DNA of 64,000 bases from Agathobaculum sp. Marseille-P7918 (lineage in GTDB: Bacteria; Bacillota; Clostridia; Oscillospirales; Butyricicoccaceae), in NCBI RefSeq assembly GCF_900625105.1, contig NZ_UYYD01000008.1, positions 1 to 64,000 on the forward strand. Reading direction: 5' to 3'. The notes under the pieces were generated by a model. It saw only the letters and a list, made by a program, of their open reading frames with translations. It did not search any database and was not told the origin of the DNA. Shown piece by piece: positions 1 through 64,000 of this stretch. How positions within the stretch are numbered: position 1 is the first letter of the stretch; each line of letters opens with the position of its first letter. The position numbers and the translations under genes are program-made.

Positions 1-180
1 TTTTTACTGGAGTTCCGACTTCCAGCGATTTACCAAGAGTAAAAAACTCTTAGAATTTCAGGTTCGCACTACACTTGATATAAAACCAAGTTAAGCTTTC
101 TCGTTGTTTAATTTACAAGGTACAATCTGCTGAAACAGAGAATTTTCAGAACTTTTCGAAGCTCTTTACCGTTCTCGGTG
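1..180 (-). other. Probable 16S rRNA leader of an rRNA operon running off the left edge
   Basis: No open reading frame covers this AT-rich stretch. Read on the minus strand it holds a segment (about 95-125) resembling the conserved leader/spacer of Firmicutes rRNA operons (GTACCTTGTAAATTAAACAA), followed by short hairpins. It lies directly downstream of three tandem consensus promoters, as expected for an rRNA leader. The 16S gene itself would start beyond base 1, so the assignment is inferred. Confidence 0.55.
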
Positions 181-191
181 ACAGCTTATTT

Positions 192-404
192 AGTATATCA
201 GATTCGAAGCAGTTTGTCAAGAAGTTTTTTCTTTTCTTTTCAAGCTTTTTCGACCCGCGCCGCCTCTTCTCAGAAGCAGCTTGATTAGTATATCAAACTC
301 AGATGCATTTGTCAATAGGTTTTTTCAACTTTTTGATCCGTATCCGGTTTGACCATCTCTTTACGAGACTTATTCAGTATACCGCTCTTTTACCCTTTTG
401 TCAA
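192..404 (-). promoter_or_regulatory. Three tandem sigma-A promoters driving leftward transcription
   Basis: On the minus strand, three promoters each have a perfect TTGACA -35 box, exactly 17 bases of spacer and a TATACT -10 box. They lie at 376-404 (first), 287-315 (second) and 192-220 (third). The near-identical design and roughly 90-base spacing are typical of stable-RNA operons. No protein gene lies downstream within the window, so an rRNA operon off the left edge is the likely target. Confidence 0.85.
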
Positions 405-435
405 CCGTTTTTTACCGTATCTATGTTTTTCTGAC

Positions 436-464
436 TTGTGGTTCCTTTTCCTTTCTGCTATAAT
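436..464 (+). promoter_or_regulatory. Putative sigma-A promoter of metA
   Basis: The sequence shows TTGTGG (436-441), 17 bases, then TATAAT (459-464), placed 42 bases before the metA start. No SAM riboswitch or T-box fits in the short leader. Confidence 0.6.
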
Positions 465-506
465 AAAGTATTATAACGCTATTTTACATAAAAAGGAGGG
501 GTCGGC

Positions 507-1421
507 TTGCCAATCAAGATAGCCGACAGTCTGCCTGCGCGCGCTGTGCTGGAAAGCGAAAACATATTCGTCATGACTGAGCACCGCGCGACCACACAGG
601 ATATACGACCGCTTCGCATCGCTTTGCTCAATCTGATGCCGCTTAAAATCGTAACGGAGACGCAGATTTTACGCTGCCTTTCCAACACCCCGATCCAGAT
701 TGAAGTGGATCTCATTCAAACTAAAACCTATCACTCCAAGAATACCCCCGAAGACCATCTGCTGACTTTCTACAAGACCTTCGACGATATCCGCGACCAA
801 AAGTACGACGGCTTTATTATCACCGGCGCACCGGTAGAAAACATGCCGTTTGAAGAAGTGGAATATTGGGATGAGCTGGTTGAGATCATGGACTGGACCA
901 AAACCCATGTTCACTCCACCCTGCACATCTGCTGGGGTGCGCAAGCTGGTCTATACCACCATTATGGCATCCCCAAATATCCGCTGCCGAAAAAGATGTC
1001 CGGCATCTTCCGGCATCATGTGCTGTTCCCCAAGGAGCCGCTTCTGCGCGGTTTTGACGATGTTTTCTGCGCGCCGCATTCGCGCCATACCGAAGTCCGC
1101 GCCGAGGACATCCGCAGGGATGACCGGCTGCGTCTGTTGGCTGAATCCAACGAAGCAGGTGTATACATCGTAGAAGCCATGAACGGGCGTCAGATCTTCG
1201 TGCTCGGCCACGGAGAATACGATTCGGATACGCTCAAGAAAGAATATGAACGCGATCTGGCGAAGGGCCTGAATCCGGATGTCCCCGTCCATTATTTTCA
1301 CAACGACGATCCGGACGACGAGATCCTCGTCACTTGGAAGGCACATGCCCATCTGTTTTATACCAACTGGGTCAACTACTATGTATACCAGACCACGCCC
1401 TACTATCTGGACAAAATGTAA
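507..1421 (+). CDS. metA: Homoserine O-acetyltransferase (MetA family)
   Basis: This enzyme acylates homoserine in the cytoplasm, the first committed step to methionine. The 304-residue protein is full length for MetA. The catalytic cysteine is C142 (in ICWGAQ), with H235 and E237 in GHGEYD. Residue 111 is glutamate (ENMPF); from family studies, Glu here marks acetyl-CoA users and Gly marks succinyl-CoA users, so acetyl transfer is inferred despite the common succinyltransferase label. The start is TTG, 7-8 bases after the strong ribosome site AAAAGGAGGGG. The gene stands alone and ends in a terminator shared with convergent rex. Confidence 0.93.
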
Positions 1422-1433
1422 CACGCAAAAAAA

Positions 1434-1462
1434 GAAACGGTCGAAAGACCGTTTCTTTTTTT
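1434..1462. terminator. Bidirectional terminator between metA and rex
   Basis: A 9-bp stem (GAAACGGTC / GACCGTTTC) with a GAAA tetraloop is flanked by A-rich sequence on the left and a T-run on the right. It can stop both metA and the convergent rex transcript. Confidence 0.9.
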
Positions 1463-2099
1463 ATTCCTCTGTCGTGCTGACCAGATGGCACAGCGTCATC
1501 AAACTGTCAGACAAATGGACGTTCTCCACCGGTACGCCCAAGCCGCCCAGATGCAAATCCTCGCCCGTAAAATTCCACAGGCCTCGGATACCCTGATCGA
1601 CCAGCTCCCGTGCAATTTCCGGCGCATGGCTGCGCGGAATGGTCAGCACCGCCACATCCGGCTTGTGCGCCGCAATGAACGACGGCAAATCATCGCTGCT
1701 GCGCACCGGATAACCGCCGAACTCTTTGCCCTTCAGTTCCGGATTGGCGTCAAACGCGCACAGCAGACGGAATCCGCTTGCAGCAAAGTCAAAGTTATTG
1801 AGCAGCGCGCGGCCCAAGTTGCCCGCGCCCAGCAGGATCGCCGTACGGCCCGCACGCAGACCGAGGATCGAGCCCAATTCCTCCATCAGTTTGTCGATAT
1901 TATATCCATACCCCTGCTGGCCGAAACCGCCGAAACAGTTAAAGTCCTGTCGGATCTGCGAAGCCGTCAATCCCATGCGCTCCGCCAGTGAACGCGAAGA
2001 GATGCGCTGCACGCCTTCAGCCTTCAGTTCGCAGATATTCCGGTAATAGCGCGGCAGACGCTGAATGACCGCTTTGGAAACCTCTTGCTTTCGTTCCAC
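1461..2099 (-). CDS. rex: Redox-sensing transcriptional repressor Rex
   Basis: Rex is a dimeric repressor that binds DNA when NADH is low and releases it when NADH rises, controlling fermentation and NADH-reoxidation genes. The 212-residue protein has an N-terminal winged-helix domain (about 1-80) and a Rossmann domain with GAGNLG at 91-96. The start is GTG, with AGGAGA just upstream. It follows icd with a 34-base gap, and icd has a Rex-like site in its promoter, which suggests feedback. A perfect Rex operator lies far away, upstream of thl. Confidence 0.95.
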   Translation of the reverse strand: MERKQEVSKAVIQRLPRYYRNICELKAEGVQRISSRSLAERMGLTASQIRQDFNCFGGFGQQGYGYNIDKLMEELGSILGLRAGRTAILLGAGNLGRALLNNFDFAASGFRLLCAFDANPELKGKEFGGYPVRSSDDLPSFIAAHKPDVAVLTIPRSHAPEIARELVDQGIRGLWNFTGEDLHLGGLGVPVENVHLSDSLMTLCHLVSTTEE

Positions 2100-2133
2100 A
2101 GGCTCTCTCCTTCTTCCTGATTAAGATAAACGA

Positions 2134-3291
2134 TTACAGGCCGGCAATCGTATCCAGCACATAATCGGTAAATTCCTGCGCGGTAGCGCCGGTATCGCGG
2201 CCGGTGACGACCACTTTCTTTTCCTCGAACATGCAGATGTCAAGCGCGCGGTCGAGTTTTTTCGCCAGTTCGATCTCGCCGATATGCTCGAGCAGCATGA
2301 CGGAAGCACGCAGCACGCTCGACGGATCGGCGTACTTGGCGCGGCCTTCCTGCACCATACGCGGCGCAGAGCCGTGGATCGCTTCGAACATCGCGTAGCG
2401 CTTGCCGATGTTGGCCGAGCCCGCGGTGCCGACGCCGCCCTGAATCTCAGCCGCCTCGTCGGTGATGATATCACCGTACAGGTTGGGCAGTACGACCACC
2501 TTGAAGTCGCGGCGACGCTTGTCGTCGAGCAGCTTCGCGGTCATGATATCGATGTACCAGTCGTCAAACTCAACTTCCGGGTATTCCTTCGCCACCTTCT
2601 GGCAGGTGTCGAGGAACTTGCCGTCAGTCGTCTTGATGATGTTCGCCTTAGTTACGCAGGAAACGCGGTTCTTGCCGGTCTTGCGCGCATAATCAAACGC
2701 CAGACGGGCGATACGCTCGCAGCCCTGCGAAGTGGCAACGGTAAAGTCGATGAACAGGTCGTCGTCAATCTGCACACCCTGCGAACCGACCGCGTAGCCG
2801 CCTTCGGTGTTCTCACGATAGAAGGTCCAGTCGATGCCGAGTTCAGGCACCTTGACCGGGCGCACGTTGGCAAACAGGTCGAGCGCCTTGCGCATCGCCA
2901 CGTTCGCAGACTCCACGTTCGGCCACGGATCGCCCTTGCGCGGGGTCGTGGTCGGCCCCTTGAGGATGACATGGCACTGCTTGAGCTGCTCCATGACGTC
3001 GGGCGGGATCGCGCAGCCGAGCTCGGCGCGGCGCTCGATGGTCAGGCCGTCGATGACGCGGAACTCCACCTTGCCCGCCTTGACCTTGTCGGCCAACAGC
3101 ACTTCGAGCGCATGCTGGGCCATACCGGTAATCATCGGACCAATGCCGTCGCCGCCGCACACGCCGATAATCAGCTTGTCGAGTTTAGAATAATCAATAA
3201 AGTCGTCCTGCGCCTTCATATCCGCAATGCGCTTGCGCTGGCTCTCGACGACTGCTTCAAACTTTTCCAGAATGGACTGATCGATAGACAT
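2134..3291 (-). CDS. icd: Isocitrate dehydrogenase (isocitrate/isopropylmalate dehydrogenase family)
   Basis: This enzyme oxidatively decarboxylates isocitrate to 2-oxoglutarate. The 385-residue protein carries the family GDGIGP motif near residues 47-52 and the metal/substrate signature NLYGDIITDEAAEIQGG near residues 270-288. Family membership alone does not separate isocitrate from isopropylmalate dehydrogenase, but aconitase directly upstream supports isocitrate. The coenzyme (NAD or NADP) cannot be decided by eye. The start has GGAGG 8 bases upstream. It has its own promoter, so it can be expressed apart from acn. Confidence 0.88.
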   Translation of the reverse strand: MSIDQSILEKFEAVVESQRKRIADMKAQDDFIDYSKLDKLIIGVCGGDGIGPMITGMAQHALEVLLADKVKAGKVEFRVIDGLTIERRAELGCAIPPDVMEQLKQCHVILKGPTTTPRKGDPWPNVESANVAMRKALDLFANVRPVKVPELGIDWTFYRENTEGGYAVGSQGVQIDDDLFIDFTVATSQGCERIARLAFDYARKTGKNRVSCVTKANIIKTTDGKFLDTCQKVAKEYPEVEFDDWYIDIMTAKLLDDKRRRDFKVVVLPNLYGDIITDEAAEIQGGVGTAGSANIGKRYAMFEAIHGSAPRMVQEGRAKYADPSSVLRASVMLLEHIGEIELAKKLDRALDICMFEEKKVVVTGRDTGATAQEFTDYVLDTIAGL

Positions 3292-3319
3292 GGGAACGTC
3301 CTCCTATTGAATTGATATT

Positions 3320-3348
3320 ATTTTAACAAAACTTCTATGTTCTGTCAA
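3320..3348 (-). promoter_or_regulatory. icd promoter overlapped by a Rex-like operator
   Basis: On the minus strand: TTGACA (3343-3348), 17 bases, TAAAAT (3320-3325). An 18-bp imperfect palindrome at 3312-3329 (plus strand TTGATATTATTTTAACAA) covers the -10 box. It matches the TTGTTAA-N4-TTAACAA form of the Rex box at 12 of 14 positions. Confidence 0.65.
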
Positions 3349-3358
3349 GAAAAGCAGG

Positions 3359-3385
3359 TCAGAGAGAGCCTCCGGCTCCCTCTGA
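3359..3385 (-). terminator. Hairpin after acn
   Basis: A 12-bp stem with a three-base loop follows the acn stop codon on the minus strand. The T-run after it is weak, so partial read-through into icd is likely. Confidence 0.55.
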
Positions 3386-3395
3386 CACAAGCAGT

Positions 3396-5318
3396 TTATT
3401 TTACATTCTGACGGGCGTAATTGAGCGTGCCGCCGGCCAGCAGCGCGCCGCGCTGACGGTCGGATACGTCGCAATCCGCCTTGAACGTCTTGCCGCCGCA
3501 CACCACGGTGACCTGCTGGCCGTTCTTGATCTCTTCCAGCACATTCGGCAGAGAGATCTCGTCGAGCAGGTTGATCGCGTCATAATCCGCCGGATCGGCA
3601 AAGGTCAGCGGCAGAATACCGGAATTGACCAGGTTTGCCTTGTGGATACGTGCAAACGACTTGCACAGCACAGCCTTGACGCCCAGATACAGCGGGACAA
3701 GCGCCGCGTGCTCACGCGACGAGCCCTGACCATAGTTCGCGCCGCCGACGATGATGCCGCCGCCCTGCTCCTTGCAGCGCGCCGGGAACTCCGGATCGAC
3801 GTTGATGAAGCAGTAGTTGGAGTAGTACGGCACATTCGAACGGTACGGCAGCAGCTTGGCGCCGGCGGGCAGGATGTGGTCGGTCGTGATGTTGTCCTCG
3901 GTCTTGAGAACGACCTTTCCGGTGTAGCTCGCTTCGAGCGCCTTGCCAAGCGGGAACGGCTTGATGTTCGGGCCGCGTACGACCTCGACCTCTTCCGGAT
4001 GCTCCGCGGGCTTGACGATCATGTTGTCATTGATAACAAAGTGCTCGGGCATCTCGATTTCGGGCATCTCGCCCAGCGTACGCGGATCGGTCAGCACGCC
4101 CGCGAGCGCGGAAGCCGCGGCAACTTCGGGCGACACCAGATAAATCTGCGCGTCCTGCGTGCCGGAACGGCCTTCAAAGTTGCGGTTAAAGGTGCGCAGG
4201 GATACACCCGCAGACTCCGGCGACTGGCCCATGCCGATGCAGGGACCGCAGGCACATTCCAGAATGCGCGCGCCCGCCGAAATGATATCTGCCAGCGCGC
4301 CGTTCTGCGCGAGCATGTTGAACACCTGCTTGGAACCCGGGCTGATGGTCAGCGAAACGTCCGGATGCACAGTCTTGCCCTTGAGAATGGACGCAACCTT
4401 CATCATATCGTAGTAAGAAGAGTTGGTGCACGAACCGATGCAGCACTGGTTGATCTTGATGTTGCCGATCTCGGACACCTTTTTGACGTTGTCCGGCATG
4501 TGCGGCATTGCAGCCAGCGGCTCAAGCGCGGACAGGTCAACCGTATATTCCTCGTCGTAAGTCGCGTCCGGGTCGGAGGACAGCTCGACCCATACGTCGC
4601 CGCGGCCCTGCGCCTCGAGGAACTTTTTCGTCTCCTCGTCGGACGGGAAGATCGAAGTCGTCGCGCCCAGCTCTGCGCCCATGTTGGTGATGGTCGCGCG
4701 CTCAGGGACGGACAGGGTCTTTACGCCCTCGCCCGCGTACTCGACAATCTTGCCGACGCCGCCCTTGACGGTCATCTGGCGCAGCACCTCAAGGATGACG
4801 TCCTTGGCCGAAACCCACGGCGACAGCTTGCCCGTCAGGGTCACGCGCACCATCTTGGGCATCGGGATGTAATACGCGCCGCCACCCATCGCTACTGCAA
4901 CGTCCAGACCGCCCGCGCCGAACGCCAGCATGCCGATGCCGCCGCCGGTCGGGGTGTGGCTGTCCGAGCCAATCAGGGTCTTGCCCGGCGCGCCGAAGCG
5001 CTCCAGATGCACCTGATGGCAGATGCCGTTGCCCGCCTTGGAATAGTAGATGCCGTGCTTTTTCGCGACCGAGCCGATATATTTGTGGTCGTCCGCATTT
5101 TCAAAGCCGGATTGCAGGGTATTATGATCGATATAGGCAACCGACCGCTCGGTCTTGACCTGATCGACGCCCATGGCCTCAAACTGCAGATAGGCCATCG
5201 TGCCGGTGGCATCCTGCGTCAGCGTCTGGTCGATCTTGAGGCCGATTTCCTGCCCCTGTACCATTTCACCGTCCACCAGATGCGCCTTCAGGATCTTTTG
5301 CGCAATTGTCATACCCAT
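3396..5318 (-). CDS. acnA: Aconitate hydratase
   Basis: Aconitase interconverts citrate and isocitrate with a [4Fe-4S] cluster. The 640-residue protein is the compact clostridial form, shorter than the roughly 900-residue AcnA of E. coli. Cluster ligands are visible as C297 (GSCTNSS) and C357/C360 (CACGPC). The chosen start (MGMTIAQ) follows GGAG and GAAGG ribosome-site sequences; longer in-frame upstream sequence is untypical of the family. With icd it forms a citrate-to-2-oxoglutarate branch that would supply glutamate. A long open frame on the opposite strand is a codon-bias shadow. Confidence 0.95.
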   Translation of the reverse strand: MGMTIAQKILKAHLVDGEMVQGQEIGLKIDQTLTQDATGTMAYLQFEAMGVDQVKTERSVAYIDHNTLQSGFENADDHKYIGSVAKKHGIYYSKAGNGICHQVHLERFGAPGKTLIGSDSHTPTGGGIGMLAFGAGGLDVAVAMGGGAYYIPMPKMVRVTLTGKLSPWVSAKDVILEVLRQMTVKGGVGKIVEYAGEGVKTLSVPERATITNMGAELGATTSIFPSDEETKKFLEAQGRGDVWVELSSDPDATYDEEYTVDLSALEPLAAMPHMPDNVKKVSEIGNIKINQCCIGSCTNSSYYDMMKVASILKGKTVHPDVSLTISPGSKQVFNMLAQNGALADIISAGARILECACGPCIGMGQSPESAGVSLRTFNRNFEGRSGTQDAQIYLVSPEVAAASALAGVLTDPRTLGEMPEIEMPEHFVINDNMIVKPAEHPEEVEVVRGPNIKPFPLGKALEASYTGKVVLKTEDNITTDHILPAGAKLLPYRSNVPYYSNYCFINVDPEFPARCKEQGGGIIVGGANYGQGSSREHAALVPLYLGVKAVLCKSFARIHKANLVNSGILPLTFADPADYDAINLLDEISLPNVLEEIKNGQQVTVVCGGKTFKADCDVSDRQRGALLAGGTLNYARQNVK

Positions 5319-5447
5319 TTTGTGTTTCCTTCGCTCCTTTATGTCCCACACGCGGCGCCTTTTCGTGCGCACCGCGCCCCGCCCCATGCAAGGCGGGTGG
5401 TTACGGCTTCCACAGCCTTCTCCACGGCGCGCAAAACGCACCGTGCC

Positions 5448-5492
5448 CAAAAACAAAACAGAAGTGGCTTTTGCAGCGCAAAAACCACTTCT
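5448..5492 (-). terminator. Terminator of the polA-tsaD gene group
   Basis: An 8-bp stem (AGAAGTGG / CCACTTCT, 5460-5492) is followed on the minus strand by a T-rich tract. It lies 40 bases after the tsaD stop. Confidence 0.75.
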
Positions 5493-5532
5493 ATTCTACA
5501 TCATTTCCGTTCTTTTGAAAAGGCCTTTTCGC

Positions 5533-6558
5533 CTATCGCTTTTCACAAATATTCTCGCCGATCTCCGCAGTCGCGAATGCATTTTGCAGGGTCGTGCCTG
5601 TATTACCTGCAAGATACTCAAAATAGGCCTGGCTGCCGATCATCGCCGCGTTATCGCCACACAGACTCAGCGGCGGCAGATACAGCTGCGTATGCGTGCG
5701 CTTTGCCATGTCGGAAAGCGCGGCCCGCAGGAAGGAATTGGCTGCCACGCCGCCCGCGCACACCACGCGCCGCGCATGTGTCTGATGGACGGCCTGCTCG
5801 AGCCGCGGCACGAGCGTGCGCACCACCGCCTCACAGAACGAAGCGGCAAGGTCGTTTTTGTCGATCTCCTCGCCCTTCTGCTCGGCGTTGTGCGCCAGAT
5901 TGATGACCGCCGTCTTGAGGCCGGAAAAGGAAAAGTCGAGCGGCGCATCCTTGATATGCGAATCCGGCAGCTTATACCGCGTCGGATCGCCCTCCTGCGC
6001 CATTTTGTCGATCTTGGGGCCGCCCGGATAGCCGACGCCCAAAACGCGCGCGACCTTATCAAACGCCTCGCCCGCCGCGTCGTCCCGCGTGCCGCCGAGG
6101 ATCTCAAACTGCGTGTAATCGCGCACGATGACGATCTCGCTGTGCCCGCCCGACGCGATTAGCGTCAAAAACGGCGGTTTGAGTTCAGGATAGGCGAGAT
6201 AGGTCGCCGCGATGTGTCCCCGGATGTGATGCACCGGGATAAACGGCTTGTCCAGTGCAAAGGCAAGCGACTTTCCGAAATTCGCGCCGACGAGCAGCGC
6301 GCCGATCAACCCCGGTGCACAGGTCGCTGCGACCGCGTCCACCGCGTGCTTGTCCATCTTCGCGTCCGCGAGCGCACACTCGGTCACGCGCACAACCGCT
6401 TCCATGTGCCGGCGCGAGGCGATCTCCGGCACCACGCCGCCATACAGCGCGTGCGTCGCGATCTGCGTATCCACCACGCTGGATAAAATTTTCCGTCCGT
6501 CCTCGATCACGGCTGCCGCCGTCTCGTCGCAGGAGGACTCGATAGCCAAAATTCTCAT
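5533..6558 (-). CDS. tsaD: tRNA N6-adenosine threonylcarbamoyltransferase TsaD
   Basis: TsaD transfers threonylcarbamoyl to A37 of ANN-decoding tRNAs, in a complex with TsaB and TsaE. The 341-residue protein has the N-terminal ASKHA-fold start (ILAIESSCDET), the metal-binding HxxxH at H111/H115 (HHIRGH) and the family ASGGHS segment. The start was set at MRILAIE; the open frame upstream is not homologous. It is last in a minus-strand run with rimI, a common pairing, but tsaB and tsaE are not in this window. Confidence 0.95.
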   Translation of the reverse strand: MRILAIESSCDETAAAVIEDGRKILSSVVDTQIATHALYGGVVPEIASRRHMEAVVRVTECALADAKMDKHAVDAVAATCAPGLIGALLVGANFGKSLAFALDKPFIPVHHIRGHIAATYLAYPELKPPFLTLIASGGHSEIVIVRDYTQFEILGGTRDDAAGEAFDKVARVLGVGYPGGPKIDKMAQEGDPTRYKLPDSHIKDAPLDFSFSGLKTAVINLAHNAEQKGEEIDKNDLAASFCEAVVRTLVPRLEQAVHQTHARRVVCAGGVAANSFLRAALSDMAKRTHTQLYLPPLSLCGDNAAMIGSQAYFEYLAGNTGTTLQNAFATAEIGENICEKR

Positions 6559-6575
6559 GCGTTGATACCCACCCG

Positions 6576-6785
6576 TTAAAAAGAATATGTCATAAAAATC
6601 AGCACCCGAATCACCGCCGCCACCGGCAGCAGCAGCGCGCCGCTCAAGCTGACCTGCATGCGGACCACCTGTGCCTTCGGGTCGCCGCCGCCCTGTACCG
6701 CGCGCAGCGCATCGCACAGCGCATGGGCGAACACGCAGGCGCACATCACCGTTCCGATCAGGCAAAGCGCCAAAAACACGATCAT
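6576..6785 (-). CDS. Small membrane protein of unknown function
   Basis: This 69-residue protein has two hydrophobic segments (about 1-25 and 43-66) around a short polar loop (QGGGDPKAQ). It matches no family that I recognise. Its ATG overlaps the stop of the upstream acetyltransferase gene by four bases (ATGA), and tsaD starts 17 bases downstream, so it is translated within the operon. No function can be assigned. Confidence 0.6.
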   Translation of the reverse strand: MIVFLALCLIGTVMCACVFAHALCDALRAVQGGGDPKAQVVRMQVSLSGALLLPVAAVIRVLIFMTYSF

Positions 6786-7249
6786 GTCCGACTCTCCTCC
6801 ACCGCCAGCATTTTCTCGAAGCAGCGGCAGTTTTCCGCGCCCGCCGGGCTGCCGTAATACGCGATTTCCTGATACCCCAGCTTGTGATACAGCGCCGCGG
6901 AATCGTCGGTCGTGCGCGCAGTTTCGAGAATCGCGCGCGTGTAGCCGTGCGCTGCGACGTCCTGCTCAAGTGCGCGGATCAGTGCGCTGGCAACGCCCTG
7001 CCGTCGGCAATCCGGCGCGACAAAAATCCGCTTGATCTCGGCGGTCTGGTCGTCAATTTTCTTCCATGCACCGCAGCCAGCGGCTTTTCCGCCCTGATAC
7101 GCTGCCATGCGGGCGTTCAGCAGATGCGGGTCGTTGTATTTGGCATACCGCCGATGTACCTCGCCCACGACCTGGAAATAATACTCGTCCAGCTGCTGCA
7201 CCAGCGCCAGAAAGTCCGCGTTGTCCGCGTCCACAAACCGGATCTCCAT
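6782..7249 (-). CDS. GNAT-family N-acetyltransferase
   Basis: A 155-residue acetyltransferase of the GCN5 fold. The acetyl-CoA pyrophosphate-binding motif is RRQGVA near residue 84, after the RIFVAPDCR strand. The substrate is unknown. The start ATG (7249) is 8 bases after AAAGGAG, which lies inside the end of rimI; a GTG nine bases upstream would overlap that ribosome site. It is a neighbour of rimI but not a close copy of it. Confidence 0.85.
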   Translation of the reverse strand: MEIRFVDADNADFLALVQQLDEYYFQVVGEVHRRYAKYNDPHLLNARMAAYQGGKAAGCGAWKKIDDQTAEIKRIFVAPDCRRQGVASALIRALEQDVAAHGYTRAILETARTTDDSAALYHKLGYQEIAYYGSPAGAENCRCFEKMLAVEESRT

Positions 7250-7254
7250 GTGCT

Positions 7255-7689
7255 TCACTCCTTTAGAAACAGCGTCATCAGCACCGCGTCCTCGGTCGGC
7301 GCGGTATAAAAATTTTTGCGCACGCCGACGCGCCCAAAGCCCGCGCCTTCATACAGCGCAAGGGCAGGCGCATTGGACGCACGCGCCTCCAGCGTGACAA
7401 AAGCCAAGTCCTGCACCCGCGCGCGGGACACCAATTCTGCAATCAGCGCGCGGCCGATCCCCTGCCGCCGGCAATCCGGCGACACCGCGACATTGGTGAT
7501 GTACCCTTCGTCCAGCACGGTCTGGCAGCCGACATAGCCGACCGCCTGTCCGTCCCGCTCGGCAACCAGAAAAAGCCCTTTGCCCAGCTCTTCGCGCAGC
7601 ATGCTTTCGCTCCACGGCGCGTGAAAACACGCTTTTTCGATCTCCGCCAGCGCCGCCAAATGGCGCTCCGCCATCGGCACGACCGTCAT
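7255..7689 (-). CDS. rimI: Ribosomal protein alanine N-acetyltransferase RimI
   Basis: RimI acetylates the N-terminal alanine of a ribosomal protein (bS18 in E. coli), though it is often just an N-alpha acetyltransferase. The 144-residue GNAT protein has the core VAVSPDCRRQGIG followed by the RimI-typical LEARASNAPALALYEGAGF stretch. The start overlaps the phosphatase stop by four bases. Linkage to tsaD is widespread in bacteria and supports the assignment. Confidence 0.87.
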   Translation of the reverse strand: MTVVPMAERHLAALAEIEKACFHAPWSESMLREELGKGLFLVAERDGQAVGYVGCQTVLDEGYITNVAVSPDCRRQGIGRALIAELVSRARVQDLAFVTLEARASNAPALALYEGAGFGRVGVRKNFYTAPTEDAVLMTLFLKE

Positions 7690-8117
7690 GCGCCCAGTCT
7701 CCCAATGATGCTGCGCACGCCCTGATCGATCTCGGCCGCCGCGCGGCGATAGGTTTCCAGATCGCCGCCGAACGGGTCGGAAACGTCCGCAGGCAGCAGG
7801 GTGAACACCTTGTCCGCGCAGTCCGGGTACAACTCGCACAGGCGGTCATACAGCGCGCCGGTCATACAGACCAGATAGCGCGCGTTTTTGGCCATTTCAG
7901 GCGTCAGCATCCGCGAGCGGTGCGCCGAGATATCCGCGCCCAGCTCCCCTGCCGCCGCCACCGCGTTTTCGGAAGCCGGCAGGCCGTCCTGCGTGAACAA
8001 ACCCGCCGACGCGGCCGCAAGGCCGGTCTGTTCCTCGCCGTCATGCGCGCGGAACAAGCCTTCCGCCATCGGAGAACGGCAGGTGTTGCCCGTGCAAATA
8101 AAAATGATACTATCCAT
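7686..8117 (-). CDS. Low-molecular-weight protein tyrosine phosphatase
   Basis: A 143-residue phosphatase with the P-loop CTGNTCRS at the N-terminus (residues 8-15) and the general-acid aspartate in the DPFGG motif near residue 115. In Gram-positives such enzymes act on phosphotyrosine or phosphoarginine (YwlE-type); the present sequence does not decide. It is translationally coupled to rimI through a four-base overlap and follows polA by 32 bases. Confidence 0.88.
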   Translation of the reverse strand: MDSIIFICTGNTCRSPMAEGLFRAHDGEEQTGLAAASAGLFTQDGLPASENAVAAAGELGADISAHRSRMLTPEMAKNARYLVCMTGALYDRLCELYPDCADKVFTLLPADVSDPFGGDLETYRRAAAEIDQGVRSIIGRLGA

Positions 8118-8149
8118 AGAAAAACACTCCCAGTACGGTTCCATGCAAA

Positions 8150-10783
8150 TTATTTTGTGTCATACCAGCTGTGTCCCGCCTTGGCTTCCGCCACCAGCGG
8201 CGCATCCATCGGGAACGCCGCTTCCATCTCCTCGCGCAGCAGCCGCATCGCGGTTTCCTGCTCGTTTTTGGGCGCCTCGAGGATCAGCTCGTCGTGCACC
8301 TGCAAAATCAGGCGGCTTTCCAGCCCTTCGCGCAGCAGGCGGTCGCGCACGCGCACCATCGCGATCTTGATGATGTCCGCCGCGGTGCCCTGAATGGGTG
8401 TATTCATCGCAACGCGCTCGCCGAACGAGCGGATATTGAAGTTGCGGCTCTTGAGTTCGGGCAGCGCACGACGGCGCCCGAACAAGGTCGTCACATAGCC
8501 ATTTTCCTTCGCGCTTTCCTTGATGTCGTCCATATATTTGGCAACACCCGGATAGGTGGCAAGATAGGTACGGATAAACTCGCCCGCCTCCTTGCGCGTT
8601 ACGCCGATATCCTGCGCAAGCGAAAAATCCGAAATGCCGTATACAATGCCGAAGTTCACCGCCTTGCACGAGGAGCGCATCTGCGGCGTGACCTCCTCCA
8701 GCGGCACATGGTAGACCTTGGCCGCGGTCGCGGCGTGAATGTCCTGCCCCGAACGGAAGGCTTCGATCATATGTGCGTCCTGCGAGATATGCGCGAGCAC
8801 GCGCAGCTCGATCTGCGAATAGTCCGCGTCGATCAGCACATGGTCGTCATCCGGCGCGACAAACATACGGCGCAGCTCGCGACCCAGCTCGGTGCGCACC
8901 GGGATATTCTGCAAATTCGGATCGGTCGAGGACAGGCGGCCGGTCGCGGTGACCGTCTGCTGGAAGTGCGTATGGATACGGCCGTCCTTGGGGCTGATAA
9001 CCTTCAGAAGCCCCTCGACATAGGTGCTCTTGAGCTTGCTCAGCTGGCGGTATTCCAGAATACGCGGCACGATCGGATGATCCTCCGCGATGCGCTCGAG
9101 CACCTCGGCGCTGGTGGAATAGCCGGTTTTGGTCTTTTTCGGCGCGGACAGATGCAGTTTTTCAAACAACACCTCGCCCAGCTGCTTGGGGCTGTTGATG
9201 TTGAACTCGCCGTCCGCATCGTGATAGATCTGCTGGGTCAGCTCGCGGATGCGCGCATCCAGCTTGTCGCCGAAGGCACGCAGCGCTTCCGGCTCGACCG
9301 CGCAGCCGAGCACTTCCATCTCGGCCAGCACGCGCAGGAGCGGCAGCTCGATCTCGTAATACAGCTTGCGCATGCCCAGCTGCTCGATCTGCTCGGCGGT
9401 TTCGGTATAGATCGCGCGGATGGCTGCGGCGTGCTGTGCGCAGGCCGCAGCGGTCGCGTCCTGCCCGCCGAGCGGAGAAACCGCCGCCGGATCGTCCAGA
9501 TCGAGGGCGGGCAGCTCGGTGTTGCAGTACGCCAGCGCCACACGCGGCAGGTCATAGCCCGACTGTGTCGGATCGATGACGTACGCCGCGATGCAGGTGT
9601 CAAAGCGGATGCCATCGGGCGAAATCCCGCGCGCAAGCAGCGCCGCTGCGACCGGCTTGGCGTCGTGCAGTACAAGCTCGATCGAGCCGTCGAACAGGCG
9701 GCGCAGCAGGTCGTCCCACTCGTTTTCGGCGAAATCGTCCGCAAACAGCACGGATGCCGTTTCGCCGTCGAGCAGGCAAACCGCGCGCAGCGTTTCGGAA
9801 AGCACGGCAAACACGCGGTCGGACGCGGTCAGCGCGTCGAGGAGCGCAAAGGCTTCCGCCGCCTGCGTCACGCGCTGCACCTGCGTTTCGGGCAGGCGCG
9901 GCGCGGCCTGCTCGCCGCTTAAGTTCAGCCGCTTGATGTAGTTTTTGAATTCCAACCGCGTCAGCATGTCGTACAGCGCCTGCGCATCCATTTTGGCTTC
10001 GGGCAGGTTTTCCACATCCAGCTCGAGCGGCGCGTTCCGGTCGATCGTCGCCAACCAGTAGCTGTCCCTGGCCGACTGCTCGCCCGCTTCCAGCTTGGTG
10101 CGCGCGCCTTTTTTGATGCGCGGGTCGTCCAGATGCTGGTATACGCCGTCCAGCGAGCCAAAGTCGTGCAGCAGCTGCATCGCGGTCTTTTCCCCGATGC
10201 CCGGCACGCCCGGAATGTTGTCCGACGAGTCGCCCATCAGCGCCTTGAGATCGACCAGGTAAATCGGATCAAACCCGTATTTTTCACGGAATTTTTCCGT
10301 ATCATAGCTTTCGTAGGTGGTCTGCCCCATCTTGGTCGTCACCAGCCGCACGGTCGTGCCGCCGCCGACCAGCTGCAAGCTGTCGCGGTCGCCCGTGACG
10401 ACGACGCATTGGTCGCCATGCTCGTTTGCGCGGCGGCTGATCGTGCCGATCAGGTCGTCGGCCTCGTAGCCCGCCAGTTCGCAGCGCACCAGCCCCATTG
10501 CGTCCAGCACGTCCTTGACGACCGGCAGCTGCGCTGCCAGCTCGTCCGGCATGCCCTTGCGCGTGGCTTTATAGGAATCGAATTTCAGATGACGGAAGGT
10601 TTTCTCCCGCACGTCAAAGCAGACGACGGTGCGGTCGGGTTTTTCGTCGTCCTGCAATTTGAACAGGGTGGCAAGGAAACCGTAAACCGCGTTGGTCGGC
10701 AAGCCCTCGTGGTTGGAGAGCTGCCGCACGCCGTAAAACGCGCGGTTCAAAATGCTGTTGCCGTCAATGACCATGATTTTCAT
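8150..10783 (-). CDS. polA: DNA polymerase I
   Basis: PolA fills gaps in replication and repair. The 877-residue protein has an N-terminal 5'-3' exonuclease domain (about 1-290), a central 3'-5' exonuclease-like domain that appears degenerate as in many Gram-positives, and a C-terminal polymerase domain. Polymerase motifs are visible: DADYSQIELR (A), the O-helix segment RSSCKAVNFGIVYG (B) and QVHDELILEAP (C). The start MKIMVIDGNS is preceded by GAGG. It heads the run that ends with tsaD. Confidence 0.96.
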   Translation of the reverse strand: MKIMVIDGNSILNRAFYGVRQLSNHEGLPTNAVYGFLATLFKLQDDEKPDRTVVCFDVREKTFRHLKFDSYKATRKGMPDELAAQLPVVKDVLDAMGLVRCELAGYEADDLIGTISRRANEHGDQCVVVTGDRDSLQLVGGGTTVRLVTTKMGQTTYESYDTEKFREKYGFDPIYLVDLKALMGDSSDNIPGVPGIGEKTAMQLLHDFGSLDGVYQHLDDPRIKKGARTKLEAGEQSARDSYWLATIDRNAPLELDVENLPEAKMDAQALYDMLTRLEFKNYIKRLNLSGEQAAPRLPETQVQRVTQAAEAFALLDALTASDRVFAVLSETLRAVCLLDGETASVLFADDFAENEWDDLLRRLFDGSIELVLHDAKPVAAALLARGISPDGIRFDTCIAAYVIDPTQSGYDLPRVALAYCNTELPALDLDDPAAVSPLGGQDATAAACAQHAAAIRAIYTETAEQIEQLGMRKLYYEIELPLLRVLAEMEVLGCAVEPEALRAFGDKLDARIRELTQQIYHDADGEFNINSPKQLGEVLFEKLHLSAPKKTKTGYSTSAEVLERIAEDHPIVPRILEYRQLSKLKSTYVEGLLKVISPKDGRIHTHFQQTVTATGRLSSTDPNLQNIPVRTELGRELRRMFVAPDDDHVLIDADYSQIELRVLAHISQDAHMIEAFRSGQDIHAATAAKVYHVPLEEVTPQMRSSCKAVNFGIVYGISDFSLAQDIGVTRKEAGEFIRTYLATYPGVAKYMDDIKESAKENGYVTTLFGRRRALPELKSRNFNIRSFGERVAMNTPIQGTAADIIKIAMVRVRDRLLREGLESRLILQVHDELILEAPKNEQETAMRLLREEMEAAFPMDAPLVAEAKAGHSWYDTK

Positions 10784-10863
10784 CAAAACAATCCTCATTT
10801 TTCTGCAAATTTCTGCTTGAGATTATTATATCCTATTGTCAGACATATTTCCAGACAAAATAA

Positions 10864-10888
10864 GGGACGGAGCATCCCGCCCCGTCCC
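10864..10888 (-). terminator. Probable terminator of spo0A
   Basis: A 7-bp GGGACGG / CCGTCCC stem with a GC-rich loop, followed on the minus strand by TTATTTT. It lies 15 bases after the spo0A stop. Confidence 0.6.
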
Positions 10889-10902
10889 CTGTTCGATTGT
10901 GT

Positions 10903-11664
10903 TTACGCCCCGAACCGCATTTGCAGCCGCAGCCGGTCGGCAATCATGGAAATAAACTCCGAGTTGGTCGGTTTGCCCTTGACGCCCGACACCGTATAGC
11001 CGAAATAGCTTTGCAGCGTTTCGATATCGCCGCGATCCCATGCGACCTCGATCGCGTGGCGGATCGCCCGCTCGACGCGCGAAGAGGTCGTTTTGAATTT
11101 CTTCGCAATCGACGGATACAATACTTTGGTAATCGCGCTCACCGCGTCCATATCATTGACCGCCATCATGATCGCCTCACGCAGATACTGATAGCCCTTG
11201 ATATGCGCCGGTACGCCGACCTGATGGATGACCTCAGTCACGCGCACCTCGAGCGCTTTCCCTTCCCCCGACGGGGTTTCCTCCTGCTTTCCTGCGCGCC
11301 ACAGGCGGATGCGTTCGCATACGCGCTCGGCCTCCATCGGCTTGCGCAGAAACATATCCACGCCCAGCGCCGTGCATTCCGCCCCGGCCTGAGGACTGGC
11401 AAACGCAGAAAGCACCACTACCGCAGGTTTGTGCTGTCCCTGCGACCGCAGGCGATCGAGCACCATGATACCGTCCATCACCGGCAGCACCAGATCGATG
11501 ATGAGCAGATCAGGTTTGAGTTCCTGCACAGCCGCAAGGGCTTTTCCGCCGTCTTCCGCAATGCCGGCCAGTTCCATATCATCGGCTTGTTCCAGCGCCG
11601 CTGCCATGCGCGCGCAGAATTCGCTGTCGTCGTCCGCGATCAATACCCGGATTTTCTGTTCCAT
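10903..11664 (-). CDS. spo0A: Sporulation response regulator Spo0A
   Basis: Spo0A is the master regulator of entry into sporulation. The 253-residue protein has a receiver domain (about 1-125) with the phosphoacceptor aspartate in [13 protein letters not shown]. The C-terminal Spo0A DNA-binding domain carries the typical LYPSIAKKF and [12 protein letters not shown] segments. It lies downstream of spoIVB, the conserved order in spore-formers, but has its own promoter and upstream 0A boxes, which suggests autoregulation. Confidence 0.97.
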
Positions 11665-11714
11665 GTTGTCAATACCAGCTTTCCGAAAATTTGTCGTCTC
11701 TCTTTCTTGTCATT

Positions 11715-11743
11715 AATTTACCATATACTTCCAAATTATTCAA
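11715..11743 (-). promoter_or_regulatory. Probable spo0A promoter
   Basis: On the minus strand: TTGAAT (11738-11743), 17 bases, TAAATT (11715-11720), about 50 bases before the start codon. No clear sigma-H element was seen. Confidence 0.5.
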
Positions 11744-11773
11744 GGAAAATCTCGAATCTCTGAACTTTTTTCG

Positions 11774-11800
11774 CTCGACACAATTCGACAAATTTCGACA
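11774..11800 (-). promoter_or_regulatory. Three tandem 0A boxes upstream of spo0A
   Basis: Plus-strand CTCGACA (11774-11780), TTCGACA (11784-11790) and TTCGACA (11794-11800) are inverse forms of the Spo0A box TGTCGAA, repeated exactly every 10 bp on one face of the helix. They lie some 65-90 bases upstream of the likely spo0A start of transcription, between spoIVB and spo0A. Confidence 0.75.
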
Positions 11801-11819
11801 AACCGCGCCATCATCCGCC

Positions 11820-12833
11820 TTAATTTTCCATTTCCTCAATCATCCGTTCGATGCCGATGGCATAGCCGCAGGTCGGGTCATTGACCAGAACGTGCGTCAC
11901 CGCACCAATCAGCTTGCCGTTTTGCAGCACCGGACTGCCGCTCATGCCCTGCACAATGCCGCCGGTTTTCTCGATCAGTTCCGGATCGGTCACGCGCAGC
12001 ATCATGCCGCGGCCATACTCGTCATCCTCCGGATAAATTTTTTCCACCTGCACAGAATACCTTTCGACCGTGTCCCCTTCGACGTTGGTCAGGATTTCCG
12101 CCTCGCCCACCTGAATCTCATCGGCCGATGCCACCGGCACGGATTCCAGCGATTCATAGACCGAACTGTCGGTCAGTGTGCCGAAAATACCGCTCTCGGT
12201 GTTCTCATCCACCGTACCGATCGTGCCGTCCGTGGAAAACTCGCCTTGCAGCGCGCCCGGCTCGCCGGCTTCACCGCGCTGCACCGACCCGACCGAGGAC
12301 TCGATCAGGCTGCCGTCTTTGAGCGGGATGAGCACGCCGGTTTCACTGTCGCAGATGCCGTGGCCGAGCGAACCGTACGCGCCGGTTTCCGGATCGACAT
12401 AGGTCAGCGTGCCGATGCCCGCCATGCCGTCGCGCGCGAGCACGCCGATGCGGTACACACCGTCCTCATCCGCGCACGGCGTCACGGTCACCGTGCGTGT
12501 GCTGCCATCGTTTTCGAGCGTCAGCTCCACCGGTTGCCCGCCGGAAAGCGCGATCTGTTTTTGCAGATCATCGTTGGCGCTGACTTCCGCTCCGTTGACC
12601 CCGACGATCAGGTCGCCTTCCTGCACACCCGCATCCCGCGCCGGACAGACCGCGCCGTCCGCCGTCTGCACGTCATCCAGCCGCACGATCAGCACGCCAT
12701 CCGCGCTCATCTGAATGCCGACCGTATGGCCGATCGGGATGAGGGAGGAGATCTCCGCCGCCTGCGCGGAAACCAGCATCGCAAGGGTCAAAATCAGGGA
12801 AACTGCGATTTTTTTTGCATGTCTTTGCTGCAT
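11820..12833 (-). CDS. spoIVB: SpoIVB serine peptidase
   Basis: SpoIVB is made in the forespore and signals across the inter-membrane space to activate pro-sigma-K processing. The 337-residue protein has an N-terminal signal/anchor helix (about 8-25), a PDZ domain (about 40-115) and an S55 peptidase domain with H158 (SLGHG) and nucleophile S298 (GMSGSP). The start follows GGAGGGG by five bases. The 5'-extended open frame overlaps a terminator and was rejected. Directly upstream of spo0A, as in Bacillus. Confidence 0.95.
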   Translation of the reverse strand: MQQRHAKKIAVSLILTLAMLVSAQAAEISSLIPIGHTVGIQMSADGVLIVRLDDVQTADGAVCPARDAGVQEGDLIVGVNGAEVSANDDLQKQIALSGGQPVELTLENDGSTRTVTVTPCADEDGVYRIGVLARDGMAGIGTLTYVDPETGAYGSLGHGICDSETGVLIPLKDGSLIESSVGSVQRGEAGEPGALQGEFSTDGTIGTVDENTESGIFGTLTDSSVYESLESVPVASADEIQVGEAEILTNVEGDTVERYSVQVEKIYPEDDEYGRGMMLRVTDPELIEKTGGIVQGMSGSPVLQNGKLIGAVTHVLVNDPTCGYAIGIERMIEEMEN

Positions 12834-12959
12834 TTTTTCCCCTCCGCGTTTACTATGCCACGCGATGCCCGCAAAAACGCCTGTGACCCTTTGCTTTTCG
12901 CGCAGCATTTTTGGCTGCATGAAAAGACTTTGGGATGGAAAGTTTTTCTTACGCACAAA

Positions 12960-13000
12960 AACGGCGGTTTCTCCGCAGCTTGTGGGAGAAAACCGCCGTT
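12960..13000 (-). terminator. Terminator of the LysR-type gene
   Basis: A long stem (AACGGCGGTTTCTCC with its complement at 12984-13000) is flanked by T-runs on both strands. It lies about 30 bases after the LysR-type stop codon. Confidence 0.85.
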
Positions 13001-13033
13001 TTTTACAATATTTACAACATGATTTGCCGTGCG

Positions 13034-13894
13034 CTATTCCATCCAGTCCGTCCACGCGTCCGCAAACTGATTATCCTTGAGACAAACAAAATGAAACGCA
13101 CCGCTGAGCGGTTCCCCTTCGAGCGTGAACTGCGCGAGCGTTCCCGCCGCAAGCTCGCGCTCGACCACCGCAGCATACAAAAAGGAAACGCCGACGCCGT
13201 CCCGGACCAGCGTCTTGATCATCGCGAAGTCGCTGATGCAGGCCAGACTGGGAAAACTGCGCAGCGTGCGGCTGCGGCGGCGCAGCGCCTGTTCAAACAC
13301 CGCGCGCGTGCCCGATCCCGCCTCGCGCACCAGCAGGCGCTCGCGCACCAGCTCGTCAAAGGGCACCGCGCGCCCGGCAAAACGGTGCGTCGGTGCGCAG
13401 ACCCCCAGAAATGCCTCCTGCCGGTACATTTTCGCAGCATATTTTTCCTGATCGAAAAAACCTTCGACCAGCGCAAAATCCAGCCGTCCGCCTTCCAATT
13501 CGCGCAGCAAAATCTGGGTGTTTTCCACCAGCAGGGAAAAACGGGCGGTGGGATGCGCCTGCAAAAATCGCTGCACCTGCGGAGCGATCACATATTCCCC
13601 GATGGTCTTGGTCGCGCCCACCCGCAGCGACACCGCCTCGGGCGCGGCCATGCGCTGCTCGACCTGATCGCAGTTATATGCCAGCGAACGCGCCAGCTCG
13701 CGCAGGCGCAATCCGGCATCGGTCAGACGCAGCGTCTTGCCTTCATAGGAAAACAGCCGACAGCCGTAATGATCTTCCAGAAAGTGTACATGATGGGTCA
13801 CGGCCGGCTGTGTGATGCACAGCTGCTCCGCCGCACGGGTATAGTTCATGGTTTCACATAACACCAGAAAGGTATGCAGTCTTGTGTCCAGCAT
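13034..13894 (-). CDS. LysR-type transcriptional regulator
   Basis: A 286-residue regulator with the N-terminal LysR helix-turn-helix (about 1-60; TRAAEQLCITQPAVTHHV) and a periplasmic-binding-like effector domain. The effector is unknown. It is transcribed divergently from a YeiH-family transporter with a 108-base gap, the classical LysR layout, and probably controls that gene. Similar LysR-YeiH pairs are common in bacteria. Confidence 0.9.
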   Translation of the reverse strand: MLDTRLHTFLVLCETMNYTRAAEQLCITQPAVTHHVHFLEDHYGCRLFSYEGKTLRLTDAGLRLRELARSLAYNCDQVEQRMAAPEAVSLRVGATKTIGEYVIAPQVQRFLQAHPTARFSLLVENTQILLRELEGGRLDFALVEGFFDQEKYAAKMYRQEAFLGVCAPTHRFAGRAVPFDELVRERLLVREAGSGTRAVFEQALRRRSRTLRSFPSLACISDFAMIKTLVRDGVGVSFLYAAVVERELAAGTLAQFTLEGEPLSGAFHFVCLKDNQFADAWTDWME

Positions 13895-13904
13895 AAAATC
13901 ACCT

Positions 13905-13919
13905 ATAAGTACAATTTAT
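13905..13919. promoter_or_regulatory. Candidate LysR-type operator
   Basis: The interrupted palindrome ATAA-N7-TTAT lies in the divergent LysR/YeiH intergenic region, 10 bases from the regulator start. It fits the T-N11-A LysR box. Confidence 0.45.
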
Positions 13920-14002
13920 GGAAGTATTAGTATTCTTCATTTTATTTTATCGTGAAGCTGTATTATAATCAAGAAAAAAAGAGAAAAAAGAAGGAAAACG
14001 AC

Positions 14003-15034
14003 ATGCAATTCATCAAACAAAACGGTCCCGGTCTGCTGCTCTGCCTGATCATCGCGCTTCCCTGCTGGTATCTCGGTCATCTGTTCCCCGTGATCGGCGG
14101 GCCGGTGTTCGCCATCCTTGCCGGTATGGTGATCACGCTGCTCTGGAAAAACCAGACGCGCTTTGCGGGCGGCATCACCTTCACCTCCAAGAAGATCCTG
14201 CAATACGCGGTCATCCTGCTCGGTTTCGGCCTGAACCTGTCTGAAATTGCCAAGGTTGGCGCGCTGTCGCTGCCCATCATCTGCTCGACCATCGCCACCT
14301 CGCTGATCATTTCCTTTGTCCTGTACCGCTGCATGAAGATCCCGGCCAATATTTCCACGCTGGTCGGTGTCGGCTCGTCCATCTGCGGCGGCTCTGCGAT
14401 TGCGGCCACCGCACCGGTCATCGGCGCGGATGACGAAGAGATCGCGCAGGCGATTTCGGTCATCTTCCTGTTCAATGTGCTGGCCGCGCTGATTTTCCCC
14501 TCGTTCGGCGGCGCGATCGGCCTGACCAACGACGGCTTCGGCCTGTTCGCCGGCACAGCGATCAATGATACCTCTTCGGTCACGGCCGCCGCTTCCACTT
14601 GGGATACTCTGCATGGTACGCAGGGCGCGGTGCTGGCCTATGCCACCATCGTCAAACTGACCCGCACGCTGGCCATCATCCCGATCACGCTCGTGCTCGC
14701 CTTCTGGCAGGTACGGCAGGCCAAGCGCAGCAACGAGACGCGCCGCGGCAGCTTCTCCCTCCGCAAGATTTTCCCCTTCTTCATCCTGTTCTTTGTGCTC
14801 GCCTCGATCATCACTACGGTTGCCACGATGAACGGCGTGGATGCCGCGGTATTCGATCCCTTCAAATCGCTTTCCAAGTTCTTCATCATCATGGCCATGG
14901 CGGCCATCGGCCTGCACACCAACATTATCAAACTGATCCGCACCGGCGGCAAGCCGATCCTGATGGGCTTCTGCTGCTGGATCGGCATCACCGGCGTCAG
15001 CCTCGGCATGCAGCACCTGATGGGTCTGCTCTGA
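14003..15034 (+). CDS. YeiH-family (UPF0324) membrane transporter
   Basis: A 343-residue integral membrane protein with about ten hydrophobic segments and the family segment [15 protein letters not shown] near residues 115-130. Members are annotated as putative sulfate exporters, with weak experimental support. The start ATG is 8 bases after GAAGG; an upstream in-frame ATG lies in a lysine-rich stretch without a ribosome site. Followed by a strong terminator. Confidence 0.85.
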
Positions 15035-15056
15035 GCAGCAAAACGCCAAAACAAAA

Positions 15057-15100
15057 CGGCGGCCCGTCCGAACCCAGTCGGACAGGCCGCCGCTTTTTCT
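15057..15100. terminator. Terminator between the YeiH-family gene and the P1 peptidase gene
   Basis: A long GC-rich stem (15057-15091) with an ACCCAG-type loop is followed by a T-rich tract on the plus strand. The two genes converge here. Confidence 0.88.
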
Positions 15101-15109
15101 TTTTTTCGC

Positions 15110-16093
15110 TCAAACCGTGCCCAGCGTCTGCGCACAGGGCAGGCCGAAGCCGTCGCGTGCGGCGCGCACGCCGCAGCCGATCGCTTTCGCCATGACGTAG
15201 GACGCGAGCGTCGCGACCGCGTTGAGGTCGGCCTTTTCGTGACCGACCGAGCACGCATAGATCGAATCGCCGTCCGCCGTGGTATGTACCGGCCGGATCG
15301 CGCGCGCAAAGCCGTTGTGCGCCATGGATGCCACGCGCGTCAGCTCCGCCTTGCTGAATGCCGCATTGGTCACAATCGCGCCGATCGTTGTGTTGGTCGC
15401 CGTTTTGTTCGCCGAAAACGGGTTGCGCGCGGTTTCAATACCCGCATACATCTGCTCCTCGGTCGAGCGCAGACCGTGTCCGTTCTCGGCACGCAGGCCG
15501 GCGATCTGACGGCCGGTGTCCACGTCGAAGATATCGCCCAAGGCGTTGACCACCACGATCGCGCCCACGCGGATCTCCCCCGCCTGCACCGCATACGCGC
15601 CGATGCCGCTCTTCATGGCATACGGCGCGCCGCAGAACTTGCCGACCGTTGCGCCCATGCCGCCGCCGACGCAGCCCAGCGCCAGCTCGGTGCGCGAAGC
15701 GTTCTCGCATGCGCGGTAAGCCATCGCGCCGTCCGGCCGCACGGATTTATCACCGATCGCCAGATCAAAAATGCACGACTGCGCGACCAGCGGCACGGGC
15801 GTGATGCCCGTATCAAAGCCAATACCTCGCTCCTCCAGAAAGCGCATCACGCCGCCCGCCGCGTCCAGCCCGAACGCCGATCCGCCCGAAAGCACAAGCG
15901 CGTGCAGTCCGGCCGCGTCCGCCACCGGCGCCAGCAGCGGCGTTTCGCGGCTAGCCGGACCGCCGCCGCGGATATCCACCCCCGCGGGCGCACACTCGTC
16001 AAACAGAAGCACGGTCACGCCCGTACCGGCTTTTTCGTCCTGCGCCTGGCCGACCTGAAACCCGCCGACCTGCATAAAATCAATCTGCTGCAT
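15110..16093 (-). CDS. P1-family (DmpA/BapA-like) peptidase
   Basis: A 327-residue member of the S58/DmpA family, enzymes that self-cleave to expose an N-terminal nucleophile and act as beta-peptidyl or D-aminopeptidases. The family core LSGGSAFGLDAAGGV is near residues 68-82. The likely cleavage point is in TNTTIGAIVTNA (about 235-246), with threonine rather than serine as nucleophile, a variant that I recall in many family members. The substrate is unknown. GGAGG lies 8 bases before ATG. Confidence 0.87.
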   Translation of the reverse strand: MQQIDFMQVGGFQVGQAQDEKAGTGVTVLLFDECAPAGVDIRGGGPASRETPLLAPVADAAGLHALVLSGGSAFGLDAAGGVMRFLEERGIGFDTGITPVPLVAQSCIFDLAIGDKSVRPDGAMAYRACENASRTELALGCVGGGMGATVGKFCGAPYAMKSGIGAYAVQAGEIRVGAIVVVNALGDIFDVDTGRQIAGLRAENGHGLRSTEEQMYAGIETARNPFSANKTATNTTIGAIVTNAAFSKAELTRVASMAHNGFARAIRPVHTTADGDSIYACSVGHEKADLNAVATLASYVMAKAIGCGVRAARDGFGLPCAQTLGTV

Positions 16094-16110
16094 ATTGTTC
16101 CTCCTTTGAA

Positions 16111-16139
16111 AAAAAAGCTGCGGGATACGCAGCTTTTTT
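16111..16139. terminator. Terminator after the ECF S-component gene
   Basis: A 12-bp stem (AAAAAAGCTGCG / CGCAGCTTTTTT) with a GGATA loop; A- and T-rich ends make it work on either strand. Confidence 0.85.
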
Positions 16140-16155
16140 CGTTCTATGTGTTGGA

Positions 16156-16815
16156 TCAGACCGTACCGTGCTGTGTTGCTTTCGCGCCGCGGCGACCGAA
16201 AATGCTGATCAGCACCTTGCCGACCGCCAGCGTCAGCACCGCAGCGATCAGTGCCTCCGGCACACCGTTGATCGCCACTACGCCCATAATGACCTTAAGC
16301 AGCAGGTCAAAGCTCTGGCCGCCCGCCGCCGCGTACTGCTCACCGAACAGCAGGTAAATCAGGCCCATTACGCCGATCGTGTTGACCATGGAGCCCACAA
16401 AACCCGCAACCGGCAGCGCCAGCGCCTGCTTGTCATGCGAAATGCGCATCACCAGCTGGAACACCAGACCCGCGATCACACCGATCAGCACGCGCGGCAC
16501 GATCGCCACGATCAGGCTGGTCCAGTTGCCCGAAAACTCCGGGCTGAAGCTGTAAAACGGGGTGAACACGAACGAGGTCAGGTTCGGGGTGATCGTCGCA
16601 CGGATGACGCTTGTGATGCCGAACTCCGCACCCAGCACGGCGCCCGCCTTGGGCCCCAGCAGGCACGCACCGAGAATGACCGGGATGTGCATGGTCGTTG
16701 CATTCATAAAGCCGAGCGGTATGTAGCCCAGCGGCGTGAACGCCAGCACCAGTTCCAGCGCCACCAGCAGCGCCATCTGCGCCAGCAGCTTTACGTCCGT
16801 CTTTTTCTGATTCAT
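16156..16815 (-). CDS. ECF transporter S component, possibly pantothenate-type
   Basis: A 219-residue membrane protein with about six hydrophobic segments and the S-component segment MHIPVILGACLLGPKAGAVLGA (about 42-63). S components bind a vitamin and dock with shared EcfA/A'/T proteins, which are not in this window. The ligand is inferred only from position: the gene follows a pantothenate-kinase-like gene by 68 bases on the same strand. Riboflavin or another vitamin is not excluded. AGGAGG precedes the start. Confidence 0.78.
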   Translation of the reverse strand: MNQKKTDVKLLAQMALLVALELVLAFTPLGYIPLGFMNATTMHIPVILGACLLGPKAGAVLGAEFGITSVIRATITPNLTSFVFTPFYSFSPEFSGNWTSLIVAIVPRVLIGVIAGLVFQLVMRISHDKQALALPVAGFVGSMVNTIGVMGLIYLLFGEQYAAAGGQSFDLLLKVIMGVVAINGVPEALIAAVLTLAVGKVLISIFGRRGAKATQHGTV

Positions 16816-16883
16816 ATTCTGTTTTCCTCCTGCTCCCGTCCCGCCCTTTTCGTCGGGTACAGGGCTTATTTGGTCAATACGCT

Positions 16884-17654
16884 TCAGGAGCGATTGCGCT
16901 TCCAGATCAGGTGCAGCCCGTCCAGCAGCAGATTCCTGTCGTACTCACACGCAGCGCGCAGATACGGCAGCACCAGCGGTGCACTGTCGCCCGTGACGAT
17001 CATATGCGGCGTCTGTCCGAGCGCTTCCGCGAAACGCTCAACCATACCGTCCACCATCGCCGCTGCACCGAAAACCGCGCCCACGCGCATCGCGTCCACC
17101 GTGTTGCGCGCCAGAACGCCCTCGTTTTTGGCCTCCAGCGCCACAGAAGGCAGCTGTGCCGCCTGCTGACGCAGGGCTTCCACGCTCAAGCGCACGCCCG
17201 CGGTGATCGCAGAGCCGACCAACGCGCCCGCCTGATCGAGCACGGTAAACGTCGTCGCCGTGCCCAGGCACACCACCACACAGGGCAGCTTGCCCTTGGC
17301 GCGCGCGGCCACAGCGGCCGCCACGCGGTCGGAGCCGACCTGCCGCGGCTGTTCCGAGCGGATGTTCAGACCGGTTTTCACCCCGCTGGACACCTCGATC
17401 ACGTCGGTCACACCCAGCAGGCGCAGCGCATTTTCCAGCACGGACACCATGCCCGGCACCACCGAGCTGAGCACCGCACCGCGGATGCATCCGGACGGCA
17501 CGCCATACAGGTCAAAAACCTGCCGCAGCTTGCAGGCATAATCATCTCCGGTCTGCTTGGGTTCGGTCGCGATGGAAGCGGCAAAAACCTGCGCGTCTTC
17601 TTCATAACCGCCCAGCAAAACGTGGCTGTTTCCTGCATTGACTGCGATCAGCAT
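16884..17654 (-). CDS. Type III pantothenate kinase-like protein with altered active site
   Basis: This 256-residue protein aligns without gaps over its first 140 residues with the intact CoaX at 24117-24959. Three acidic positions differ: the nucleotide-site aspartate D6 is N6 (VNAGNS instead of IDVGNT), D129 is C129 and D137 is T137 (CLGTATTFT instead of DIGTATTFD). D109 in GSDR is kept. D6 and the aspartate at the D129 position are near-invariant in active enzymes, so loss of kinase activity or a new role is inferred. It is first in a run with an ECF S component. AGGAG precedes the start. Confidence 0.85.
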   Translation of the reverse strand: MLIAVNAGNSHVLLGGYEEDAQVFAASIATEPKQTGDDYACKLRQVFDLYGVPSGCIRGAVLSSVVPGMVSVLENALRLLGVTDVIEVSSGVKTGLNIRSEQPRQVGSDRVAAAVAARAKGKLPCVVVCLGTATTFTVLDQAGALVGSAITAGVRLSVEALRQQAAQLPSVALEAKNEGVLARNTVDAMRVGAVFGAAAMVDGMVERFAEALGQTPHMIVTGDSAPLVLPYLRAACEYDRNLLLDGLHLIWKRNRS

Positions 17655-17720
17655 GGCGTTTCTCCTTTCCGGCGTATTGCCACCGATATTATACGCCCGC
17701 GGCGCCCGCTTGGCAAGCAC

Positions 17721-18074
17721 TTATTTGGGCAGCATGACCGGTGCGGCGAGCAGCGTCCAGAGTGCCGCATATTTGGGACAGATCTGCCCCTGAATATTCC
17801 CTTTTTCCCGCGAATAATCCCACACATCCATATGATAGACGCGGTTGACCGTGCAGCCGACCACATATTCCGCCGCTGTGATGCACGCCGCGCCGCACAG
17901 GCAGCGCGCAAGCGGCTTCTCCCCGCGCACACGGCCTCGCAGCCGGTGCAGCCCGACCAGCACCGCGCCGCCCGTCAGCGCCATCGTCCAGTGCGTATAG
18001 CCGCGCCAAAGGATTTCAATGAGCGAATATCCGCCCGCACCCAACAAAAAAAGTCCCGCTGTTTGTCCTTTCAT
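17721..18074 (-). CDS. Short CmpB-like membrane protein (putative ABC-transporter type IV family)
   Basis: A 117-residue protein with about three membrane segments and the family signature NRVYHMDVWDYS followed by NIQGQICPKYAALW (about 77-105). I recognise this as the CmpB/PF06541 family, whose transporter label has little experimental basis. It is shorter than usual. The ribosome site is weak (GGTG); a GTG directly before the ATG is an alternative start. A second family member lies at 18589-19137. Confidence 0.7.
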   Translation of the reverse strand: MKGQTAGLFLLGAGGYSLIEILWRGYTHWTMALTGGAVLVGLHRLRGRVRGEKPLARCLCGAACITAAEYVVGCTVNRVYHMDVWDYSREKGNIQGQICPKYAALWTLLAAPVMLPK

Positions 18075-18114
18075 CACAAATCACCGGAACTTATTCTGTC
18101 TGTTTTGCCGTTTT

Positions 18115-18567
18115 TTATGCCTGCTCTGCACGGCAAACCGCGAGCGCCGCCGCAAAATCACCCTCGACGATCCGCGCGCTGCACGACAGCATCAGATTGA
18201 GCGGCAAGCCGAAATCCTCGACCGAAAAACCGTTTTCGTCCCGCTCGCCCAGCTTTTCGCGCAGGCTGCGCGCATCCGATACATAGCCATATACGGTTTT
18301 GCCCTTGGCAAACGCATAACCGACCTCAAAGCAGGTGCCGCTGTCCGGCTCCGCCCCGCGGAAGGCGTTGAGGTTGGCGATCACGATATCCGCGCTGTCG
18401 ATCAAACCGCAGTTGCCGGCAAAAATCGCCTGTGCGGTATCCGCCTCGTTGTCAAACGGATACAGGCCGATAAAACCCTTTTCCGCGCACATCATTTTCA
18501 TTTTGGCGCCGCGCTGTACCGCGTCCGGCGCAAACACATCAAAACCTGCAAGATAAATCTTTTTCAT
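18115..18567 (-). CDS. Nucleoside 2-deoxyribosyltransferase family protein
   Basis: A 150-residue protein of the nucleoside deoxyribosyltransferase fold, which swaps bases on deoxyribonucleosides in salvage. The start MKKIYLAGFDVF fits the first strand with its binding loop, and FRGAEPDSGTCFEVGYA (about 67-83) contains the characteristic acidic residues. The exact substrate is uncertain. It lies between two CmpB-like membrane genes on the same strand. Confidence 0.82.
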   Translation of the reverse strand: MKKIYLAGFDVFAPDAVQRGAKMKMMCAEKGFIGLYPFDNEADTAQAIFAGNCGLIDSADIVIANLNAFRGAEPDSGTCFEVGYAFAKGKTVYGYVSDARSLREKLGERDENGFSVEDFGLPLNLMLSCSARIVEGDFAAALAVCRAEQA

Positions 18568-18588
18568 TTTGTTCTCCCTTCTGACCTC

Positions 18589-19137
18589 TCAACGCAGCAG
18601 GCGGATCACCCAGTCCTGTACGAACAGCACAAACAACACCCAGAACACCGGTTTGCGCCGGTCGCCCAGCCGCGCCACACCTTTTTCCACCAGCGGCTGC
18701 AAGATGTACAGGATAATCATGCCGCCCACGCCAAAACGCAGGCTCGCCGACAGGCAGATGCGCCCCTGCCACTGGATGCTGTACCGCGTATAGTCCCACA
18801 GCCAGCCGCCGGTCGTCCATTCAAGCAGATAGCTGGTGATCAACTCGACCACGGTCGTCAGCAAAACGATCGCAGCAAACACCACAACGGGTGTCACGCT
18901 GACCTTTCCGATGCGCAATGGCTTACGCGACAGCGGCCGCAGGCAGGCAATAATCAGCAGCGCCCCAAAGCCGTACACCGGCAGATACGGCCCGAACAGA
19001 AAACCGCGGTTGGAAAACCCCCAGCGGTATACCACAACTTCCAGGAACACCTCATAGATCCAGCCGATGACCGCATATATCCAAAAATACAAAAACCATG
19101 TTTGAAAGCACGCCGCAGCCTTTTCTTTCCCTTTCAT
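18589..19137 (-). CDS. CmpB-like membrane protein (putative ABC-transporter type IV family)
   Basis: A 182-residue protein with about five membrane segments. The family features GWIYEVFLEVVVYRWGFSNRGFLFGPYLPVYG (split over about 24-55) and WTTGGWLWDYTRYSIQWQGRICL (about 106-128) are visible. It shares the second signature with the smaller protein at 17721-18074. The start ATG is 7 bases after AAAGGAG. Function unknown. Confidence 0.75.
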   Translation of the reverse strand: MKGKEKAAACFQTWFLYFWIYAVIGWIYEVFLEVVVYRWGFSNRGFLFGPYLPVYGFGALLIIACLRPLSRKPLRIGKVSVTPVVVFAAIVLLTTVVELITSYLLEWTTGGWLWDYTRYSIQWQGRICLSASLRFGVGGMIILYILQPLVEKGVARLGDRRKPVFWVLFVLFVQDWVIRLLR

Positions 19138-19231
19138 TGGCGTTTCTCCTTTCCCCCACAAAAGAACCCTATCCATCGGTATGAGCAGTATACCATACTT
19201 TGCCGCCGAGGGAAAGTATGGCACAAAAAAA

Positions 19232-19257
19232 GCGGCCGCAGCGCGACCGCTTTTTTA
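19232..19257 (-). terminator. Terminator of the acyltransferase gene
   Basis: An 8-bp stem (GCGGTCGC / GCGGCCGC on the minus strand, one G-U pair) followed by seven T. It overlaps the last codon of the acyltransferase gene. Confidence 0.8.
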
Positions 19258-20391
19258 TTTTACAGACGCCGGATGCCCAAAGATGCGCTTGCCGCAGCGC
19301 CGCAATGCGGCCGCAGCGCTGTCCACGCCCCACGCAATCAGCACCGCCCCCACGAGTGTGCACACTGTCAGCACCGCGTAAAACACATACCGGTTGATCT
19401 CCGGCTGCGCCTGCAGCAGCTCAAGCGAGCACGAGGTCAGCACCAGCACATGCGCCAGATACGCCTGATAGGAATGCCGCCCGACAAAGCCGCATAACTT
19501 GCAGATCGGCCGCACCTGTGCCAGCCATTCCGCCAGACCGTACAGGAACAAAATGGCCGCCAGCGTCATCACTGCGTAAACCGGGGACAAAAAGCTGACG
19601 CAGGAGAAATTGACCGCGCCGGTATTCTGTACCGCGCGCACGCTCAGATAGGCGGCATACCCGGCCGAACCGACGAACAGCAGACCGGTCAGCACGAGCA
19701 GGCGGCGCGCCCAAGCCGTGAACACGGCTGTAAACAAGCCGCACAACGCGCCCATCGCAAAATAGCCCAGCCACGGCACAAAAATCCGGGTGCGCCATGT
19801 GACGAGCAGCTGCTGTGCAATCCTGCCCGTCGGATGCCACGCCAACAGCACCAGCCACACCGCAAACAAACCAACTAGTACCAGCGCAGCCCGCTGTCGT
19901 GTGCCGCATCGGCGGCGCAGCGCATCCCGCACCAGAAAGAACAGCGGCATCACCAGCACAAACTGGAAGATCATCGGCACATACCAAAGGTGGTAGTCCG
20001 CGTCTCCGTACAGCACACTGCGCACCACCGTGCGCAGCGTGACCGGTTTTTCCGTATAGAGGAGATACACCACCGACCAAAGGACATATGGCAGCGCCAG
20101 CTGCCGCAGCCGCTTACCCAGATAAGGCAGATACCGCGGCCGGTCGGTATGTACATAAAACAACGCCGCGCCAAACAAAAAGACAAACATCGGTACGGCA
20201 AAACGAATTGGCTCAAACAAAACGGCAATCACCAGTTTTTCGTTCAAGCCAATTTCCGGTCGGCGCGCATAGGCGCCCAATATGTGTTGCGCCGCCACCG
20301 CCGCGAAAGCGGCGGTGCGGAGCACATCCCATGACGGCACATGCGGTTTCCGCTTGGCAGCGGGGGCCGTGCCGTCCATTTTTTGTGTCAT
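19255..20391 (-). CDS. Acyltransferase-3 family membrane protein
   Basis: A 378-residue protein with about ten membrane segments. Typical acyltransferase-3 features are the N-terminal SWDVLRTAAFAAVAAQHI with the conserved histidine near residue 37, and FEPIRFAVPMFVFLFGA. Members O-acylate cell-surface sugars or other extracytoplasmic targets. The substrate is unknown; no polysaccharide locus lies nearby. Confidence 0.83.
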   Translation of the reverse strand: MTQKMDGTAPAAKRKPHVPSWDVLRTAAFAAVAAQHILGAYARRPEIGLNEKLVIAVLFEPIRFAVPMFVFLFGAALFYVHTDRPRYLPYLGKRLRQLALPYVLWSVVYLLYTEKPVTLRTVVRSVLYGDADYHLWYVPMIFQFVLVMPLFFLVRDALRRRCGTRQRAALVLVGLFAVWLVLLAWHPTGRIAQQLLVTWRTRIFVPWLGYFAMGALCGLFTAVFTAWARRLLVLTGLLFVGSAGYAAYLSVRAVQNTGAVNFSCVSFLSPVYAVMTLAAILFLYGLAEWLAQVRPICKLCGFVGRHSYQAYLAHVLVLTSCSLELLQAQPEINRYVFYAVLTVCTLVGAVLIAWGVDSAAAALRRCGKRIFGHPASVK

Positions 20392-20423
20392 AAACGTAAC
20401 AGTCCTTTGCGGGTCGTCCCGGT

Positions 20424-21755
20424 TTACAGGCGCGCTTCCAGTTCCTTGCGGCGATCCTCATAGCCCGGCTTGCCGAGCAGCGCGAACATGTTCTTTTTGT
20501 ACGCCTCCACGCCCGGCTGGTTGAACGGGTTGACGCCGAGCAGATAGCCCGAAATGCCGCAGGCCTTCTCGAAGAAGTAAACCAGATAGCCGAAGTGCCA
20601 TGCATCGGTCTTGTCGATCTCGATGATGATGTTGGGCGTGCCGCCGTCCATATGCGCGATCAGCGTGCCCTGATACGCCTTGGAGTTGACAAACTGCACG
20701 CTCTTACCCGCCAGATAGTTCAGGCCGTCGATATCCTCGGCGGTTTCTTCGATATAGCTCTCCGAACGCGGCTGCTTAACCCAGACAACGGTTTCAAACA
20801 TATTGCGGGTGCCGTCCTGAATGAACTGACCGATTGAGTGCAGGTCGGTCGAGAAGTTGGCCGAAGTAGCAAACAGGCCCTTGTGGTCCTTGCCTTCGGA
20901 CTCGTCAAACAGCTGCTTGAACCACTCGCCGAGCATGACGAGCGCGGGCTCATAGTTGACCAGGATCTCCATAGCCTTTCCCTTCTGGTGCAGAATAGTG
21001 CGCAGCGCCGCATACTTGGCGCAGTCATGGTCCGTGCCTTCCGCGTACGCCTTGCGCGCTTCCGCCGCGCCTGCCATCGCCGCGTCGATATCCACACCGG
21101 CCGCCGCCATCGGCAGCAGGCCGACTGCGGTCAGCACGGAGAAGCGGCCGCCGACGTCGTCCGGTACGACAAAGGTCTCGTAGCCCTCGTCATCCGCGAG
21201 CTTTTTGAGCGCGCCGCGCGATTTGTCGGTCGTGGCAAAGATGCGGTCCTTCGCGCCTTCCTTGCCGTACTTTTCTTCGATCAGCTTTTTGAAAATGCGA
21301 AACGCGATGGCCGGCTCGGTCGTCGTGCCCGACTTGGAAATGACATTGATGCAGAAGTCACGGTCGCCGATGATCTTAATCACGTCATTGAGGTAGGACG
21401 ACGAGATATTGCTGCCGACGAAGTATACTTCCGGAATGCCTTCCGGACGCACGCCGTTATACATCTGACCGCCCACGAACTCGATCGCGGCGCGGGCACC
21501 CAGATACGAACCGCCAATGCCGATGACGACCAGCACGTCGCAGGTCTGCTGAATCTTCTTGGCCGCCTGCTTGATGCGGGCGAATTCTTCCTTATCATAC
21601 GCCTCCGGCAGGTCCACCCAGCCGAGGTAATCGTTGCCCGCACCGCTCTTGCCGTGCAGGGTGTCCTGCGCCGCCTTGACCAGCGGCGCCATGCAGGCCA
21701 GCTCTTGTTCCGCTACAAAGCCCTTCAATCCTGTCAGTTTCAATTCCATCGACAT
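20424..21755 (-). CDS. pgi: Glucose-6-phosphate isomerase
   Basis: Interconverts glucose 6-phosphate and fructose 6-phosphate in glycolysis. The 443-residue length is the compact Gram-positive form. The SIS fold is recognisable from [17 protein letters not shown] (about 76-92), [10 protein letters not shown] and the family signature region near [15 protein letters not shown]. The ATG at 21755 follows AGGGG by 10 bases; an ATG two codons later is possible. It has its own promoter. Confidence 0.96.
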
Positions 21756-21821
21756 TACTGCATTTCCCCTTCATTCATATTGTGAAAAGCCACTTCATTG
21801 ACTTACAGCAATTCTTTTATT

Positions 21822-21849
21822 AGTATACCATATCTGTGGCAAAGCGCAA
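21822..21849 (-). promoter_or_regulatory. Probable pgi promoter
   Basis: On the minus strand: TTGCGC (21844-21849), 16 bases, TATACT (21822-21827), about 65 bases before the pgi start. Confidence 0.55.
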
Positions 21850-21933
21850 GGATTTTGTTGACTTTCTACAAAACTTTTACTTTCACGACACGCAAATACG
21901 GCATTATTGCCCACCGCATTTCTATGCAATCTA

Positions 21934-21961
21934 TAAAAAAGCCGCTCCCAAAGGGAGCGGC
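21934..21961 (-). terminator. Terminator of glyA
   Basis: A perfect 9-bp stem (GCCGCTCCC / GGGAGCGGC) with a three-base loop and seven T on the minus strand, 7 bases after the glyA stop. Confidence 0.9.
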
Positions 21962-21967
21962 TGTGTT

Positions 21968-23212
21968 TTAGCGGTAAATCGGGAAATTCGAGCAGATATC
22001 ACACACATTGTGACGGATTTCGTCCGCCTTGTTGTCGAAATCGGTCGCTGCCTGCCAGATGAACTCGGCGATGTGCAGCATTTCGGGTTCACCAAAGCCA
22101 CGCGAGGTGACCGCCGGCGTGCCGACACGCTGGCCGGAAGTGACAAACGGGCTCTCCGGATCGTTCGGGATCGCGTTCTTGTTAGCGGTGATATAAACCT
22201 CGTCCAGACGACGCTGCAGTTCCTTGCCGGTGATGCCGGTCTTGCGCAGATCGATCAGCATGAGGTGGTTGTCCGTGCCGCCGGAAACCAGATCAAAGCC
22301 CTGATCGAGCAGTGCCTTCGCCAGCACGCGCGCATTGGTGATGACCTGCTGCTGGTACGCCTTGAACTCGGGCTTGAGCGCCTCGCCGAAGCAGACAGCC
22401 TTGGCTGCAATCACATGCTCGAGCGGGCCGCCCTGCGTGCCCGGGAAGATCGCCTTGTTGAACTTCTTGCCCAGCTCTTCGTTGTTGGACAGGATCACGC
22501 CGCCGCGGGGGCCGCGCAGCGTCTTGTGCGTGGTGGTGGTGACCACATCCGCATAGGGCAGCGGGCTCATGTGCAGGCCGGCCGCAACCAGACCCGCGAT
22601 ATGCGCCATATCCACAAACAGGTACGCGCCGACTTCGTGCGCGATCTCTGCAAACTTGGCAAAATCAATGGCGCGCGGATACGCAGATGCGCCGGCGATG
22701 ATCATCTTGGGCTTTTCCTTCTTGGCCAGATCACGCACCGCGTCATAGTCGATATAGCCGTTGTCGTCCACACCGTAAGATACGATATGGTACAGCAGGC
22801 CGGACTGGTTGACCGGCGAGCCATGCGTCAGGTGACCGCCGTTGTCCAGGCTCATGCCCAGCACGGTGTCGCCCGGCTTGCACAGCGCCTGATAAACCGC
22901 CATGTTGGCCTGCGCACCCGAATGGGGCTGCACATTGGCATACTTCGCGCCAAATACTTCACACACACGTTTGATGGCCAGGTTTTCTACCTCATCGACA
23001 CATTCGCAGCCGCCGTAGTAGCGCTTGCCCGGATAACCTTCTGCATATTTATTGGTCAGCACAGAACCCATTGCCGCCAAAACTGCTTCACTGACGATGT
23101 TTTCCGAAGCGATCAGCTCAATATTGCGGGCCTGACGGTCATACTCCGCCTGAATCATGCGGCCCAGCTCGGGATCATACGCCTTTACAAATTCCATTGC
23201 CTCGCGTACCAT
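21968..23212 (-). CDS. glyA: Serine hydroxymethyltransferase
   Basis: A PLP enzyme interconverting serine and glycine while loading one-carbon units onto tetrahydrofolate. The 414-residue protein has [11 protein letters not shown] (about 32-42), the histidine/aspartate region [12 protein letters not shown] and the PLP-lysine motif [14 protein letters not shown] (about 223-236). The start follows GGAGG by 7 bases. Monocistronic, divergent from nth. Confidence 0.97.
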
Positions 23213-23354
23213 ATTTCAACCTCCATCACACATGTGCTTTAGACTTCTATTTTATTAAACCACATTTTACCCTTTGATGCTATTGGCAAACAGATAGATT
23301 TTGCCCCTGCTTGCCTGCACATTATGTTGAAATTGTTAAATCTGGTATGACAGC

Positions 23355-23382
23355 TTGCTTTCTGCTCCAAATATGGTATCAT
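23355..23382 (+). promoter_or_regulatory. Probable nth promoter
   Basis: TTGCTT (23355-23360), 16 bases, TATCAT (23377-23382), ending 33 bases before the nth start. The rest of the 203-base glyA-nth gap shows nothing else clear. Confidence 0.5.
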
Positions 23383-23415
23383 AGTATCATATACGCTGTC
23401 AGGAGAGGATATTCC

Positions 23416-24054
23416 ATGACCAAACAAGAACGCGCCCGCGCGGTCACTGAACTGCTGCGCGAAGTTTATCCCGAGGCGGTATGCGCGCTGCATTATACAC
23501 ATGACTATGAACTTTTGTTCGCCACGCGTTTGTCCGCGCAATGCACGGATGCGCGCGTCAACATCGTGACCGAAACGCTGTTCAAGCAATTCCCCACGCT
23601 GGAAAGTTTCGCTCAAGCGCCCGAGGAAGAGATCGCGGAAGCGATCAAGACCTGCGGCCTGTTCCGCACCAAGGCGCGCGACCTCAAGGCCTGCGCGATC
23701 ATGCTGCTCGACCAGTACGGCGGCAAGGTGCCGGACACGATGGAAGAACTCCTGAAGCTTCCCGGCGTCGGCCGCAAAACGGCAAACCTCATCCTCGGGG
23801 ACATTTTCGGCAAACCCGCGATCGTCACCGATACACACTGTATCCGTCTGTCCAACCGGCTTGGCTTTGTCAAAAACGAAAAGGACCCCGTCAAGGTGGA
23901 AAACGCGCTGCGCAAACTGATCGACCCGGCGGAGTCCTCGGATTTCTGCCACCGGCTGGTGCTGTTCGGCCGCGAACACTGCACCGCGCGCAATCCCAAA
24001 TGTCAGGACTGCCCACTCGGCGCGGTTTGTCCGTCTTATCCGATCACAAAATAA
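23416..24054 (+). CDS. nth: Endonuclease III
   Basis: A base-excision repair DNA glycosylase/AP lyase for oxidised pyrimidines. The 212-residue protein has the helix-hairpin-helix LPGVGRKTANLIL (about 115-127) containing the catalytic lysine, the catalytic aspartate in VTDTHCIR, and the C-terminal [4Fe-4S] ligands C-X6-C-X2-C-X5-C (from HCTARNPKC to GAVC). The chosen ATG follows AGGAGAGG. Confidence 0.96.
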   Translation: MTKQERARAVTELLREVYPEAVCALHYTHDYELLFATRLSAQCTDARVNIVTETLFKQFPTLESFAQAPEEEIAEAIKTCGLFRTKARDLKACAIMLLDQYGGKVPDTMEELLKLPGVGRKTANLILGDIFGKPAIVTDTHCIRLSNRLGFVKNEKDPVKVENALRKLIDPAESSDFCHRLVLFGREHCTARNPKCQDCPLGAVCPSYPITK

Positions 24055-24070
24055 ACTGCTGTTACATACA

Positions 24071-24106
24071 AAACCGCCGCAGGCATGCCTGCGGCGGTTT
24101 TTTCAT
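24071..24106. terminator. Bidirectional terminator between nth and coaX
   Basis: A perfect 30-base palindrome (AAACCGCCGCAGGCA and its complement) followed by six T in all. The convergent genes nth and coaX end on either side. Confidence 0.92.
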
Positions 24107-24116
24107 CCCTGTGTTG

Positions 24117-24959
24117 TTATTTTGCGTCCCAGCCGTTTTCCTCGGTCGCTTCGAGCAGACAGGTCTCGCTGTTCAGCCCGCGTCCCTCAAACACCGGACG
24201 GTTGTTTTCATAAATCAACCGCAGTCCCTCGAGCGTCAGGTTGGGATCGACCTCGTCGATCAGGTCGCAATATTCCGCCATCATGCGGCCCATGCCGCCC
24301 GTGGCGATCACGCGTGCGTTGCCGCCGAGTTCCTTGCGGATATCCGTGATGATGCCGCTCAGCGCGCCGACATAGCCGCGCACCGCGCCCGACTGCATGG
24401 ACTGCACAGTGGTTTTGCCGATGGCGTGTTCCGGCCGCTCGATATCCACGCGCGGCAGCTTGGATGCCTTGAGAAACAGCGCCTCCATCGCAACCTTGAT
24501 GCCCGGGAAGATCGCACCGCCCTGATACGCGCCGTTCTCGTCGATCGCATCAAACGTAGTGGCCGTGCCGATATCCACAATGACCAACGGCTTGCCATAC
24601 TTGCGCACCGCGGACACCGCGTTGACCAGACGGTCCGTGCCGACCTCACGCGGATTGGCATAGCAATTTTCAATACCGATATCCACATCGCGTCCCGCGA
24701 TGACCGGCCGCACCCGCAGATATTTGCGGATCGCATTGATCAGCGTATACATCACCGGCGGCACGACCGACGCGATGATCACCGCGCGCGTCTCGTTGCG
24801 GTCAATGCCGTGAAAATGGTAATACTGCGAAATCTGCATGCCCAGCTCATCCGAAGTGCGCTCCGCATTGGTCGAAATGCGGAACGAGCCGCGCAGTTTT
24901 TCCCCCTCATATAATCCGAACACCATGTTGGTGTTGCCTACATCGATTGCCAAAAGCAT
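24117..24959 (-). CDS. coaX: Type III pantothenate kinase
   Basis: Phosphorylates pantothenate, the first step to coenzyme A. The 280-residue protein has intact family motifs: IDVGNTN with D6, GTDR with D109, and DIGTATTFD with D129 and D137. It is presumed to be the working enzyme of the cell, in contrast to the degenerate paralogue at 16884-17654. GGGG is 7 bases before the ATG. A phosphoesterase gene follows downstream of its start on the same strand, at the upstream side of the operon. Confidence 0.95.
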   Translation of the reverse strand: MLLAIDVGNTNMVFGLYEGEKLRGSFRISTNAERTSDELGMQISQYYHFHGIDRNETRAVIIASVVPPVMYTLINAIRKYLRVRPVIAGRDVDIGIENCYANPREVGTDRLVNAVSAVRKYGKPLVIVDIGTATTFDAIDENGAYQGGAIFPGIKVAMEALFLKASKLPRVDIERPEHAIGKTTVQSMQSGAVRGYVGALSGIITDIRKELGGNARVIATGGMGRMMAEYCDLIDEVDPNLTLEGLRLIYENNRPVFEGRGLNSETCLLEATEENGWDAK

Positions 24960-24980
24960 ATCTATTCCCCTTAGTTTGTC

Positions 24981-25496
24981 TTATGAACTGATTTTCTCCT
25001 GCCGCAGCAGTCCGCCGTCCTCATCGAGCAGTTTGAGCTGCCGTGCCTGTCCGTTTTCCACCGTCAGGCGGCCGTAACTCGGCGGGCCGCCCCGCGGCAG
25101 GCTAATGCTGCCCGGATTGCAGACCAGCACGCCGTGCTCACGCTCCAGATACATGCGGTGCGTATGCCCAAAAAAGGCAAAGCCGCAGCCCTCCTCACGC
25201 GCACAGCGGGCAACCATATCGCCTTCGCGGGAATAGACCTGCTCGCGATGACCGTGCGTCAAAAAGATGCGCACGCCCCCGGCCGAAACCACCGCATGCT
25301 CCGGCACGTCGCGGTCGAAATAATCGTTGTTGCCGCGCACCGCGCAAACCGTCAGGTTAGGAAACACGGTTTGCATTTCGCGCGCATCGTCCGTATGGTC
25401 GCCCAAATGCAGCACCATATCGGGCGCTTCGCGCTCGATGGCGCAGGCCATACTCACGTTATAGCCATGCGAATCGGCAAAGATCAGGATTTTCAC
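24981..25496 (-). CDS. YfcE/MJ0936-like metallophosphoesterase
   Basis: A 171-residue calcineurin-like phosphoesterase. Metal-binding motifs run in order: DSH (residues 8-10), GDHTDD (GD near 32), RGNND (about 54-58), HGHREQV and FFGHTHR. Family members hydrolyse phosphodiesters in vitro; the natural substrate is unknown. The start is GTG, 8 bases after GGGGG. It precedes coaX by 21 bases on the same strand. Confidence 0.88.
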   Translation of the reverse strand: MKILIFADSHGYNVSMACAIEREAPDMVLHLGDHTDDAREMQTVFPNLTVCAVRGNNDYFDRDVPEHAVVSAGGVRIFLTHGHREQVYSREGDMVARCAREEGCGFAFFGHTHRMYLEREHGVLVCNPGSISLPRGGPPSYGRLTVENGQARQLKLLDEDGGLLRQEKISS

Positions 25497-25628
25497 GTCT
25501 ACGTCCCCCTTTCGGCGACACAGCAGTATTTTACAACGCGGGCGCGCGCTTGTAAACCCTCTCCCTCACATTTTTCCCTTTCGCCGCATATACTGGCAAC
25601 AAACGATGCATGGAAAGGGATGGGAATC

Positions 25629-25898
25629 ATGCCCAATCAAGATGAAATTCTCCGCCGTCTCGCCGAGCAGGCCGGCAAAGGCGATGCCCTCGCGCAGCTG
25701 CAAGCCGCGCTGCGCACACCGAACGGTCAGAAAGCCGCACGGATCATCTCCGACCGCCACGCGGCCGATCTGGAACGCGCGGCACAGGCCGCCCAGCGCG
25801 GCGACATGGGAGAAGCCGCCCGTCTGGCGCGGCAGCTGATGCAGACCGAGGAAGGCGCAAGCCTTGCCGCCCAGCTCAAGAAAATTTTCGGCAAGTAA
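25629..25898 (+). CDS. Small helical protein of unknown function (first of a three-gene set)
   Basis: An 89-residue, alanine/glutamine-rich, probably all-helical soluble protein without signal peptide or cysteine. It starts MPNQDEILRRLAEQAG and ends LAAQLKKIFGK; internal segments such as GDMGEAARLARQLMQTEEG repeat a pattern of short amphipathic helices. The ATG at 25629 is 9 bases after AAAGGG; an ATG nine bases upstream has no room for a ribosome site. Followed after 12 bases by a second unknown gene. A CATATACT element at 25588-25595 resembles a sigma-E -10 box. I do not recognise a named family. Confidence 0.75.
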   Translation: MPNQDEILRRLAEQAGKGDALAQLQAALRTPNGQKAARIISDRHAADLERAAQAAQRGDMGEAARLARQLMQTEEGASLAAQLKKIFGK

Positions 25899-25910
25899 GG
25901 AGGGGCCTGC

Positions 25911-26297
25911 ATGGATAACGATATGCTGTCCTCCCTGCTCAGCGACCCCGAAGCGCTGCAAAACGCGATGAAAACCGTCTCCGGCATGCTGGGCGGCGCG
26001 GACACGTCTGCGTCCCCTGCCGCAAGCGACTACGACCCCACCACCGAATGGATGGAGCGCGCGCTGCCCGTATTCGGCGCGATCGTGCAGAGCGGACAGA
26101 GTGCGGTCAAACAGGAAAAGCGCGCCCTGCTGGGCGCGCTCAAGCCGTTCGTCACCGATGAAGTCGCCGGTCAGTTCGATCATGCCATGCGTTTGGTCAG
26201 CATGGCGCGCATGGCGCGCGCAGCGCTCGGCCAGTTCGGCCAACTGAGCCGCGCGGACAGGGAAACGCCGTCCGACGGCGGCACGCGTGCGCTCTGA
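25911..26297 (+). CDS. Small protein of unknown function (second of a three-gene set)
   Basis: A 128-residue protein. The N-terminus (LSSLLSDPEALQNAMKTVSGMLGG) resembles in style the helical repeats of the preceding protein. A serine/proline-rich linker (about 33-45) leads to a helical C-terminal half rich in alanine and methionine. No signal peptide, catalytic motif or cysteine is seen. The ribosome site is AAGGAGGGG. It lies tightly between the other two genes, so a joint role is inferred. Confidence 0.75.
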   Translation: MDNDMLSSLLSDPEALQNAMKTVSGMLGGADTSASPAASDYDPTTEWMERALPVFGAIVQSGQSAVKQEKRALLGALKPFVTDEVAGQFDHAMRLVSMARMARAALGQFGQLSRADRETPSDGGTRAL

Positions 26298-26318
26298 TGC
26301 GAAAGGAGGGCAACCGTT

Positions 26319-26582
26319 TTGTATAACCGCTATCTGACCGACGCCGCCGCCAGCGCACCGCTACATAACGAAAAGGTTCCGCCACCGCCGCAAAGCAGTC
26401 CAACCATTTCCGCGCTGGCGGAACTGTCCCGCGGGCTGTCCGGCCGGCTGCAAAACATCCGGCTGGACGCGGACACCATTATCGCGCTGGTCATCGTCTG
26501 GTTCCTGCTCTCGGACGACGGCGGCGAGGTAGACTGGGAGCAGCTCATCCTAATCGGGGTGCTGCTCGTGCTGGGGATCTGA
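26319..26582 (+). CDS. Small single-pass membrane protein of unknown function (third of a three-gene set)
   Basis: An 87-residue protein with a proline-rich segment (about 19-30), a helical middle, a hydrophobic segment DTIIALVIVWFLL (about 51-63), an acidic turn (SDDGGEVDWEQ) and a second hydrophobic stretch to the C-terminus (LILIGVLLVLGI). This suggests a hairpin or tail-anchored membrane protein. The start is TTG, 8 bases after AAAGGAGGG. It ends the operon at a terminator. Confidence 0.75.
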   Translation: MYNRYLTDAAASAPLHNEKVPPPPQSSPTISALAELSRGLSGRLQNIRLDADTIIALVIVWFLLSDDGGEVDWEQLILIGVLLVLGI

Positions 26583-26605
26583 CATATGGGTCAGATCCCT
26601 TTTTT
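26574..26605 (+). terminator. Terminator of the three-gene unknown operon
   Basis: A 10-bp stem (GGGATCTGAC with GTCAGATCCC) with a small loop, followed by six T. It overlaps the end of the third gene; convergent rsmA ends nearby. Confidence 0.88.
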
Positions 26606-26613
26606 CGCAGCTG

Positions 26614-27495
26614 TTACTCCGCCGCCTGCTGTGCTTTCAGCCGTTCCGCCGCGGCGTCCGTCAGTTTGGCATATTCCGCAAGGCTCAGCCGCTCGCCGCG
26701 CACACGCGGGTCAAGCCCGACCGACTCGATCAGCGCCGTGATGCCGTCCTTGCCCAGCGCGCCGCCCAGCACCGGGCCAAGCGCGTTGACCAGCGTCTTG
26801 CGGCGCATATTGAACGCCGCACGCACGAGCGCAAAGAACAGCTTTTCGTCCTGCGTCTCGACCGCGGGCTGCGGCAGCGGGGTCAGCTGCAAAACCGCGG
26901 AATCCACCTTGGGCCGCGGCACAAAGCAATCCGCCGGCACATCGAACAGGATCTCCGCTGCGGCATGATACTGCACATAGATGGAAAACGCCGAGTAAGC
27001 TGCCGTGCCGGGCGCGGCGCAGATGCGCTCAGCGACCTCCTTCTGCACCATGACCGTGATCTTGTCAAACGCGCGGCTTTCGAGCAGCGCGGTGATCGCG
27101 GGCGTGGTGATATAATACGGCAGATTGGCGCACGCGACCGCGTGCCCGTCCCCGAACTTTTCCTGACACAGCGCGGCAAGGTCGATCGACAGCACGTCGC
27201 CCTGCACGACCTCGTAGTTGTCAAATTCCGCGAGCGTCTCGTCCAATACGGGCAGCAGCGCGCGGTCGAGTTCGACCGCAACCACCTGCCCCGCCAGCCG
27301 GCACAGTTCGGCCGTCAGGCAGCCCATGCCCGGGCCGACTTCGACGACGTTACCCGCCTCCGCCGCGCCGCTCATCGCGGCAATGCGCTGCGGCACCGAA
27401 CTGTCAGTCAAAAAATTTTGGCCAAGCGATTTGGAAAAATGGAACCCGTGCTTGGCCAAAACCGTACGGATCACATCAATATCACAAAGATTCAT
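26614..27495 (-). CDS. rsmA: 16S rRNA dimethyladenosine transferase
   Basis: Methylates two adjacent adenosines at the 3' end of 16S rRNA (KsgA). The 293-residue protein has the family N-terminus GFHFSKSLGQNFLTD, the SAM-binding VVEVGPGMGCLT (about 50-61), the catalytic ANLPYYI motif (about 122-128) and the FVPRPKVDSAVL segment. GAGGG precedes the ATG. Confidence 0.96.
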   Translation of the reverse strand: MNLCDIDVIRTVLAKHGFHFSKSLGQNFLTDSSVPQRIAAMSGAAEAGNVVEVGPGMGCLTAELCRLAGQVVAVELDRALLPVLDETLAEFDNYEVVQGDVLSIDLAALCQEKFGDGHAVACANLPYYITTPAITALLESRAFDKITVMVQKEVAERICAAPGTAAYSAFSIYVQYHAAAEILFDVPADCFVPRPKVDSAVLQLTPLPQPAVETQDEKLFFALVRAAFNMRRKTLVNALGPVLGGALGKDGITALIESVGLDPRVRGERLSLAEYAKLTDAAAERLKAQQAAE

Positions 27496-27512
27496 CGTTT
27501 TCTTCCCTCAGA

Positions 27513-27543
27513 AAAGGCCGGCGGGAAAACGCCGCCGGCCTTT
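27513..27543 (-). terminator. Terminator of hpf
   Basis: A GC-rich stem (AAAGGCCGGCGG type, with complement) and loop, followed on the minus strand by T-run. It lies between hpf and rsmA and separates their transcription. Confidence 0.85.
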
Positions 27544-27600
27544 GTGTTGCACATCCCAAATACCTGTCCGGAAAAATCCGGCAGGATTTCTATCAATTGA

Positions 27601-28128
27601 TTATTCTTCGCCTTCGATCAGGCCGTATCCGCCTGCCGCACGCTTGTAAACGACCGCATGGATGTTGTCGTCATCCGCGTTGCGGAAGAAGTAGAACTGA
27701 TGATCGAGCAGGTTCATCTGCAAGATCGCCTCGTCCACGCTCATGGGCTTGACGTCAAACTTCTTGCGGCGCACGACGTCGAAATCGTCCTCCGCCAGCG
27801 CTGCCTGCTGCTCGGCCATCTTATCAAACGCGCCTTCGCGCAAACGCTTCTCCAGACGGGTCTTGTGCTTGCGGATCTGGCGCTCGATGCTGCTGATTGC
27901 GCCGTCCACGGATGCAAACATATCAGTCGTGGTTTCCTCCGCGCGCACGACCAGACCGGTCTGGCGCACCGTGATTTCCACGGTCTGTTTGCCGCGCAGT
28001 TCGCTGAAGGTCAGCGTGGTGTCGGAATCCTGATGGAAATACCGATCCAGCTTTTCGACCTTGCGCAGCGCGTATTGCCGCAGATCGTCGTCAATTTTCA
28101 TTTTTCTCTCGACGATGGTAAACTTCAT
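27601..28128 (-). CDS. hpf: Ribosome hibernation-promoting factor, long form
   Basis: Long HPF dimerises 70S ribosomes into inactive 100S particles in stationary phase. The 175-residue protein has the N-terminal RaiA/YfiA ribosome-binding domain (about 1-100), a charged linker and the C-terminal dimerisation domain (about 118-175; FDVKPMSVDEAILQM). AGGAGA precedes the ATG. It has its own promoter. Confidence 0.95.
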   Translation of the reverse strand: MKFTIVERKMKIDDDLRQYALRKVEKLDRYFHQDSDTTLTFSELRGKQTVEITVRQTGLVVRAEETTTDMFASVDGAISSIERQIRKHKTRLEKRLREGAFDKMAEQQAALAEDDFDVVRRKKFDVKPMSVDEAILQMNLLDHQFYFFRNADDDNIHAVVYKRAAGGYGLIEGEE

Positions 28129-28218
28129 AACATCATCTCCTAACGGGCCGGAGGCCCAAGATACTTGTCGCCGCAGGCTGTTTTATACAGCAGCGGCATA
28201 GTGGGATTTGCTATCTTC

Positions 28219-28248
28219 AGTATACCACGTCTTCGGGCAAAATGTCCA
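28219..28248 (-). promoter_or_regulatory. Probable hpf promoter
   Basis: On the minus strand: TGGACA (28243-28248), 18 bases, TATACT (28219-28224), about 90 bases before the hpf start. Confidence 0.5.
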
Positions 28249-28298
28249 ATCTATTTTGCACAAGTTCACAAATTGTTCAGCATCTTGCCAAGACCGAT

Positions 28299-29141
28299 TC
28301 AGATTTCCCCTTCAGCATGGCGCGTGACATGGCAGGAGATATTGACCACGCACGGCAGGCCCGCAATATGCGTGCCGAACGGCTCGATCGCACAGGACAG
28401 CGCGGTCACCGTGCCGCCCAGACCCTGCGGGCCGACGCCCGAAGCATTGACCTTGTCGAGAATGGCCTGCTCCATCTCCGCGTACAGCGGGTCGGCGCTG
28501 TGCTCGCCCACCGGGCGCAGCAGCGCGCGCTTGGCGAGGTAGGCCGCCTTGTCGCTCGTGCCGCCCAAGCCCACGCCGATGACGATCGGCGGGCAGGGAT
28601 TGGAGCCCGCGTGGATGCAGGCGTCCGCAATAAAGTCCACGATCTGCTCGCGCGTTGCGGCGGGGGTGAACATCTTCATCGCGGTCATGTTTTCCGAGCC
28701 AAAGCCCTTGGGCGCGACCGTGATGCGCACCTTGTCGCCCGGCACGATCGAAGTGTAGAGGATGCAGGGCGTATTGTCGTTTGTGTTTTCGCGGCGCAGC
28801 GGATCGCCTACGACCGACAGACGCAGATAGCCGTCAATGTAGCCGCGGCGCACGCCTTCGGTGACCGCGTCCTCAAACGCGCCGCCGGTCAGGTGCACAT
28901 CCTGTCCCACCTCGGCAAATACGATCGCCATGCCCGTGTCCTGGCAGACCGGCACATCGTTTGCACGCGCCAGATCACAGTTTGCGATCATCTCGCCGAA
29001 AATCTCCTTGCCCAGCGGCGACTGCTCGGCCTTCTGACCGTCCACAAATGCCTGCCGCAGGTCGGCGGGCAGATAATAGTTTGCGTCAATGCAAAGCTGA
29101 CGCACGAGTTTTGTCACTTCCGAAACGTCGATCTCTCTCAT
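28299..29141 (-). CDS. Fumarate hydratase class I, alpha subunit
   Basis: A 280-residue protein matching the N-terminal, [4Fe-4S]-carrying half of two-subunit class I fumarases and L-tartrate dehydratases. Conserved cysteines are in PVCQDTGMA, HAGSNPCPPIVIG and SCHVTRH. It catalyses fumarate/malate interconversion only with a beta subunit, which normally follows directly. Here the next gene is hpf behind its own promoter, and no beta subunit occurs in the window. The start overlaps the upstream amidohydrolase stop by four bases, with AGGAGG inside that gene. Confidence 0.88.
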   Translation of the reverse strand: MREIDVSEVTKLVRQLCIDANYYLPADLRQAFVDGQKAEQSPLGKEIFGEMIANCDLARANDVPVCQDTGMAIVFAEVGQDVHLTGGAFEDAVTEGVRRGYIDGYLRLSVVGDPLRRENTNDNTPCILYTSIVPGDKVRITVAPKGFGSENMTAMKMFTPAATREQIVDFIADACIHAGSNPCPPIVIGVGLGGTSDKAAYLAKRALLRPVGEHSADPLYAEMEQAILDKVNASGVGPQGLGGTVTALSCAIEPFGTHIAGLPCVVNISCHVTRHAEGEI

Positions 29142-30310
29142 GTTGTCCTCCTGTATTCCAGTGCGCCGTTTACCCAAACAGCCTGCACCTGTGTTGTAAA
29201 CTCCAGCGGATCGCCGCTCCACAGCACGCAGTCCGCGTCCATACCGGCCTGCAAGCTGCCGATGCGGTTCGCCATGCCCGCGATCCGCGCCGGCACCGAC
29301 GTGACCGCGCGCAGCGCGTCGGTTTTGTCCATCCCTGCGCGCACGGCAAGCATCAGCGCCATCGGCAGCAGCCGCAGCGGGATTTCCGGGTGATCGACCG
29401 TGATCGCAGTTGGGATGCCCGCGCGAGCCAAAATGCCCGGCGCTTCGTCAGTCAGGTTGCGCAGCTCGGGTTTGGAACGGTCGGTCATATACGGCCCGCT
29501 CACCACCGGCACGCCCTCTTCCGCCAGCAGGTCGGCCACCAGATGCGCTTCCGTGCCGTGAATGATGACCGGCTTGATGCCAAATTCCTTTGCGATGCGC
29601 AGCGCGGTGAAAATATCGTCCGCGCGGTGTGCATGGAAATGCGCTTCGATCTTGCCCCAAAGCAGCGGCAGCAGCGCTTCCAGCTTGGCGTCGTAGTCCG
29701 GCCCGTCCTCATCCGGATCGCTTTCCGCGCGTTCCCGCCGCGACAGATACTCCTTGGCCTTGTAAAGCTGCTCCCGGATGAGCGCGGCGGTTGCCATACG
29801 GGTGACCGGTGCTTCGTCCTTATCGTGATAGACCGACTTGGGGTTTTCGCCCAGCGCAAATTTGATTGCGAGCGGCGCCTTGAGCACCATATCGTCCACG
29901 CGGCGGCCCGCGGTTTTGATCAGCGCGATCTGCCCGCCGATCGGGTTGGCGCTGCCCGGGCTGACCGCGGTTGCAGTCACGCCGGCCTCGATGGCCTCGC
30001 GGAAACCGCGGTCCATCGGATTGATGCCGTCGATCGCGCGCAGATGCGGCGTGACGGGGTCGGTGTCCTCGTTGCCGTCCGCGCCCTCAAAGCCCAGCCC
30101 GTCCTCATACAGGCCGAGGTGCGAGTGAATGTCGATCAGGCCGGGGGTCAGGATCCCGCCCGCGCCGTCGAAAACCTGTTCGCAGTCCGGCGGGGTCTGC
30201 GTGCCCGTGGCGGTGATTTTCCCGTCCTCCAGCAGCACCCAGCCGAAAAACCGCGTGTCCGCCTCGTCCATCGTCCAGACGGTTACATTTTTGATCAGGA
30301 TTTTATTCAT
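29138..30310 (-). CDS. Amidohydrolase family protein
   Basis: A 390-residue metal-dependent hydrolase of the amidohydrolase superfamily, related to imidazolonepropionase-like proteins. The metal ligands are likely in GLIDIHSHLG (about 59-68), HFHAHRADD, IIHGTEAH and the late aspartate/histidine in TVDHPEIP. The substrate is unknown. The ATG follows AAAGAGG. It is translationally coupled to the fumarase alpha gene by an ATGA overlap. Confidence 0.85.
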   Translation of the reverse strand: MNKILIKNVTVWTMDEADTRFFGWVLLEDGKITATGTQTPPDCEQVFDGAGGILTPGLIDIHSHLGLYEDGLGFEGADGNEDTDPVTPHLRAIDGINPMDRGFREAIEAGVTATAVSPGSANPIGGQIALIKTAGRRVDDMVLKAPLAIKFALGENPKSVYHDKDEAPVTRMATAALIREQLYKAKEYLSRRERAESDPDEDGPDYDAKLEALLPLLWGKIEAHFHAHRADDIFTALRIAKEFGIKPVIIHGTEAHLVADLLAEEGVPVVSGPYMTDRSKPELRNLTDEAPGILARAGIPTAITVDHPEIPLRLLPMALMLAVRAGMDKTDALRAVTSVPARIAGMANRIGSLQAGMDADCVLWSGDPLEFTTQVQAVWVNGALEYRRTT

Positions 30311-30333
30311 GCAAAACCTCTTTGAAAAAAGCA

Positions 30334-30362
30334 TTGACATAATTGGTAAAATATGGTATATT
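30334..30362 (+). promoter_or_regulatory. Consensus sigma-A promoter for a plus-strand non-coding transcript
   Basis: TTGACA (30334-30339), 17 bases, TATATT (30357-30362). Both flanking genes are on the minus strand, so the promoter points into a gene-free gap that ends at a terminator about 95 bases on. Confidence 0.75.
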
Positions 30363-30368
30363 AACCAT

Positions 30369-30458
30369 GGCAGTTGAAAAGCTGCCATGCACCGTTCATA
30401 TCTTTATCCCCACAATCCTACTTTTGGCGCTCTTTCGCAAGGAAGAGCGCGTTTTTTG
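30369..30458 (+). ncRNA. Candidate small non-coding RNA
   Basis: The predicted transcript of about 90 nt starts 7 bases after the -10 box. It has a 5' hairpin (CATGGCAG / CTGCCATG, 30366-30389), a single-stranded C/U-rich middle (about 30390-30425, with UCCCC and AUCCU) and a 3' intrinsic terminator (GCGCTCTT / AAGAGCGC, 30427-30450, then six T). No open reading frame with a ribosome site is present. It is not SRP RNA (no GGAAGGAAGCAGC motif). The class is unknown; a trans-acting regulator pairing to ribosome sites is an inference. Confidence 0.6.
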
Positions 30459-30490
30459 CGCCTTTTTGCAGAAATTGTCGAATAAAAACA

Positions 30491-30512
30491 AAACCGAGGT
30501 CACCCTCGGTTT
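30491..30512. terminator. Terminator after the S1-domain gene
   Basis: A 9-bp stem (AAACCGAGG / CCTCGGTTT) with a TCAC loop and A/T-rich flanks, seven bases after the S1 gene stop. It also backs up the plus-strand small RNA terminator. Confidence 0.85.
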
Positions 30513-30518
30513 TTGTGT

Positions 30519-30974
30519 TTATCTGCGCCGGCGCGAACCGTTTTTACGGTCGGCCGCATGGCGCACGTCGGCCTGACGGCTCTCGCTGTCCGACATGAAC
30601 GCCTTCAGTTTATCCTCAAAGCTCATCGTTGCGGGATCCTTCGGCTGCTGTGCAGCACGGCCGCGCGGTGCGGCGGAGCGCTGCTGGAAACGCGGCTGAC
30701 GGGGCGCATAACCGCCCGTCCGTTCCGACCGATGCTCCTGCGGCTGGGCCTTCTTGATGGAAAGGTTGATGCGGCCGGCCTGATCGATATTGATGATCTT
30801 GACCTTGACCATCTGCCCTTCCTGCAGAAAATCCTTGATATCGTTGACAAAGCTTGACGCAACCTCAGAGATATGCACCATGCCCGACTTGCCCTCCGGC
30901 AACGCAACGAACGCGCCGAACTTGGTAATGCCCGTTACCTTACCTTCTACAATCGTTCCCACTGCCAAATCCAT
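30519..30974 (-). CDS. yabR: S1 RNA-binding domain protein (YabR-like)
   Basis: A 151-residue protein with one S1 domain (about 1-73; VGTIVEGKVTGITKFGAFVALPEG and SGMVHISEVA) and a basic, disordered arginine/glutamine-rich tail. It is probably ribosome- or RNA-associated. Position at the end of the mazG-HU-rqcP-yabP-yabQ-divIC run matches Bacillus yabR. The ribosome site GGAGG lies 13 bases from the ATG, slightly long. Confidence 0.85.
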   Translation of the reverse strand: MDLAVGTIVEGKVTGITKFGAFVALPEGKSGMVHISEVASSFVNDIKDFLQEGQMVKVKIINIDQAGRINLSIKKAQPQEHRSERTGGYAPRQPRFQQRSAAPRGRAAQQPKDPATMSFEDKLKAFMSDSESRQADVRHAADRKNGSRRRR

Positions 30975-31008
30975 ATAAGCTTTTTTGCCTCCGTTACTCT
31001 TTTCCCTT

Positions 31009-31290
31009 TTACCGGCTGGAGGTGTCCACAAAAACACGTTCCCCGGGTTCCGCATAGCTCAGTTCGGTGCGTGCCAGCTCGCTGATATCCTCCTCGGTAA
31101 TGCCGTTTTGCATTTCCTGCCGCAGCTGTTCGTTGGCTTCCTGATATTCCTGCACCTGCTGGGTCAGGGAGTCAAGCTCAGCCCGCTTATCCGCGATCTG
31201 CGACTGCAGTCGGACGATCGTGACCACTGCGTAAAGCAAAAACGCCAGCATCGCTATTTTTACCACAACCGGCATTTTCCGCTTCGACAC
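31009..31290 (-). CDS. divIC: Septum formation initiator DivIC/FtsB-like protein
   Basis: A 93-residue bitopic division protein: short basic N-terminus, one membrane helix (about 7-26), then a coiled coil (about 27-65) and a short outer tail ending with VFVDTSSR. It acts with FtsL and DivIB at the septum. The second GTG (31290) was chosen because GAGGTG lies six bases before it; a GTG three codons upstream lacks a ribosome site. The place between yabQ and yabR is conserved in Firmicutes. Confidence 0.85.
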   Translation of the reverse strand: MSKRKMPVVVKIAMLAFLLYAVVTIVRLQSQIADKRAELDSLTQQVQEYQEANEQLRQEMQNGITEEDISELARTELSYAEPGERVFVDTSSR

Positions 31291-31335
31291 GTTTCTCACC
31301 TCGTACTGTCTGTCCGCGTCAAACTGACTTGAGTT

Positions 31336-31794
31336 TTATTTTATACCTTTCCCGCGAAAAATGGAAGAGGGTTTTGCAAACTTTTTTGCAAAAAATGCAA
31401 TTCTGCCCGCAAGAGAGCACTGCCGCAGGCGCTGTGCCATGCTTTGTCCCGCGCGGCACAGCAGCGCAACGCCCTGCGCGATGCCGCGCAGCACCCCTTC
31501 CAAAACCGCAAGCACCAAACCGCTGAGCAGCCCAAAATACAGGGCCGCGCCGCCCGCCGCGCCGGCAAGCACGAAATAACGGTCCTGCCCGGCAGCCAGC
31601 AGCAGGTTGAACTCAAACAACGCGGCAAGCAGGACCAGCCAGAATGCCAGATCGCACACCGCCGTGGCCGCCCATCCGAACCCAAACAGCCGCCGCGGGG
31701 CGCGCAGCAGGTCATACACCACGCCGATGCCTGCGCCCAGAAGCACGCTTTGCAGGAACAGGCGCAGCTGCTCCTGATTGGAAAAGAACTCCAT
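31336..31794 (-). CDS. yabQ: Spore cortex biosynthesis protein YabQ
   Basis: A 152-residue membrane protein with about four to five hydrophobic segments and the family segment GAGIGVVYDLLRAPRRLFG (about 20-38). YabQ is needed for the spore cortex and is made in the mother cell under sigma-E in Bacillus. It starts six bases after the yabP stop, and the order yabP-yabQ-divIC is conserved. Confidence 0.9.
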   Translation of the reverse strand: MEFFSNQEQLRLFLQSVLLGAGIGVVYDLLRAPRRLFGFGWAATAVCDLAFWLVLLAALFEFNLLLAAGQDRYFVLAGAAGGAALYFGLLSGLVLAVLEGVLRGIAQGVALLCRAGQSMAQRLRQCSLAGRIAFFAKKFAKPSSIFRGKGIK

Positions 31795-31800
31795 CCCGCT

Positions 31801-32085
31801 TCACCCGCCAAACAACCGCTTGAACCAGCTGCCGCGCGGCTGCACGCTGTCGTCGTATTCGATCAGGCCGATTTCGCCTTCCACGATCAGCTCCCCGGCC
31901 TCCAGCTGCAGCCGCTCCACATGCAGCCCCTGCCCGCGCACGACCACCATGCCGCGCACGGTCTCCAGCAGCACCTGTTCCTCGTCAAAGCTCTGCACGT
32001 CCACAACGCCGGAAACCGACAGCTTCTCCCGCCCCTCCAGAATGATGTTATGCGGCATTTCCCTGTTGCGATCTTCGGATGCCAT
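31801..32085 (-). CDS. yabP: Sporulation protein YabP
   Basis: A 94-residue protein of the YabP/YqfC family. The core RGMVVVRGQGLHVERLQLEAGELIVEGEI (split over about 44-72) is characteristic. It is required for cortex formation. The ATG follows GGGAGG. A strong terminator separates it from rqcP, so it probably has a separate sporulation promoter. Confidence 0.9.
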   Translation of the reverse strand: MASEDRNREMPHNIILEGREKLSVSGVVDVQSFDEEQVLLETVRGMVVVRGQGLHVERLQLEAGELIVEGEIGLIEYDDSVQPRGSWFKRLFGG

Positions 32086-32107
32086 CAGCCATTCCCTCCC
32101 TGCAAAA

Positions 32108-32149
32108 AAACATCCCGCTCCCTTCATCCTATGAAGGGGCGGGATGTTT
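32108..32149 (-). terminator. Terminator between rqcP and yabP
   Basis: An 11-bp stem (AAACATCCCGC / GCGGGATGTTT) with an inner hairpin, followed on the minus strand by a run of T. It uncouples the growth genes (mazG, hup, rqcP) from the sporulation genes yabP and yabQ. Confidence 0.88.
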
Positions 32150-32159
32150 TAGCACTCGG

Positions 32160-32402
32160 TCAGGAGATTTCGCGGTACATAGCGGCGGCGTCCGCCTTGA
32201 GCGCATGCTCTGCAATGGCAAGCACTTCCACCTTCATGGTGCGCTGGCCAAAGGCAATTTCAATGATATCGCCTGTTTTCACCTGATACGACGCCTTTGC
32301 CGGCTTTCCGTTGACCGTGATACGCGCGGCGTCGCACGCATCGTTTGCCACGGTGCGGCGCTTGATCAGGCGCGAAACCTTGAGGTATTTATCCAGTCTC
32401 AC
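32160..32402 (-). CDS. rqcP: S4-domain protein RqcP (YabO)
   Basis: An 80-residue S4 RNA-binding protein. RLDKYLKVSRLIKRRTVAN at the N-terminus is the S4 core. In Bacillus, RqcP helps RqcH add C-terminal alanine tails to stalled nascent chains in ribosome rescue. The start is GTG, overlapping the region just after the HU stop, so it is coupled to hup. The context matches yabO. Confidence 0.9.
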   Translation of the reverse strand: MRLDKYLKVSRLIKRRTVANDACDAARITVNGKPAKASYQVKTGDIIEIAFGQRTMKVEVLAIAEHALKADAAAMYREIS

Positions 32403-32403
32403 G

Positions 32404-32682
32404 TTATTCTGCGTCCACCTTATCCTTGAGGGTTTTGCTGGGCTTGAACACCGGCATGGTTGCCGCCGCGATCGGGATTTCCTCACCCGTGCGCGGATTA
32501 TGGCCCGTACGCGCCGCGCGCTGCTTGGTTTCAAACGAACCAAAGCCGCTGATCTGCACCTTATCGCCGGATGCCAGCGCATCGCCGATCGCCGTAAATA
32601 CCGCATCGATCGTCTTTTCCGTATCCTTTTTGGAAAGGCCGGTTTTGTCCGCAACGAGCGTGACAAATTCGCTTTTCTTCAT
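32404..32682 (-). CDS. hup: DNA-binding protein HU
   Basis: A 92-residue nucleoid protein. The family pattern is complete: N-terminal helices (MKKSEFVTLVADKTGLSKKD), GFGSFETKQRAARTGHNPRTGEEI with the DNA-inserting arm, and a C-terminal helix. GGAGG lies eight bases before the ATG. Located between mazG and rqcP. Confidence 0.96.
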   Translation of the reverse strand: MKKSEFVTLVADKTGLSKKDTEKTIDAVFTAIGDALASGDKVQISGFGSFETKQRAARTGHNPRTGEEIPIAAATMPVFKPSKTLKDKVDAE

Positions 32683-32696
32683 GCGTAGTTCCTCCG

Positions 32697-33488
32697 TTAT
32701 TCCTGTTCCTTTGATTTATTCCAAAGCGCATCCAGTTCTGCCAGCGACAAATCGGACAACGCCTTGTTCTCCCCGCGCGCCTGCCGCTCCATCGAAGCAA
32801 AGCGGCTGATAAACTTGTTGCACGTCTTTTCGAGCGCGCGCTCCGGATCGATCTTCAAATGCCGCGCGACATTGACCACCGCAAACAGCAGATCGCCCAG
32901 CTCTTCCTCGGCGTCGCCGTTGCCGTCCATCGCCTGACGCAGCTCTTCGGTCTCCTCGCCGACCTTTTCAAACGCGCCCTGCGCATTTTCCCAGTCAAAG
33001 CCGACCTTCGCAGCCTTTTTCTGCAGCTTTTCCGCACGGATCAGGCTGGGCAGGCTGCGCGCCACGCTGTCAAGCGCGGAGGTATCGGTCTCCTGATGCT
33101 TTTCCACCCGCTTGAGCGCATCCCAGTTTTGCAGGATCTCCTCAGACGAGCTGACTTCCACCGAGCCGAAAATGTGCGGATGCCGGAAAATCAGCTTTTT
33201 GCACACACCGTCCGCCACGTCGCCAATGTCGAACACGCCTTTTTCCTTTTCCATCTGCGTGTGGAACACGACCTGCAGCAGCACGTCGCCCAGCTCTTCC
33301 TTCAGGTGCTCGGTGTCCTGCTCGTCGATCGCCTCGCAGACCTCATAGGTCTCCTCAATGAAATTGCGGCGGATGGACTGGTGGTCCTGTTCCCGATCCC
33401 ACATGCAGCCGTCCGGCGCGCGCAGAATCTCCATGATCCGCAGCAGATCGTCAAAATTATACTTCTCTTTTTGCTGAAAATCAACCAT
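32697..33488 (-). CDS. mazG: Nucleoside triphosphate pyrophosphohydrolase MazG
   Basis: MazG hydrolyses nucleoside triphosphates to monophosphates, sanitising aberrant nucleotides. The 263-residue protein has two MazG domains, each with an acidic EExxE-type motif: FIEETYEVCEAID (about 43-55) with EELGDVLLQVV, and EETEELRQAMD with EEELGDLLFAVVNV. The ATG at 33488 follows AGGA; a GTG three codons upstream overlaps that site. It lacks the methylase-like domain of Bacillus YabN. Confidence 0.93.
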   Translation of the reverse strand: MVDFQQKEKYNFDDLLRIMEILRAPDGCMWDREQDHQSIRRNFIEETYEVCEAIDEQDTEHLKEELGDVLLQVVFHTQMEKEKGVFDIGDVADGVCKKLIFRHPHIFGSVEVSSSEEILQNWDALKRVEKHQETDTSALDSVARSLPSLIRAEKLQKKAAKVGFDWENAQGAFEKVGEETEELRQAMDGNGDAEEELGDLLFAVVNVARHLKIDPERALEKTCNKFISRFASMERQARGENKALSDLSLAELDALWNKSKEQE

Positions 33489-33504
33489 TTTTCGCACTTC
33501 CTGC

Positions 33505-35130
33505 TCACTTTAAGTGTAATATATTTGCTAATTTCTCGCCCTTTGGCAAGAGCAGCACATCCTCGCGTTCCACGGCGTGCAGCAGCAGCAATAACACAAC
33601 ATAAACCACCACCGCCACCGCGATCGAAGCGAGCGTGACCAACTTATCCAGCACCGTACCGGGCGCCGCATCCAGCACCCGCAGCAGCACGGTATGGCAC
33701 AGATAGGTCGCCGCGCCCATGCCCACCGTCGCCGCAAACGGCCGTCCCGCCGTTTTGCCCAGCGGCGGCAGCGCGTGCGACAGCCGTCCGATATGGAACA
33801 GGTTGATCAGGGCGATCAGCCAATAGCACACCGCTGTGCTGATCGGTGCGCCCGCAATATTGAGTTCCGGCATGCCGATCAGGACATAATCGCCGAAAAT
33901 CTTCACCAGCGCGCCGAGGAACATCGAAATCAGGGGCAGATCAATCCGTCCAAACGCCTGCAACACCGCATTGGTGATCGCCACCAGCGCCACGGCCGGC
34001 ACGGCAAAGCCCAGAATCGCCATCAGCTGCCCGCCGAGCACCGTGCCCTCGGAATAGAACATCCGCAGGATCGGCCCGGACAGCAGCAAAAAGCCCGCGC
34101 CTGCCGGCAAGGTTATGATCATGGTCAGCCGCATCGCGGTCGCCATGGTCTTGGATACCTTGGTAAAGTTCTGCGCCGCCCGCGCACTCGCGATCGTCGG
34201 CAGGACGCTGACGGCCAGCGCCGTAATCAGCGTCTGCGGCAGATTGAAAAAGTTGACCGCGTTGCCGGTGTAAATGCCGTAAGCGGTCGTGGCCGCCTCG
34301 GCCGTCATGCCGACCGCAGGGCTTTGCAGCCGCGCGGAGATCAGCGCCACGTCGATCAGGTCGGTCAGGCTCATGACCGCCGAGCTGATCGTGATCGGAA
34401 TGGAAAGCGACAGCAGGGTTTTGGCCAGCTCCCGCGTCGGCCGCACCGCGTCGCTCAGCAGATGCACCGGTTCGGACCGCCGGCGCGTGATGCCCGCCTG
34501 CACGAGCATATAGCCCGCCGCGACGACCTCGCCCAGCGTAACGCCCAGCACGGTCAGCGCCGCGACCATCGGGTCGTCCAGCCCCAGCTGCTTGGCGTAA
34601 TAGGCAAGGCCCAGACCGGCAAACAGCTTGCCCATCGCCTCGATCACCTGGGAGACCGCCGTTGGCACCATGTTGGCCCGGCCCTGATAATATCCGCGGA
34701 ACACGGACAGGATGGCAACCATTGCAACGCTCGGCGCGATTGCCATGACCGCCAGCCGCGCATCCGGGTTTTTGATCCAGCCCGCGAACGTATCCGCGCC
34801 GAAGAACAGCACCACGGTCGCCAACACGCCTACCGGGACAAAAATGCCCGCCGCGACGCGCACGATCCGGCGCACCTCGCGCTCCCGCCCGCAGGCGGTC
34901 GCCTCGGCCACCATTTTGGACAGCGCCGCCGGCAGGCCGACCGTCGAAATAACCAGCATCGCCGTATAGATCCGGTAAGCTGCGCTGAACAGGCCGAACG
35001 CCGGCGAGCTCTCGCCGCCGATCATGTTCTGCAGCGGGATCTGGAAAAATGCGCCGATGACTTTGACCACCAGGCTTGCAATCATCAGAATGACCGCGCC
35101 CTGAATAAAATTCTGTTTTTTTCGCTGCAA
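33505..35130 (-). CDS. Polysaccharide/lipid flippase, SpoVB/YabM-like
   Basis: A 541-residue membrane protein with about fourteen hydrophobic segments, of the MOP superfamily (MurJ, SpoVB, YabM). The N-terminus (QGAVILMIASLVVKVIGAFFQIPLQNMIG) is typical of SpoVB-type proteins. It probably moves lipid-linked cell-wall or spore-cortex precursors. It directly precedes mazG, the place of yabM in Bacillus. The start is TTG, nine bases after AGGG. Confidence 0.88.
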   Translation of the reverse strand: MQRKKQNFIQGAVILMIASLVVKVIGAFFQIPLQNMIGGESSPAFGLFSAAYRIYTAMLVISTVGLPAALSKMVAEATACGREREVRRIVRVAAGIFVPVGVLATVVLFFGADTFAGWIKNPDARLAVMAIAPSVAMVAILSVFRGYYQGRANMVPTAVSQVIEAMGKLFAGLGLAYYAKQLGLDDPMVAALTVLGVTLGEVVAAGYMLVQAGITRRRSEPVHLLSDAVRPTRELAKTLLSLSIPITISSAVMSLTDLIDVALISARLQSPAVGMTAEAATTAYGIYTGNAVNFFNLPQTLITALAVSVLPTIASARAAQNFTKVSKTMATAMRLTMIITLPAGAGFLLLSGPILRMFYSEGTVLGGQLMAILGFAVPAVALVAITNAVLQAFGRIDLPLISMFLGALVKIFGDYVLIGMPELNIAGAPISTAVCYWLIALINLFHIGRLSHALPPLGKTAGRPFAATVGMGAATYLCHTVLLRVLDAAPGTVLDKLVTLASIAVAVVVYVVLLLLLHAVEREDVLLLPKGEKLANILHLK

Positions 35131-35192
35131 ACGTTACACGCCCTTTGCTTTTTCTTATATTACCGTATGGCAGGGCGCTCCGAAATATGCGC

Positions 35193-35585
35193 TCACAGCG
35201 CGCCGCCGCAGCCCGAGCAATATGCGTCCTCCCGGCTGCACGTCTTGCCGCAGTGCGGGCAGACCACGATGGTCTTCATGCCTGCCAATTCCTCGCGCAA
35301 AGCCGTGATTTTCTCCTGCTTTGCGTCTACCGCGGCGATCTTTTCATCCATTTCGTCATTGGAAACCTCGACACCGCGGTGCAGGTCGTACACCATTCTG
35401 CCGATTTCCTTATAGAGCACCTCGCACTCGGTGTTGAGATCGAAAATTTGCAGATTCAGGCGGGTCGCGCTGGCCAGCTCATTTGCCTTTTTGCCGGCGA
35501 CGTCCGCCGCGCGGCCGGCCGCCTTGCCGGTCTTTTCCGCCATCACTTTGATCTTGTCCAGAAACGATTGTACCTTTGCATCCAT
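35193..35585 (-). CDS. Coiled-coil protein with C-terminal zinc ribbon
   Basis: A 130-residue protein. A long helical region (about 1-105) is followed by a zinc ribbon with two CxxC pairs (CPHCGKTC near 109-116 and CSGCGG near 124-129). No named function. The ATG at 35585 follows AAGGAG; an earlier ATG in the same stretch is out of frame. Similar small proteins are common in Clostridia. Confidence 0.75.
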   Translation of the reverse strand: MDAKVQSFLDKIKVMAEKTGKAAGRAADVAGKKANELASATRLNLQIFDLNTECEVLYKEIGRMVYDLHRGVEVSNDEMDEKIAAVDAKQEKITALREELAGMKTIVVCPHCGKTCSREDAYCSGCGGAL

Positions 35586-35675
35586 CGTCCATCGCTCCTT
35601 CCGGGCGGCCAAAGACCGCCATATTTGGTTTATTATACTTCACACCCTGCCAAAAAGCAAGGTTTTGTGCCGGTT

Positions 35676-36599
35676 TCAGCCGATAAACTCGTGCAGAACG
35701 GAGTCTTCCGGCAGGAAATCCGCATAGTCGATCGGCGCCACCTGTCCCAGCACCTCGCCGAGCGGCTTGAGATCCGCAGATGCAAGCTCCTGCTTGTATT
35801 GCCGCAGCCGCGGCGTCAGATGCTGCATCAGGATGCACAGCTCATACGGCAAAAACGTGTCCACCGTCAGGTTTGCCTGCCCGCGATGCGGCGCGATATA
35901 CAGCCGCTCGCCGCGCCGCACCGAATTCCACTGGTGCAGTGTTTCCTCCACCGGCGAATTGCGGAACAGGCTGTCGCGCATGGCGCGGCGCAGGAACCGC
36001 AGCATATACGGCTCGAGCCGCGGCCCCTCCTGCGGCACGACCGCGCTGGCCACCGACAGATACACGCCGGTCGCCGCGTGCGCCAGATCGCCCATGATGA
36101 CCGGGTTGAACGAGTGGATGCCCTCGATGAGCACAACCTCGTCCGGGTCCAGCCGCAGGGTACGCGCGCCGGGAATCGAAGTGCGCGTTTCAAAATCGAA
36201 CCGCGGCAGCTCGATCTCCTCCCCTGCCACCAGCTGCGCCAGATGCTGGCTGAGTAACGGCAGGTTCATGCACTCCGGGCTTTCCAGATCGGGCACGCCG
36301 TTTTCCGGGTCGGGCGGAATTTCATAGGTGCCGACCGTGCGGTAATAATCATCCATCGAGATCATCTCCGCATGGATGCCATGCGCTTCCAGTGCGCGCG
36401 CGAGGCGGTCATTGGTCGTGGTCTTGCCCGACGAAGACGGCCCGTTGAGCAACACGATCGGTTTCTGCGCGCTGTTTTCCGCGACTTCCTCCGCCACGGC
36501 GAGCACCTGCGCATGATACTTTTCCTCACATTCCTGGATGAATGCCATCGCATCATACCGCGCGCGATGATTGATATATTTGAGCGTATATTCCGCCAT
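35676..36599 (-). CDS. Uridine kinase-like nucleoside kinase
   Basis: A 307-residue P-loop kinase related to uridine kinase: an N-terminal extension (about 1-47), Walker A GPSSSGKTTT (about 53-62), the substrate segment SMDDYYRT, and VVLIEGIHSFNP. This long form often has a ThrRS/TGS-like N-terminal part; here only a short extension remains. The substrate is unproven. It follows hemZ by 14 bases, with AAGGAGGG before the ATG. Confidence 0.85.
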   Translation of the reverse strand: MAEYTLKYINHRARYDAMAFIQECEEKYHAQVLAVAEEVAENSAQKPIVLLNGPSSSGKTTTNDRLARALEAHGIHAEMISMDDYYRTVGTYEIPPDPENGVPDLESPECMNLPLLSQHLAQLVAGEEIELPRFDFETRTSIPGARTLRLDPDEVVLIEGIHSFNPVIMGDLAHAATGVYLSVASAVVPQEGPRLEPYMLRFLRRAMRDSLFRNSPVEETLHQWNSVRRGERLYIAPHRGQANLTVDTFLPYELCILMQHLTPRLRQYKQELASADLKPLGEVLGQVAPIDYADFLPEDSVLHEFIG

Positions 36600-36613
36600 A
36601 CCCCTGTCCCTCC

Positions 36614-38086
36614 TTACTGCTTGGGAAATAGTAGTTTTCGCTTGCCGTTTGCCAGCCGGTCCGCGGCGCGGATGTACTCAAGCGGATACTTGGGGTTGTT
36701 CGCCCGCTCGATCCAGCCGGTCGCGCGCTCAACGCGCTTGGACACGCCGCCCGCACCCAGCGACAAAATGGTCTGAAGTTCCTCCATCATGGTCACATTG
36801 TAAAAGCACTCGGTATCCGGCTTGCACCAGCCGACGTTTTCAAAGCCGCCGGCGGTGAACTTCTGCCGGTACAGATAGTATGGCCCGTAGCCCGCGTTTT
36901 GCAGCGCGTGCGCCGCGCCGTCCAGCATGCGGAAAACCGTGTCGTGCTGCGCCGCGGCCGCCGCCTTATCGGTCAGGTCGGCGCCGCGCTTGATCGCCAG
37001 CGTATGCACGGTGATATTCTCGGGCGCAAGACCGATCAGCGTGTCGATCGTGCGGGCGAAGCTGTCCGCCGTGTCGCCGGTCAGGCCCGCGATGACATCC
37101 ATGTTGATCGCGTCAAAGCCCGCCTGCCGCGCCTCGTCATAGGCGCGCAGCACGTCCCCGGCGCTGTGCCGCCGTCCGATGGCGGCAAGCACCGCGTCCT
37201 CCATCGACTGCGGGTTGATGCTCACACGCCCCACGCCTGCCGCGCGCAGCGCTGCGAGCTTTTGGGGCGTAATCGTATCCGGCCGGCCCGCTTCCACAGT
37301 ATATTCACGAAGATGGGAAAAATCAAAGTTTTTTTCGAGCGCCGACAGCAGGCGCGCGAGCTGATTTTCGTCCAGCGTGGTCGGCGTGCCGCCGCCGATG
37401 TACACACTCTGCACGCGTTTGCCCGCCTCGCGCACGAGCGCGGCGGTCTGTTCGATCTCGCCGCACAGGGTATCCAGATACGGCTCGATCAGATGGCCGG
37501 ACTGCGCGGTCGTCGAGGAGACGAACGAGCAGTAGTAGCAGCGCGACGGGCAGAACGGGATGCCGACATAGAGTGAAATGTCGTCCGGCCCGATCTCCTT
37601 GTCCAGCTCCATCGCGGTCGCCGCCGCGCGGATGGTCAGAGCCGTGCGCGCAGGCGACACATGAAAATGCTCGCGCAGGTGCACGGCAGCCTCGCCGCGG
37701 CTCATGCCGCGCTCGATCAGGCCGCGCGCAAGCTTGGCCGGACGTACGCCGGTCAGGCTGCCCCACACGGGCGGCTCGGGCAGCGCGGGCACGACCGCGT
37801 CATACACGGTCGTTTTGACCAGCTCGGTGATCGTGCGCTTGTAATCCAGCGGCGCGAGGCTCTCGACCGCCGCACGGCTCTCGCTTTCGCGCACCGTGCC
37901 GTCCAAGCGGACCACCGCCCTAGCCTGTGCCTGTCCGTCCGCTTCGGTCAGGATACTGCGGCACCAGTCGTCCGTCTCTCCCGCACCGATGGCATCCGCA
38001 TGCGTCAGCGTGACCGTCGGCAGCAGATGGAACAGCATTTCCTCCACTGCATGCTTGAGCGCATGCCCTTCCATGGTATAAATCAT
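36614..38086 (-). CDS. hemZ: Radical SAM coproporphyrinogen dehydrogenase-like HemZ
   Basis: A 490-residue radical SAM protein of the HemN/HemW/HemZ group. The cluster ligands are C179, C183 and C186 (CPSRCYYC), followed by GGGTPTTL. The extra N-terminal domain of about 170 residues is typical for HemZ. Whether it oxidises coproporphyrinogen or transfers heme is unsettled for the group, and no other heme genes lie nearby. Its ATG overlaps the MBL gene stop by four bases. Confidence 0.87.
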   Translation of the reverse strand: MIYTMEGHALKHAVEEMLFHLLPTVTLTHADAIGAGETDDWCRSILTEADGQAQARAVVRLDGTVRESESRAAVESLAPLDYKRTITELVKTTVYDAVVPALPEPPVWGSLTGVRPAKLARGLIERGMSRGEAAVHLREHFHVSPARTALTIRAAATAMELDKEIGPDDISLYVGIPFCPSRCYYCSFVSSTTAQSGHLIEPYLDTLCGEIEQTAALVREAGKRVQSVYIGGGTPTTLDENQLARLLSALEKNFDFSHLREYTVEAGRPDTITPQKLAALRAAGVGRVSINPQSMEDAVLAAIGRRHSAGDVLRAYDEARQAGFDAINMDVIAGLTGDTADSFARTIDTLIGLAPENITVHTLAIKRGADLTDKAAAAAQHDTVFRMLDGAAHALQNAGYGPYYLYRQKFTAGGFENVGWCKPDTECFYNVTMMEELQTILSLGAGGVSKRVERATGWIERANNPKYPLEYIRAADRLANGKRKLLFPKQ

Positions 38087-38718
38087 CGTTTGCCAACCGC
38101 CTGCAGCATATACGGGTTGGCCACACGCTCCTCGGCCAGCGTAGAAGTCCCCTCGTGTCCGGGCAGCACCTTATAATCGCCGTCCAGCTGGTACAGCCGC
38201 CCCAGCGAATGCAGCATCTGACCGAAGTCGCCGCCCTCAAGGTCGCAGCGTCCGCACTCGTGGCGGAACAACGTGTCGCCCGTGAACAGACAGTCCCCGA
38301 TCTGGATGACCGACGAGCCGGGCGTATGGCCCGGGGTGTTCATGTAGGTTGCGGTCATGCCGCCGAACGTGACCTGCGTGCCCTCGGTCGCCACGATATC
38401 CGGCGTATCCTCGATATAGCCGCGCGCCAGCGCGCGGAACGGATGCATATTCTCACGCTTGAGCAGCCACAGGTCGCCCTCCGGCACGACATACTGCGCG
38501 CCCGTCTTTTCCAGCACCTCATGCGCGGCGAGGATATGGTCAAAATGCGCGTGCGTCAGCAGCACATATTTGACCGTCAGTTTTTCCTCCGCGACGGCGT
38601 GCAGGATCGAGGACGCGTTGTCGCCCGGATCGATGACCGCGGCCTCGCGGCTGGTTTCGTCATATACGATATAGCAGTTGGTGCCGACCACGCCGACGCA
38701 AAGCTGCATGATTTTCAT
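38083..38718 (-). CDS. Metallo-beta-lactamase-fold hydrolase (glyoxalase II-like)
   Basis: A 211-residue hydrolase with the metal motif THAHFDH (about 55-61), PGHTPGS (about 129-135) and a later aspartate in FTGDTLF. Small glyoxalase II-like proteins of this kind act on thioesters or related substrates; the physiological one is unknown. It is coupled to hemZ and follows dtd, a gene order shared by many Firmicutes. Confidence 0.88.
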   Translation of the reverse strand: MKIMQLCVGVVGTNCYIVYDETSREAAVIDPGDNASSILHAVAEEKLTVKYVLLTHAHFDHILAAHEVLEKTGAQYVVPEGDLWLLKRENMHPFRALARGYIEDTPDIVATEGTQVTFGGMTATYMNTPGHTPGSSVIQIGDCLFTGDTLFRHECGRCDLEGGDFGQMLHSLGRLYQLDGDYKVLPGHEGTSTLAEERVANPYMLQAVGKR

Positions 38719-38738
38719 AATTCAGGTTCTCCTTTCCG

Positions 38739-39188
38739 TCACCGCATCTGGGCGGTGTCCATCCACAATGTGACCGGCCCGTCGTTGAGCAGATCGACCT
38801 TCATATCCGCGCCGAACTCGCCGGTCTCCACCGGCAGGCCGCTCTCGCGGCAGCGCGCGATAAACGCTTCGTACAGCGGGATGGCGGTCTCCGGCCGCGC
38901 CGCCGCAGTGAAGCTCGGGCGGTTGCCTTTTTTGCAGTCGCCGTACAGCGTAAACTGCGATACGATCAGGATGCCGCCGCCGACATCCGACAGCGACCGG
39001 TTCATCTTATCGTTTTCATCCGTGAACACCCGCAGTTTGACCGTTTTATCCGCCAGATAAACCGCGTCGTCCACCGTATCTCCATCCGTAATGCCGAGCA
39101 GGACGAGAAAGCCCTGCCCGATCTGTCCGTGCACCGCGCCGTCGATCGTGACCGACGCATGCGACACACGCTGAATCAGTGCCCGCAT
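38739..39188 (-). CDS. dtd: D-aminoacyl-tRNA deacylase
   Basis: Removes D-amino acids and mis-charged glycine from tRNA. The 149-residue protein has the typical N-terminus [17 protein letters not shown], the [17 protein letters not shown] motif (about 75-91) and the [15 protein letters not shown] motif with cis-Gly-Pro-like turn near the end ([11 protein letters not shown]). GAGG precedes the ATG. Confidence 0.96.
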
Positions 39189-39229
39189 TTGTTTTCCTCA
39201 TTTCCGGCGCAGATGTCGCGCCTTAAGAT

Positions 39230-39424
39230 TTATTTTTCATCCTCGACCGGTTTTTCAAACACCAGATCGGCGGTTTTGATATCCATGCCGAACACCGTTT
39301 TGGTCAGCGGAACCCAGCCGACATACCGCCAGCCGTCCGCCGCCTGCTCGTCAATAATGCCGCGGTGCCGCGCGCTGCTGTTGGAATGACCGAACTTGAC
39401 CGGAACATACTTGTACTGCATCAT
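39230..39424 (-). CDS. DUF4177-like small protein
   Basis: A 64-residue protein of the style MQYKYVPVKFG...GWRYVGWVP...DLVFEKP, which fits the DUF4177 family of small beta-rich proteins with unknown role. The first of two adjacent ATG codons was chosen, eight bases after GGAGG. It lies alone between metG and dtd. Confidence 0.7.
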   Translation of the reverse strand: MMQYKYVPVKFGHSNSSARHRGIIDEQAADGWRYVGWVPLTKTVFGMDIKTADLVFEKPVEDEK

Positions 39425-39449
39425 AGCCGCGCCCTCCTTATCCCAAAAA

Positions 39450-39473
39450 GGGGCTGCGTCAGACCGCAGCCCC
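39450..39473 (-). terminator. Terminator of metG
   Basis: A 9-bp stem (GGGGCTGCG / CGCAGCCCC) with a six-base loop, and T-run on the minus strand, 15 bases after the metG stop. Confidence 0.85.
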
Positions 39474-39488
39474 CTTCGCTCTTTCATT

Positions 39489-41423
39489 TTAGCACAGCTT
39501 CGAGCCGGCTTCAATCTTGTCATCCAGCATGATGAGATTGAGCTTGCCGTCCTTTTCGGCGGACAGCAGCATGCCGCACGACTCCTGCCCCATCATCTTG
39601 CGCGGCGGCAGGTTGGTGACGGCGACGACCGTCTTGCCGACAAGGTCTTCCGCCTTGTAGTACTTCGCAATGCCCGAAAGGATTTGGCGCGGCGTGCCCG
39701 AGCCATCGTCCAGCTGGAATTTCAGCAGCTTTTCGCTCTTCTTGACGTTCTCGCACGCGAGCACCTTGCACACGGTCATATCGACCTTGCAGAAGTCGTC
39801 AAACGGAATATCGGGCAGGAAGGTGACGGCCGGCTTTTCCGCCTGCTGTTTTGCCTTCTTTTCCTCCTCGATCTCGGCCAGCTTCTTCGGGATATCGATG
39901 CGCTCGAACAGGATGGACGCCTCGCCCACCGGTGCGCCCGGGGTCATGCCGTCAAAGGAAGCAAGGCTCTCGATGCCCTTGTCCTCGGTGCCCAGCTGCG
40001 CAAAGATCCTGTCCGCAGTGTCGGGCAGGTACGGACGCAGCATGGTTGCCGCAAAGCGGATGGACTCCAGCAGATTATACAGCACGGTGCCCAAGCGGCC
40101 CTTCTTGGCCTCGTCCTTGGCCAGCGCCCACGGCATGGTCTCGTCGATATACTTGTTCGAGCGGCGCAGCAGCGTGAACACTTCGTCGATCGCGTCCGCA
40201 ACGTGCAGGTCGGACATGCGCTTTTCGACTGCGGCCGGCAGGCCAAGCGCAACAGCCTTGAGCTCGTCGTCCACCGGCTCGGTGTCCGCCGGGGCGGGCA
40301 CAATGCCGCCGAAATACTTCTTGGTCATCGCGATCGTACGGTTGACCAGGTTGCCCAGTACATTTGCCAGTTCGGAGTTGATGCGCTCGCAGATCAGCTC
40401 ATAAGAGATTACGCCGTCGTTGGCAAACGGCATCTCATGCAGCACATAGTAACGCACCGCGTCCACGCCGAACAGGCGCACCAGATCGTCCGCATAGATC
40501 ACGTTGCCGAGCGACTTGCTCATCTTGCCCTCGCCCACAAGCAGCCACGGATGGCCGAATACCTGCTTGGGCAGCGGCTCGCCGAGCGCCATCAGGAAGA
40601 TCGGCCAGTAGATCGTGTGGAAGCGGATGATGTCCTTGCCGATCAGGTGTACATCCGCCGGCCAGAAGCGCTTGTAGTGCTCGTCGTGGTTGCCGTCCGG
40701 ATCGTAACCGCAGAAGGTGATATAGTTGGTCAGCGCATCCAGCCAGACGTAAACGACATGGCCGGGATCAAAGTCAACCGGAATGCCCCACGAGAACGAG
40801 GTGCGCGACACGCACAGGTCCTGCAGGCCGGGCTTCAAGAAGTTGTTGATCATTTCGTTCTTGCGGCTCTCGGGCTGGATGAACTCGGGGTGCTCCTCGA
40901 TGTGCTTCATCAGGCGGTCGGCGTACTTGCTCATGCGGAAGAAGTACGCTTCCTCCTCCGCGTCCTCAACCGGGCGGCCGCAGTCCGGGCAGCAGCCGTC
41001 TTTGAGCTGGCTCTCGGTCCAGAAGGACTCGCAGGGCTTGCAGTACTTGCCCTTGTAGCTGCCCTTGTAAATATCGCCCTGGTCGTACAGCTTTTTGAAG
41101 ATCTTCTGCACCTTTTTCTCGTGCATCGGGTCGGTCGTGCGCACAAACTTGTCGTAGGTGGTGTTCATCAGATCCCAGATCGCTTTAACCTCGCCTGCAA
41201 CCTTGTCCACATGCTCCTGCGGAGTGATGCCGGCGGCCTCTGCCTTTTCCTGAATCTTCTGGCCATGCTCGTCCGTGCCGGTCTGGAAGTAAACATCATA
41301 GCCGGTCATGCGCTTATAGCGCGCGATGGCATCGGCCAGCACGATCTCATAGGTGTTGCCGATGTGCGGCTTTGCCGAGGTGTAGGCAATGGCCGTCGAG
41401 ATATAATAGGGTTTCTTGTCCAT
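39489..41423 (-). CDS. metG: Methionyl-tRNA synthetase
   Basis: Charges tRNA-Met. The 644-residue protein has the HIGH-type motif in SAKPHIGNTYE (about 17-27), a zinc-binding insert (YCKPCESFW and CCPDCGRP), the KMSKS loop in GEGKMSKSLGN (about 297-307) and a C-terminal tRNA-binding OB domain (about 540-644). AAGGAGA precedes the ATG. It is controlled by a T-box leader. Confidence 0.97.
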   Translation of the reverse strand: MDKKPYYISTAIAYTSAKPHIGNTYEIVLADAIARYKRMTGYDVYFQTGTDEHGQKIQEKAEAAGITPQEHVDKVAGEVKAIWDLMNTTYDKFVRTTDPMHEKKVQKIFKKLYDQGDIYKGSYKGKYCKPCESFWTESQLKDGCCPDCGRPVEDAEEEAYFFRMSKYADRLMKHIEEHPEFIQPESRKNEMINNFLKPGLQDLCVSRTSFSWGIPVDFDPGHVVYVWLDALTNYITFCGYDPDGNHDEHYKRFWPADVHLIGKDIIRFHTIYWPIFLMALGEPLPKQVFGHPWLLVGEGKMSKSLGNVIYADDLVRLFGVDAVRYYVLHEMPFANDGVISYELICERINSELANVLGNLVNRTIAMTKKYFGGIVPAPADTEPVDDELKAVALGLPAAVEKRMSDLHVADAIDEVFTLLRRSNKYIDETMPWALAKDEAKKGRLGTVLYNLLESIRFAATMLRPYLPDTADRIFAQLGTEDKGIESLASFDGMTPGAPVGEASILFERIDIPKKLAEIEEEKKAKQQAEKPAVTFLPDIPFDDFCKVDMTVCKVLACENVKKSEKLLKFQLDDGSGTPRQILSGIAKYYKAEDLVGKTVVAVTNLPPRKMMGQESCGMLLSAEKDGKLNLIMLDDKIEAGSKLC

Positions 41424-41493
41424 CTTTTTCTTCTCCTTTATCCATAGGTTTGCGGAATTTCGTCCGATTTCATACGCATTGGCACAAAGAAAT

Positions 41494-41789
41494 AAAAAAG
41501 CCCTCCTCCCCGAATGGAATCCATCCAAGGACGAGAGCGAACCGCTTCCGTGTTACCACCTTGCTTCACGCGTCCCTCGCGGCGGCGCGCCTTAGCGGGT
41601 ACTGCCATACCCCCGATCCGATAACGGGAATCCCCCGCCGCAGCCTATGGCGGACCTGCCGCCGGTCGGTGCGGTGCTCCGAGGCCATTTTCCGCTGCGC
41701 CCTCCGCGTCCCGCTCGCACCGTCCGGGACTCGCTTGGCCGTACCTCGCCGCGTACTTTCCTCTTCATCGCCGTGTTGCCGATATAACG
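41494..41789 (-). promoter_or_regulatory. T-box leader of metG, probably methionine-specific
   Basis: The roughly 300-base leader has the T-box core AGGTGGTAACACGG (minus strand, 41548-41561) and a downstream terminator (stem 41500-41509 with 41529-41538, then six T). Near its 5' end is the stem I start GATGAAGAGGAAAGTA, and an ATG (41686-41688) at a place fitting a methionine specifier codon before CCTCGGAG. Uncharged tRNA-Met would favour the antiterminator and switch metG on. Confidence 0.93.
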
Positions 41790-41794
41790 GTTTC

Positions 41795-41823
41795 ATTATA
41801 GCATTGCCCTCCAACGCTGTCAA
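41795..41823 (-). promoter_or_regulatory. Consensus promoter of the T-box/metG transcript
   Basis: On the minus strand: TTGACA (41818-41823), 17 bases, TATAAT (41795-41800), a perfect sigma-A match. Confidence 0.9.
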
Positions 41824-41830
41824 GCGCGCA

Positions 41831-41854
41831 AAACGGCGGGAAAACCCGCCGTTT
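41831..41854 (-). terminator. Terminator of the DUF975 gene
   Basis: A 10-bp stem (AAACGGCGGG / CCCGCCGTTT) with an AAAA loop, 17 bases after the stop codon and directly before the metG promoter. Confidence 0.85.
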
Positions 41855-41871
41855 GGATCGCAAACAAAGTA

Positions 41872-42858
41872 TTACAGAGGCGCGCCGCCATCGCCATCCT
41901 GTCCGGACCAGGAATGGTCAAACGGCGTATCCTGCGGCTCTGCCGGAGGCGCGGACAGGTATTCATATACCCCGAAAAAGGACGTCATCTCATAAGCGTT
42001 CAAGAACGCCCCCAGCACGATCAGCACGCAGATTGCCGCAATGCTGGTCGCGACCAGAACGGCAATGCCGATACCGCCTTTGACGACGAGCAATCCGGCC
42101 ACACCCAGGCCGATGCACAGATATGTCACGCCAAACAGCAGGATGTACCAACCGATAAAGCTGAACACAAAGACAAACAGCTTGCCGAACTGCCCCTTGA
42201 ACGCAACGGACGCTTCGCGTGTTGCTTCCCACACGCTGCGCGTTTCATCGTCGCTCAGCAGAACCCAGCCGGCGGAATAGGTCATCACCTTGATCTCGAT
42301 CGGAATGAGCGCAATGACGAACAGCACATACAGGATTACCACCGGCACCTGTACCTCTGTGCTGCCGCGCATGGCGGCGCTGAACACCACGACAGACACC
42401 AGCACCGAATACACGATGATCGGCCCGATCATCCACAGAAAGCTGCGGAATGCCAGACAAAACTCCATCTTGATGCCCGCCCAGATCGAACGAAGCGAGG
42501 TGAACGGCGTCAGCAGCGTGCCCACGCCCGGCTCTTCGCCGCGCTGCAAGCCGACATAGAACCGCATCAACCCCAGGGACAGCGGGCCGCCGATGACCAG
42601 CATCAGGAACAGCACCAGCCAGACCGAGTTCATGCCCGACGACAACGTCATCGCCAGGCGATAAGAATCAGCATTGCCCGACATTATCATGGAAAACACC
42701 CTGCCGAACATCACCCAATACAGCATCAGCGCGAGCAGCACAAACGGCAGGCTGTACAGAAACTGAATGCCGATGCAGCGGCCCAAATTGTCCATGACCC
42801 GCTCTTTGCAGGTCCGCTTGATCTCCTTGCGCGTCTGCGCGGTGAACAGTTGTCTCAT
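41872..42858 (-). CDS. DUF975-family membrane protein
   Basis: A 328-residue protein with about six membrane segments. The N-terminus (RKEIKRTCKERVMDNLGRCIGIQFLYSLP) and the ATREASVAFKGQFGKLFVF segment fit DUF975. The function is unknown. It has a proline/acid-rich C-terminal tail facing the cytoplasm. It lies 32 bases downstream of the VanW gene and may be cotranscribed with it. Confidence 0.78.
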   Translation of the reverse strand: MRQLFTAQTRKEIKRTCKERVMDNLGRCIGIQFLYSLPFVLLALMLYWVMFGRVFSMIMSGNADSYRLAMTLSSGMNSVWLVLFLMLVIGGPLSLGLMRFYVGLQRGEEPGVGTLLTPFTSLRSIWAGIKMEFCLAFRSFLWMIGPIIVYSVLVSVVVFSAAMRGSTEVQVPVVILYVLFVIALIPIEIKVMTYSAGWVLLSDDETRSVWEATREASVAFKGQFGKLFVFVFSFIGWYILLFGVTYLCIGLGVAGLLVVKGGIGIAVLVATSIAAICVLIVLGAFLNAYEMTSFFGVYEYLSAPPAEPQDTPFDHSWSGQDGDGGAPL

Positions 42859-42890
42859 TTGTCATCCTCCTGTCGGGAGCCTTGTCGGTA

Positions 42891-44546
42891 TTATGAATTT
42901 TCGTCCGTGGCCGCCGTCGTTGTCTGGCCGGCTGCGGACTGCGTGGTGGTCGAAGTCGTGGTCTTGGAGGAAGCCGGCTGCTTGGTGCCGACATATACCA
43001 CTTTATCGCGTTTGACATAAGTGGAGCTGTTGGCCAGCACCTCGGTCGTTTTGCCGTTTTCCGTAATCACCTTATAGGTGCGGGTGGAATAGCCGGTGAT
43101 CGGCGTGGTATCCACACGGGTCTGCCCCACCATCATGGTATCGTCCTTTTTCTCGATGGTCTGCGGCGTATAGGTTTCCAGCACTTCCGTGCGGGTTTTC
43201 ACGGTTTTATCGCTGGTCTTGGTGCCGATGATCGTCATGATCATCTTGCCGCCCGTCTGCTCCGCCAGAATCTTGACCGGATAATCCGTATTGTTCTTAA
43301 ACCGGAAATCCAGCGTGCCGTAGTCCACGGTCGCGTCCTCGCCCAGCGGCGTATAGGCCACGGTGAAGGAGTGGTTGTGCCGCTCGGTCACTTCCAGATC
43401 GGCGCGCAGCACCGCCATATACAGGGTCGAGGAAGGCTGGCACACGCCGCCGCCGAATTCCTCAATGACCTGACCGCCCGAATACGCGCCCGCGGGCTTG
43501 TATCCGCGCGCCTCGGTGCGCTCGCCGACCACGCCGTTATAGGAAAACTCATCGCCGGGGTTGAGGATGGTGCCGTTGATGGCAGCCGCCGCGAGACGGA
43601 CGTTATTGGTGCGCGCCGTATTACTTTCGTCCAGCGAGGTGGAGGTCTGCGCGAGCGTATCCTTGAACAGCTTGGTCTTCAGATCCTCCGCCGTCACCTT
43701 GGCCTGCGTCGTGGTGATCGGGATGCTGTAACTCTCTTTCGAACCGTCCCCGATGATGCTTCTGGCCTCTTCCACATCAAACTGCACGCCGATCTCGTCC
43801 GGGATGATGGTCTTGCCGTCTTCCTTGCTGACCGTCGCGTTGACCGGGTCGCCGATCACCTCTTCGGCGATCTTGTCGATGTCGATGGCCGGCGCATCGG
43901 TCAGCTCAGTCGAAACCTCATACGGCGCAAAATCCATCAGCCGGATCTTTTCTTCGAGCAGCGAGCGCACCGCGTCCGTGTCAAACTGGACGCCCGGCTT
44001 GCCCGCGTGGATCGTCATGGTGTCCGTGCCGATCTCCCACGACGGTTCGACCGGCTCGGTCAGCGCTTCGGAAACGATCTCTTCCAGCGCCTTGGTCAGG
44101 CCGTCGTCATCGACCTGCGCGGCGATCTGCGCCTCATTTTTGCCGAGGGCGGCTTTGATCACATCCCACATGCGGACAAACGGGTTGCCCGTGCGGCCGA
44201 CTGCGTAAGCATTCTCCACCGACTGCTCCTCGTCCACACTTTCCAGCACATCCCGCACCGGGATATCATATGTCGTTTCATAAATGGTCAGCGACAGCTT
44301 CGCATCCTGATAGAGCGGCTTGCTCTTGTCCCCGATCGTATCTGCCGCAGCGCTGCGGCTCATCGAACCGACCGGAATCGAGCCGACCGTGACGCCGGGA
44401 AAAATATTGGGATAAAGGTAAGTGAAGCCGCACAGGGCGATCAGCAGCGCTGCCAGCAGTCCGACAAGGATCTTGACCGCCAGCGGGACATGTTTTTTCT
44501 TTTTTCCGGTCTGGGGAGCCGCTGCGCGCGCGGTGTGTTTGGCCAC
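42891..44546 (-). CDS. VanW-family cell-envelope protein
   Basis: A 551-residue protein: basic N-terminus, one membrane helix (about 24-45), two peptidoglycan-binding-like (PG_binding_4) regions (about 80-290), then a VanW domain (about 315-440) with NGTILNPGDEFSYN and GGGVCQPSSTLY. A G5-like region and a threonine-rich tail follow. VanW function is unknown; an extracytoplasmic cell-wall role is inferred. The start is GTG, seven bases after GGAAGG. Confidence 0.88.
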   Translation of the reverse strand: MAKHTARAAAPQTGKKKKHVPLAVKILVGLLAALLIALCGFTYLYPNIFPGVTVGSIPVGSMSRSAAADTIGDKSKPLYQDAKLSLTIYETTYDIPVRDVLESVDEEQSVENAYAVGRTGNPFVRMWDVIKAALGKNEAQIAAQVDDDGLTKALEEIVSEALTEPVEPSWEIGTDTMTIHAGKPGVQFDTDAVRSLLEEKIRLMDFAPYEVSTELTDAPAIDIDKIAEEVIGDPVNATVSKEDGKTIIPDEIGVQFDVEEARSIIGDGSKESYSIPITTTQAKVTAEDLKTKLFKDTLAQTSTSLDESNTARTNNVRLAAAAINGTILNPGDEFSYNGVVGERTEARGYKPAGAYSGGQVIEEFGGGVCQPSSTLYMAVLRADLEVTERHNHSFTVAYTPLGEDATVDYGTLDFRFKNNTDYPVKILAEQTGGKMIMTIIGTKTSDKTVKTRTEVLETYTPQTIEKKDDTMMVGQTRVDTTPITGYSTRTYKVITENGKTTEVLANSSTYVKRDKVVYVGTKQPASSKTTTSTTTQSAAGQTTTAATDENS

Positions 44547-44700
44547 ATGCGTTCCTTCCTTTCGTTTGTTTGCCCGGATACCCAACTTGATCTGCCTCTT
44601 TTCCGCTACTTATATATGCAGATGCGCAAAACATCATACAATTGGCTGAAAAATCAAAAATCAGCATATCCATTGTCATTCGACAGGATTCGCCGTACCT

Positions 44701-44729
44701 ATTATATACTGCAATAGTGGGAGAAGCAA
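44701..44729 (-). promoter_or_regulatory. Promoter of the VanW gene with a nearby 0A box
   Basis: On the minus strand: TTGCTT (44724-44729), 17 bases, TATAAT (44701-44706). A perfect 0A box (TGTCGAA on the minus strand, 44679-44685) lies just after the expected transcription start, where Spo0A could block transcription. The remaining gap up to ychF holds only the ychF terminator. Confidence 0.6.
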
Positions 44730-44778
44730 TAACAATTCGGTAAAATAACAGCATGCCCATTTTGCCCTGCAAACAACA

Positions 44779-44804
44779 GAAAGCACCGCAAAAGCGGTGC
44801 TTTC
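44779..44804 (-). terminator. Terminator of ychF
   Basis: A perfect 11-bp stem (GAAAGCACCGC / GCGGTGCTTTC) with an AAAA loop, 26 bases after the ychF stop. Confidence 0.85.
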
Positions 44805-44829
44805 CTTTCACTTTTCCCAGGTATTTTGA

Positions 44830-45933
44830 TCAAACATTGAAACGGAACAGGACAACGTCCCCGTCCTGCATAACATAGTCCTTGCCCTCCGAGCGGACCA
44901 GACCCTTTTCACGGGCCGCGGCAAGCGAACCCAGTTCGATCAGGTCCTTATACTGAATGACCTCGGCCCGGATGAAGCCGCGCTCAAAGTCCGAATGGAT
45001 CTTGCCGGCCGCCTGAGGCGCCTTGGTGCCCTTGGCGATCGTCCATGCGCGCACTTCCTGCTCGCCCGCGGTCAGATAGCTCATCAGGCCGAGCAGATCA
45101 TAGCACACCTTGATCAGACGATCCAGACCGGATTCGTGCAGACCAAGCTCGGACAGGAACATCTCCTTCTCCTCCGGCTCCATGCCCGCGATATCCTCTT
45201 CCAGCTTGGCGCAGATCGGCAGCACCATCGCGCCTTCCTCGTCCGCGATCTTCTGCACCGCTGCCAGACGTTCGTTCTCGGTCTTGTCGCCGGTAAAGCC
45301 CGCCTCGTCCATGTTGGCGGCGTAAATCACCTTTTTCGCGGAAAGCAGGTCGCTTTCGCCGATCACACGCTGCACATCCTCGTCGTCGGCAAAGCCCTCG
45401 AACGTGCGGGCGGTCTTGCCGTCCTCCAGATGCGCCTTGAGCTTTTCCAGAATATCCACATCCAGCAGCAGCTTCTTGTCCGCCTTGGCCGCCTTGCGCG
45501 TGCGCTCCAGACGGCGCTCCAAATGCTCGATATCCGCCAGGATCAGCTCAAGGTTGATCGTTTCGATATCGCGCGCGGGATCGACCGAGCCTTCCACATG
45601 CACGATGTTCTCGTTTTCAAAGCAGCGCACCACATGCACGATCGCGTCTACCTCGCGGATGTGGGACAGGAATTTATTGCCCAGGCCCTCGCCCTTGCTT
45701 GCGCCGCGCACCAGACCCGCGATATCGACAAATTCCACCACCGCAGGCGTAGTCTTTTTCGCATGGTACAGGTCGGTCAGCGGCTGCAGGCGCTCATCCG
45801 GCACGGCAACCATGCCCACGTTTGGGTCGATGGTGCAGAAAGGATAGTTCGCGCTTTCCGCGCCGGCCTGCGTGATCGCATTAAACAAAGTGGACTTGCC
45901 TACGTTCGGAAGTCCGACGATGCCGAGTTTCAT
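44830..45933 (-). CDS. ychF: Redox-regulated ATPase YchF
   Basis: An Obg-family P-loop protein that prefers ATP to GTP and associates with ribosomes. The 367-residue protein has the P-loop GLPNVGKST (about 7-15), DIAGLVRGASKGEGLGN (about 67-83), a helical insert and a C-terminal TGS domain. The ATG at 45933 has GGAGG 10 bases upstream; an ATG three codons earlier is too close to it. Confidence 0.96.
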   Translation of the reverse strand: MKLGIVGLPNVGKSTLFNAITQAGAESANYPFCTIDPNVGMVAVPDERLQPLTDLYHAKKTTPAVVEFVDIAGLVRGASKGEGLGNKFLSHIREVDAIVHVVRCFENENIVHVEGSVDPARDIETINLELILADIEHLERRLERTRKAAKADKKLLLDVDILEKLKAHLEDGKTARTFEGFADDEDVQRVIGESDLLSAKKVIYAANMDEAGFTGDKTENERLAAVQKIADEEGAMVLPICAKLEEDIAGMEPEEKEMFLSELGLHESGLDRLIKVCYDLLGLMSYLTAGEQEVRAWTIAKGTKAPQAAGKIHSDFERGFIRAEVIQYKDLIELGSLAAAREKGLVRSEGKDYVMQDGDVVLFRFNV

Positions 45934-45989
45934 GATTGACATTCCTCCACGTTTTCCGGGAAAGATACTCCCATTTTTGACATAAAAAT

Positions 45990-46034
45990 AGTATACCGCT
46001 TTTGCTGGCATTTTGCAATCGTTTGCGGTATACT
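45990..46034. promoter_or_regulatory. Overlapping divergent promoters in a 10-bp inverted repeat
   Basis: AGTATACCGC (45990-45999) and GCGGTATACT (46025-46034) form perfect arms. Each contains a TATACT -10 box pointing outward. For ychF the -35 is TTGCAA (46013-46018, 17-base spacer); for the plus-strand gene it is a weak TGGCAT (46006-46011). The two polymerase sites overlap, so they likely compete. Confidence 0.6.
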
Positions 46035-46102
46035 ATGGATAACGTTTTGTACAGGCATACCGCGGTATTGCCTGAAAAGCCGTCTGTGGAAGGGGAACCG
46101 TT

Positions 46103-47005
46103 ATGCCGTCTTTTGCCACCCATCACATTTTTGCCGCCACTGTGCAGCGCGTCACCGGGGATTCCGTGGCGCATATTGCGGACGCCTGCCCCGCCGCCTA
46201 CCGCTGGGGCGCGCAGGGTCCCGACCCGCTTGCCTATTATCACGCGCCCTTTCCCGGCCCGGTGCGCCGCCTGTCCCATCGAATCTATACCGAAGCGCCC
46301 GCGCCGCTGTTTGAAGCGCTTTGCGAAGCCGCCGTGCAGGAACACAACACCGCAGCGCTCGCCTACGTCTTCGGCTTCTGCACGCATTATGCGCTCAGCC
46401 GTGTGACATGGTCGTTCATTGAGGCGCAGGCCGACCGGCTCGCGCTCTATGTGCCCGGATACTCGACCGAAGCCCGCCGGAAGCTGGTCGAAAGCGACAT
46501 CGACGGTATCATGATCGCGGGTTATATCGCAGCCGAACCCGCAGGCTACGAAGCCTTCCGCCTGCTCGACCCGAACGCCGCGGAATGCACGGTGCTCGCG
46601 CGCGTCCTCTCGCGCGCGGCGCGCGACGCCTACGGCATGCGCATTTCGCCTGCTGCGGTCTACCGTTCGCTGCACGATATGCGCCGCGTTCTGCATCTGG
46701 TGCACAGCGGCAGCCATATCCGCGGCCGCCTGCTGCATCTGGAACGCCTGATGGGCAAGACCGGACTGGCCTCCGCGCTCATGCGTCCGGAAGAGCCGCT
46801 CGCCGCCGACTGCGCCAATCAGGAACACCGTCCCTGGACCGCCAACGGCGAGGAACGCACGGAGTCCTTCTGCGATCTGTTCGACGCAGCCGTGCCGCTC
46901 GCCGTCTCGCTGCAGCGCGCCGTACTCGACCGGTATTATCAGCAAAAACCGCTCGATCCGCGCTTTTTCCCCACAGATTTTACCGGCAGCGTGAAAAAAT
47001 TATAA
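46103..47005 (+). CDS. Zinc-dependent phospholipase C-like protein
   Basis: A 300-residue helical protein of the zinc-dependent phospholipase C (PF00882-type) fold. Candidate metal ligands are in FATHHIFA (about 4-11), QGPDPLAYYH (about 38-47), and GFCTHYALSR (about 90-99). There is no signal peptide, so it is probably cytoplasmic, unlike secreted toxins of the family. Substrate unknown. The ATG follows AAGGGG. Confidence 0.8.
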   Translation: MPSFATHHIFAATVQRVTGDSVAHIADACPAAYRWGAQGPDPLAYYHAPFPGPVRRLSHRIYTEAPAPLFEALCEAAVQEHNTAALAYVFGFCTHYALSRVTWSFIEAQADRLALYVPGYSTEARRKLVESDIDGIMIAGYIAAEPAGYEAFRLLDPNAAECTVLARVLSRAARDAYGMRISPAAVYRSLHDMRRVLHLVHSGSHIRGRLLHLERLMGKTGLASALMRPEEPLAADCANQEHRPWTANGEERTESFCDLFDAAVPLAVSLQRAVLDRYYQQKPLDPRFFPTDFTGSVKKL

Positions 47006-47022
47006 ACTTTTGAAATCTAACG

Positions 47023-47153
47023 ACAGGTTTCGCATGACTTCGCCCTCCTTGTTGCGTAAGCTATCCTTTGTTACCAAACTGTAACCTTTGGATTGCGAAA
47101 GGAGGGAATATGGAGAAGGCTTTTTCTCCATACTACCGTCATGCGAAACCTGT
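47023..47153. repeat. 16-bp inverted repeat enclosing the ribosome site and start codon of the M23 peptidase gene
   Basis: ACAGGTTTCGCATGAC (47023-47038) and its exact complement (47138-47153) flank 99 bases. Inside, CCCTCCTT (47043-47050) pairs with the ribosome site AAGGAGGG (47099-47106), GTTAC/GTAAC (47070-47085) forms a small hairpin, and ATGGAGAA/TTCTCCAT (47110-47131) forms another between the ribosome site and the M23 ATG (47141). As RNA it would fold into a three-way junction that hides both the ribosome site and the start. As DNA it has the build of an invertible switch. Confidence 0.8.
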
Positions 47154-47244
47154 TATCTTTTCTTTTCGGCCTGTTTTCCGGCCTGCTGTACGGGCTGGTC
47201 CGCGCCATACTGCTGCTGGACCGCCTGATCGGTCTGGTCTATGA
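47110..47244 (+). CDS. Possible 44-residue leader peptide overlapping the M23 gene
   Basis: An ATG three bases after AAGGAGGG opens a 44-codon frame (MEKAFSPYYRHAKPVIFSF...) that overlaps the M23 gene in another frame and ends at TGA 47242-47244. It has the best ribosome site of the region in the present orientation. There is no similarity to any family I know; it may be accidental. Confidence 0.25.
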   Translation: MEKAFSPYYRHAKPVIFSFRPVFRPAVRAGPRHTAAGPPDRSGL

Positions 47245-48439
47245 CCTGCCGCTGTGGCCCGCGCTCGGCCGCGCCGTGCGCGCTGCCGGACAGCGGCGCA
47301 CCGTCTGCGCGTTTGCCGTATTCGTGCCGCTGTTCTTTGTGCCCGGCGCGCTGCTGACCCAAACCGGCACCATGGTTTATGCCAACGACCGCCCGCTCGG
47401 TCTGGTGGAAAATCCGGACACGCTGTCCGCCGCGGTTTCGGAAATCGAGCAGAGCGCTTCCACCCTGTCGGACGGAGCGTATACCCTGCCCGTTTCGATC
47501 GAAACCAGCACGCTGCGCGCATCCGAATCCCAGTTCCTGACCGAAGACGAGCTCAAAAGCGACCTAATCGAGGCCAGCGGCGAGCTTGACACCCTGGCGG
47601 TCATCTCGGTCAACGGCGAACAGGCTGGCGTCTGCCGCACGGCGGAGGACGCCCAGGCGCTGCTTGACCGCGTCAAAGCCCAATACACCACGGCGGCCGA
47701 CGAAAACACGGACTTTCTGCAAACCGTGCGCGTGGACGAAGTCGTGGCGGAGACCGATCTGGTATCCGACCTGTCCACACTTTATGCGCAGCTGTCCCCG
47801 CAGCTGGACGTGACGTCCACCCGCGCGGTGACCTACACCGAGTCCATCCCCTACGAGACCATCACCCGGGAAAACGACGAACTCGACCAGACCTACTGCG
47901 CCACCATTCAGGAGGGCAGTGAAGGCGAAGCGGTCGTGACCGCCGAGATCCAGACCGTGGACGGACAGGAGCACGGGCGCACGATTGTGGAACGCACCGT
48001 ACTGAGCAACGCTACCGACGAGATCATCGAGGTCGGCACGCGCAATGTCGGCATCGGCACGGGTGAGTTTATGGTGCCGCTCAGCAGCTACACCTTCACC
48101 TCGGGCTTCAAATGGCGCTGGGGCAAGCTGCACAGCGGCGTCGATCTGGCGGTCGATGAGGGCACGCCGGTCTACGCCGCGGACAACGGCAAGGTGATCG
48201 TGGCCGAAGACTCAGGCAACGGCTACGGCAATTATATCATCCTCGATCATCAGAACGGCTACAAGACGCTGTATGGCCACAACTCCGAGCTGCTGGTTTC
48301 GGTCGGCGACATTGTCGCCAAAGGCGACAAGATCGCGCTTTCCGGCAACACCGGCAACTCCACCGGCCCGCACCTGCATTTTGAGATCCATGTCGGAGAC
48401 GAAAAAGTCGATCCGCAGCAATACGTTGCTCTCGCCTGA
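47141..48439 (+). CDS. M23-family murein endopeptidase with G5-like domain
   Basis: A 432-residue envelope protein. A membrane anchor region (hydrophobic segments about 5-25 and 60-80) is followed by an extracytoplasmic part with a G5-like domain (about 230-310) and an M23/LytM peptidase domain (about 325-432). The zinc ligands are visible in LHSGVDLAVD (H and D) and HLHFEIH. It should cut peptidoglycan cross-links. The start MRNLLSF was taken for the hydrophobic N-terminus, though no ribosome site lies directly upstream; an in-frame TTG at 47093 is the alternative. See the inverted repeat at its start. Confidence 0.88.
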   Translation: MRNLLSFLFGLFSGLLYGLVRAILLLDRLIGLVYDLPLWPALGRAVRAAGQRRTVCAFAVFVPLFFVPGALLTQTGTMVYANDRPLGLVENPDTLSAAVSEIEQSASTLSDGAYTLPVSIETSTLRASESQFLTEDELKSDLIEASGELDTLAVISVNGEQAGVCRTAEDAQALLDRVKAQYTTAADENTDFLQTVRVDEVVAETDLVSDLSTLYAQLSPQLDVTSTRAVTYTESIPYETITRENDELDQTYCATIQEGSEGEAVVTAEIQTVDGQEHGRTIVERTVLSNATDEIIEVGTRNVGIGTGEFMVPLSSYTFTSGFKWRWGKLHSGVDLAVDEGTPVYAADNGKVIVAEDSGNGYGNYIILDHQNGYKTLYGHNSELLVSVGDIVAKGDKIALSGNTGNSTGPHLHFEIHVGDEKVDPQQYVALA

Positions 48440-48450
48440 CCCAAACAAAA

Positions 48451-48482
48451 AAACGAGCCGCTTTGAACGGCTCGTTTTTTCG
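48451..48482. terminator. Terminator between the M23 gene and the convergent S-component gene
   Basis: A 10-bp stem (AAACGAGCCG / CGGCTCGTTT), a seven-base loop and a T-run on the plus strand, with A-run on the other side. Confidence 0.88.
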
Positions 48483-48494
48483 ATTCTTCTGAAG

Positions 48495-49049
48495 TTAGGT
48501 GCGGATACGCTGCCCCATTTCCGCGCTGGCGTGGCTGAGCACCGGCAGCAGCACCGCGCACACGATCACGCCTGCCAGGCCCTGCACTGCATTGAACGGA
48601 ACACCGGCCAGCACTGCGGCAGACGCAGCGCCCAATGCGCTGCCCGCGAGCAATTCCATGCCGACTTCATACACAAAATACCCCGCAACCATGACAACCT
48701 CGGCCGGAATGCCGCACAGCGCCACGCGCAGCGGCGTGGACATTTTTTCCCGCTTTACCATATGATGATACAGCCAGCCGCCGACCAGCGCGGTCAGCGC
48801 CTTGATGGCGAACGTTCCCGGCACCCACGCCATATAGCCGCCGAACAAGTCGGCCAGCATCGAACCGATGCCCGCGGCAACCGCACCCAAGCCCGGCCCG
48901 AGCAGAATGCCGCAGACGAGCACCATGCCGTCGCCCAAGTGGATATACCCCAGAGTCGGCGTGGGGATGCGGATGACCATGGTGGCGACGGTGGTCAAGG
49001 CCGCCAGCAGCGCGGCTGTGATGATGGTTTTGGTTCTATTGGTTGCCAT
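48495..49049 (-). CDS. ECF transporter S component (ligand unknown)
   Basis: A 184-residue membrane protein with about six hydrophobic segments. The family-typical stretch TPTLGYIHLGDGMVLVCGILLGP is near residues 30-52. The vitamin or cation bound cannot be read from the sequence; no riboswitch is seen upstream. The energising EcfA/T genes are elsewhere. It is distinct from the S component at 16156-16815. Confidence 0.78.
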   Translation of the reverse strand: MATNRTKTIITAALLAALTTVATMVIRIPTPTLGYIHLGDGMVLVCGILLGPGLGAVAAGIGSMLADLFGGYMAWVPGTFAIKALTALVGGWLYHHMVKREKMSTPLRVALCGIPAEVVMVAGYFVYEVGMELLAGSALGAASAAVLAGVPFNAVQGLAGVIVCAVLLPVLSHASAEMGQRIRT

Positions 49050-49165
49050 ATCGGAACGCCTTCTTTCGTTTTGCTTGCTTTCATGTTCCCCATTATAATG
49101 CAGCAGTGGCATTTCAAAAAGCGTCAGTTTTTGTATTTTTAACAATGCCAGATGGCTGGGCAAAA

Positions 49166-49191
49166 AGCGGCCGCCCGAAAGGGCGGCCGCT
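49166..49191 (-). terminator. Terminator of the CoA-transferase gene at 49214
   Basis: A perfect 11-bp GC-rich stem (AGCGGCCGCCC with complement) with a GAAA loop, then TTTTTG on the minus strand. Confidence 0.88.
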
Positions 49192-49213
49192 CTGCTGTTT
49201 GAGAAAACGACAC

Positions 49214-50554
49214 TCAGCGCTTGTTGGAACGCTTCCAGATGTGCATCTTTTCCGCATCAGCGATCAGCTGCTCGCGGAAGTCCGGGTGCGCGATCGAAAT
49301 CAAGTCTTCGGCACGCTGCCATGCGGACTTGCCCTTGAGGTTGACCATGCCGTACTCGGTGACCACATAATGGGTGGTCGTGCGCGGATCGGTCACGGTC
49401 GAGCCGTTTGCCAGCGTCGGACGGATACGAGACGCCACGGTGCCGTCCTTCTGCTTAAAGGTCGAGGACAGGCAGATGAAGCTCTTGCCGCCCTTGGACA
49501 GGTACGCGCCCATGACAAAATCCAGCTGGCCGCCCGTGCCCGAGATCTGCTTGGTGCCGGCGGACTCGGCGTTAACCTGACCGTACAGATCGATATCCAC
49601 CGCGTTGTTGATCGAAATAAAGTTGTCAATACCCGCGATTACATGCACATCGTTGGTGTAATCGACCGGCATGGATGCACACTCCGGGTTGTTGTCCAGA
49701 TAGTCGTACAGCTTCTTGGTGCCGGCGGCGAACGCATAGGCCTGACGGCCGCGGTCGATGTTCTTGTTGCGGCCCGTGATCTTGCCGGCCTTGGCGATGT
49801 CCACAAAGGCGTCGACGTACATTTCGGTGTGTACGCCCAGATCCTTCAGGTCGGACTCCGCGATCATCGCGCCGATGGTGTTCGGCATGCCGCCGATACC
49901 CAGCTGCAGGCACGCGCCGTTCGGGATCTCGGGCACGATCAGCTCGGCCACCTTGCGATCCACGTCGGTTGCGGGGGCAGAGCCCATCTCCGGCATCGGA
50001 GCGTTATTGCCTTCGACGATCATATCCACCTCGGAAACATGGATGCAATCCTCCATGCCGCCCAGACAGCGCGGCATGTTTTCATTGACTTCAACGATAA
50101 TCTTATCCGCTACGTCGCAGACCGCGCGCAGATGCGACGCCTGCGGGCCAAAGCTGAAAAAGCCGTGGCTGTCCATGGGCGCTACCTGCAGCATGGCAAC
50201 ATCCAGATGGCCGATGCTCTCACGATAGTAGCGCGGCAGCTCGGAATAGCGGATCGGCGCATAGAAACCTGCACCGGTCGCGACGAACTTGCGCTCCACG
50301 CCCGACATGTGCCAGGAGTTCCATGTCATATGCGCTGCAGGGTCCTCAATCTTATAAATCTCCGGTACGCGCATCAAAACGCCGCCGCGGAAATTGACGT
50401 CCGTCAGCTCGGGCAGGCGCTTTGCCATCGCCTGATCGAGTGCGTCCGGCGTGCCGACGCACCAGCCGTAATCTACCCAATCACCCGACTTAACGACCTT
50501 GACGGCTTCATCCGCGGTCGTCAGTTTACTCTGATAAAGTGCTGTGTAATCCAT
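49214..50554 (-). CDS. Butyryl-CoA:acetate or 4-hydroxybutyrate CoA-transferase
   Basis: A 446-residue protein of the acetyl-CoA hydrolase/transferase family (Cat2, AbfT, But). Features are [13 protein letters not shown] (about 217-229), HTEMYVDAF with the likely catalytic glutamate, and the late [14 protein letters not shown] and [10 protein letters not shown] segments. It either charges 4-hydroxybutyrate for the dehydratase or releases butyrate from butyryl-CoA onto acetate; family members can do both, and I cannot separate them by eye. It lies on the opposite strand, 3 kb from the dehydrogenase and dehydratase genes. GGAGG lies 10 bases before the ATG. Confidence 0.85.
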
Positions 50555-50599
50555 TTTGCCACAACCTCCGTATTGTCTATTCTTTAACAATCTCAATCT

Positions 50600-50628
50600 A
50601 TTATACTATATTCGCAAATACAGGTCAA
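50600..50628 (-). promoter_or_regulatory. Promoter of the CoA-transferase gene at 49214
   Basis: On the minus strand: TTGACC (50623-50628), 17 bases, TATAAT (50600-50605), near consensus, 46 bases before the start. Confidence 0.75.
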
Positions 50629-50681
50629 GCAGGGGTTTGTATTACGCCAAAACATTCCCATGACCATCCCAAAACTTTTCC

Positions 50682-50709
50682 TTGATTTTCTGAAATAAAG
50701 TGGTACAAT
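50682..50709 (+). promoter_or_regulatory. Promoter of the amino-acid ABC transporter operon
   Basis: TTGATT (50682-50687), 16 bases, TACAAT (50704-50709), 53 bases before the binding-protein start. Confidence 0.65.
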
Positions 50710-50762
50710 GGTAAATGACTTTCACGGCACACTATATTAAAGTGAATTTAGGAGGGTCCTTT

Positions 50763-51602
50763 ATGAAAACCAAAAAGCTTCTGGCGCTGCTGCTTGCCGG
50801 CGCAATGAGTGCTTCCCTGCTGACCGGCTGCGGCGGCGGCAATACCGAAAGCACAACCACCACGGATGACACCGGCGACACCAGCGCGGAAACCACCAGT
50901 GATCTGGCCTATGTACAGGATAAGGGCACGCTGGTCGTCGGCATCACGGAATTTGAGCCGATGGACTATCAGAATGCCGACGGCGAATGGATCGGCTTTG
51001 ATGCGGACATGGCCAAGGCGTTTGCCGAAAGCCTGGGCGTTGAAGCGGAGTTCCAGGTTATCGACTGGGACAACAAGGTCATGGAGCTGGACGGCAAGAC
51101 CATCGACGTGGTCTGGAACGGCATGACGCTGACCGATGAGGTCACCAGCGCGATGGACTGCACCAACGCATACTGCAACAACGCGCAGGTCGTTATCGTC
51201 CCCAAGGATGTTGCCGACCAGTATCAGGACGTTGACAGCGTAAAGGGCTTGTCCTTTGCGGTTGAGTCCGGTTCTGCCGGCATGGAGCAGGTACAGGCGC
51301 TCGGCGCAAACTACACCGAAGTTGCCGATCAGGCCACCGCTCTGATGGAAGTTGCTTCCGGCACGTCGGATGCCGCTGTGATCGATTCCCTGATGGCAGC
51401 TGCCATGGTCGGCGAAGGCACCAGCTATGCCGACCTGACCTACACCGTCGGCCTCAACAGCGAGGAATACGGCGTTGGCTTCCGCAAGGGCTCGGATCTG
51501 GTGGAGAAACTCAACGATTTCTTCAAGACCAGCTATGATGACGGCACGATGATGAAGATCGCCGAAACCTACGGCGTACAGGCTGCCATCATCGAGCAGT
51601 AA
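50763..51602 (+). CDS. Amino-acid ABC transporter substrate-binding lipoprotein
   Basis: A 279-residue lipoprotein. The signal peptide ends in the lipobox LLTGC with C23 as the lipid-anchored residue, followed by a threonine/serine/glutamate-rich linker and a family 3 solute-binding domain (GTLVVGITEFEPMDYQN, about 57-73; GFDADMAKAFAESLG). The ligand is a polar amino acid or similar; cystine or glutamine cannot be told apart. AGGAGG lies seven bases before the ATG. First gene of a three-gene operon. Confidence 0.92.
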   Translation: MKTKKLLALLLAGAMSASLLTGCGGGNTESTTTTDDTGDTSAETTSDLAYVQDKGTLVVGITEFEPMDYQNADGEWIGFDADMAKAFAESLGVEAEFQVIDWDNKVMELDGKTIDVVWNGMTLTDEVTSAMDCTNAYCNNAQVVIVPKDVADQYQDVDSVKGLSFAVESGSAGMEQVQALGANYTEVADQATALMEVASGTSDAAVIDSLMAAAMVGEGTSYADLTYTVGLNSEEYGVGFRKGSDLVEKLNDFFKTSYDDGTMMKIAETYGVQAAIIEQ

Positions 51603-51630
51603 TCGATTCTAGTTGCAACAGAGCTTAAAA

Positions 51631-51663
51631 ACAGAGGGCGTTCTATCGCTCTCTGTTTTTGTG
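51631..51663 (+). terminator. Hairpin between binding-protein and permease genes
   Basis: An 11-bp stem (AACAGAGGGCG / CGCTCTCTGTT, one G-U) and T-run. Placed inside the operon, it probably lowers permease and ATPase expression relative to the binding protein. Confidence 0.75.
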
Positions 51664-51698
51664 CTGTCATTACTATCTTGCTTTGACTGGAGAATTTC

Positions 51699-52388
51699 AT
51701 GGAACAGTTCTTTACACAATTCCCCACCGTACTGGGCGCACTGAATGAGGGCTTTTTGCAGACGCTCCGCCTATTTATCATCACGCTGGTCGGTGCACTG
51801 CCGCTGGGCCTGATCATTTCATTCGGTTCAATGAGCCGCTTCACGCCCCTGCGCGCGCTGACCCGGCTGGTCGTCTGGGTCATCCGCGGCACGCCGCTGA
51901 TGCTGCAGCTGCTCATCATCTTTTACATCCCCGGTTATGTCCTGCCCAACGGCAGCCCCTGGCCGGGCGGCGAAAGCGGCCGCTTCATGGCTTCCGCCAT
52001 CGCCTTCATCATCAACTACTCCTGCTATTTTTCCGAAATCTACCGCGGCGGTATCCAGAGCGTCCCGATCGGCCAGCAGGAAGCCGGCCAGGTCCTCGGC
52101 ATGACCAAAAGCCAAATCTTCTTCAAGGTTACCCTGCTGCAGATGATCAAGCGCATTGTGCCGCCGATGTCCAACGAAATTATCACGCTGGTCAAGGACA
52201 CTTCGCTTGCCCGCATCATCTCCCTGCAGGAAATCATCTGGGCCGGCTATGCCTTCCTGAAGGGTTCTCACGGCTATTCCGGTCTGGTTTGGCCGCTGTT
52301 TTTCACCGGTGTATACTATCTGATCTTTAACGGTTTGCTCACCCTGTTCTTCGGCTGGCTGGAACGCAAACTGGACTATTTCCGCTAA
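51699..52388 (+). CDS. Amino-acid ABC transporter permease
   Basis: A 229-residue HisM/GlnP-type permease with about five membrane segments and the EAA loop (QQEAGQVLGMTKSQIFFKVTLLQ, about 126-148) that contacts the ATPase. The TRLVVWVIRGTPLMLQLLII segment is family-typical. GGAG precedes the ATG. One permease gene suggests a homodimeric channel. Confidence 0.93.
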   Translation: MEQFFTQFPTVLGALNEGFLQTLRLFIITLVGALPLGLIISFGSMSRFTPLRALTRLVVWVIRGTPLMLQLLIIFYIPGYVLPNGSPWPGGESGRFMASAIAFIINYSCYFSEIYRGGIQSVPIGQQEAGQVLGMTKSQIFFKVTLLQMIKRIVPPMSNEIITLVKDTSLARIISLQEIIWAGYAFLKGSHGYSGLVWPLFFTGVYYLIFNGLLTLFFGWLERKLDYFR

Positions 52389-52400
52389 GGAGGTGCCGAA

Positions 52401-53189
52401 ATGCCCATTCTGGAAGTACAACATATCAACAAGAGCTTCGGCTCCACCAAGGTGCTGAACGACATCAGCTTTTCGCTCGAGCGCGGCAAAGCGCTGGCCA
52501 TCATTGGCTCGTCTGGTTCGGGTAAAACCACCCTGCTGCGCTGCCTGAACTTTCTGGAAACTCCGAATGCGGGCCGCATCGTCGTCAACGGCGAAACCCT
52601 GTTCGACGCAGAGGACCACGCCTCCAAGAGCGACGAGGAAATCCGCAAGCGCCGCCTGCACTTCGGCATGGTATTCCAGTCGTTCAACCTGTTCCCGCAG
52701 TACACCGCGCTGGAAAACGTCATGCTGGCAAGCCTGCTGCTCGCCAAGGAGCGGCCGGACTATAAGCAGAACAAGCGCGAAATCCAAGAGGAAATCGAAC
52801 GCCATGCAATCGAACTGCTCACGCAGATGAGCCTGGAAGGCCGCATGAGCCACTATCCGCACCAGCTTTCCGGCGGCCAGCAGCAGCGCGTGGCGATCGC
52901 GCGTGCGCTTGCCCTGCATCCGGACATCCTGTGCTTTGACGAACCGACCTCTGCACTCGACCCCGAGCTGACCGGCGAGGTGCTCAAGGTCATCCGCTCG
53001 CTGGCCGACCAGCACACCACGATGATCATCGTCACGCACGAAATGGCCTTCGCCCGCGACGTTGCCGACCACGTCCTGTTCATGGACGGCGGCGTGATCG
53101 TGGAGCAAGGCACGCCGACCGAGTTGTTTGAGAATACACAAAACGAACGAACAAAGGCCTTTTTGAGCCGTTTTTCACAAAACAACTAA
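52401..53189 (+). CDS. Amino-acid ABC transporter ATP-binding protein
   Basis: A 262-residue GlnQ-type ATPase: Walker A GSSGSGKTT (about 36-44), Q-loop, signature LSGGQQQRVAIARAL (about 155-169), Walker B ILCFDEPTSALD, and switch histidine in VTHEM. It has an insertion of about 15 residues between Q-loop and signature (LLAKERPDYKQNKREI), seen in some clostridial members. AGGAGG precedes the ATG. Confidence 0.95.
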   Translation: MPILEVQHINKSFGSTKVLNDISFSLERGKALAIIGSSGSGKTTLLRCLNFLETPNAGRIVVNGETLFDAEDHASKSDEEIRKRRLHFGMVFQSFNLFPQYTALENVMLASLLLAKERPDYKQNKREIQEEIERHAIELLTQMSLEGRMSHYPHQLSGGQQQRVAIARALALHPDILCFDEPTSALDPELTGEVLKVIRSLADQHTTMIIVTHEMAFARDVADHVLFMDGGVIVEQGTPTELFENTQNERTKAFLSRFSQNN

Positions 53190-53268
53190 AGAAAGTCAGG
53201 TGCTGTAAAAACTTTTCAGCACTTTCCACCAAGTTCCCATTTACAAACCCTCTTAAATACGATAAAAT

Positions 53269-53299
53269 AATCCCGTATTAAAAAATGCGGGATTTTTTA
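53269..53299 (+). terminator. Terminator of the ABC transporter operon
   Basis: An 11-bp stem (AATCCCGTATT / AATGCGGGATT, one G-U) and T-run. Confidence 0.88.
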
Positions 53300-53357
53300 T
53301 TGTCTTTTTGTACAGGAACACTTGGTTATTTTTTGATGATTTTTTTGTTTGTTTGTG

Positions 53358-53386
53358 TTGAAGTTGTGGCATGAATTTGCTACAAT
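53358..53386 (+). promoter_or_regulatory. Promoter of the 4-hydroxybutyrate dehydrogenase gene
   Basis: TTGAAG (53358-53363), 17 bases, TACAAT (53381-53386), with an 85-base leader. No Rex box is seen here. Confidence 0.7.
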
Positions 53387-53471
53387 AAAGGCACAGGACA
53401 AATCTGCCCTGCCAAAGATGTAAAAGCCCGCACGGCCTTTTATAAATTTTAAGAATGGAGATGTATCAACT

Positions 53472-54653
53472 ATGGCTATGGATGCTTTCAGCGCCTCCCT
53501 GATGCAGGACAAGAGAGAGATCATCATCGCCCCGACTATTTACAAGTTTGCAAACTTCAGCGACTTTGCTGCTGAGTTCAAGCTGGGCGAGCGCGATGTC
53601 GTCCTGACCAACGAATTCATTTACAAGCCCTTCATGGAAGAGCTTGGCCTGAAGAGCAACTTTGTTTTCCAGGAGAAGTTTGGTGCAGGCGAGCCTTCCG
53701 AGGCTATGATCGAAACCATGTACGAAGCCATTCCGTATGATTCCTATGACCGCGTTATCGCTGTTGGCGGCGGCGCCATCATGGACCTTTGCAAGCTGCT
53801 CGGCTGCAAGCGCCCGTCTTCTGTACATGAACTGTACTTCAAGCGCGAGCCCGTTGTACATGAGAAGGAAGTTATCGCAATCCCGACCACTTGCGGCACC
53901 GGTTCCGAGGTTACCAACATCTCGGTTGCCATCGTCAAGGACGAGAAGGACGGCAAGCTGACCGGCGGCGAGACCAAGCTCGGCCTGGTTTCCGACGACA
54001 TCATCCCGAACAAGGTTTGCCTGGTTCCGGATCTGCTCAAGACCCTGCCCTACAAGCCGTTCGCTGCTTCCGCGATCGACGCTCTGATCCACGCAACCGA
54101 GTCTTTCCTGTCCCCGCACCGCAAGACCGTTACCTCTGAGATGTACTCGGTCAAGGCTGCTGAGATGATCCTGGAAGGCTTCCGCCGCATCGCGCTGGAA
54201 GGCCCGGACGCTCGCATGGATTACCTGGGCGAGTTCGTTACCGCTTCCCTGTTTGCCGGCATTGCGTTCCTGAAGGCTGGCTGCGCAACCGTACACGGCA
54301 TGTCCTTCCCGCTCGGCGGCACCTACCATGTCCCGCACGGCGAATCCAACTATGCTCTGTTCGGCAAGATCCTTGAGCTGTACGACGAGTACGAGCCGAA
54401 CGGCGAGCTGGGCAAGTACAAGGAACTCGTTGCCCGCTGCCTGGGCTGCACCAAGGACGACGCCCTGCGCACCCTGAACGTAACCCTCGAGAAGGTTCTC
54501 CCGCTCAAGCCGCTGCATGAATACGGCTTCAAGGAAGAGGACATCAAGAGCTTCCCGATCTCGGTAGAGGCGAACCAGCAGCGTCTGATCACCAACTCCT
54601 ACCGTCCGTGGAGCATCGAACTGAGCGAGCGCGTATACCGCGAGTGCTTCTGA
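53472..54653 (+). CDS. 4-hydroxybutyrate dehydrogenase (iron-containing alcohol dehydrogenase family)
   Basis: Reduces succinate semialdehyde to 4-hydroxybutyrate with NADH. The 393-residue protein has the NAD loop GGGAIMD (about 98-104), TTCGTGSEVTN, and iron ligands in DALIHATESF and VHGMSFPLGGTYHVPHGESN. Assignment as 4HbD rather than another Fe-ADH rests on neighbouring 4-hydroxybutyryl-CoA dehydratase and on the overall style of clostridial AbfH/4HbD. Codon use is strongly biased to C-ending and AAG codons, suggesting high expression. The producer of succinate semialdehyde is not in the window. Confidence 0.88.
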   Translation: MAMDAFSASLMQDKREIIIAPTIYKFANFSDFAAEFKLGERDVVLTNEFIYKPFMEELGLKSNFVFQEKFGAGEPSEAMIETMYEAIPYDSYDRVIAVGGGAIMDLCKLLGCKRPSSVHELYFKREPVVHEKEVIAIPTTCGTGSEVTNISVAIVKDEKDGKLTGGETKLGLVSDDIIPNKVCLVPDLLKTLPYKPFAASAIDALIHATESFLSPHRKTVTSEMYSVKAAEMILEGFRRIALEGPDARMDYLGEFVTASLFAGIAFLKAGCATVHGMSFPLGGTYHVPHGESNYALFGKILELYDEYEPNGELGKYKELVARCLGCTKDDALRTLNVTLEKVLPLKPLHEYGFKEEDIKSFPISVEANQQRLITNSYRPWSIELSERVYRECF

Positions 54654-54674
54654 TTTCTGTAAGCGTTTCGCCTG

Positions 54675-54716
54675 AACAGGGCGGGGAACCCCGCGTTCCC
54701 CGCCCTGTTTTTTCTT
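54675..54716 (+). terminator. Strong terminator after the 4-hydroxybutyrate dehydrogenase gene
   Basis: A perfect 15-bp stem (AACAGGGCGGGGAAC with complement), a CCCGC loop and a T-run. It separates the gene from abfD, which therefore needs its own start or heavy read-through. Confidence 0.93.
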
Positions 54717-54726
54717 AAAAGGTTAT

Positions 54727-54745
54727 TTTGCCGTCTGCCGGCAAA
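54727..54745. promoter_or_regulatory. Inverted repeat upstream of abfD, possible operator
   Basis: TTTGCCG-N5-CGGCAAA, a perfect 7-bp inverted repeat 41 bases before the abfD start and 11 bases after the terminator. No clear -35/-10 pair is seen in this 70-base gap. Confidence 0.45.
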
Positions 54746-54786
54746 TTCCTCAGAAAGTTTGAAAAGAGAAAGGATACTTGATCGCT

Positions 54787-56232
54787 ATGATGACCAAAGA
54801 CCAGTACATTGAGTCCCTGCGCAAGCTCAAGCTCAACCTGTATATGTTCGGTGAAAAGGTGGAGAATCCGGTAGATAACCCGATCATCCGCCCCTCGCTC
54901 AACTCCTTTGCCGCTACCTATGAGCTGGCTGAAGATCCCCAGTACGAAGATCTGATGACCGCAACCAGCCACATCACCGGCAAGAAGGTCAACCGTTTCA
55001 CCCATATGCATCAGTCTACCGACGACCTGATCAAGAAGGTCAAGATGCAGCGCCTGCTCGGCCAGAAGACCGCTGCCTGCTTCCAGCGCTGCGTCGGTAT
55101 GGACGCCATGAACGCCGTATACTCCTCTACCTATGAGATCGACGAGGCCTGCGGCACCAAGTATCATGAAAACTTCGTCAAGTTCCTCACCCGCGTACAG
55201 GACGAGGACCTCGCGGTTGACGGCGCAATGACCGACGTCAAGGGCGACCGTTCTCTGGCTCCCTCCAAGCAGGCCGATCCCGACCTGTTCCTGCACGTTG
55301 TAGAGCGCACCGCAGACGGCGTATACGTCACCGGCGCAAAGGCACACCAGACCGGCTTTGTAAACAGCCACGAAGTGCTGGTTATGCCGACCATCTCCAT
55401 GCGTGAAGGCGACGAGGACTACGCAATCTCCTTTGCGATCCCGACCGACTCCGAAGGCATCACCCTGATCTACGGCCGTCAGTCCTGCGACACCCGCAAG
55501 ACCGAGGAGTACAACGACATCGACGTCGGCAACAAGGTTTACGGCGGCCATGAAGTTCTGGTTATCTTCGACCATGTGTTCGTTCCGAACGACCGCATCT
55601 TCCTCAACGGTGAAGTCAAGTTTGCCGGCATGATCGTAGAGCGCTTCGCGGGCTACCATCGCCAGAGCTACGGCGGCTGCAAGGTCGGCGTAGGCGATGT
55701 GCTGATCGGCGCGACCGCACTGGCTACCGACATGGCGGGCTGCTCCAAGGCTTCCCACGTCAAGGATAAGCTGATCGAAATGACCCACCTGAACGAGACG
55801 CTGTACTGCTGCGGCATCGCGTGCTCTTCCCAGGGCACCAAGACCAAGAGCGGCAACTATCTGATCGACCTGCTGCTCGCCAACGTCTGCAAGCAGAACG
55901 TCACCCGCTTCCCGTATGAGATCGCTCGTCTGGCACAGGATCTGGCCGGCGGCCTGATGGTCACCCAGCCCTCCGAGGCAGACTACCGCAACCCGGCCCT
56001 CAAGCCCTACATCGAGAAGTACCTCAAGGGCGTCGCTTCCGTGCCGACCGAGGACCGCATGCGCGTACTGCGTTTGATCGAGAATATGACGATGGGCACT
56101 GCTGCTGTCGGCTATCTGCCGGAGTCCATGCACGGCGCAGGTTCGCCCCAGGCTCAGCGCATCATGATTGCCCGTCAGTCCAACCTTGAAATGAAGAAGG
56201 CACTGGCGAAGAAGATTGCTCGTATCCAGTAA
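54787..56232 (+). CDS. abfD: 4-hydroxybutyryl-CoA dehydratase / vinylacetyl-CoA isomerase
   Basis: Dehydrates 4-hydroxybutyryl-CoA to crotonyl-CoA with FAD and a [4Fe-4S] cluster through a ketyl radical. The 481-residue protein resembles Clostridium aminobutyricum AbfD closely from memory, including the cluster ligands C98 and C102 (CFQRC), and the later histidine and cysteine in AGYHRQSYGGC, each one residue off the known C99/C103/H292/C299. The start ATG gives the N-terminus MMTKDQY that matches it; a TTG nine bases upstream lies nearer to AAAGG and is possible. Confidence 0.96.
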   Translation: MMTKDQYIESLRKLKLNLYMFGEKVENPVDNPIIRPSLNSFAATYELAEDPQYEDLMTATSHITGKKVNRFTHMHQSTDDLIKKVKMQRLLGQKTAACFQRCVGMDAMNAVYSSTYEIDEACGTKYHENFVKFLTRVQDEDLAVDGAMTDVKGDRSLAPSKQADPDLFLHVVERTADGVYVTGAKAHQTGFVNSHEVLVMPTISMREGDEDYAISFAIPTDSEGITLIYGRQSCDTRKTEEYNDIDVGNKVYGGHEVLVIFDHVFVPNDRIFLNGEVKFAGMIVERFAGYHRQSYGGCKVGVGDVLIGATALATDMAGCSKASHVKDKLIEMTHLNETLYCCGIACSSQGTKTKSGNYLIDLLLANVCKQNVTRFPYEIARLAQDLAGGLMVTQPSEADYRNPALKPYIEKYLKGVASVPTEDRMRVLRLIENMTMGTAAVGYLPESMHGAGSPQAQRIMIARQSNLEMKKALAKKIARIQ

Positions 56233-56245
56233 TCTCTGAGCATCC

Positions 56246-56279
56246 CATAGGCACTCATGGAGCACCGTGAGTGCCTATG
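56246..56279 (+). terminator. Intercistronic hairpin after abfD
   Basis: A perfect 12-bp stem (CATAGGCACTCA with complement), 10-base loop, followed by only three T. It may protect the abfD mRNA end or act as a leaky terminator. Confidence 0.55.
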
Positions 56280-56317
56280 TTTGCAATTCCACCAAGCCAA
56301 AGGAGGCTCAACGCACC

Positions 56318-56584
56318 ATGCTGCGCTGCACTGTCAAATTCTGCGGCGGCTGTAATCCGCGCTATGAACGCGGTGAAGCCTATCAAACCGTGCGCACCTC
56401 CCTTGCGGACGTCGCCGGGTTTTCCCTCCCGGAGGATGGCGTCCATTACGACGTACTGCTGATCATCCGCGGCTGCACCGGCTGCCCCTATCTGTATGAG
56501 GAGATCGACGCCGACCATCGCGTCATCATCGACTCTGCGGACGGTATCGAGGAAGCCATCCGGACGATCCGGCAACTCGCGTAG
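56318..56584 (+). CDS. Small cysteine-rich protein of unknown function in the butyrate cluster
   Basis: An 88-residue cytoplasmic protein with cysteines arranged C4, C9-x2-C12 (FCGGCNPRYERGE) and a second CxxC (RGCTGCPYL, about 65-73). The pattern could bind iron-sulfur or zinc. It is not a thioredoxin or ferredoxin. AAAGGAGG lies 11 bases before the ATG. It sits 85 bases after abfD and 49 before a CoA-transferase gene on the same strand, so a role in this pathway is inferred. I have no named family for it. Confidence 0.78.
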   Translation: MLRCTVKFCGGCNPRYERGEAYQTVRTSLADVAGFSLPEDGVHYDVLLIIRGCTGCPYLYEEIDADHRVIIDSADGIEEAIRTIRQLA

Positions 56585-56633
56585 ATTGAACGGCCGCGAA
56601 AAGCGTCCGTTATTCAGAGGAGGATGATAGAAC

Positions 56634-58202
56634 ATGAAGAAAGTAAGCATTATCTCGGCAGAGGAAGCCGCGCTCAAGGTTCAGGATGGCGACACCATCG
56701 CCACCGGCGGTTTTGTAAGCTGTGCCTGCCCGGAAACCCTGTCCAAGGCACTGGAAAAGCGCTTCCTTGAAACCGGCCACCCCAAGGACCTGACCCTGTT
56801 CTTTGCAGCCGGCCAGGGCCACCGAGATGGCACCGGCGGCGACCACTATGGCCATGAAGGCATGGTCAAGCGCGTCATCGGCGGCCACTGGGACCGTGCG
56901 CCCAAGCTCGGCGAGCTGGCCCTGAACAACAAGATCGAAGCCTACAACCTGCCGCAGGGCGTTATTTCGCACATGTACCGCGATATCGCCGCGCACAACA
57001 TCGGCACGATCACCCATGTCGGCCTGAAGACCTTCGTTGACCCGCGCAACGGCGGCGGCAAGCTCAACGAAAAGACCACCGAGGATCTGGTCAAGATCGT
57101 CAACATCGAAGGCAAGGAACGCCTGCTGTACAAGGGCTTCCCGATCAACGTCGTGTTCCTGCGCGCATCCTACTGCGACGAATACGGCAACTGCACCGTA
57201 CATAGAGAAATCGGCCCGCTGGACGTCACCGCAATGGCGCAGGCGTGCAAGAACTCGGGCGGCAAGGTCATCGTACAGGTCGAAAAGATCGTACAGGGCG
57301 GCTCGCTCGACCCGAAACTGGTTGCGATCCCGGGCATCTATGTTGACTCGGTCGTCATCGGTTCGGACGAAGAGAACATGCAGTGCCTCGGCATGCCGTA
57401 TGACGGCGCACTGACCGGCGAATTCCGCATCCCGGTGGACGCAATCCCGCCCATCCCGATGGACGCCAAGAAGATCATCGCCCGCCGCGCTGCTATGGAG
57501 CTGCCGCAGGACGCGATCGTCAACCTCGGCACCGGCGCACCGGAGAAGATTGCTAACGTCGCGGCGGAAGAAGGCATCTCGGACAAGATGACCCTGACCG
57601 TCGAGGCTGGCTCGATCGCCGGTGTCCCCTATGGCGGCACTCAGTTCGGCGCGGCTGCCAACGCAATGTGCATCATCCCGCACAACGTGCAGTTTGACTT
57701 CTATCAGGGCGGCGGCCTGGATGTTGCATTCCTCGGTCTGGCCGAAACCGCTCCCAACGGCGACCTGAACGTTTCCAAGTTCGGCACCCGTCTGGCCGGC
57801 GCGGGCGGATTCATCGACATCACCCAGAACGCCAAGAAGGTCGTTTACTGCGGCACCTTCACGGCCAAGGGCCTCAAGACCGCCTGCAAGGACGGCAAGC
57901 TCGTCATCACGCAGGAAGGCGGCAAGAAGAAGTTCGTCAACAAGGTGGAGCACATCACCTTCTCCGGCGATTACGCAAACGAAGTGCATCAGCCGGTTCT
58001 GTACATCACCGAGCGCGCGGTCTTCGAGCTGCGTCCGGAAGGCGTCACCCTCATCGAGATCGCACCGGGCATCGATCTGCAGACCCAGATCCTCGATCAG
58101 ATGGAATTCGTGCCCAAGATCGCTTACCAGCCGGACGGCTCGATCAAGCTCATGGACGAGCGCATCTTCCATGAGGAACTGATGGGCCTGGCAAACGATT
58201 AA
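56634..58202 (+). CDS. Acyl-CoA:acetate/3-ketoacid CoA-transferase (YdiF-like)
   Basis: A 522-residue fused alpha-beta CoA-transferase of family I. The alpha-half glycine-rich region (GGFVSCACPETL, about 25-36) and the beta-half catalytic glutamate in TVEAGSIAGVPYGG (about 322-335) are visible. YdiF-type enzymes take acetoacetate, butyrate and other short chains. It could release butyrate or activate 4-hydroxybutyrate. GAGG lies 10 bases before the ATG. It differs in family from the transferase at 49214, giving two in one region. Confidence 0.9.
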   Translation: MKKVSIISAEEAALKVQDGDTIATGGFVSCACPETLSKALEKRFLETGHPKDLTLFFAAGQGHRDGTGGDHYGHEGMVKRVIGGHWDRAPKLGELALNNKIEAYNLPQGVISHMYRDIAAHNIGTITHVGLKTFVDPRNGGGKLNEKTTEDLVKIVNIEGKERLLYKGFPINVVFLRASYCDEYGNCTVHREIGPLDVTAMAQACKNSGGKVIVQVEKIVQGGSLDPKLVAIPGIYVDSVVIGSDEENMQCLGMPYDGALTGEFRIPVDAIPPIPMDAKKIIARRAAMELPQDAIVNLGTGAPEKIANVAAEEGISDKMTLTVEAGSIAGVPYGGTQFGAAANAMCIIPHNVQFDFYQGGGLDVAFLGLAETAPNGDLNVSKFGTRLAGAGGFIDITQNAKKVVYCGTFTAKGLKTACKDGKLVITQEGGKKKFVNKVEHITFSGDYANEVHQPVLYITERAVFELRPEGVTLIEIAPGIDLQTQILDQMEFVPKIAYQPDGSIKLMDERIFHEELMGLAND

Positions 58203-58246
58203 GTTCCGTTTTCTTATGTGTGTGTGTTGTGCAGATGTTGGGTATA

Positions 58247-58264
58247 TTGTTAATCGTTTAACAA
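58247..58264. promoter_or_regulatory. Perfect Rex operator upstream of thl
   Basis: TTGTTAATCGTTTAACAA, that is TTGTTAA-N4-TTAACAA, a perfect palindrome matching the clostridial Rex box. It lies about 17 bases upstream of the -35 box. Rex is encoded at 1461-2099. Confidence 0.85.
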
Positions 58265-58280
58265 ACTTTCGGAAAACCCC

Positions 58281-58308
58281 TTGCATTTCTCCGCACATTT
58301 GATAAAAT
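58281..58308 (+). promoter_or_regulatory. Promoter of the thl-crt-hbd gene group
   Basis: TTGCAT (58281-58286), 16 bases, TAAAAT (58303-58308), with a leader of about 70 bases. Confidence 0.65.
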
Positions 58309-58382
58309 ATTAACGAACTCGCAAGAGACATTAAACTGCACCGGTGCGTCCGGTGCCAGAGAAGAAAAGGAGAAACAGCCAA

Positions 58383-59570
58383 ATGAACGTTTACATCTGT
58401 TCCGCTGCCCGTACCGCTATCGGCACCTATGGCGGCACCCTTCGCGACGTACCTGCTGCGCAGCTCGGTATTGCTGCTGCAAACGCTGCCGTTGAACGCG
58501 CCGGCGTTGACAAGGCCGCAATCGACGAATGCCTGTTCGGTCAGGTACTGCAGGGCGGCGTTGGTCAGAACGTAGCCCGTCAGGTTTCGCTCGGCATCGG
58601 CATGCCGCTTGAGACCCCGGCCATGACCCTCAACAAGGTTTGCGCATCCTCGATGCGTGCCATCTCTCTGGGCTCCCAGATCATCCGCTCCGGCGAGGAT
58701 CAGATGATGCTGGTCGGCGGCTGCGAGTCCATGTCCGGCGCACCGTACATCTCCCGCAACATGCGTTGGGGCGCCCGCATGAACGACGTGAAGTTCGTTG
58801 ATATGATGGTTTATGACGGCGTATTCGACGTATTTAACCAGTACCACATGGGCATCACCGCGGAAAACGTTGCCGAGAAGTACGGCATCACCCGCGAGAT
58901 GCAGGACCAGATCGGCTATGAGTCCCAGATGAAGGCTGCCAAGGCGATCTCCTCCGGCCGCTTCAAGGACGAAATCGTTCCGATCGAAGTCAAGAAGAAG
59001 AAGGAAACCGTAATCTTTGACACCGATGAGCACTGCCGCCCGAACACCACCCTCGAGGGTCTGGCAAAGCTGCGTCCGGCCTTCAAGAAGGACGGCACAG
59101 TTACCGCGGGCAACGCTTCCGGCATCAACGACGCCGGCGCTGCGATGATCATCGCGTCCGAGGATTTCGTCAAGGCACACGGCCTCAAGCCGCTGGCTAA
59201 GATCCGTGCATTCGGTTCTGTCGGCTGCGATCCGGCGATCATGGGCATCGGCCCGATCGAATCCACCCGTCAGGCGCTGAAGCGCGCCGGCCTTACCGTT
59301 GCGGACCTCGATCTGGTTGAGTCCAACGAGGCGTTTGCGGCGCAGGCAGCTGCGGTTAACCGTGAGCTCGGCTTCGACATGGAGAAGGTCAACGTCAACG
59401 GCGGCGCGATTGCGCTGGGCCACCCGATCGGTGCAGCAGGCTGCCGTATCACCACCACCCTGATCTACGAAATGATCAAGCGCGACCTGACCCTCGGCCT
59501 TGCCACCATGTGCATCGGCGGCGGCATGGGCGAAGCCCTGATCGTTGAGCGCGACGAACTCTGCAAGTAA
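58383..59570 (+). CDS. thl: Acetyl-CoA acetyltransferase (thiolase)
   Basis: Condenses two acetyl-CoA to acetoacetyl-CoA, the first step to butyrate. The 395-residue protein has the acyl-accepting cysteine C87 ([10 protein letters not shown]), [14 protein letters not shown] with the catalytic histidine, and the second cysteine in [17 protein letters not shown] precedes the ATG by 10 bases. It leads thl-crt-hbd behind a Rex operator. Confidence 0.96.
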
Positions 59571-59611
59571 TTCCTCGCGTCCTCTCCGCATTGATTCCTG
59601 TAAATTGAATG

Positions 59612-59646
59612 GGTATCCGTCAGGCAAGTCTGTTCTGACGGATACC
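59612..59646 (+). other. Intercistronic hairpin between thl and crt
   Basis: A perfect 12-bp stem (GGTATCCGTCAG / CTGACGGATACC) with an 11-base loop and no T-run. It is more likely an mRNA processing or stability element than a terminator. Confidence 0.7.
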
Positions 59647-59681
59647 GGTTCGTCAAACTGTTTGAAAGGAAGTCTTTAGCA

Positions 59682-60497
59682 ATGACTGATGTAGTAGTTG
59701 AGAAAAAGGGCCATGTAGCGGTCGTCAAGATCGAGCACATGAAGGCCATGAACGCGCTTTCCACCGACATGTACGCCCAGCTGGAAGAAGCGTTTGACGA
59801 AGTTGCAAAGATGGACGACGTTTACTGCGTCGTACTGACCGGCTCCTCCACTGTCAACAAGAAGGGCAAGACGGTCAACTCCTTCGTTGCAGGCGCCGAC
59901 ATTTCCCAGATGTCCACCATGACGGTGGAAGAAGGCAAGTTCTTCGGCAACGACTCCAACCGTGTCTGCTGGAAGATCGAGAACTTCAAGCGCCCGGTTA
60001 TCGCGGCGATCAATGGCTTCTGCCTCGGCGGCGGCTGCGAGCTGGCAATGAGCTGTGACATCCGTCTGGCATCCGAGAACGCTCTGTTCGGCCAGCCGGA
60101 AGTTGGTCTGGGCATCACCCCGGGCTGCGGCGGCACCCAGCGTCTGGCTCGCCTGGTCGGCACGGGCAAGGCCAAGGAAATGATCTACACCGCTCGCGGC
60201 AACTACACCGCGCAGCAGGCGCTCGAAATGGGCCTGGTCAACTACGTATACCCGCTTGAAAACCTGATGGACGAAGCCATGAAGCTGGCAGAAGAGATCG
60301 CCGCGCAGGCGCCGATCGCTGTTGCGCTGTGCAAGGAAGCCATCAACGTCGGCATGCAGACCGACCTGAACTCTGCGCTCAAGTTCGAGGGCAACTGCTT
60401 CGGTCAGTGCTTCGCGACCGAAGACCAGAAGTACGGCATGGCTTACTTCCTCGACAAGAACAAGGAGAAGCCCGCCAAGGAGTTCAAGAACAAGTAA
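59682..60497 (+). CDS. crt: 3-hydroxybutyryl-CoA dehydratase (crotonase)
   Basis: Dehydrates 3-hydroxybutyryl-CoA to crotonyl-CoA. The 271-residue enoyl-CoA hydratase has the oxyanion loop VAGADISQM, GGGCELAMSCD with the first catalytic glutamate (about 118-128) and FGQPEVGLGITPGCGG with the second. It carries an insertion of about ten residues (SSTVNKKGKT) before the oxyanion loop compared with the usual 260-residue form. Between thl and hbd. Confidence 0.94.
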   Translation: MTDVVVEKKGHVAVVKIEHMKAMNALSTDMYAQLEEAFDEVAKMDDVYCVVLTGSSTVNKKGKTVNSFVAGADISQMSTMTVEEGKFFGNDSNRVCWKIENFKRPVIAAINGFCLGGGCELAMSCDIRLASENALFGQPEVGLGITPGCGGTQRLARLVGTGKAKEMIYTARGNYTAQQALEMGLVNYVYPLENLMDEAMKLAEEIAAQAPIAVALCKEAINVGMQTDLNSALKFEGNCFGQCFATEDQKYGMAYFLDKNKEKPAKEFKNK

Positions 60498-60542
60498 TCT
60501 GTTGCTGTGAATCACTAAGAGTGAGAGAGAGGTTATAATAAC

Positions 60543-61409
60543 ATGAAAGTTTGTGTATTCGGCGCCGGCAACATGGGCGCGCGCATCGCGGAAGTTTTTC
60601 TGACCCACGGCCATGATGTCACCATGATCGACATCAAGCAGGAGTTCCTGGATCGCGGTGTCAAGACCATCACCAACGACCTTTCCTTCATGGTGAAGAA
60701 GGAGAAGATCACGGAGGATCACAAGAACGAACTGCTGGCTGGTCTGAAGACCTCCATCGACCGCAAGTCCGCTGCGGATGCCGACTTCGTGATGGAAGTT
60801 ATCCTCGAGCGCATGGACCTGAAGAAGGAACTGCTGGGGGAACTGGACGAGATTTGCCCGGCTCACACGATCTTCGCTTCCAACACCTCCGCTCTGTCCC
60901 CGACCGAGCTGGCGGCTTCCGTCAAGCGTTCGGATAAGGTCATCGGCTGCCACTTCTTCAACCCGGCACAGATCATGAAGCTGGTTGAGGTTACCCGTGC
61001 GATCCAGACTTCGGACGAGACCTTCAAGACCGCGTTTGAGCTGATGCAGTCTCTGGGCAAGACCCCGGTTGCCGTACAGGAAGGCCCGGGCTTCGTAGTA
61101 AACCGCATCCTCATTCCGATGATGAACGAAGCAATGGGTATCGTTGCCGACGGCATTGCTTCCCCGGCAGACGTTGATATCGCGATGCAGCTGGGCGCTG
61201 GCATGAAGTCCGGCCCGCTCCACACCGCTGACCTGGTTGGCCATGATGTCAACCTGGCGATCATGGAGACCCTGTACCGCGAGACCGGCGACCCGAAGTA
61301 CCGTCCGCATCCGCTGATGCGTAAGATGGTCCGTGCGGGCTGGCTGGGTGTCAAGACCGGCAAGGGCTTCTTCGAATACGACGAATTTGGCAAGGAAATT
61401 GTAAAGTAA
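60543..61409 (+). CDS. hbd: 3-hydroxybutyryl-CoA dehydrogenase
   Basis: Reduces acetoacetyl-CoA to 3-hydroxybutyryl-CoA. The 288-residue protein has the Rossmann motif GAGNMGARIA (about 6-15), the active-site region VIGCHFFNPAQIMKLVEV with the catalytic histidine (about 137-154) and a helical C-terminal dimerisation domain. AGAGAGG precedes the ATG. Ends at a strong terminator; butyryl-CoA dehydrogenase and etf genes, often next to it in clostridia, are not here. Confidence 0.96.
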   Translation: MKVCVFGAGNMGARIAEVFLTHGHDVTMIDIKQEFLDRGVKTITNDLSFMVKKEKITEDHKNELLAGLKTSIDRKSAADADFVMEVILERMDLKKELLGELDEICPAHTIFASNTSALSPTELAASVKRSDKVIGCHFFNPAQIMKLVEVTRAIQTSDETFKTAFELMQSLGKTPVAVQEGPGFVVNRILIPMMNEAMGIVADGIASPADVDIAMQLGAGMKSGPLHTADLVGHDVNLAIMETLYRETGDPKYRPHPLMRKMVRAGWLGVKTGKGFFEYDEFGKEIVK

Positions 61410-61423
61410 CCCGTTCACACAGC

Positions 61424-61463
61424 AGAAGGCTACTGTGCAAAACGCACAGTAGCCTTCTTTTTC
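61424..61463 (+). terminator. Terminator of thl-crt-hbd
   Basis: A perfect 15-bp stem (AGAAGGCTACTGTGC with complement), an AAAAC loop and T-run. Confidence 0.93.
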
Positions 61464-61578
61464 TTTACTGCTTTTTGTTAGTTTAGCTGCATTTGTGAAT
61501 TTTTTCTCACTTTTGTTTGGCAAAATCAACAAATTTTGCATCAATCTCTGGCTTTTCCCGAACAAACACGATATAATA

Positions 61579-62097
61579 TTAATTATCTGGGAAATAGCAT
61601 CTCACCAGAGCGGCCGAAGCAGCAAATGCGGCAAGATCCGCACATAATGCAGCTGGAATTGCATAGCGCATTCGCCCCATTCCCAGGTGGCCGCCATAAA
61701 TACTGATCGTGTAAAAACTGGTTTCCGATGCGCCCAGCATCACTGCTGTCACCCGGCCTGTATAGCTGTCCGGCCCAAACCGCCGGATAAGTTCACTGCC
61801 CAGTGCAAGGCCTCCGCCGCCGCTGATCGGCTTGAGCAGCGCCAGTGCCACGCAGTCCTGCGGAATCCCGAACAAACGAAACAGCGGCGCTAACCAGGCC
61901 GCTGCCAAATCGATTGCACCGGATGCCCGCAGCATATACACCACGGTCAGCATGCCTACCAGCGTGGGCAAAATGCGCACCGCTGTCTGCAATCCCTTTT
62001 GCGCACCGCGCAAAAAGACCGGGAACACATCCACATGTTTATACAATCCGTATAAGCCGACTGCTGCCAGCAGAAATGGGATGAGTGTAGCCTGCAA
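61579..62097 (-). CDS. spmB: Spore maturation protein B
   Basis: A 172-residue membrane protein with about five segments and family stretches AVRILPTLVGMLTVVYMLRASGAIDL and LKPISGGGGLALG. SpmA and SpmB are needed for spore core dehydration. The start is uncertain: TTG at 62097 gives the normal N-terminus (LIPFLLAAVGLYGLYKHVDVF) with AAAGGAG 14 bases upstream; a longer in-frame TTG at 62136 exists. It lies 143 bases after spmA, a gap with a possible 0A box (62177-62183). Confidence 0.88.
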   Translation of the reverse strand: MQATLIPFLLAAVGLYGLYKHVDVFPVFLRGAQKGLQTAVRILPTLVGMLTVVYMLRASGAIDLAAAWLAPLFRLFGIPQDCVALALLKPISGGGGLALGSELIRRFGPDSYTGRVTAVMLGASETSFYTISIYGGHLGMGRMRYAIPAALCADLAAFAASAALVRCYFPDN

Positions 62098-62240
62098 AAC
62101 GGTTCTGTGCGCTCCTTTCCATAATTTTAGACGCAAATTTCAAATTTTGGAAAATATTTTTGGAAATAACAGGTAATTCGACATGTTTTGTGTCGGCCGT
62201 ATGTAATAATACAAATTGTAATCCAGCCAAACATTTCCCT

Positions 62241-62825
62241 CTATTTCCCCTCGTGGAAGAACGGCCGCATCAGCCTTCCGCTGAGCAGCACTACCGCCAC
62301 AGAAAAAATGGATGCCCCCCAAACCGGCACCATGATATCAAACGGCGATGCCGCCCCGCAGGCGGCGCGAACCGCCGCAACCGTAGAAGGAATCAACTGG
62401 ATGGATGCTGTGTTGAGCGTGATCAGCGTCAGCACGGTATCCGGCGCTCCCCGTCGGCCTGCCAGCGTATACAGCCGATCCGCTGCCTGCAATCCAAGCG
62501 GCGTTGCTGCATTGGATAAACCCAACAGGTTTGCCGCCACATTGGCGCTTACCTTTTCCATGGCTTCGCGATCCGCTGATGCCTTCCCAAACAGCGGACG
62601 CAGCAGCGGCATCAGCAGCTGCGATAGTTTTTCCGCCAGCCCGGAGGCCTGTATCAGCTCCATAATCCCACTCCAGAAACACATCAGACCGGCAATACTG
62701 ATGATCAATGTGATCGCTTCTCCGGCTCCTGTGCCTACTGCCGTGGTCACTGCATCCAATCTTCCGGTAACGGCACCGCAAACCAGTGCCAGAACCAGGA
62801 ATACAACCCAAACCGCGGACAGCAT
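62241..62825 (-). CDS. spmA: Spore maturation protein A
   Basis: A 194-residue membrane protein of the nucleoside-recognition/Gate domain type, with LSNAATPLGLQAADRL (about 101-116) and CFWSGIMELIQASGLAEKLS. Partner of SpmB. The ATG follows AAAGGGG by eight bases. Confidence 0.9.
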   Translation of the reverse strand: MLSAVWVVFLVLALVCGAVTGRLDAVTTAVGTGAGEAITLIISIAGLMCFWSGIMELIQASGLAEKLSQLLMPLLRPLFGKASADREAMEKVSANVAANLLGLSNAATPLGLQAADRLYTLAGRRGAPDTVLTLITLNTASIQLIPSTVAAVRAACGAASPFDIMVPVWGASIFSVAVVLLSGRLMRPFFHEGK

Positions 62826-62912
62826 CCGCACAACCCCTTTCCGTCCAAGCTCCCCGATGGGGATTTGGTGATACAAGATTTGAATGAAAAGAAATGAAGG
62901 AGTGTTTCACAC

Positions 62913-63155
62913 ATGAAGTCTACCGGTATTGTCCGTAAAGTGGATGAACTTGGCCGCATTGTACTGCCGATTGAATTGCGCCGTACAATGAACATAGATG
63001 TCAAGGATGCTTTGGAAATTTACGTAGACGGCGACCAGATTGTTCTGAAGAAATATGAGCCGTCCTGCATCTTCTGCGGCAACGCAAAGGATATTATTCA
63101 TTATAAGGGCAAGAACGTGTGCGCTTCTTGTGCCCAGGAGCTCAAGCTGCTCTGA
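62913..63155 (+). CDS. AbrB-family transcriptional regulator
   Basis: An 80-residue regulator. The N-terminal AbrB fold (MKSTGIVRKVDELGRIVLPIELRRTMNI) is followed by KDALEIYVDGDQIVLKKY and a C-terminal part with CIFCG and CASCAQ, a CxxC pair that may bind zinc. AbrB proteins govern the transition to stationary phase; whether this is AbrB itself is not certain. AAGGAG precedes the ATG. Confidence 0.9.
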   Translation: MKSTGIVRKVDELGRIVLPIELRRTMNIDVKDALEIYVDGDQIVLKKYEPSCIFCGNAKDIIHYKGKNVCASCAQELKLL

Positions 63156-63169
63156 TTCCAATGCTGCAC

Positions 63170-63201
63170 AGCCATCTCACCCTCGTGAGATGGCTTTTTT
63201 A
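63170..63201 (+). terminator. Terminator of the AbrB-family gene
   Basis: A perfect 11-bp stem (AGCCATCTCAC / GTGAGATGGCT) with a CCTC loop and six T. Convergent spoIIID ends directly after it. Confidence 0.92.
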
Positions 63202-63480
63202 TTGCCGCTGCACCTCCCGCCTGTTCCTTGCTGCCTGTGCCTGATATTTGGCCCGTGTCGCCATGCCACCCCGGATATGGCGCTCTTCCTTGTTGGTCTG
63301 TAATACGGCCTGTACTTGCTCGTAGAGCACGGTATTCAGCTTTTTCAGCCGTGTAGTGATATCCTTATGTACCGTCGATTTGGATACGCCAAACCGCGCT
63401 GCGGTCTGCCGTACGGTGGCCCGCTCTTGGATCATATATTGTGCCAGCCGGATCGTGCGCTCCTCTGGTAAGCCTTTCAC
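63199..63480 (-). CDS. spoIIID: Sporulation transcription regulator SpoIIID
   Basis: A 93-residue mother-cell regulator acting between sigma-E and sigma-K. The helix-turn-helix is in ATVRQTAARFGVSKSTVHKDIT (split over about 21-42), followed by the RLKKLNTVLYEQVQAVLQTNKEERHIRGG segment typical of SpoIIID. The start is GTG after GGGGGG. A CATAAAGT element on the minus strand (63520-63527) resembles a sigma-E -10 box. Confidence 0.93.
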   Translation of the reverse strand: MKGLPEERTIRLAQYMIQERATVRQTAARFGVSKSTVHKDITTRLKKLNTVLYEQVQAVLQTNKEERHIRGGMATRAKYQAQAARNRREVQRQ

Positions 63481-63617
63481 CGTCGTCCCCCCTGCCCTGT
63501 TGGCGCTTTCATTACTCTCACTTTATGCGGCAGCAGAACAGGATAGAACGCAATTTTTGTCAGATTTTCGTATCAATTATTTAATAGTGAACATATAGTC
63601 TTTATTAAAACGCAAAA

Positions 63618-63645
63618 ATGCGCTGCTCTCACTTGAGCAGCGCAT
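63618..63645 (-). terminator. Terminator of the TetR-like gene
   Basis: A perfect 11-bp stem (ATGCGCTGCTC / GAGCAGCGCAT) overlapping the last codons, followed on the minus strand by TTTTTGCG and more T. Confidence 0.85.
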
Positions 63646-64000
63646 TGATGCCATTGGTATGATATTCCACCAGACGATTGAGGTTGGTGCGCACCTCACG
63701 CGGCCGGACACGGTTTTTGAGGATCTGCACCGTGCCGTCAATCAGGTTGCTAGCCATGATTTGTGCCAGCAGAAGGCTGTTGTCCTCATCGGCGAGCAGC
63801 GGCGCCGTCTTGGCCGCCAGCATGTCGATCAGGCTTGTTCGAAGGTCCTCGTACCGCGTGCCATGGGACTGCTCCATAATGAGCAGCAGGCCGTATTTCT
63901 CCGCCAGCAGCAGCGACAAAACCTCTTCGGTCAGCAGCACCTGATATTCTCGCTGACCAGTGCGCGGATCAAAACGCTTATCCTTAAACCGCAGGATCAG
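63629..64000 (-). CDS. TetR/AcrR-like regulator, C-terminal part (runs off the right edge)
   Basis: Only 123 C-terminal residues are in the window; the reading frame is open to base 64000. The helical sequence (LLLAEKYGLLLIMEQSHGTRYEDLR... and LVEYHTNGINALLK at the end) fits the ligand-binding domain of clostridial TetR/AcrR regulators. The DNA-binding half lies outside, so the call is tentative. Confidence 0.55.
   Translation of the reverse strand: MILRFKDKRFDPRTGQREYQVLLTEEVLSLLLAEKYGLLLIMEQSHGTRYEDLRTSLIDMLAAKTAPLLADEDNSLLLAQIMASNLIDGTVQILKNRVRPREVRTNLNRLVEYHTNGINALLK

Follow-up and report, generated by a model that had tools for sequence, protein, structure and literature searches.

Why does the start codon of a cell-wall hydrolase gene lie inside one arm of a large inverted repeat, and is that repeat used as DNA or as RNA? 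The gene encodes a G5-M23 peptidase of Agathobaculum sp. Marseille-P7918 and is located in the window, the whole 64,000-nucleotide stretch of contig NZ_UYYD01000008.1 that was analyzed here. The first-pass annotation of this locus had offered two answers, an RNA switch and an invertible DNA switch. The features of the leader and its flanks are seen in Table 1.

Table 1. Positions of the features of the M23 leader and its flanks in the window
Feature	Position	Strand	Remarks
Upstream gene, co-directional with the M23 gene	46103..47005	+	300 aa; stop 15 bases before the left-arm block
P1 left arm (5' strand)	47022..47038	+	3' end contains most of the -35 element
-35 element ATGACT	47034..47039	+	same in 22/22 genomes; TTGACA in 10/10 outgroup orthologues
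Promoter spacer, 17 bases	47040..47056	+	constant length, variable sequence across 22 genomes
-10 element TAAGCT	47057..47062	+	TA[AT]NNT genus-wide
WalR/YycF-type box TGTTAC-N5-TGTAAC	47069..47085	+	6 bases past the -10 element, about at the predicted transcription start
Shine-Dalgarno AAAGGAGGG	47098..47106	+	
Hairpin P3, Shine-Dalgarno to ATG	47109..47132	+	split ribosome site, effective spacing 11
P1 right arm	47138..47154	+	spans the start codon and codons 2-5
G5-M23 peptidase gene	47141..48439	+	432 aa; G5 domain 228-301, M23 domain 330-425

The inverted repeat and the fold of the leader

The two arms, 47023-47038 and 47138-47153, were confirmed to be perfect 16-base complements lying 99 bases apart, and one additional G·U pair (47022/47154) extends the helix they form, P1, to 17 pairs. 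The ATG of the M23 gene is found at 47141, with CCCTCCTT facing AAGGAGGG, and the minus strand at the left arm reads AAGGAGGGCGAAGTC-ATGCGAAACCTG, as had been described. No second site for the arm 16-mer was detected in the window at up to two mismatches. The genome contains one full copy of the segment, its remaining matches being 24 bases or shorter, and this single copy ruled out a mobile element or repeat family. A known RNA family was also ruled out, since no Rfam 15 family matched the window at gathering; the top weak match, to Magnesium-II, scored 16.1 bits where the cut-off is 40.

Folding of 47010-47170 (161 bases, + strand) gave -64.6 kcal/mol and reproduced the previously described three-way junction with the M23 ATG in the arm. 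The shuffled mean was -34.75 (z -8.0), and 0 of 200 shuffles equaled the real fold. The minus strand of the same segment folded almost equally well (-63.4) and, therefore, evolution must decide which strand is the relevant one. The longest Watson-Crick helix between a start and its upstream sequence was 16 at the M23 gene, compared to a maximum of 10 at 54 other ORFs of the window, a mechanical list (at least 80 codons, first start with a Shine-Dalgarno-like motif) in which not every entry is a real gene.

It had also been claimed that the M23 start now lacks a ribosome site. This did not hold up, as hairpin P3 brings the Shine-Dalgarno to an effective 11 bases from the ATG. P3 was predicted in 22/22 genomes with the leader, and its sequence changes among them. 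The linear gap between Shine-Dalgarno and ATG is 33-64 bases; without the hairpin, it is 9-13 in 21 of the 22 genomes and 17 in G010, with a value of exactly 11 in 16. Between 0 and 11 of 200 shuffled P3 segments folded equally well. A second ATG (47110-47112), out of the M23 frame, lies just past the ribosome site and within P3. By eye, an ATG is present in this stretch in 18/22 genomes and, if used, it would be a competitor of the M23 start. An upstream ORF from this ATG was rejected as a conserved feature, given that four genomes (G010, G011, G024, and G002) have no ATG there.

The first-pass annotation had the arm hide the ATG and an inner stem hide the ribosome site, and only the former part stood. 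The AUG was predicted to be paired in 22/22 genomes. In the predicted fold, CCCTCC in the promoter spacer pairs with the ribosome site, but only in some genomes did the spacers outperform the majority of 20 shuffles, shuffled spacers being comparable in others. Masking of the ribosome site by this inner stem, P2, is therefore not claimed here.

Conservation of the pairing across the genus

The P1 leader was found in 22 of 25 Agathobaculum genomes, which are exactly the 22 that carry this M23 gene. The three members of the genus without the leader (G003, G009, and G018) are missing a close M23 orthologue as well; their best M23 E-values were 1e-24 to 4e-27, and those of the leader-carrying genomes were 1e-37 in G020, where the gene is cut, and at most 7e-182 in the other 21. 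Using the leader in a blastn search, 20 of 60 genomes matched, every one within the genus. A covariance model was built from the 22 leader sequences and searched against 87 family genomes with stricter filters, which are able to lose weak matches. It matched in 22 of the 25 genus genomes, each with an E-value of 1.1e-24 or lower, and its sole match among the 62 family genomes outside the genus (G029, E 0.02) was taken as chance. Four weak minus-strand echoes of the model coincide with leader loci, the helix being near-palindromic.

P1 is 15-19 pairs long, with G·U allowed, in 20/22 genomes, compared to 14 at most in 100 shuffles per genome. The exceptions are G010 and G002, with just 9-10 pairs and one mismatch. 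In the alignment of the 22 genomes, 97.2% of the cells in P1 columns are paired. The whole structure has 92.5% paired cells, which fell to 34-45% after sliding by 1-3 columns, the structure counted being the window's own fold, a choice that favors the unslid over the slid versions. Shuffling of the columns gave 89.8% paired cells and 0 of 500 shuffles attained 92.5%. Pairs that change on both sides numbered 10 in the whole structure versus 6.5 when shuffled (12/500 shuffles as high), and the 29 pair types seen were unremarkable versus 27.3 when shuffled (105/500 as high).

One P1 pair varies on both sides, nine are invariant among the 22 genomes, and the RNAalifold covariation term was -0.54. 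Column pair 7/160 is G-C in 14 genomes, A-U in six, and G·U in two, with zero cases of A·C; on the right, the paired base is the third position of the Asn codon, codon 3. In a tree made from flanking coding DNA, this pair changed four times on its left side and five times on its right, and the A-U state requires at least four changes on supported branches. Column 13 forms U·G in 15 genomes and C-G in seven, so that C/T differs in the left arm while the opposite G is constant. An independent-pairs test gave p 0.25 from four pairs and was without power. As DNA, the 16-base arms are perfect in only three genomes (G007, G012, and G000, the genome of the window), and the longest Watson-Crick run in the other 19 is 9-11. 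G·U pairs break DNA symmetry yet keep + strand RNA pairing, which favors RNA and disfavors an inverton. Of the 21 full-length M23 genes, 20 use CGA as codon 2 and all 21 use CTG as codon 4, while a single codon in at least 20 of the 21 genes was seen in four of 28 conserved Leu columns and three of seven conserved Arg columns. The start of the gene is, therefore, among its codon-constrained places.

A search of relatives for covariation had been suggested in the first-pass annotation; in it, P1 pairing was kept, and its changes, either compensatory or to G·U, agree with a + strand RNA. These comparisons support in part that the leader obeys the pairing rules of + strand RNA, with thin covariation from one P1 pair.

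A promoter and a WalR-type box within the segment

The first-pass annotation had reported no clear promoter inside the segment. However, a conserved promoter-like sequence, ATGACT-17-TA...T, is found there in 22/22 genomes. Its -10 element is TAAGCT in 15 genomes, TATCCT in three, and TAAGGT, TAATCT, TATGCT, or TATTCT in one each. Compared to consensus, the promoter is weak, matching 4/6 positions at -35 and just 3/6 at -10, and this is the reason that a consensus scan of the window did not report a + strand promoter at 47034-47062. Transcription was predicted to start near 47069, downstream of the left arm.

M23 relatives with E-values of 1e-40 or better were found in 10 of the 15 family genomes examined from outside the genus, and these belong to three other genera. 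Upstream of the gene, all 10 outgroup orthologues have TTGACA-17-TA...T, which aligns with the Agathobaculum promoter. The -35 element seems to have been weakened upon becoming part of the left arm. The fold-back was absent from 10/10 outgroup loci, in which the longest helix (6-9) was within the range of shuffles, for starts chosen by a script. Two of these loci, L053 and L055 (another genus, about 590-640), likewise seem to form a hairpin that separates the ribosome site from the ATG, and are missing the fold-back arm. With start codons chosen by hand, this hairpin shortens the gap from 37 to 9 in L053 and, less clearly, from 44 to 15 in L055. Judged from these loci, a P3-like hairpin may be older than P1.

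The upstream neighbor is divergent in seven of the outgroup loci (ychF in six and another gene in L054). The other three, L050, L053, and L055, have a co-directional neighbor yet no fold-back and, therefore, such a neighbor alone does not bring the fold-back. Their gaps from stop to -35, read by eye, are 86, 57, and 63 bases, respectively, which is larger than in Agathobaculum. This distribution is no more than suggestive of a link between the presence of the fold-back and a co-directional neighbor gene. The 300-aa protein encoded upstream in Agathobaculum had no match in Pfam or NCBIfam and none that was convincing in the PDB. Its gene adjoins the M23 gene in the 22 genomes, and another genus has relatives with 37-40% identity at two of its loci. 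One more wall protein with a G5 domain (PG_binding_4, VanW, G5) is encoded nearby on the minus strand, at 42894-44585, beyond ychF.

What had been described as a further hairpin of the RNA turned out to have the sequence of a WalR-type box, and a regulator site is the preferred reading over an RNA ligand site. The latter candidate was dropped, as the box explains the sequence better. According to PMC9210968, the WalR consensus of B. subtilis is TGTWAH-N5-TGTWAH, and WalR represses an NlpC/P60 hydrolase that bears two such sites. With the stricter pattern TGTWAC-N5-TGTWAC, three sites were found in the genome of the window versus zero for a reversed control pattern, and they precede the M23 gene, an NlpC/P60-SH3 gene, and a 30-codon ORF. 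Across the 25 genus genomes, there were 75 matches (both strands, some overlapping) versus seven for the reversed control. The strict box is present in 21 of the 22 M23 leaders, the exception being G010, whose second half contains a C. In the outgroup, a box that fits the consensus, likewise 6 bases past the -10 element, is present at L050 and L053, and L055 has one with a single mismatch; a full box at this position was missing from the other seven outgroup loci.

The genome encodes a WalRK-like pair, for which WalR and WalK were the top-scoring families (response regulator, 313 bits with a cut-off of 340; kinase, 470 with a cut-off of 725). Downstream of the pair come a protein with weak resemblance to YycI (Pfam E 0.03), a gene recognized by eye as murA, and a protein of the MBL fold. 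The position of the box, 6 bases past the -10 element, suggests that WalR, if it binds there, would repress. An AUCC/GGAU stem that flanks the box (helix 3) is 86.3% paired and covaries a little. Its 5' side would fall upstream of the predicted transcription start, and part of this stem could be used in the long RNA.

WalR-type sequences were also seen at two other loci of the genome. At L121 1360-2795 (G000:C18 near 282735), three TGTAAC half-sites follow a strong promoter, TTGACA-17-TATACT, ahead of an ORF of about 100 codons and an NlpC/P60-SH3 hydrolase gene; the box TGTAACCGTTTTGTAAC was found again in several genomes of the genus. At L120 1501-1680 (G000:C15 near 135676), a WalR-type box, TGTTACATTTGTGTAAC, lies 5' of a promoter-like stretch, and the 30-codon ORF downstream of it has a good ribosome site. 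This box is also present in G013, G012, G009, G020, G005, G018, G003, G006, and G016.

A probable filter between two transcripts

From the conservation of the leader, its pairing rules, the geometry and homology of its promoter, and the geometry of its hairpin, we infer that two transcripts reach the M23 gene and that translation of the longer one is blocked. The weak sigma-A-type promoter and the WalR-type box would both sit in the loop of P1. In 22/22 genomes, the upstream gene ends 15-21 bases ahead of the left arm and, because this leaves scant room for a terminator, read-through into the M23 gene is expected. The read-through RNA would carry the left arm, and pairing of this arm to the start codon and codons 2-5 would block translation. 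RNA from the gene's own promoter would start downstream of the left arm and leave the start codon free, and in this RNA P3 would shorten the gap between ribosome site and ATG to about 11 bases, allowing initiation. The hydrolase would then be made solely when its own promoter fires, probably under the control of WalRK.

In predicted folds of the long transcript, the probability that the AUG is unpaired was 0.00-0.02 in 22/22 genomes. For the own-promoter transcript, it was predicted at 0.46-0.88 in 21/22 genomes and at 0.11 in G007. The predicted values for the Shine-Dalgarno were 0.01-0.39 in the long RNA versus 0.13-0.56 in the own-promoter RNA, and they were not higher in the latter in 5/22 genomes. 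Since the freedom of the Shine-Dalgarno is similar in both RNAs, the fold-back appears to control the start codon and not the ribosome site. The earlier RNA switch is retained as far as the pairing of the start codon, which is conserved. Because the promoter lies inside the loop, however, we read the leader as a filter between two transcripts rather than a switch within one. Our view is that the leader is probably such a start-site filter, in which P1 silences the read-through mRNA and the own-promoter mRNA escapes. With slightly better than even odds, the -35 element and the start codon are mutual pairing partners joined to a split ribosome site, and WalRK alone controls the hydrolase within its densely packed row of genes. 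We also lean, if only a little, toward one stretch of DNA that both acts as the promoter for the translated mRNA and silences every mRNA started farther upstream.

The strong + strand fold, the retention of P1 and P3, and the covariation of the inner stem could also come from a single long leader that begins upstream of 47022 and is switched by a ligand, temperature, or a protein, the promoter-like motif being coincidental. We consider this unlikely. The 17-base spacing is unvarying, TA...T is found in 22/22 genomes, and the same kind of promoter occurs in 10/10 outgroups that do not have P1. Also, the most conserved inner part is the WalR-type box, P1 is highly stable in both the minimum-energy and centroid structures, and the window lacks an Rfam match at gathering. 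P1 might instead end transcription or prompt RNase III cleavage of the read-through RNA, with no block to translation being involved. A 17-pair helix may be enough for RNase III, and the U-rich stretch UAUCUUUUCUUUU lies directly 3' of the right arm. However, these U-rich bases double as coding sequence (LSFLF), the start codon is exactly within the helix, and no terminator was found by a scan that permits only loops of 3-8. An effect through termination or cleavage is thus given a low probability, roughly one chance in eight.

The remaining two explanations treat the arms as DNA. If they were sites for looping or for a dimeric regulator, the overlap of the left arm with the -35 element and the conservation of both arms would be accounted for. 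This is quite improbable, as the C/T changes at column 13 opposite a constant G preserve RNA pairing and not DNA symmetry, and the distance from the left arm to the ATG ranges from 113 to 149 bases among genomes, so there is no helical phasing. The invertible switch for phase variation drew on the perfect arms of this genome and on the close ribosome site that inversion would yield. It was rejected, and we give it next to no credence, because the leader has the same orientation in 22/22 assemblies (one per species) and the arms are imperfect as DNA in 19/22. Moreover, the would-be ribosome site lies within the spacer and is not conserved.

A start-site filter has the logic of bacteriophage T4 gene e (lysozyme), in which silencing of the long RNA by a helix has an effect of 100-fold, and the DNA that encodes the 5' strand of this helix contains late promoters (PMC3014915 section 29). 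According to PMC3014915 section 29 and PMC2988022, soc, 49, and I-TevI of T4 have leaders of the same type. Both gene e and the M23 gene encode wall hydrolases, and in both the ribosome site or AUG would be hidden only in the longer RNA started upstream, with a promoter within the DNA of the helix 5' strand; the short T4 RNA is well translated. In the Agathobaculum leaders, sequestration of the start codon in the longer transcript is predicted in 22/22 genomes, and a promoter whose transcript omits the 5' strand is present by sequence in 22/22. Unlike gene e, the M23 gene is a bacterial chromosomal gene, known here from its sequence, with a sigma-A-type promoter that reaches into a loop of roughly 100 bases, a WalR-type box, and a hairpin-bridged ribosome site.

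The bridging hairpin resembles the split ribosome sites of T4 genes 25 and 38; in gene 25, a hairpin cuts the gap between Shine-Dalgarno and AUG from 27 to 11 (PMC3014915 section 29). Here, a working distance would be restored in the same manner, typically from 35 to 11. In contrast to the T4 genes, the gap reaches 45 in two genomes and 64 in one, and the hairpin is combined with a fold-back in 22 bacterial genomes. Like the promoters of the WalR (YycF) regulon of Bacillota, as described in PMC9210968, the M23 promoter has TGTWAH-N5-TGTWAH at a peptidoglycan hydrolase gene in a genome with a walRK-like pair. Compared to those promoters, the putative box here sits 6 bases past the -10 element. 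In IS10-type inhibition, read-through RNA from outside folds back over the transposase start, while RNA from the inside promoter escapes. The M23 locus, in contrast to IS10, is no mobile element and has one full copy in the genome. A bacterial chromosomal counterpart was not found in the open-licence literature, searched mostly by title, which does not imply absence from print. The logic of such a filter is known from T4 gene e, and its combination with a split ribosome site on a bacterial chromosome would be what differs.

Read-through from neighbors is frequent among bacterial genes packed in the same direction. This locus makes it testable how cells keep read-through RNA from yielding hazardous proteins, among them enzymes that cut the cell wall. 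The candidate answer is present genus-wide in the sequence, and its logic is that of phage T4 for lysozyme. If it is true, operon maps can overstate the number of translated genes, and start-site mapping together with a search for complementarity between promoters and starts could reveal more filters of this kind.
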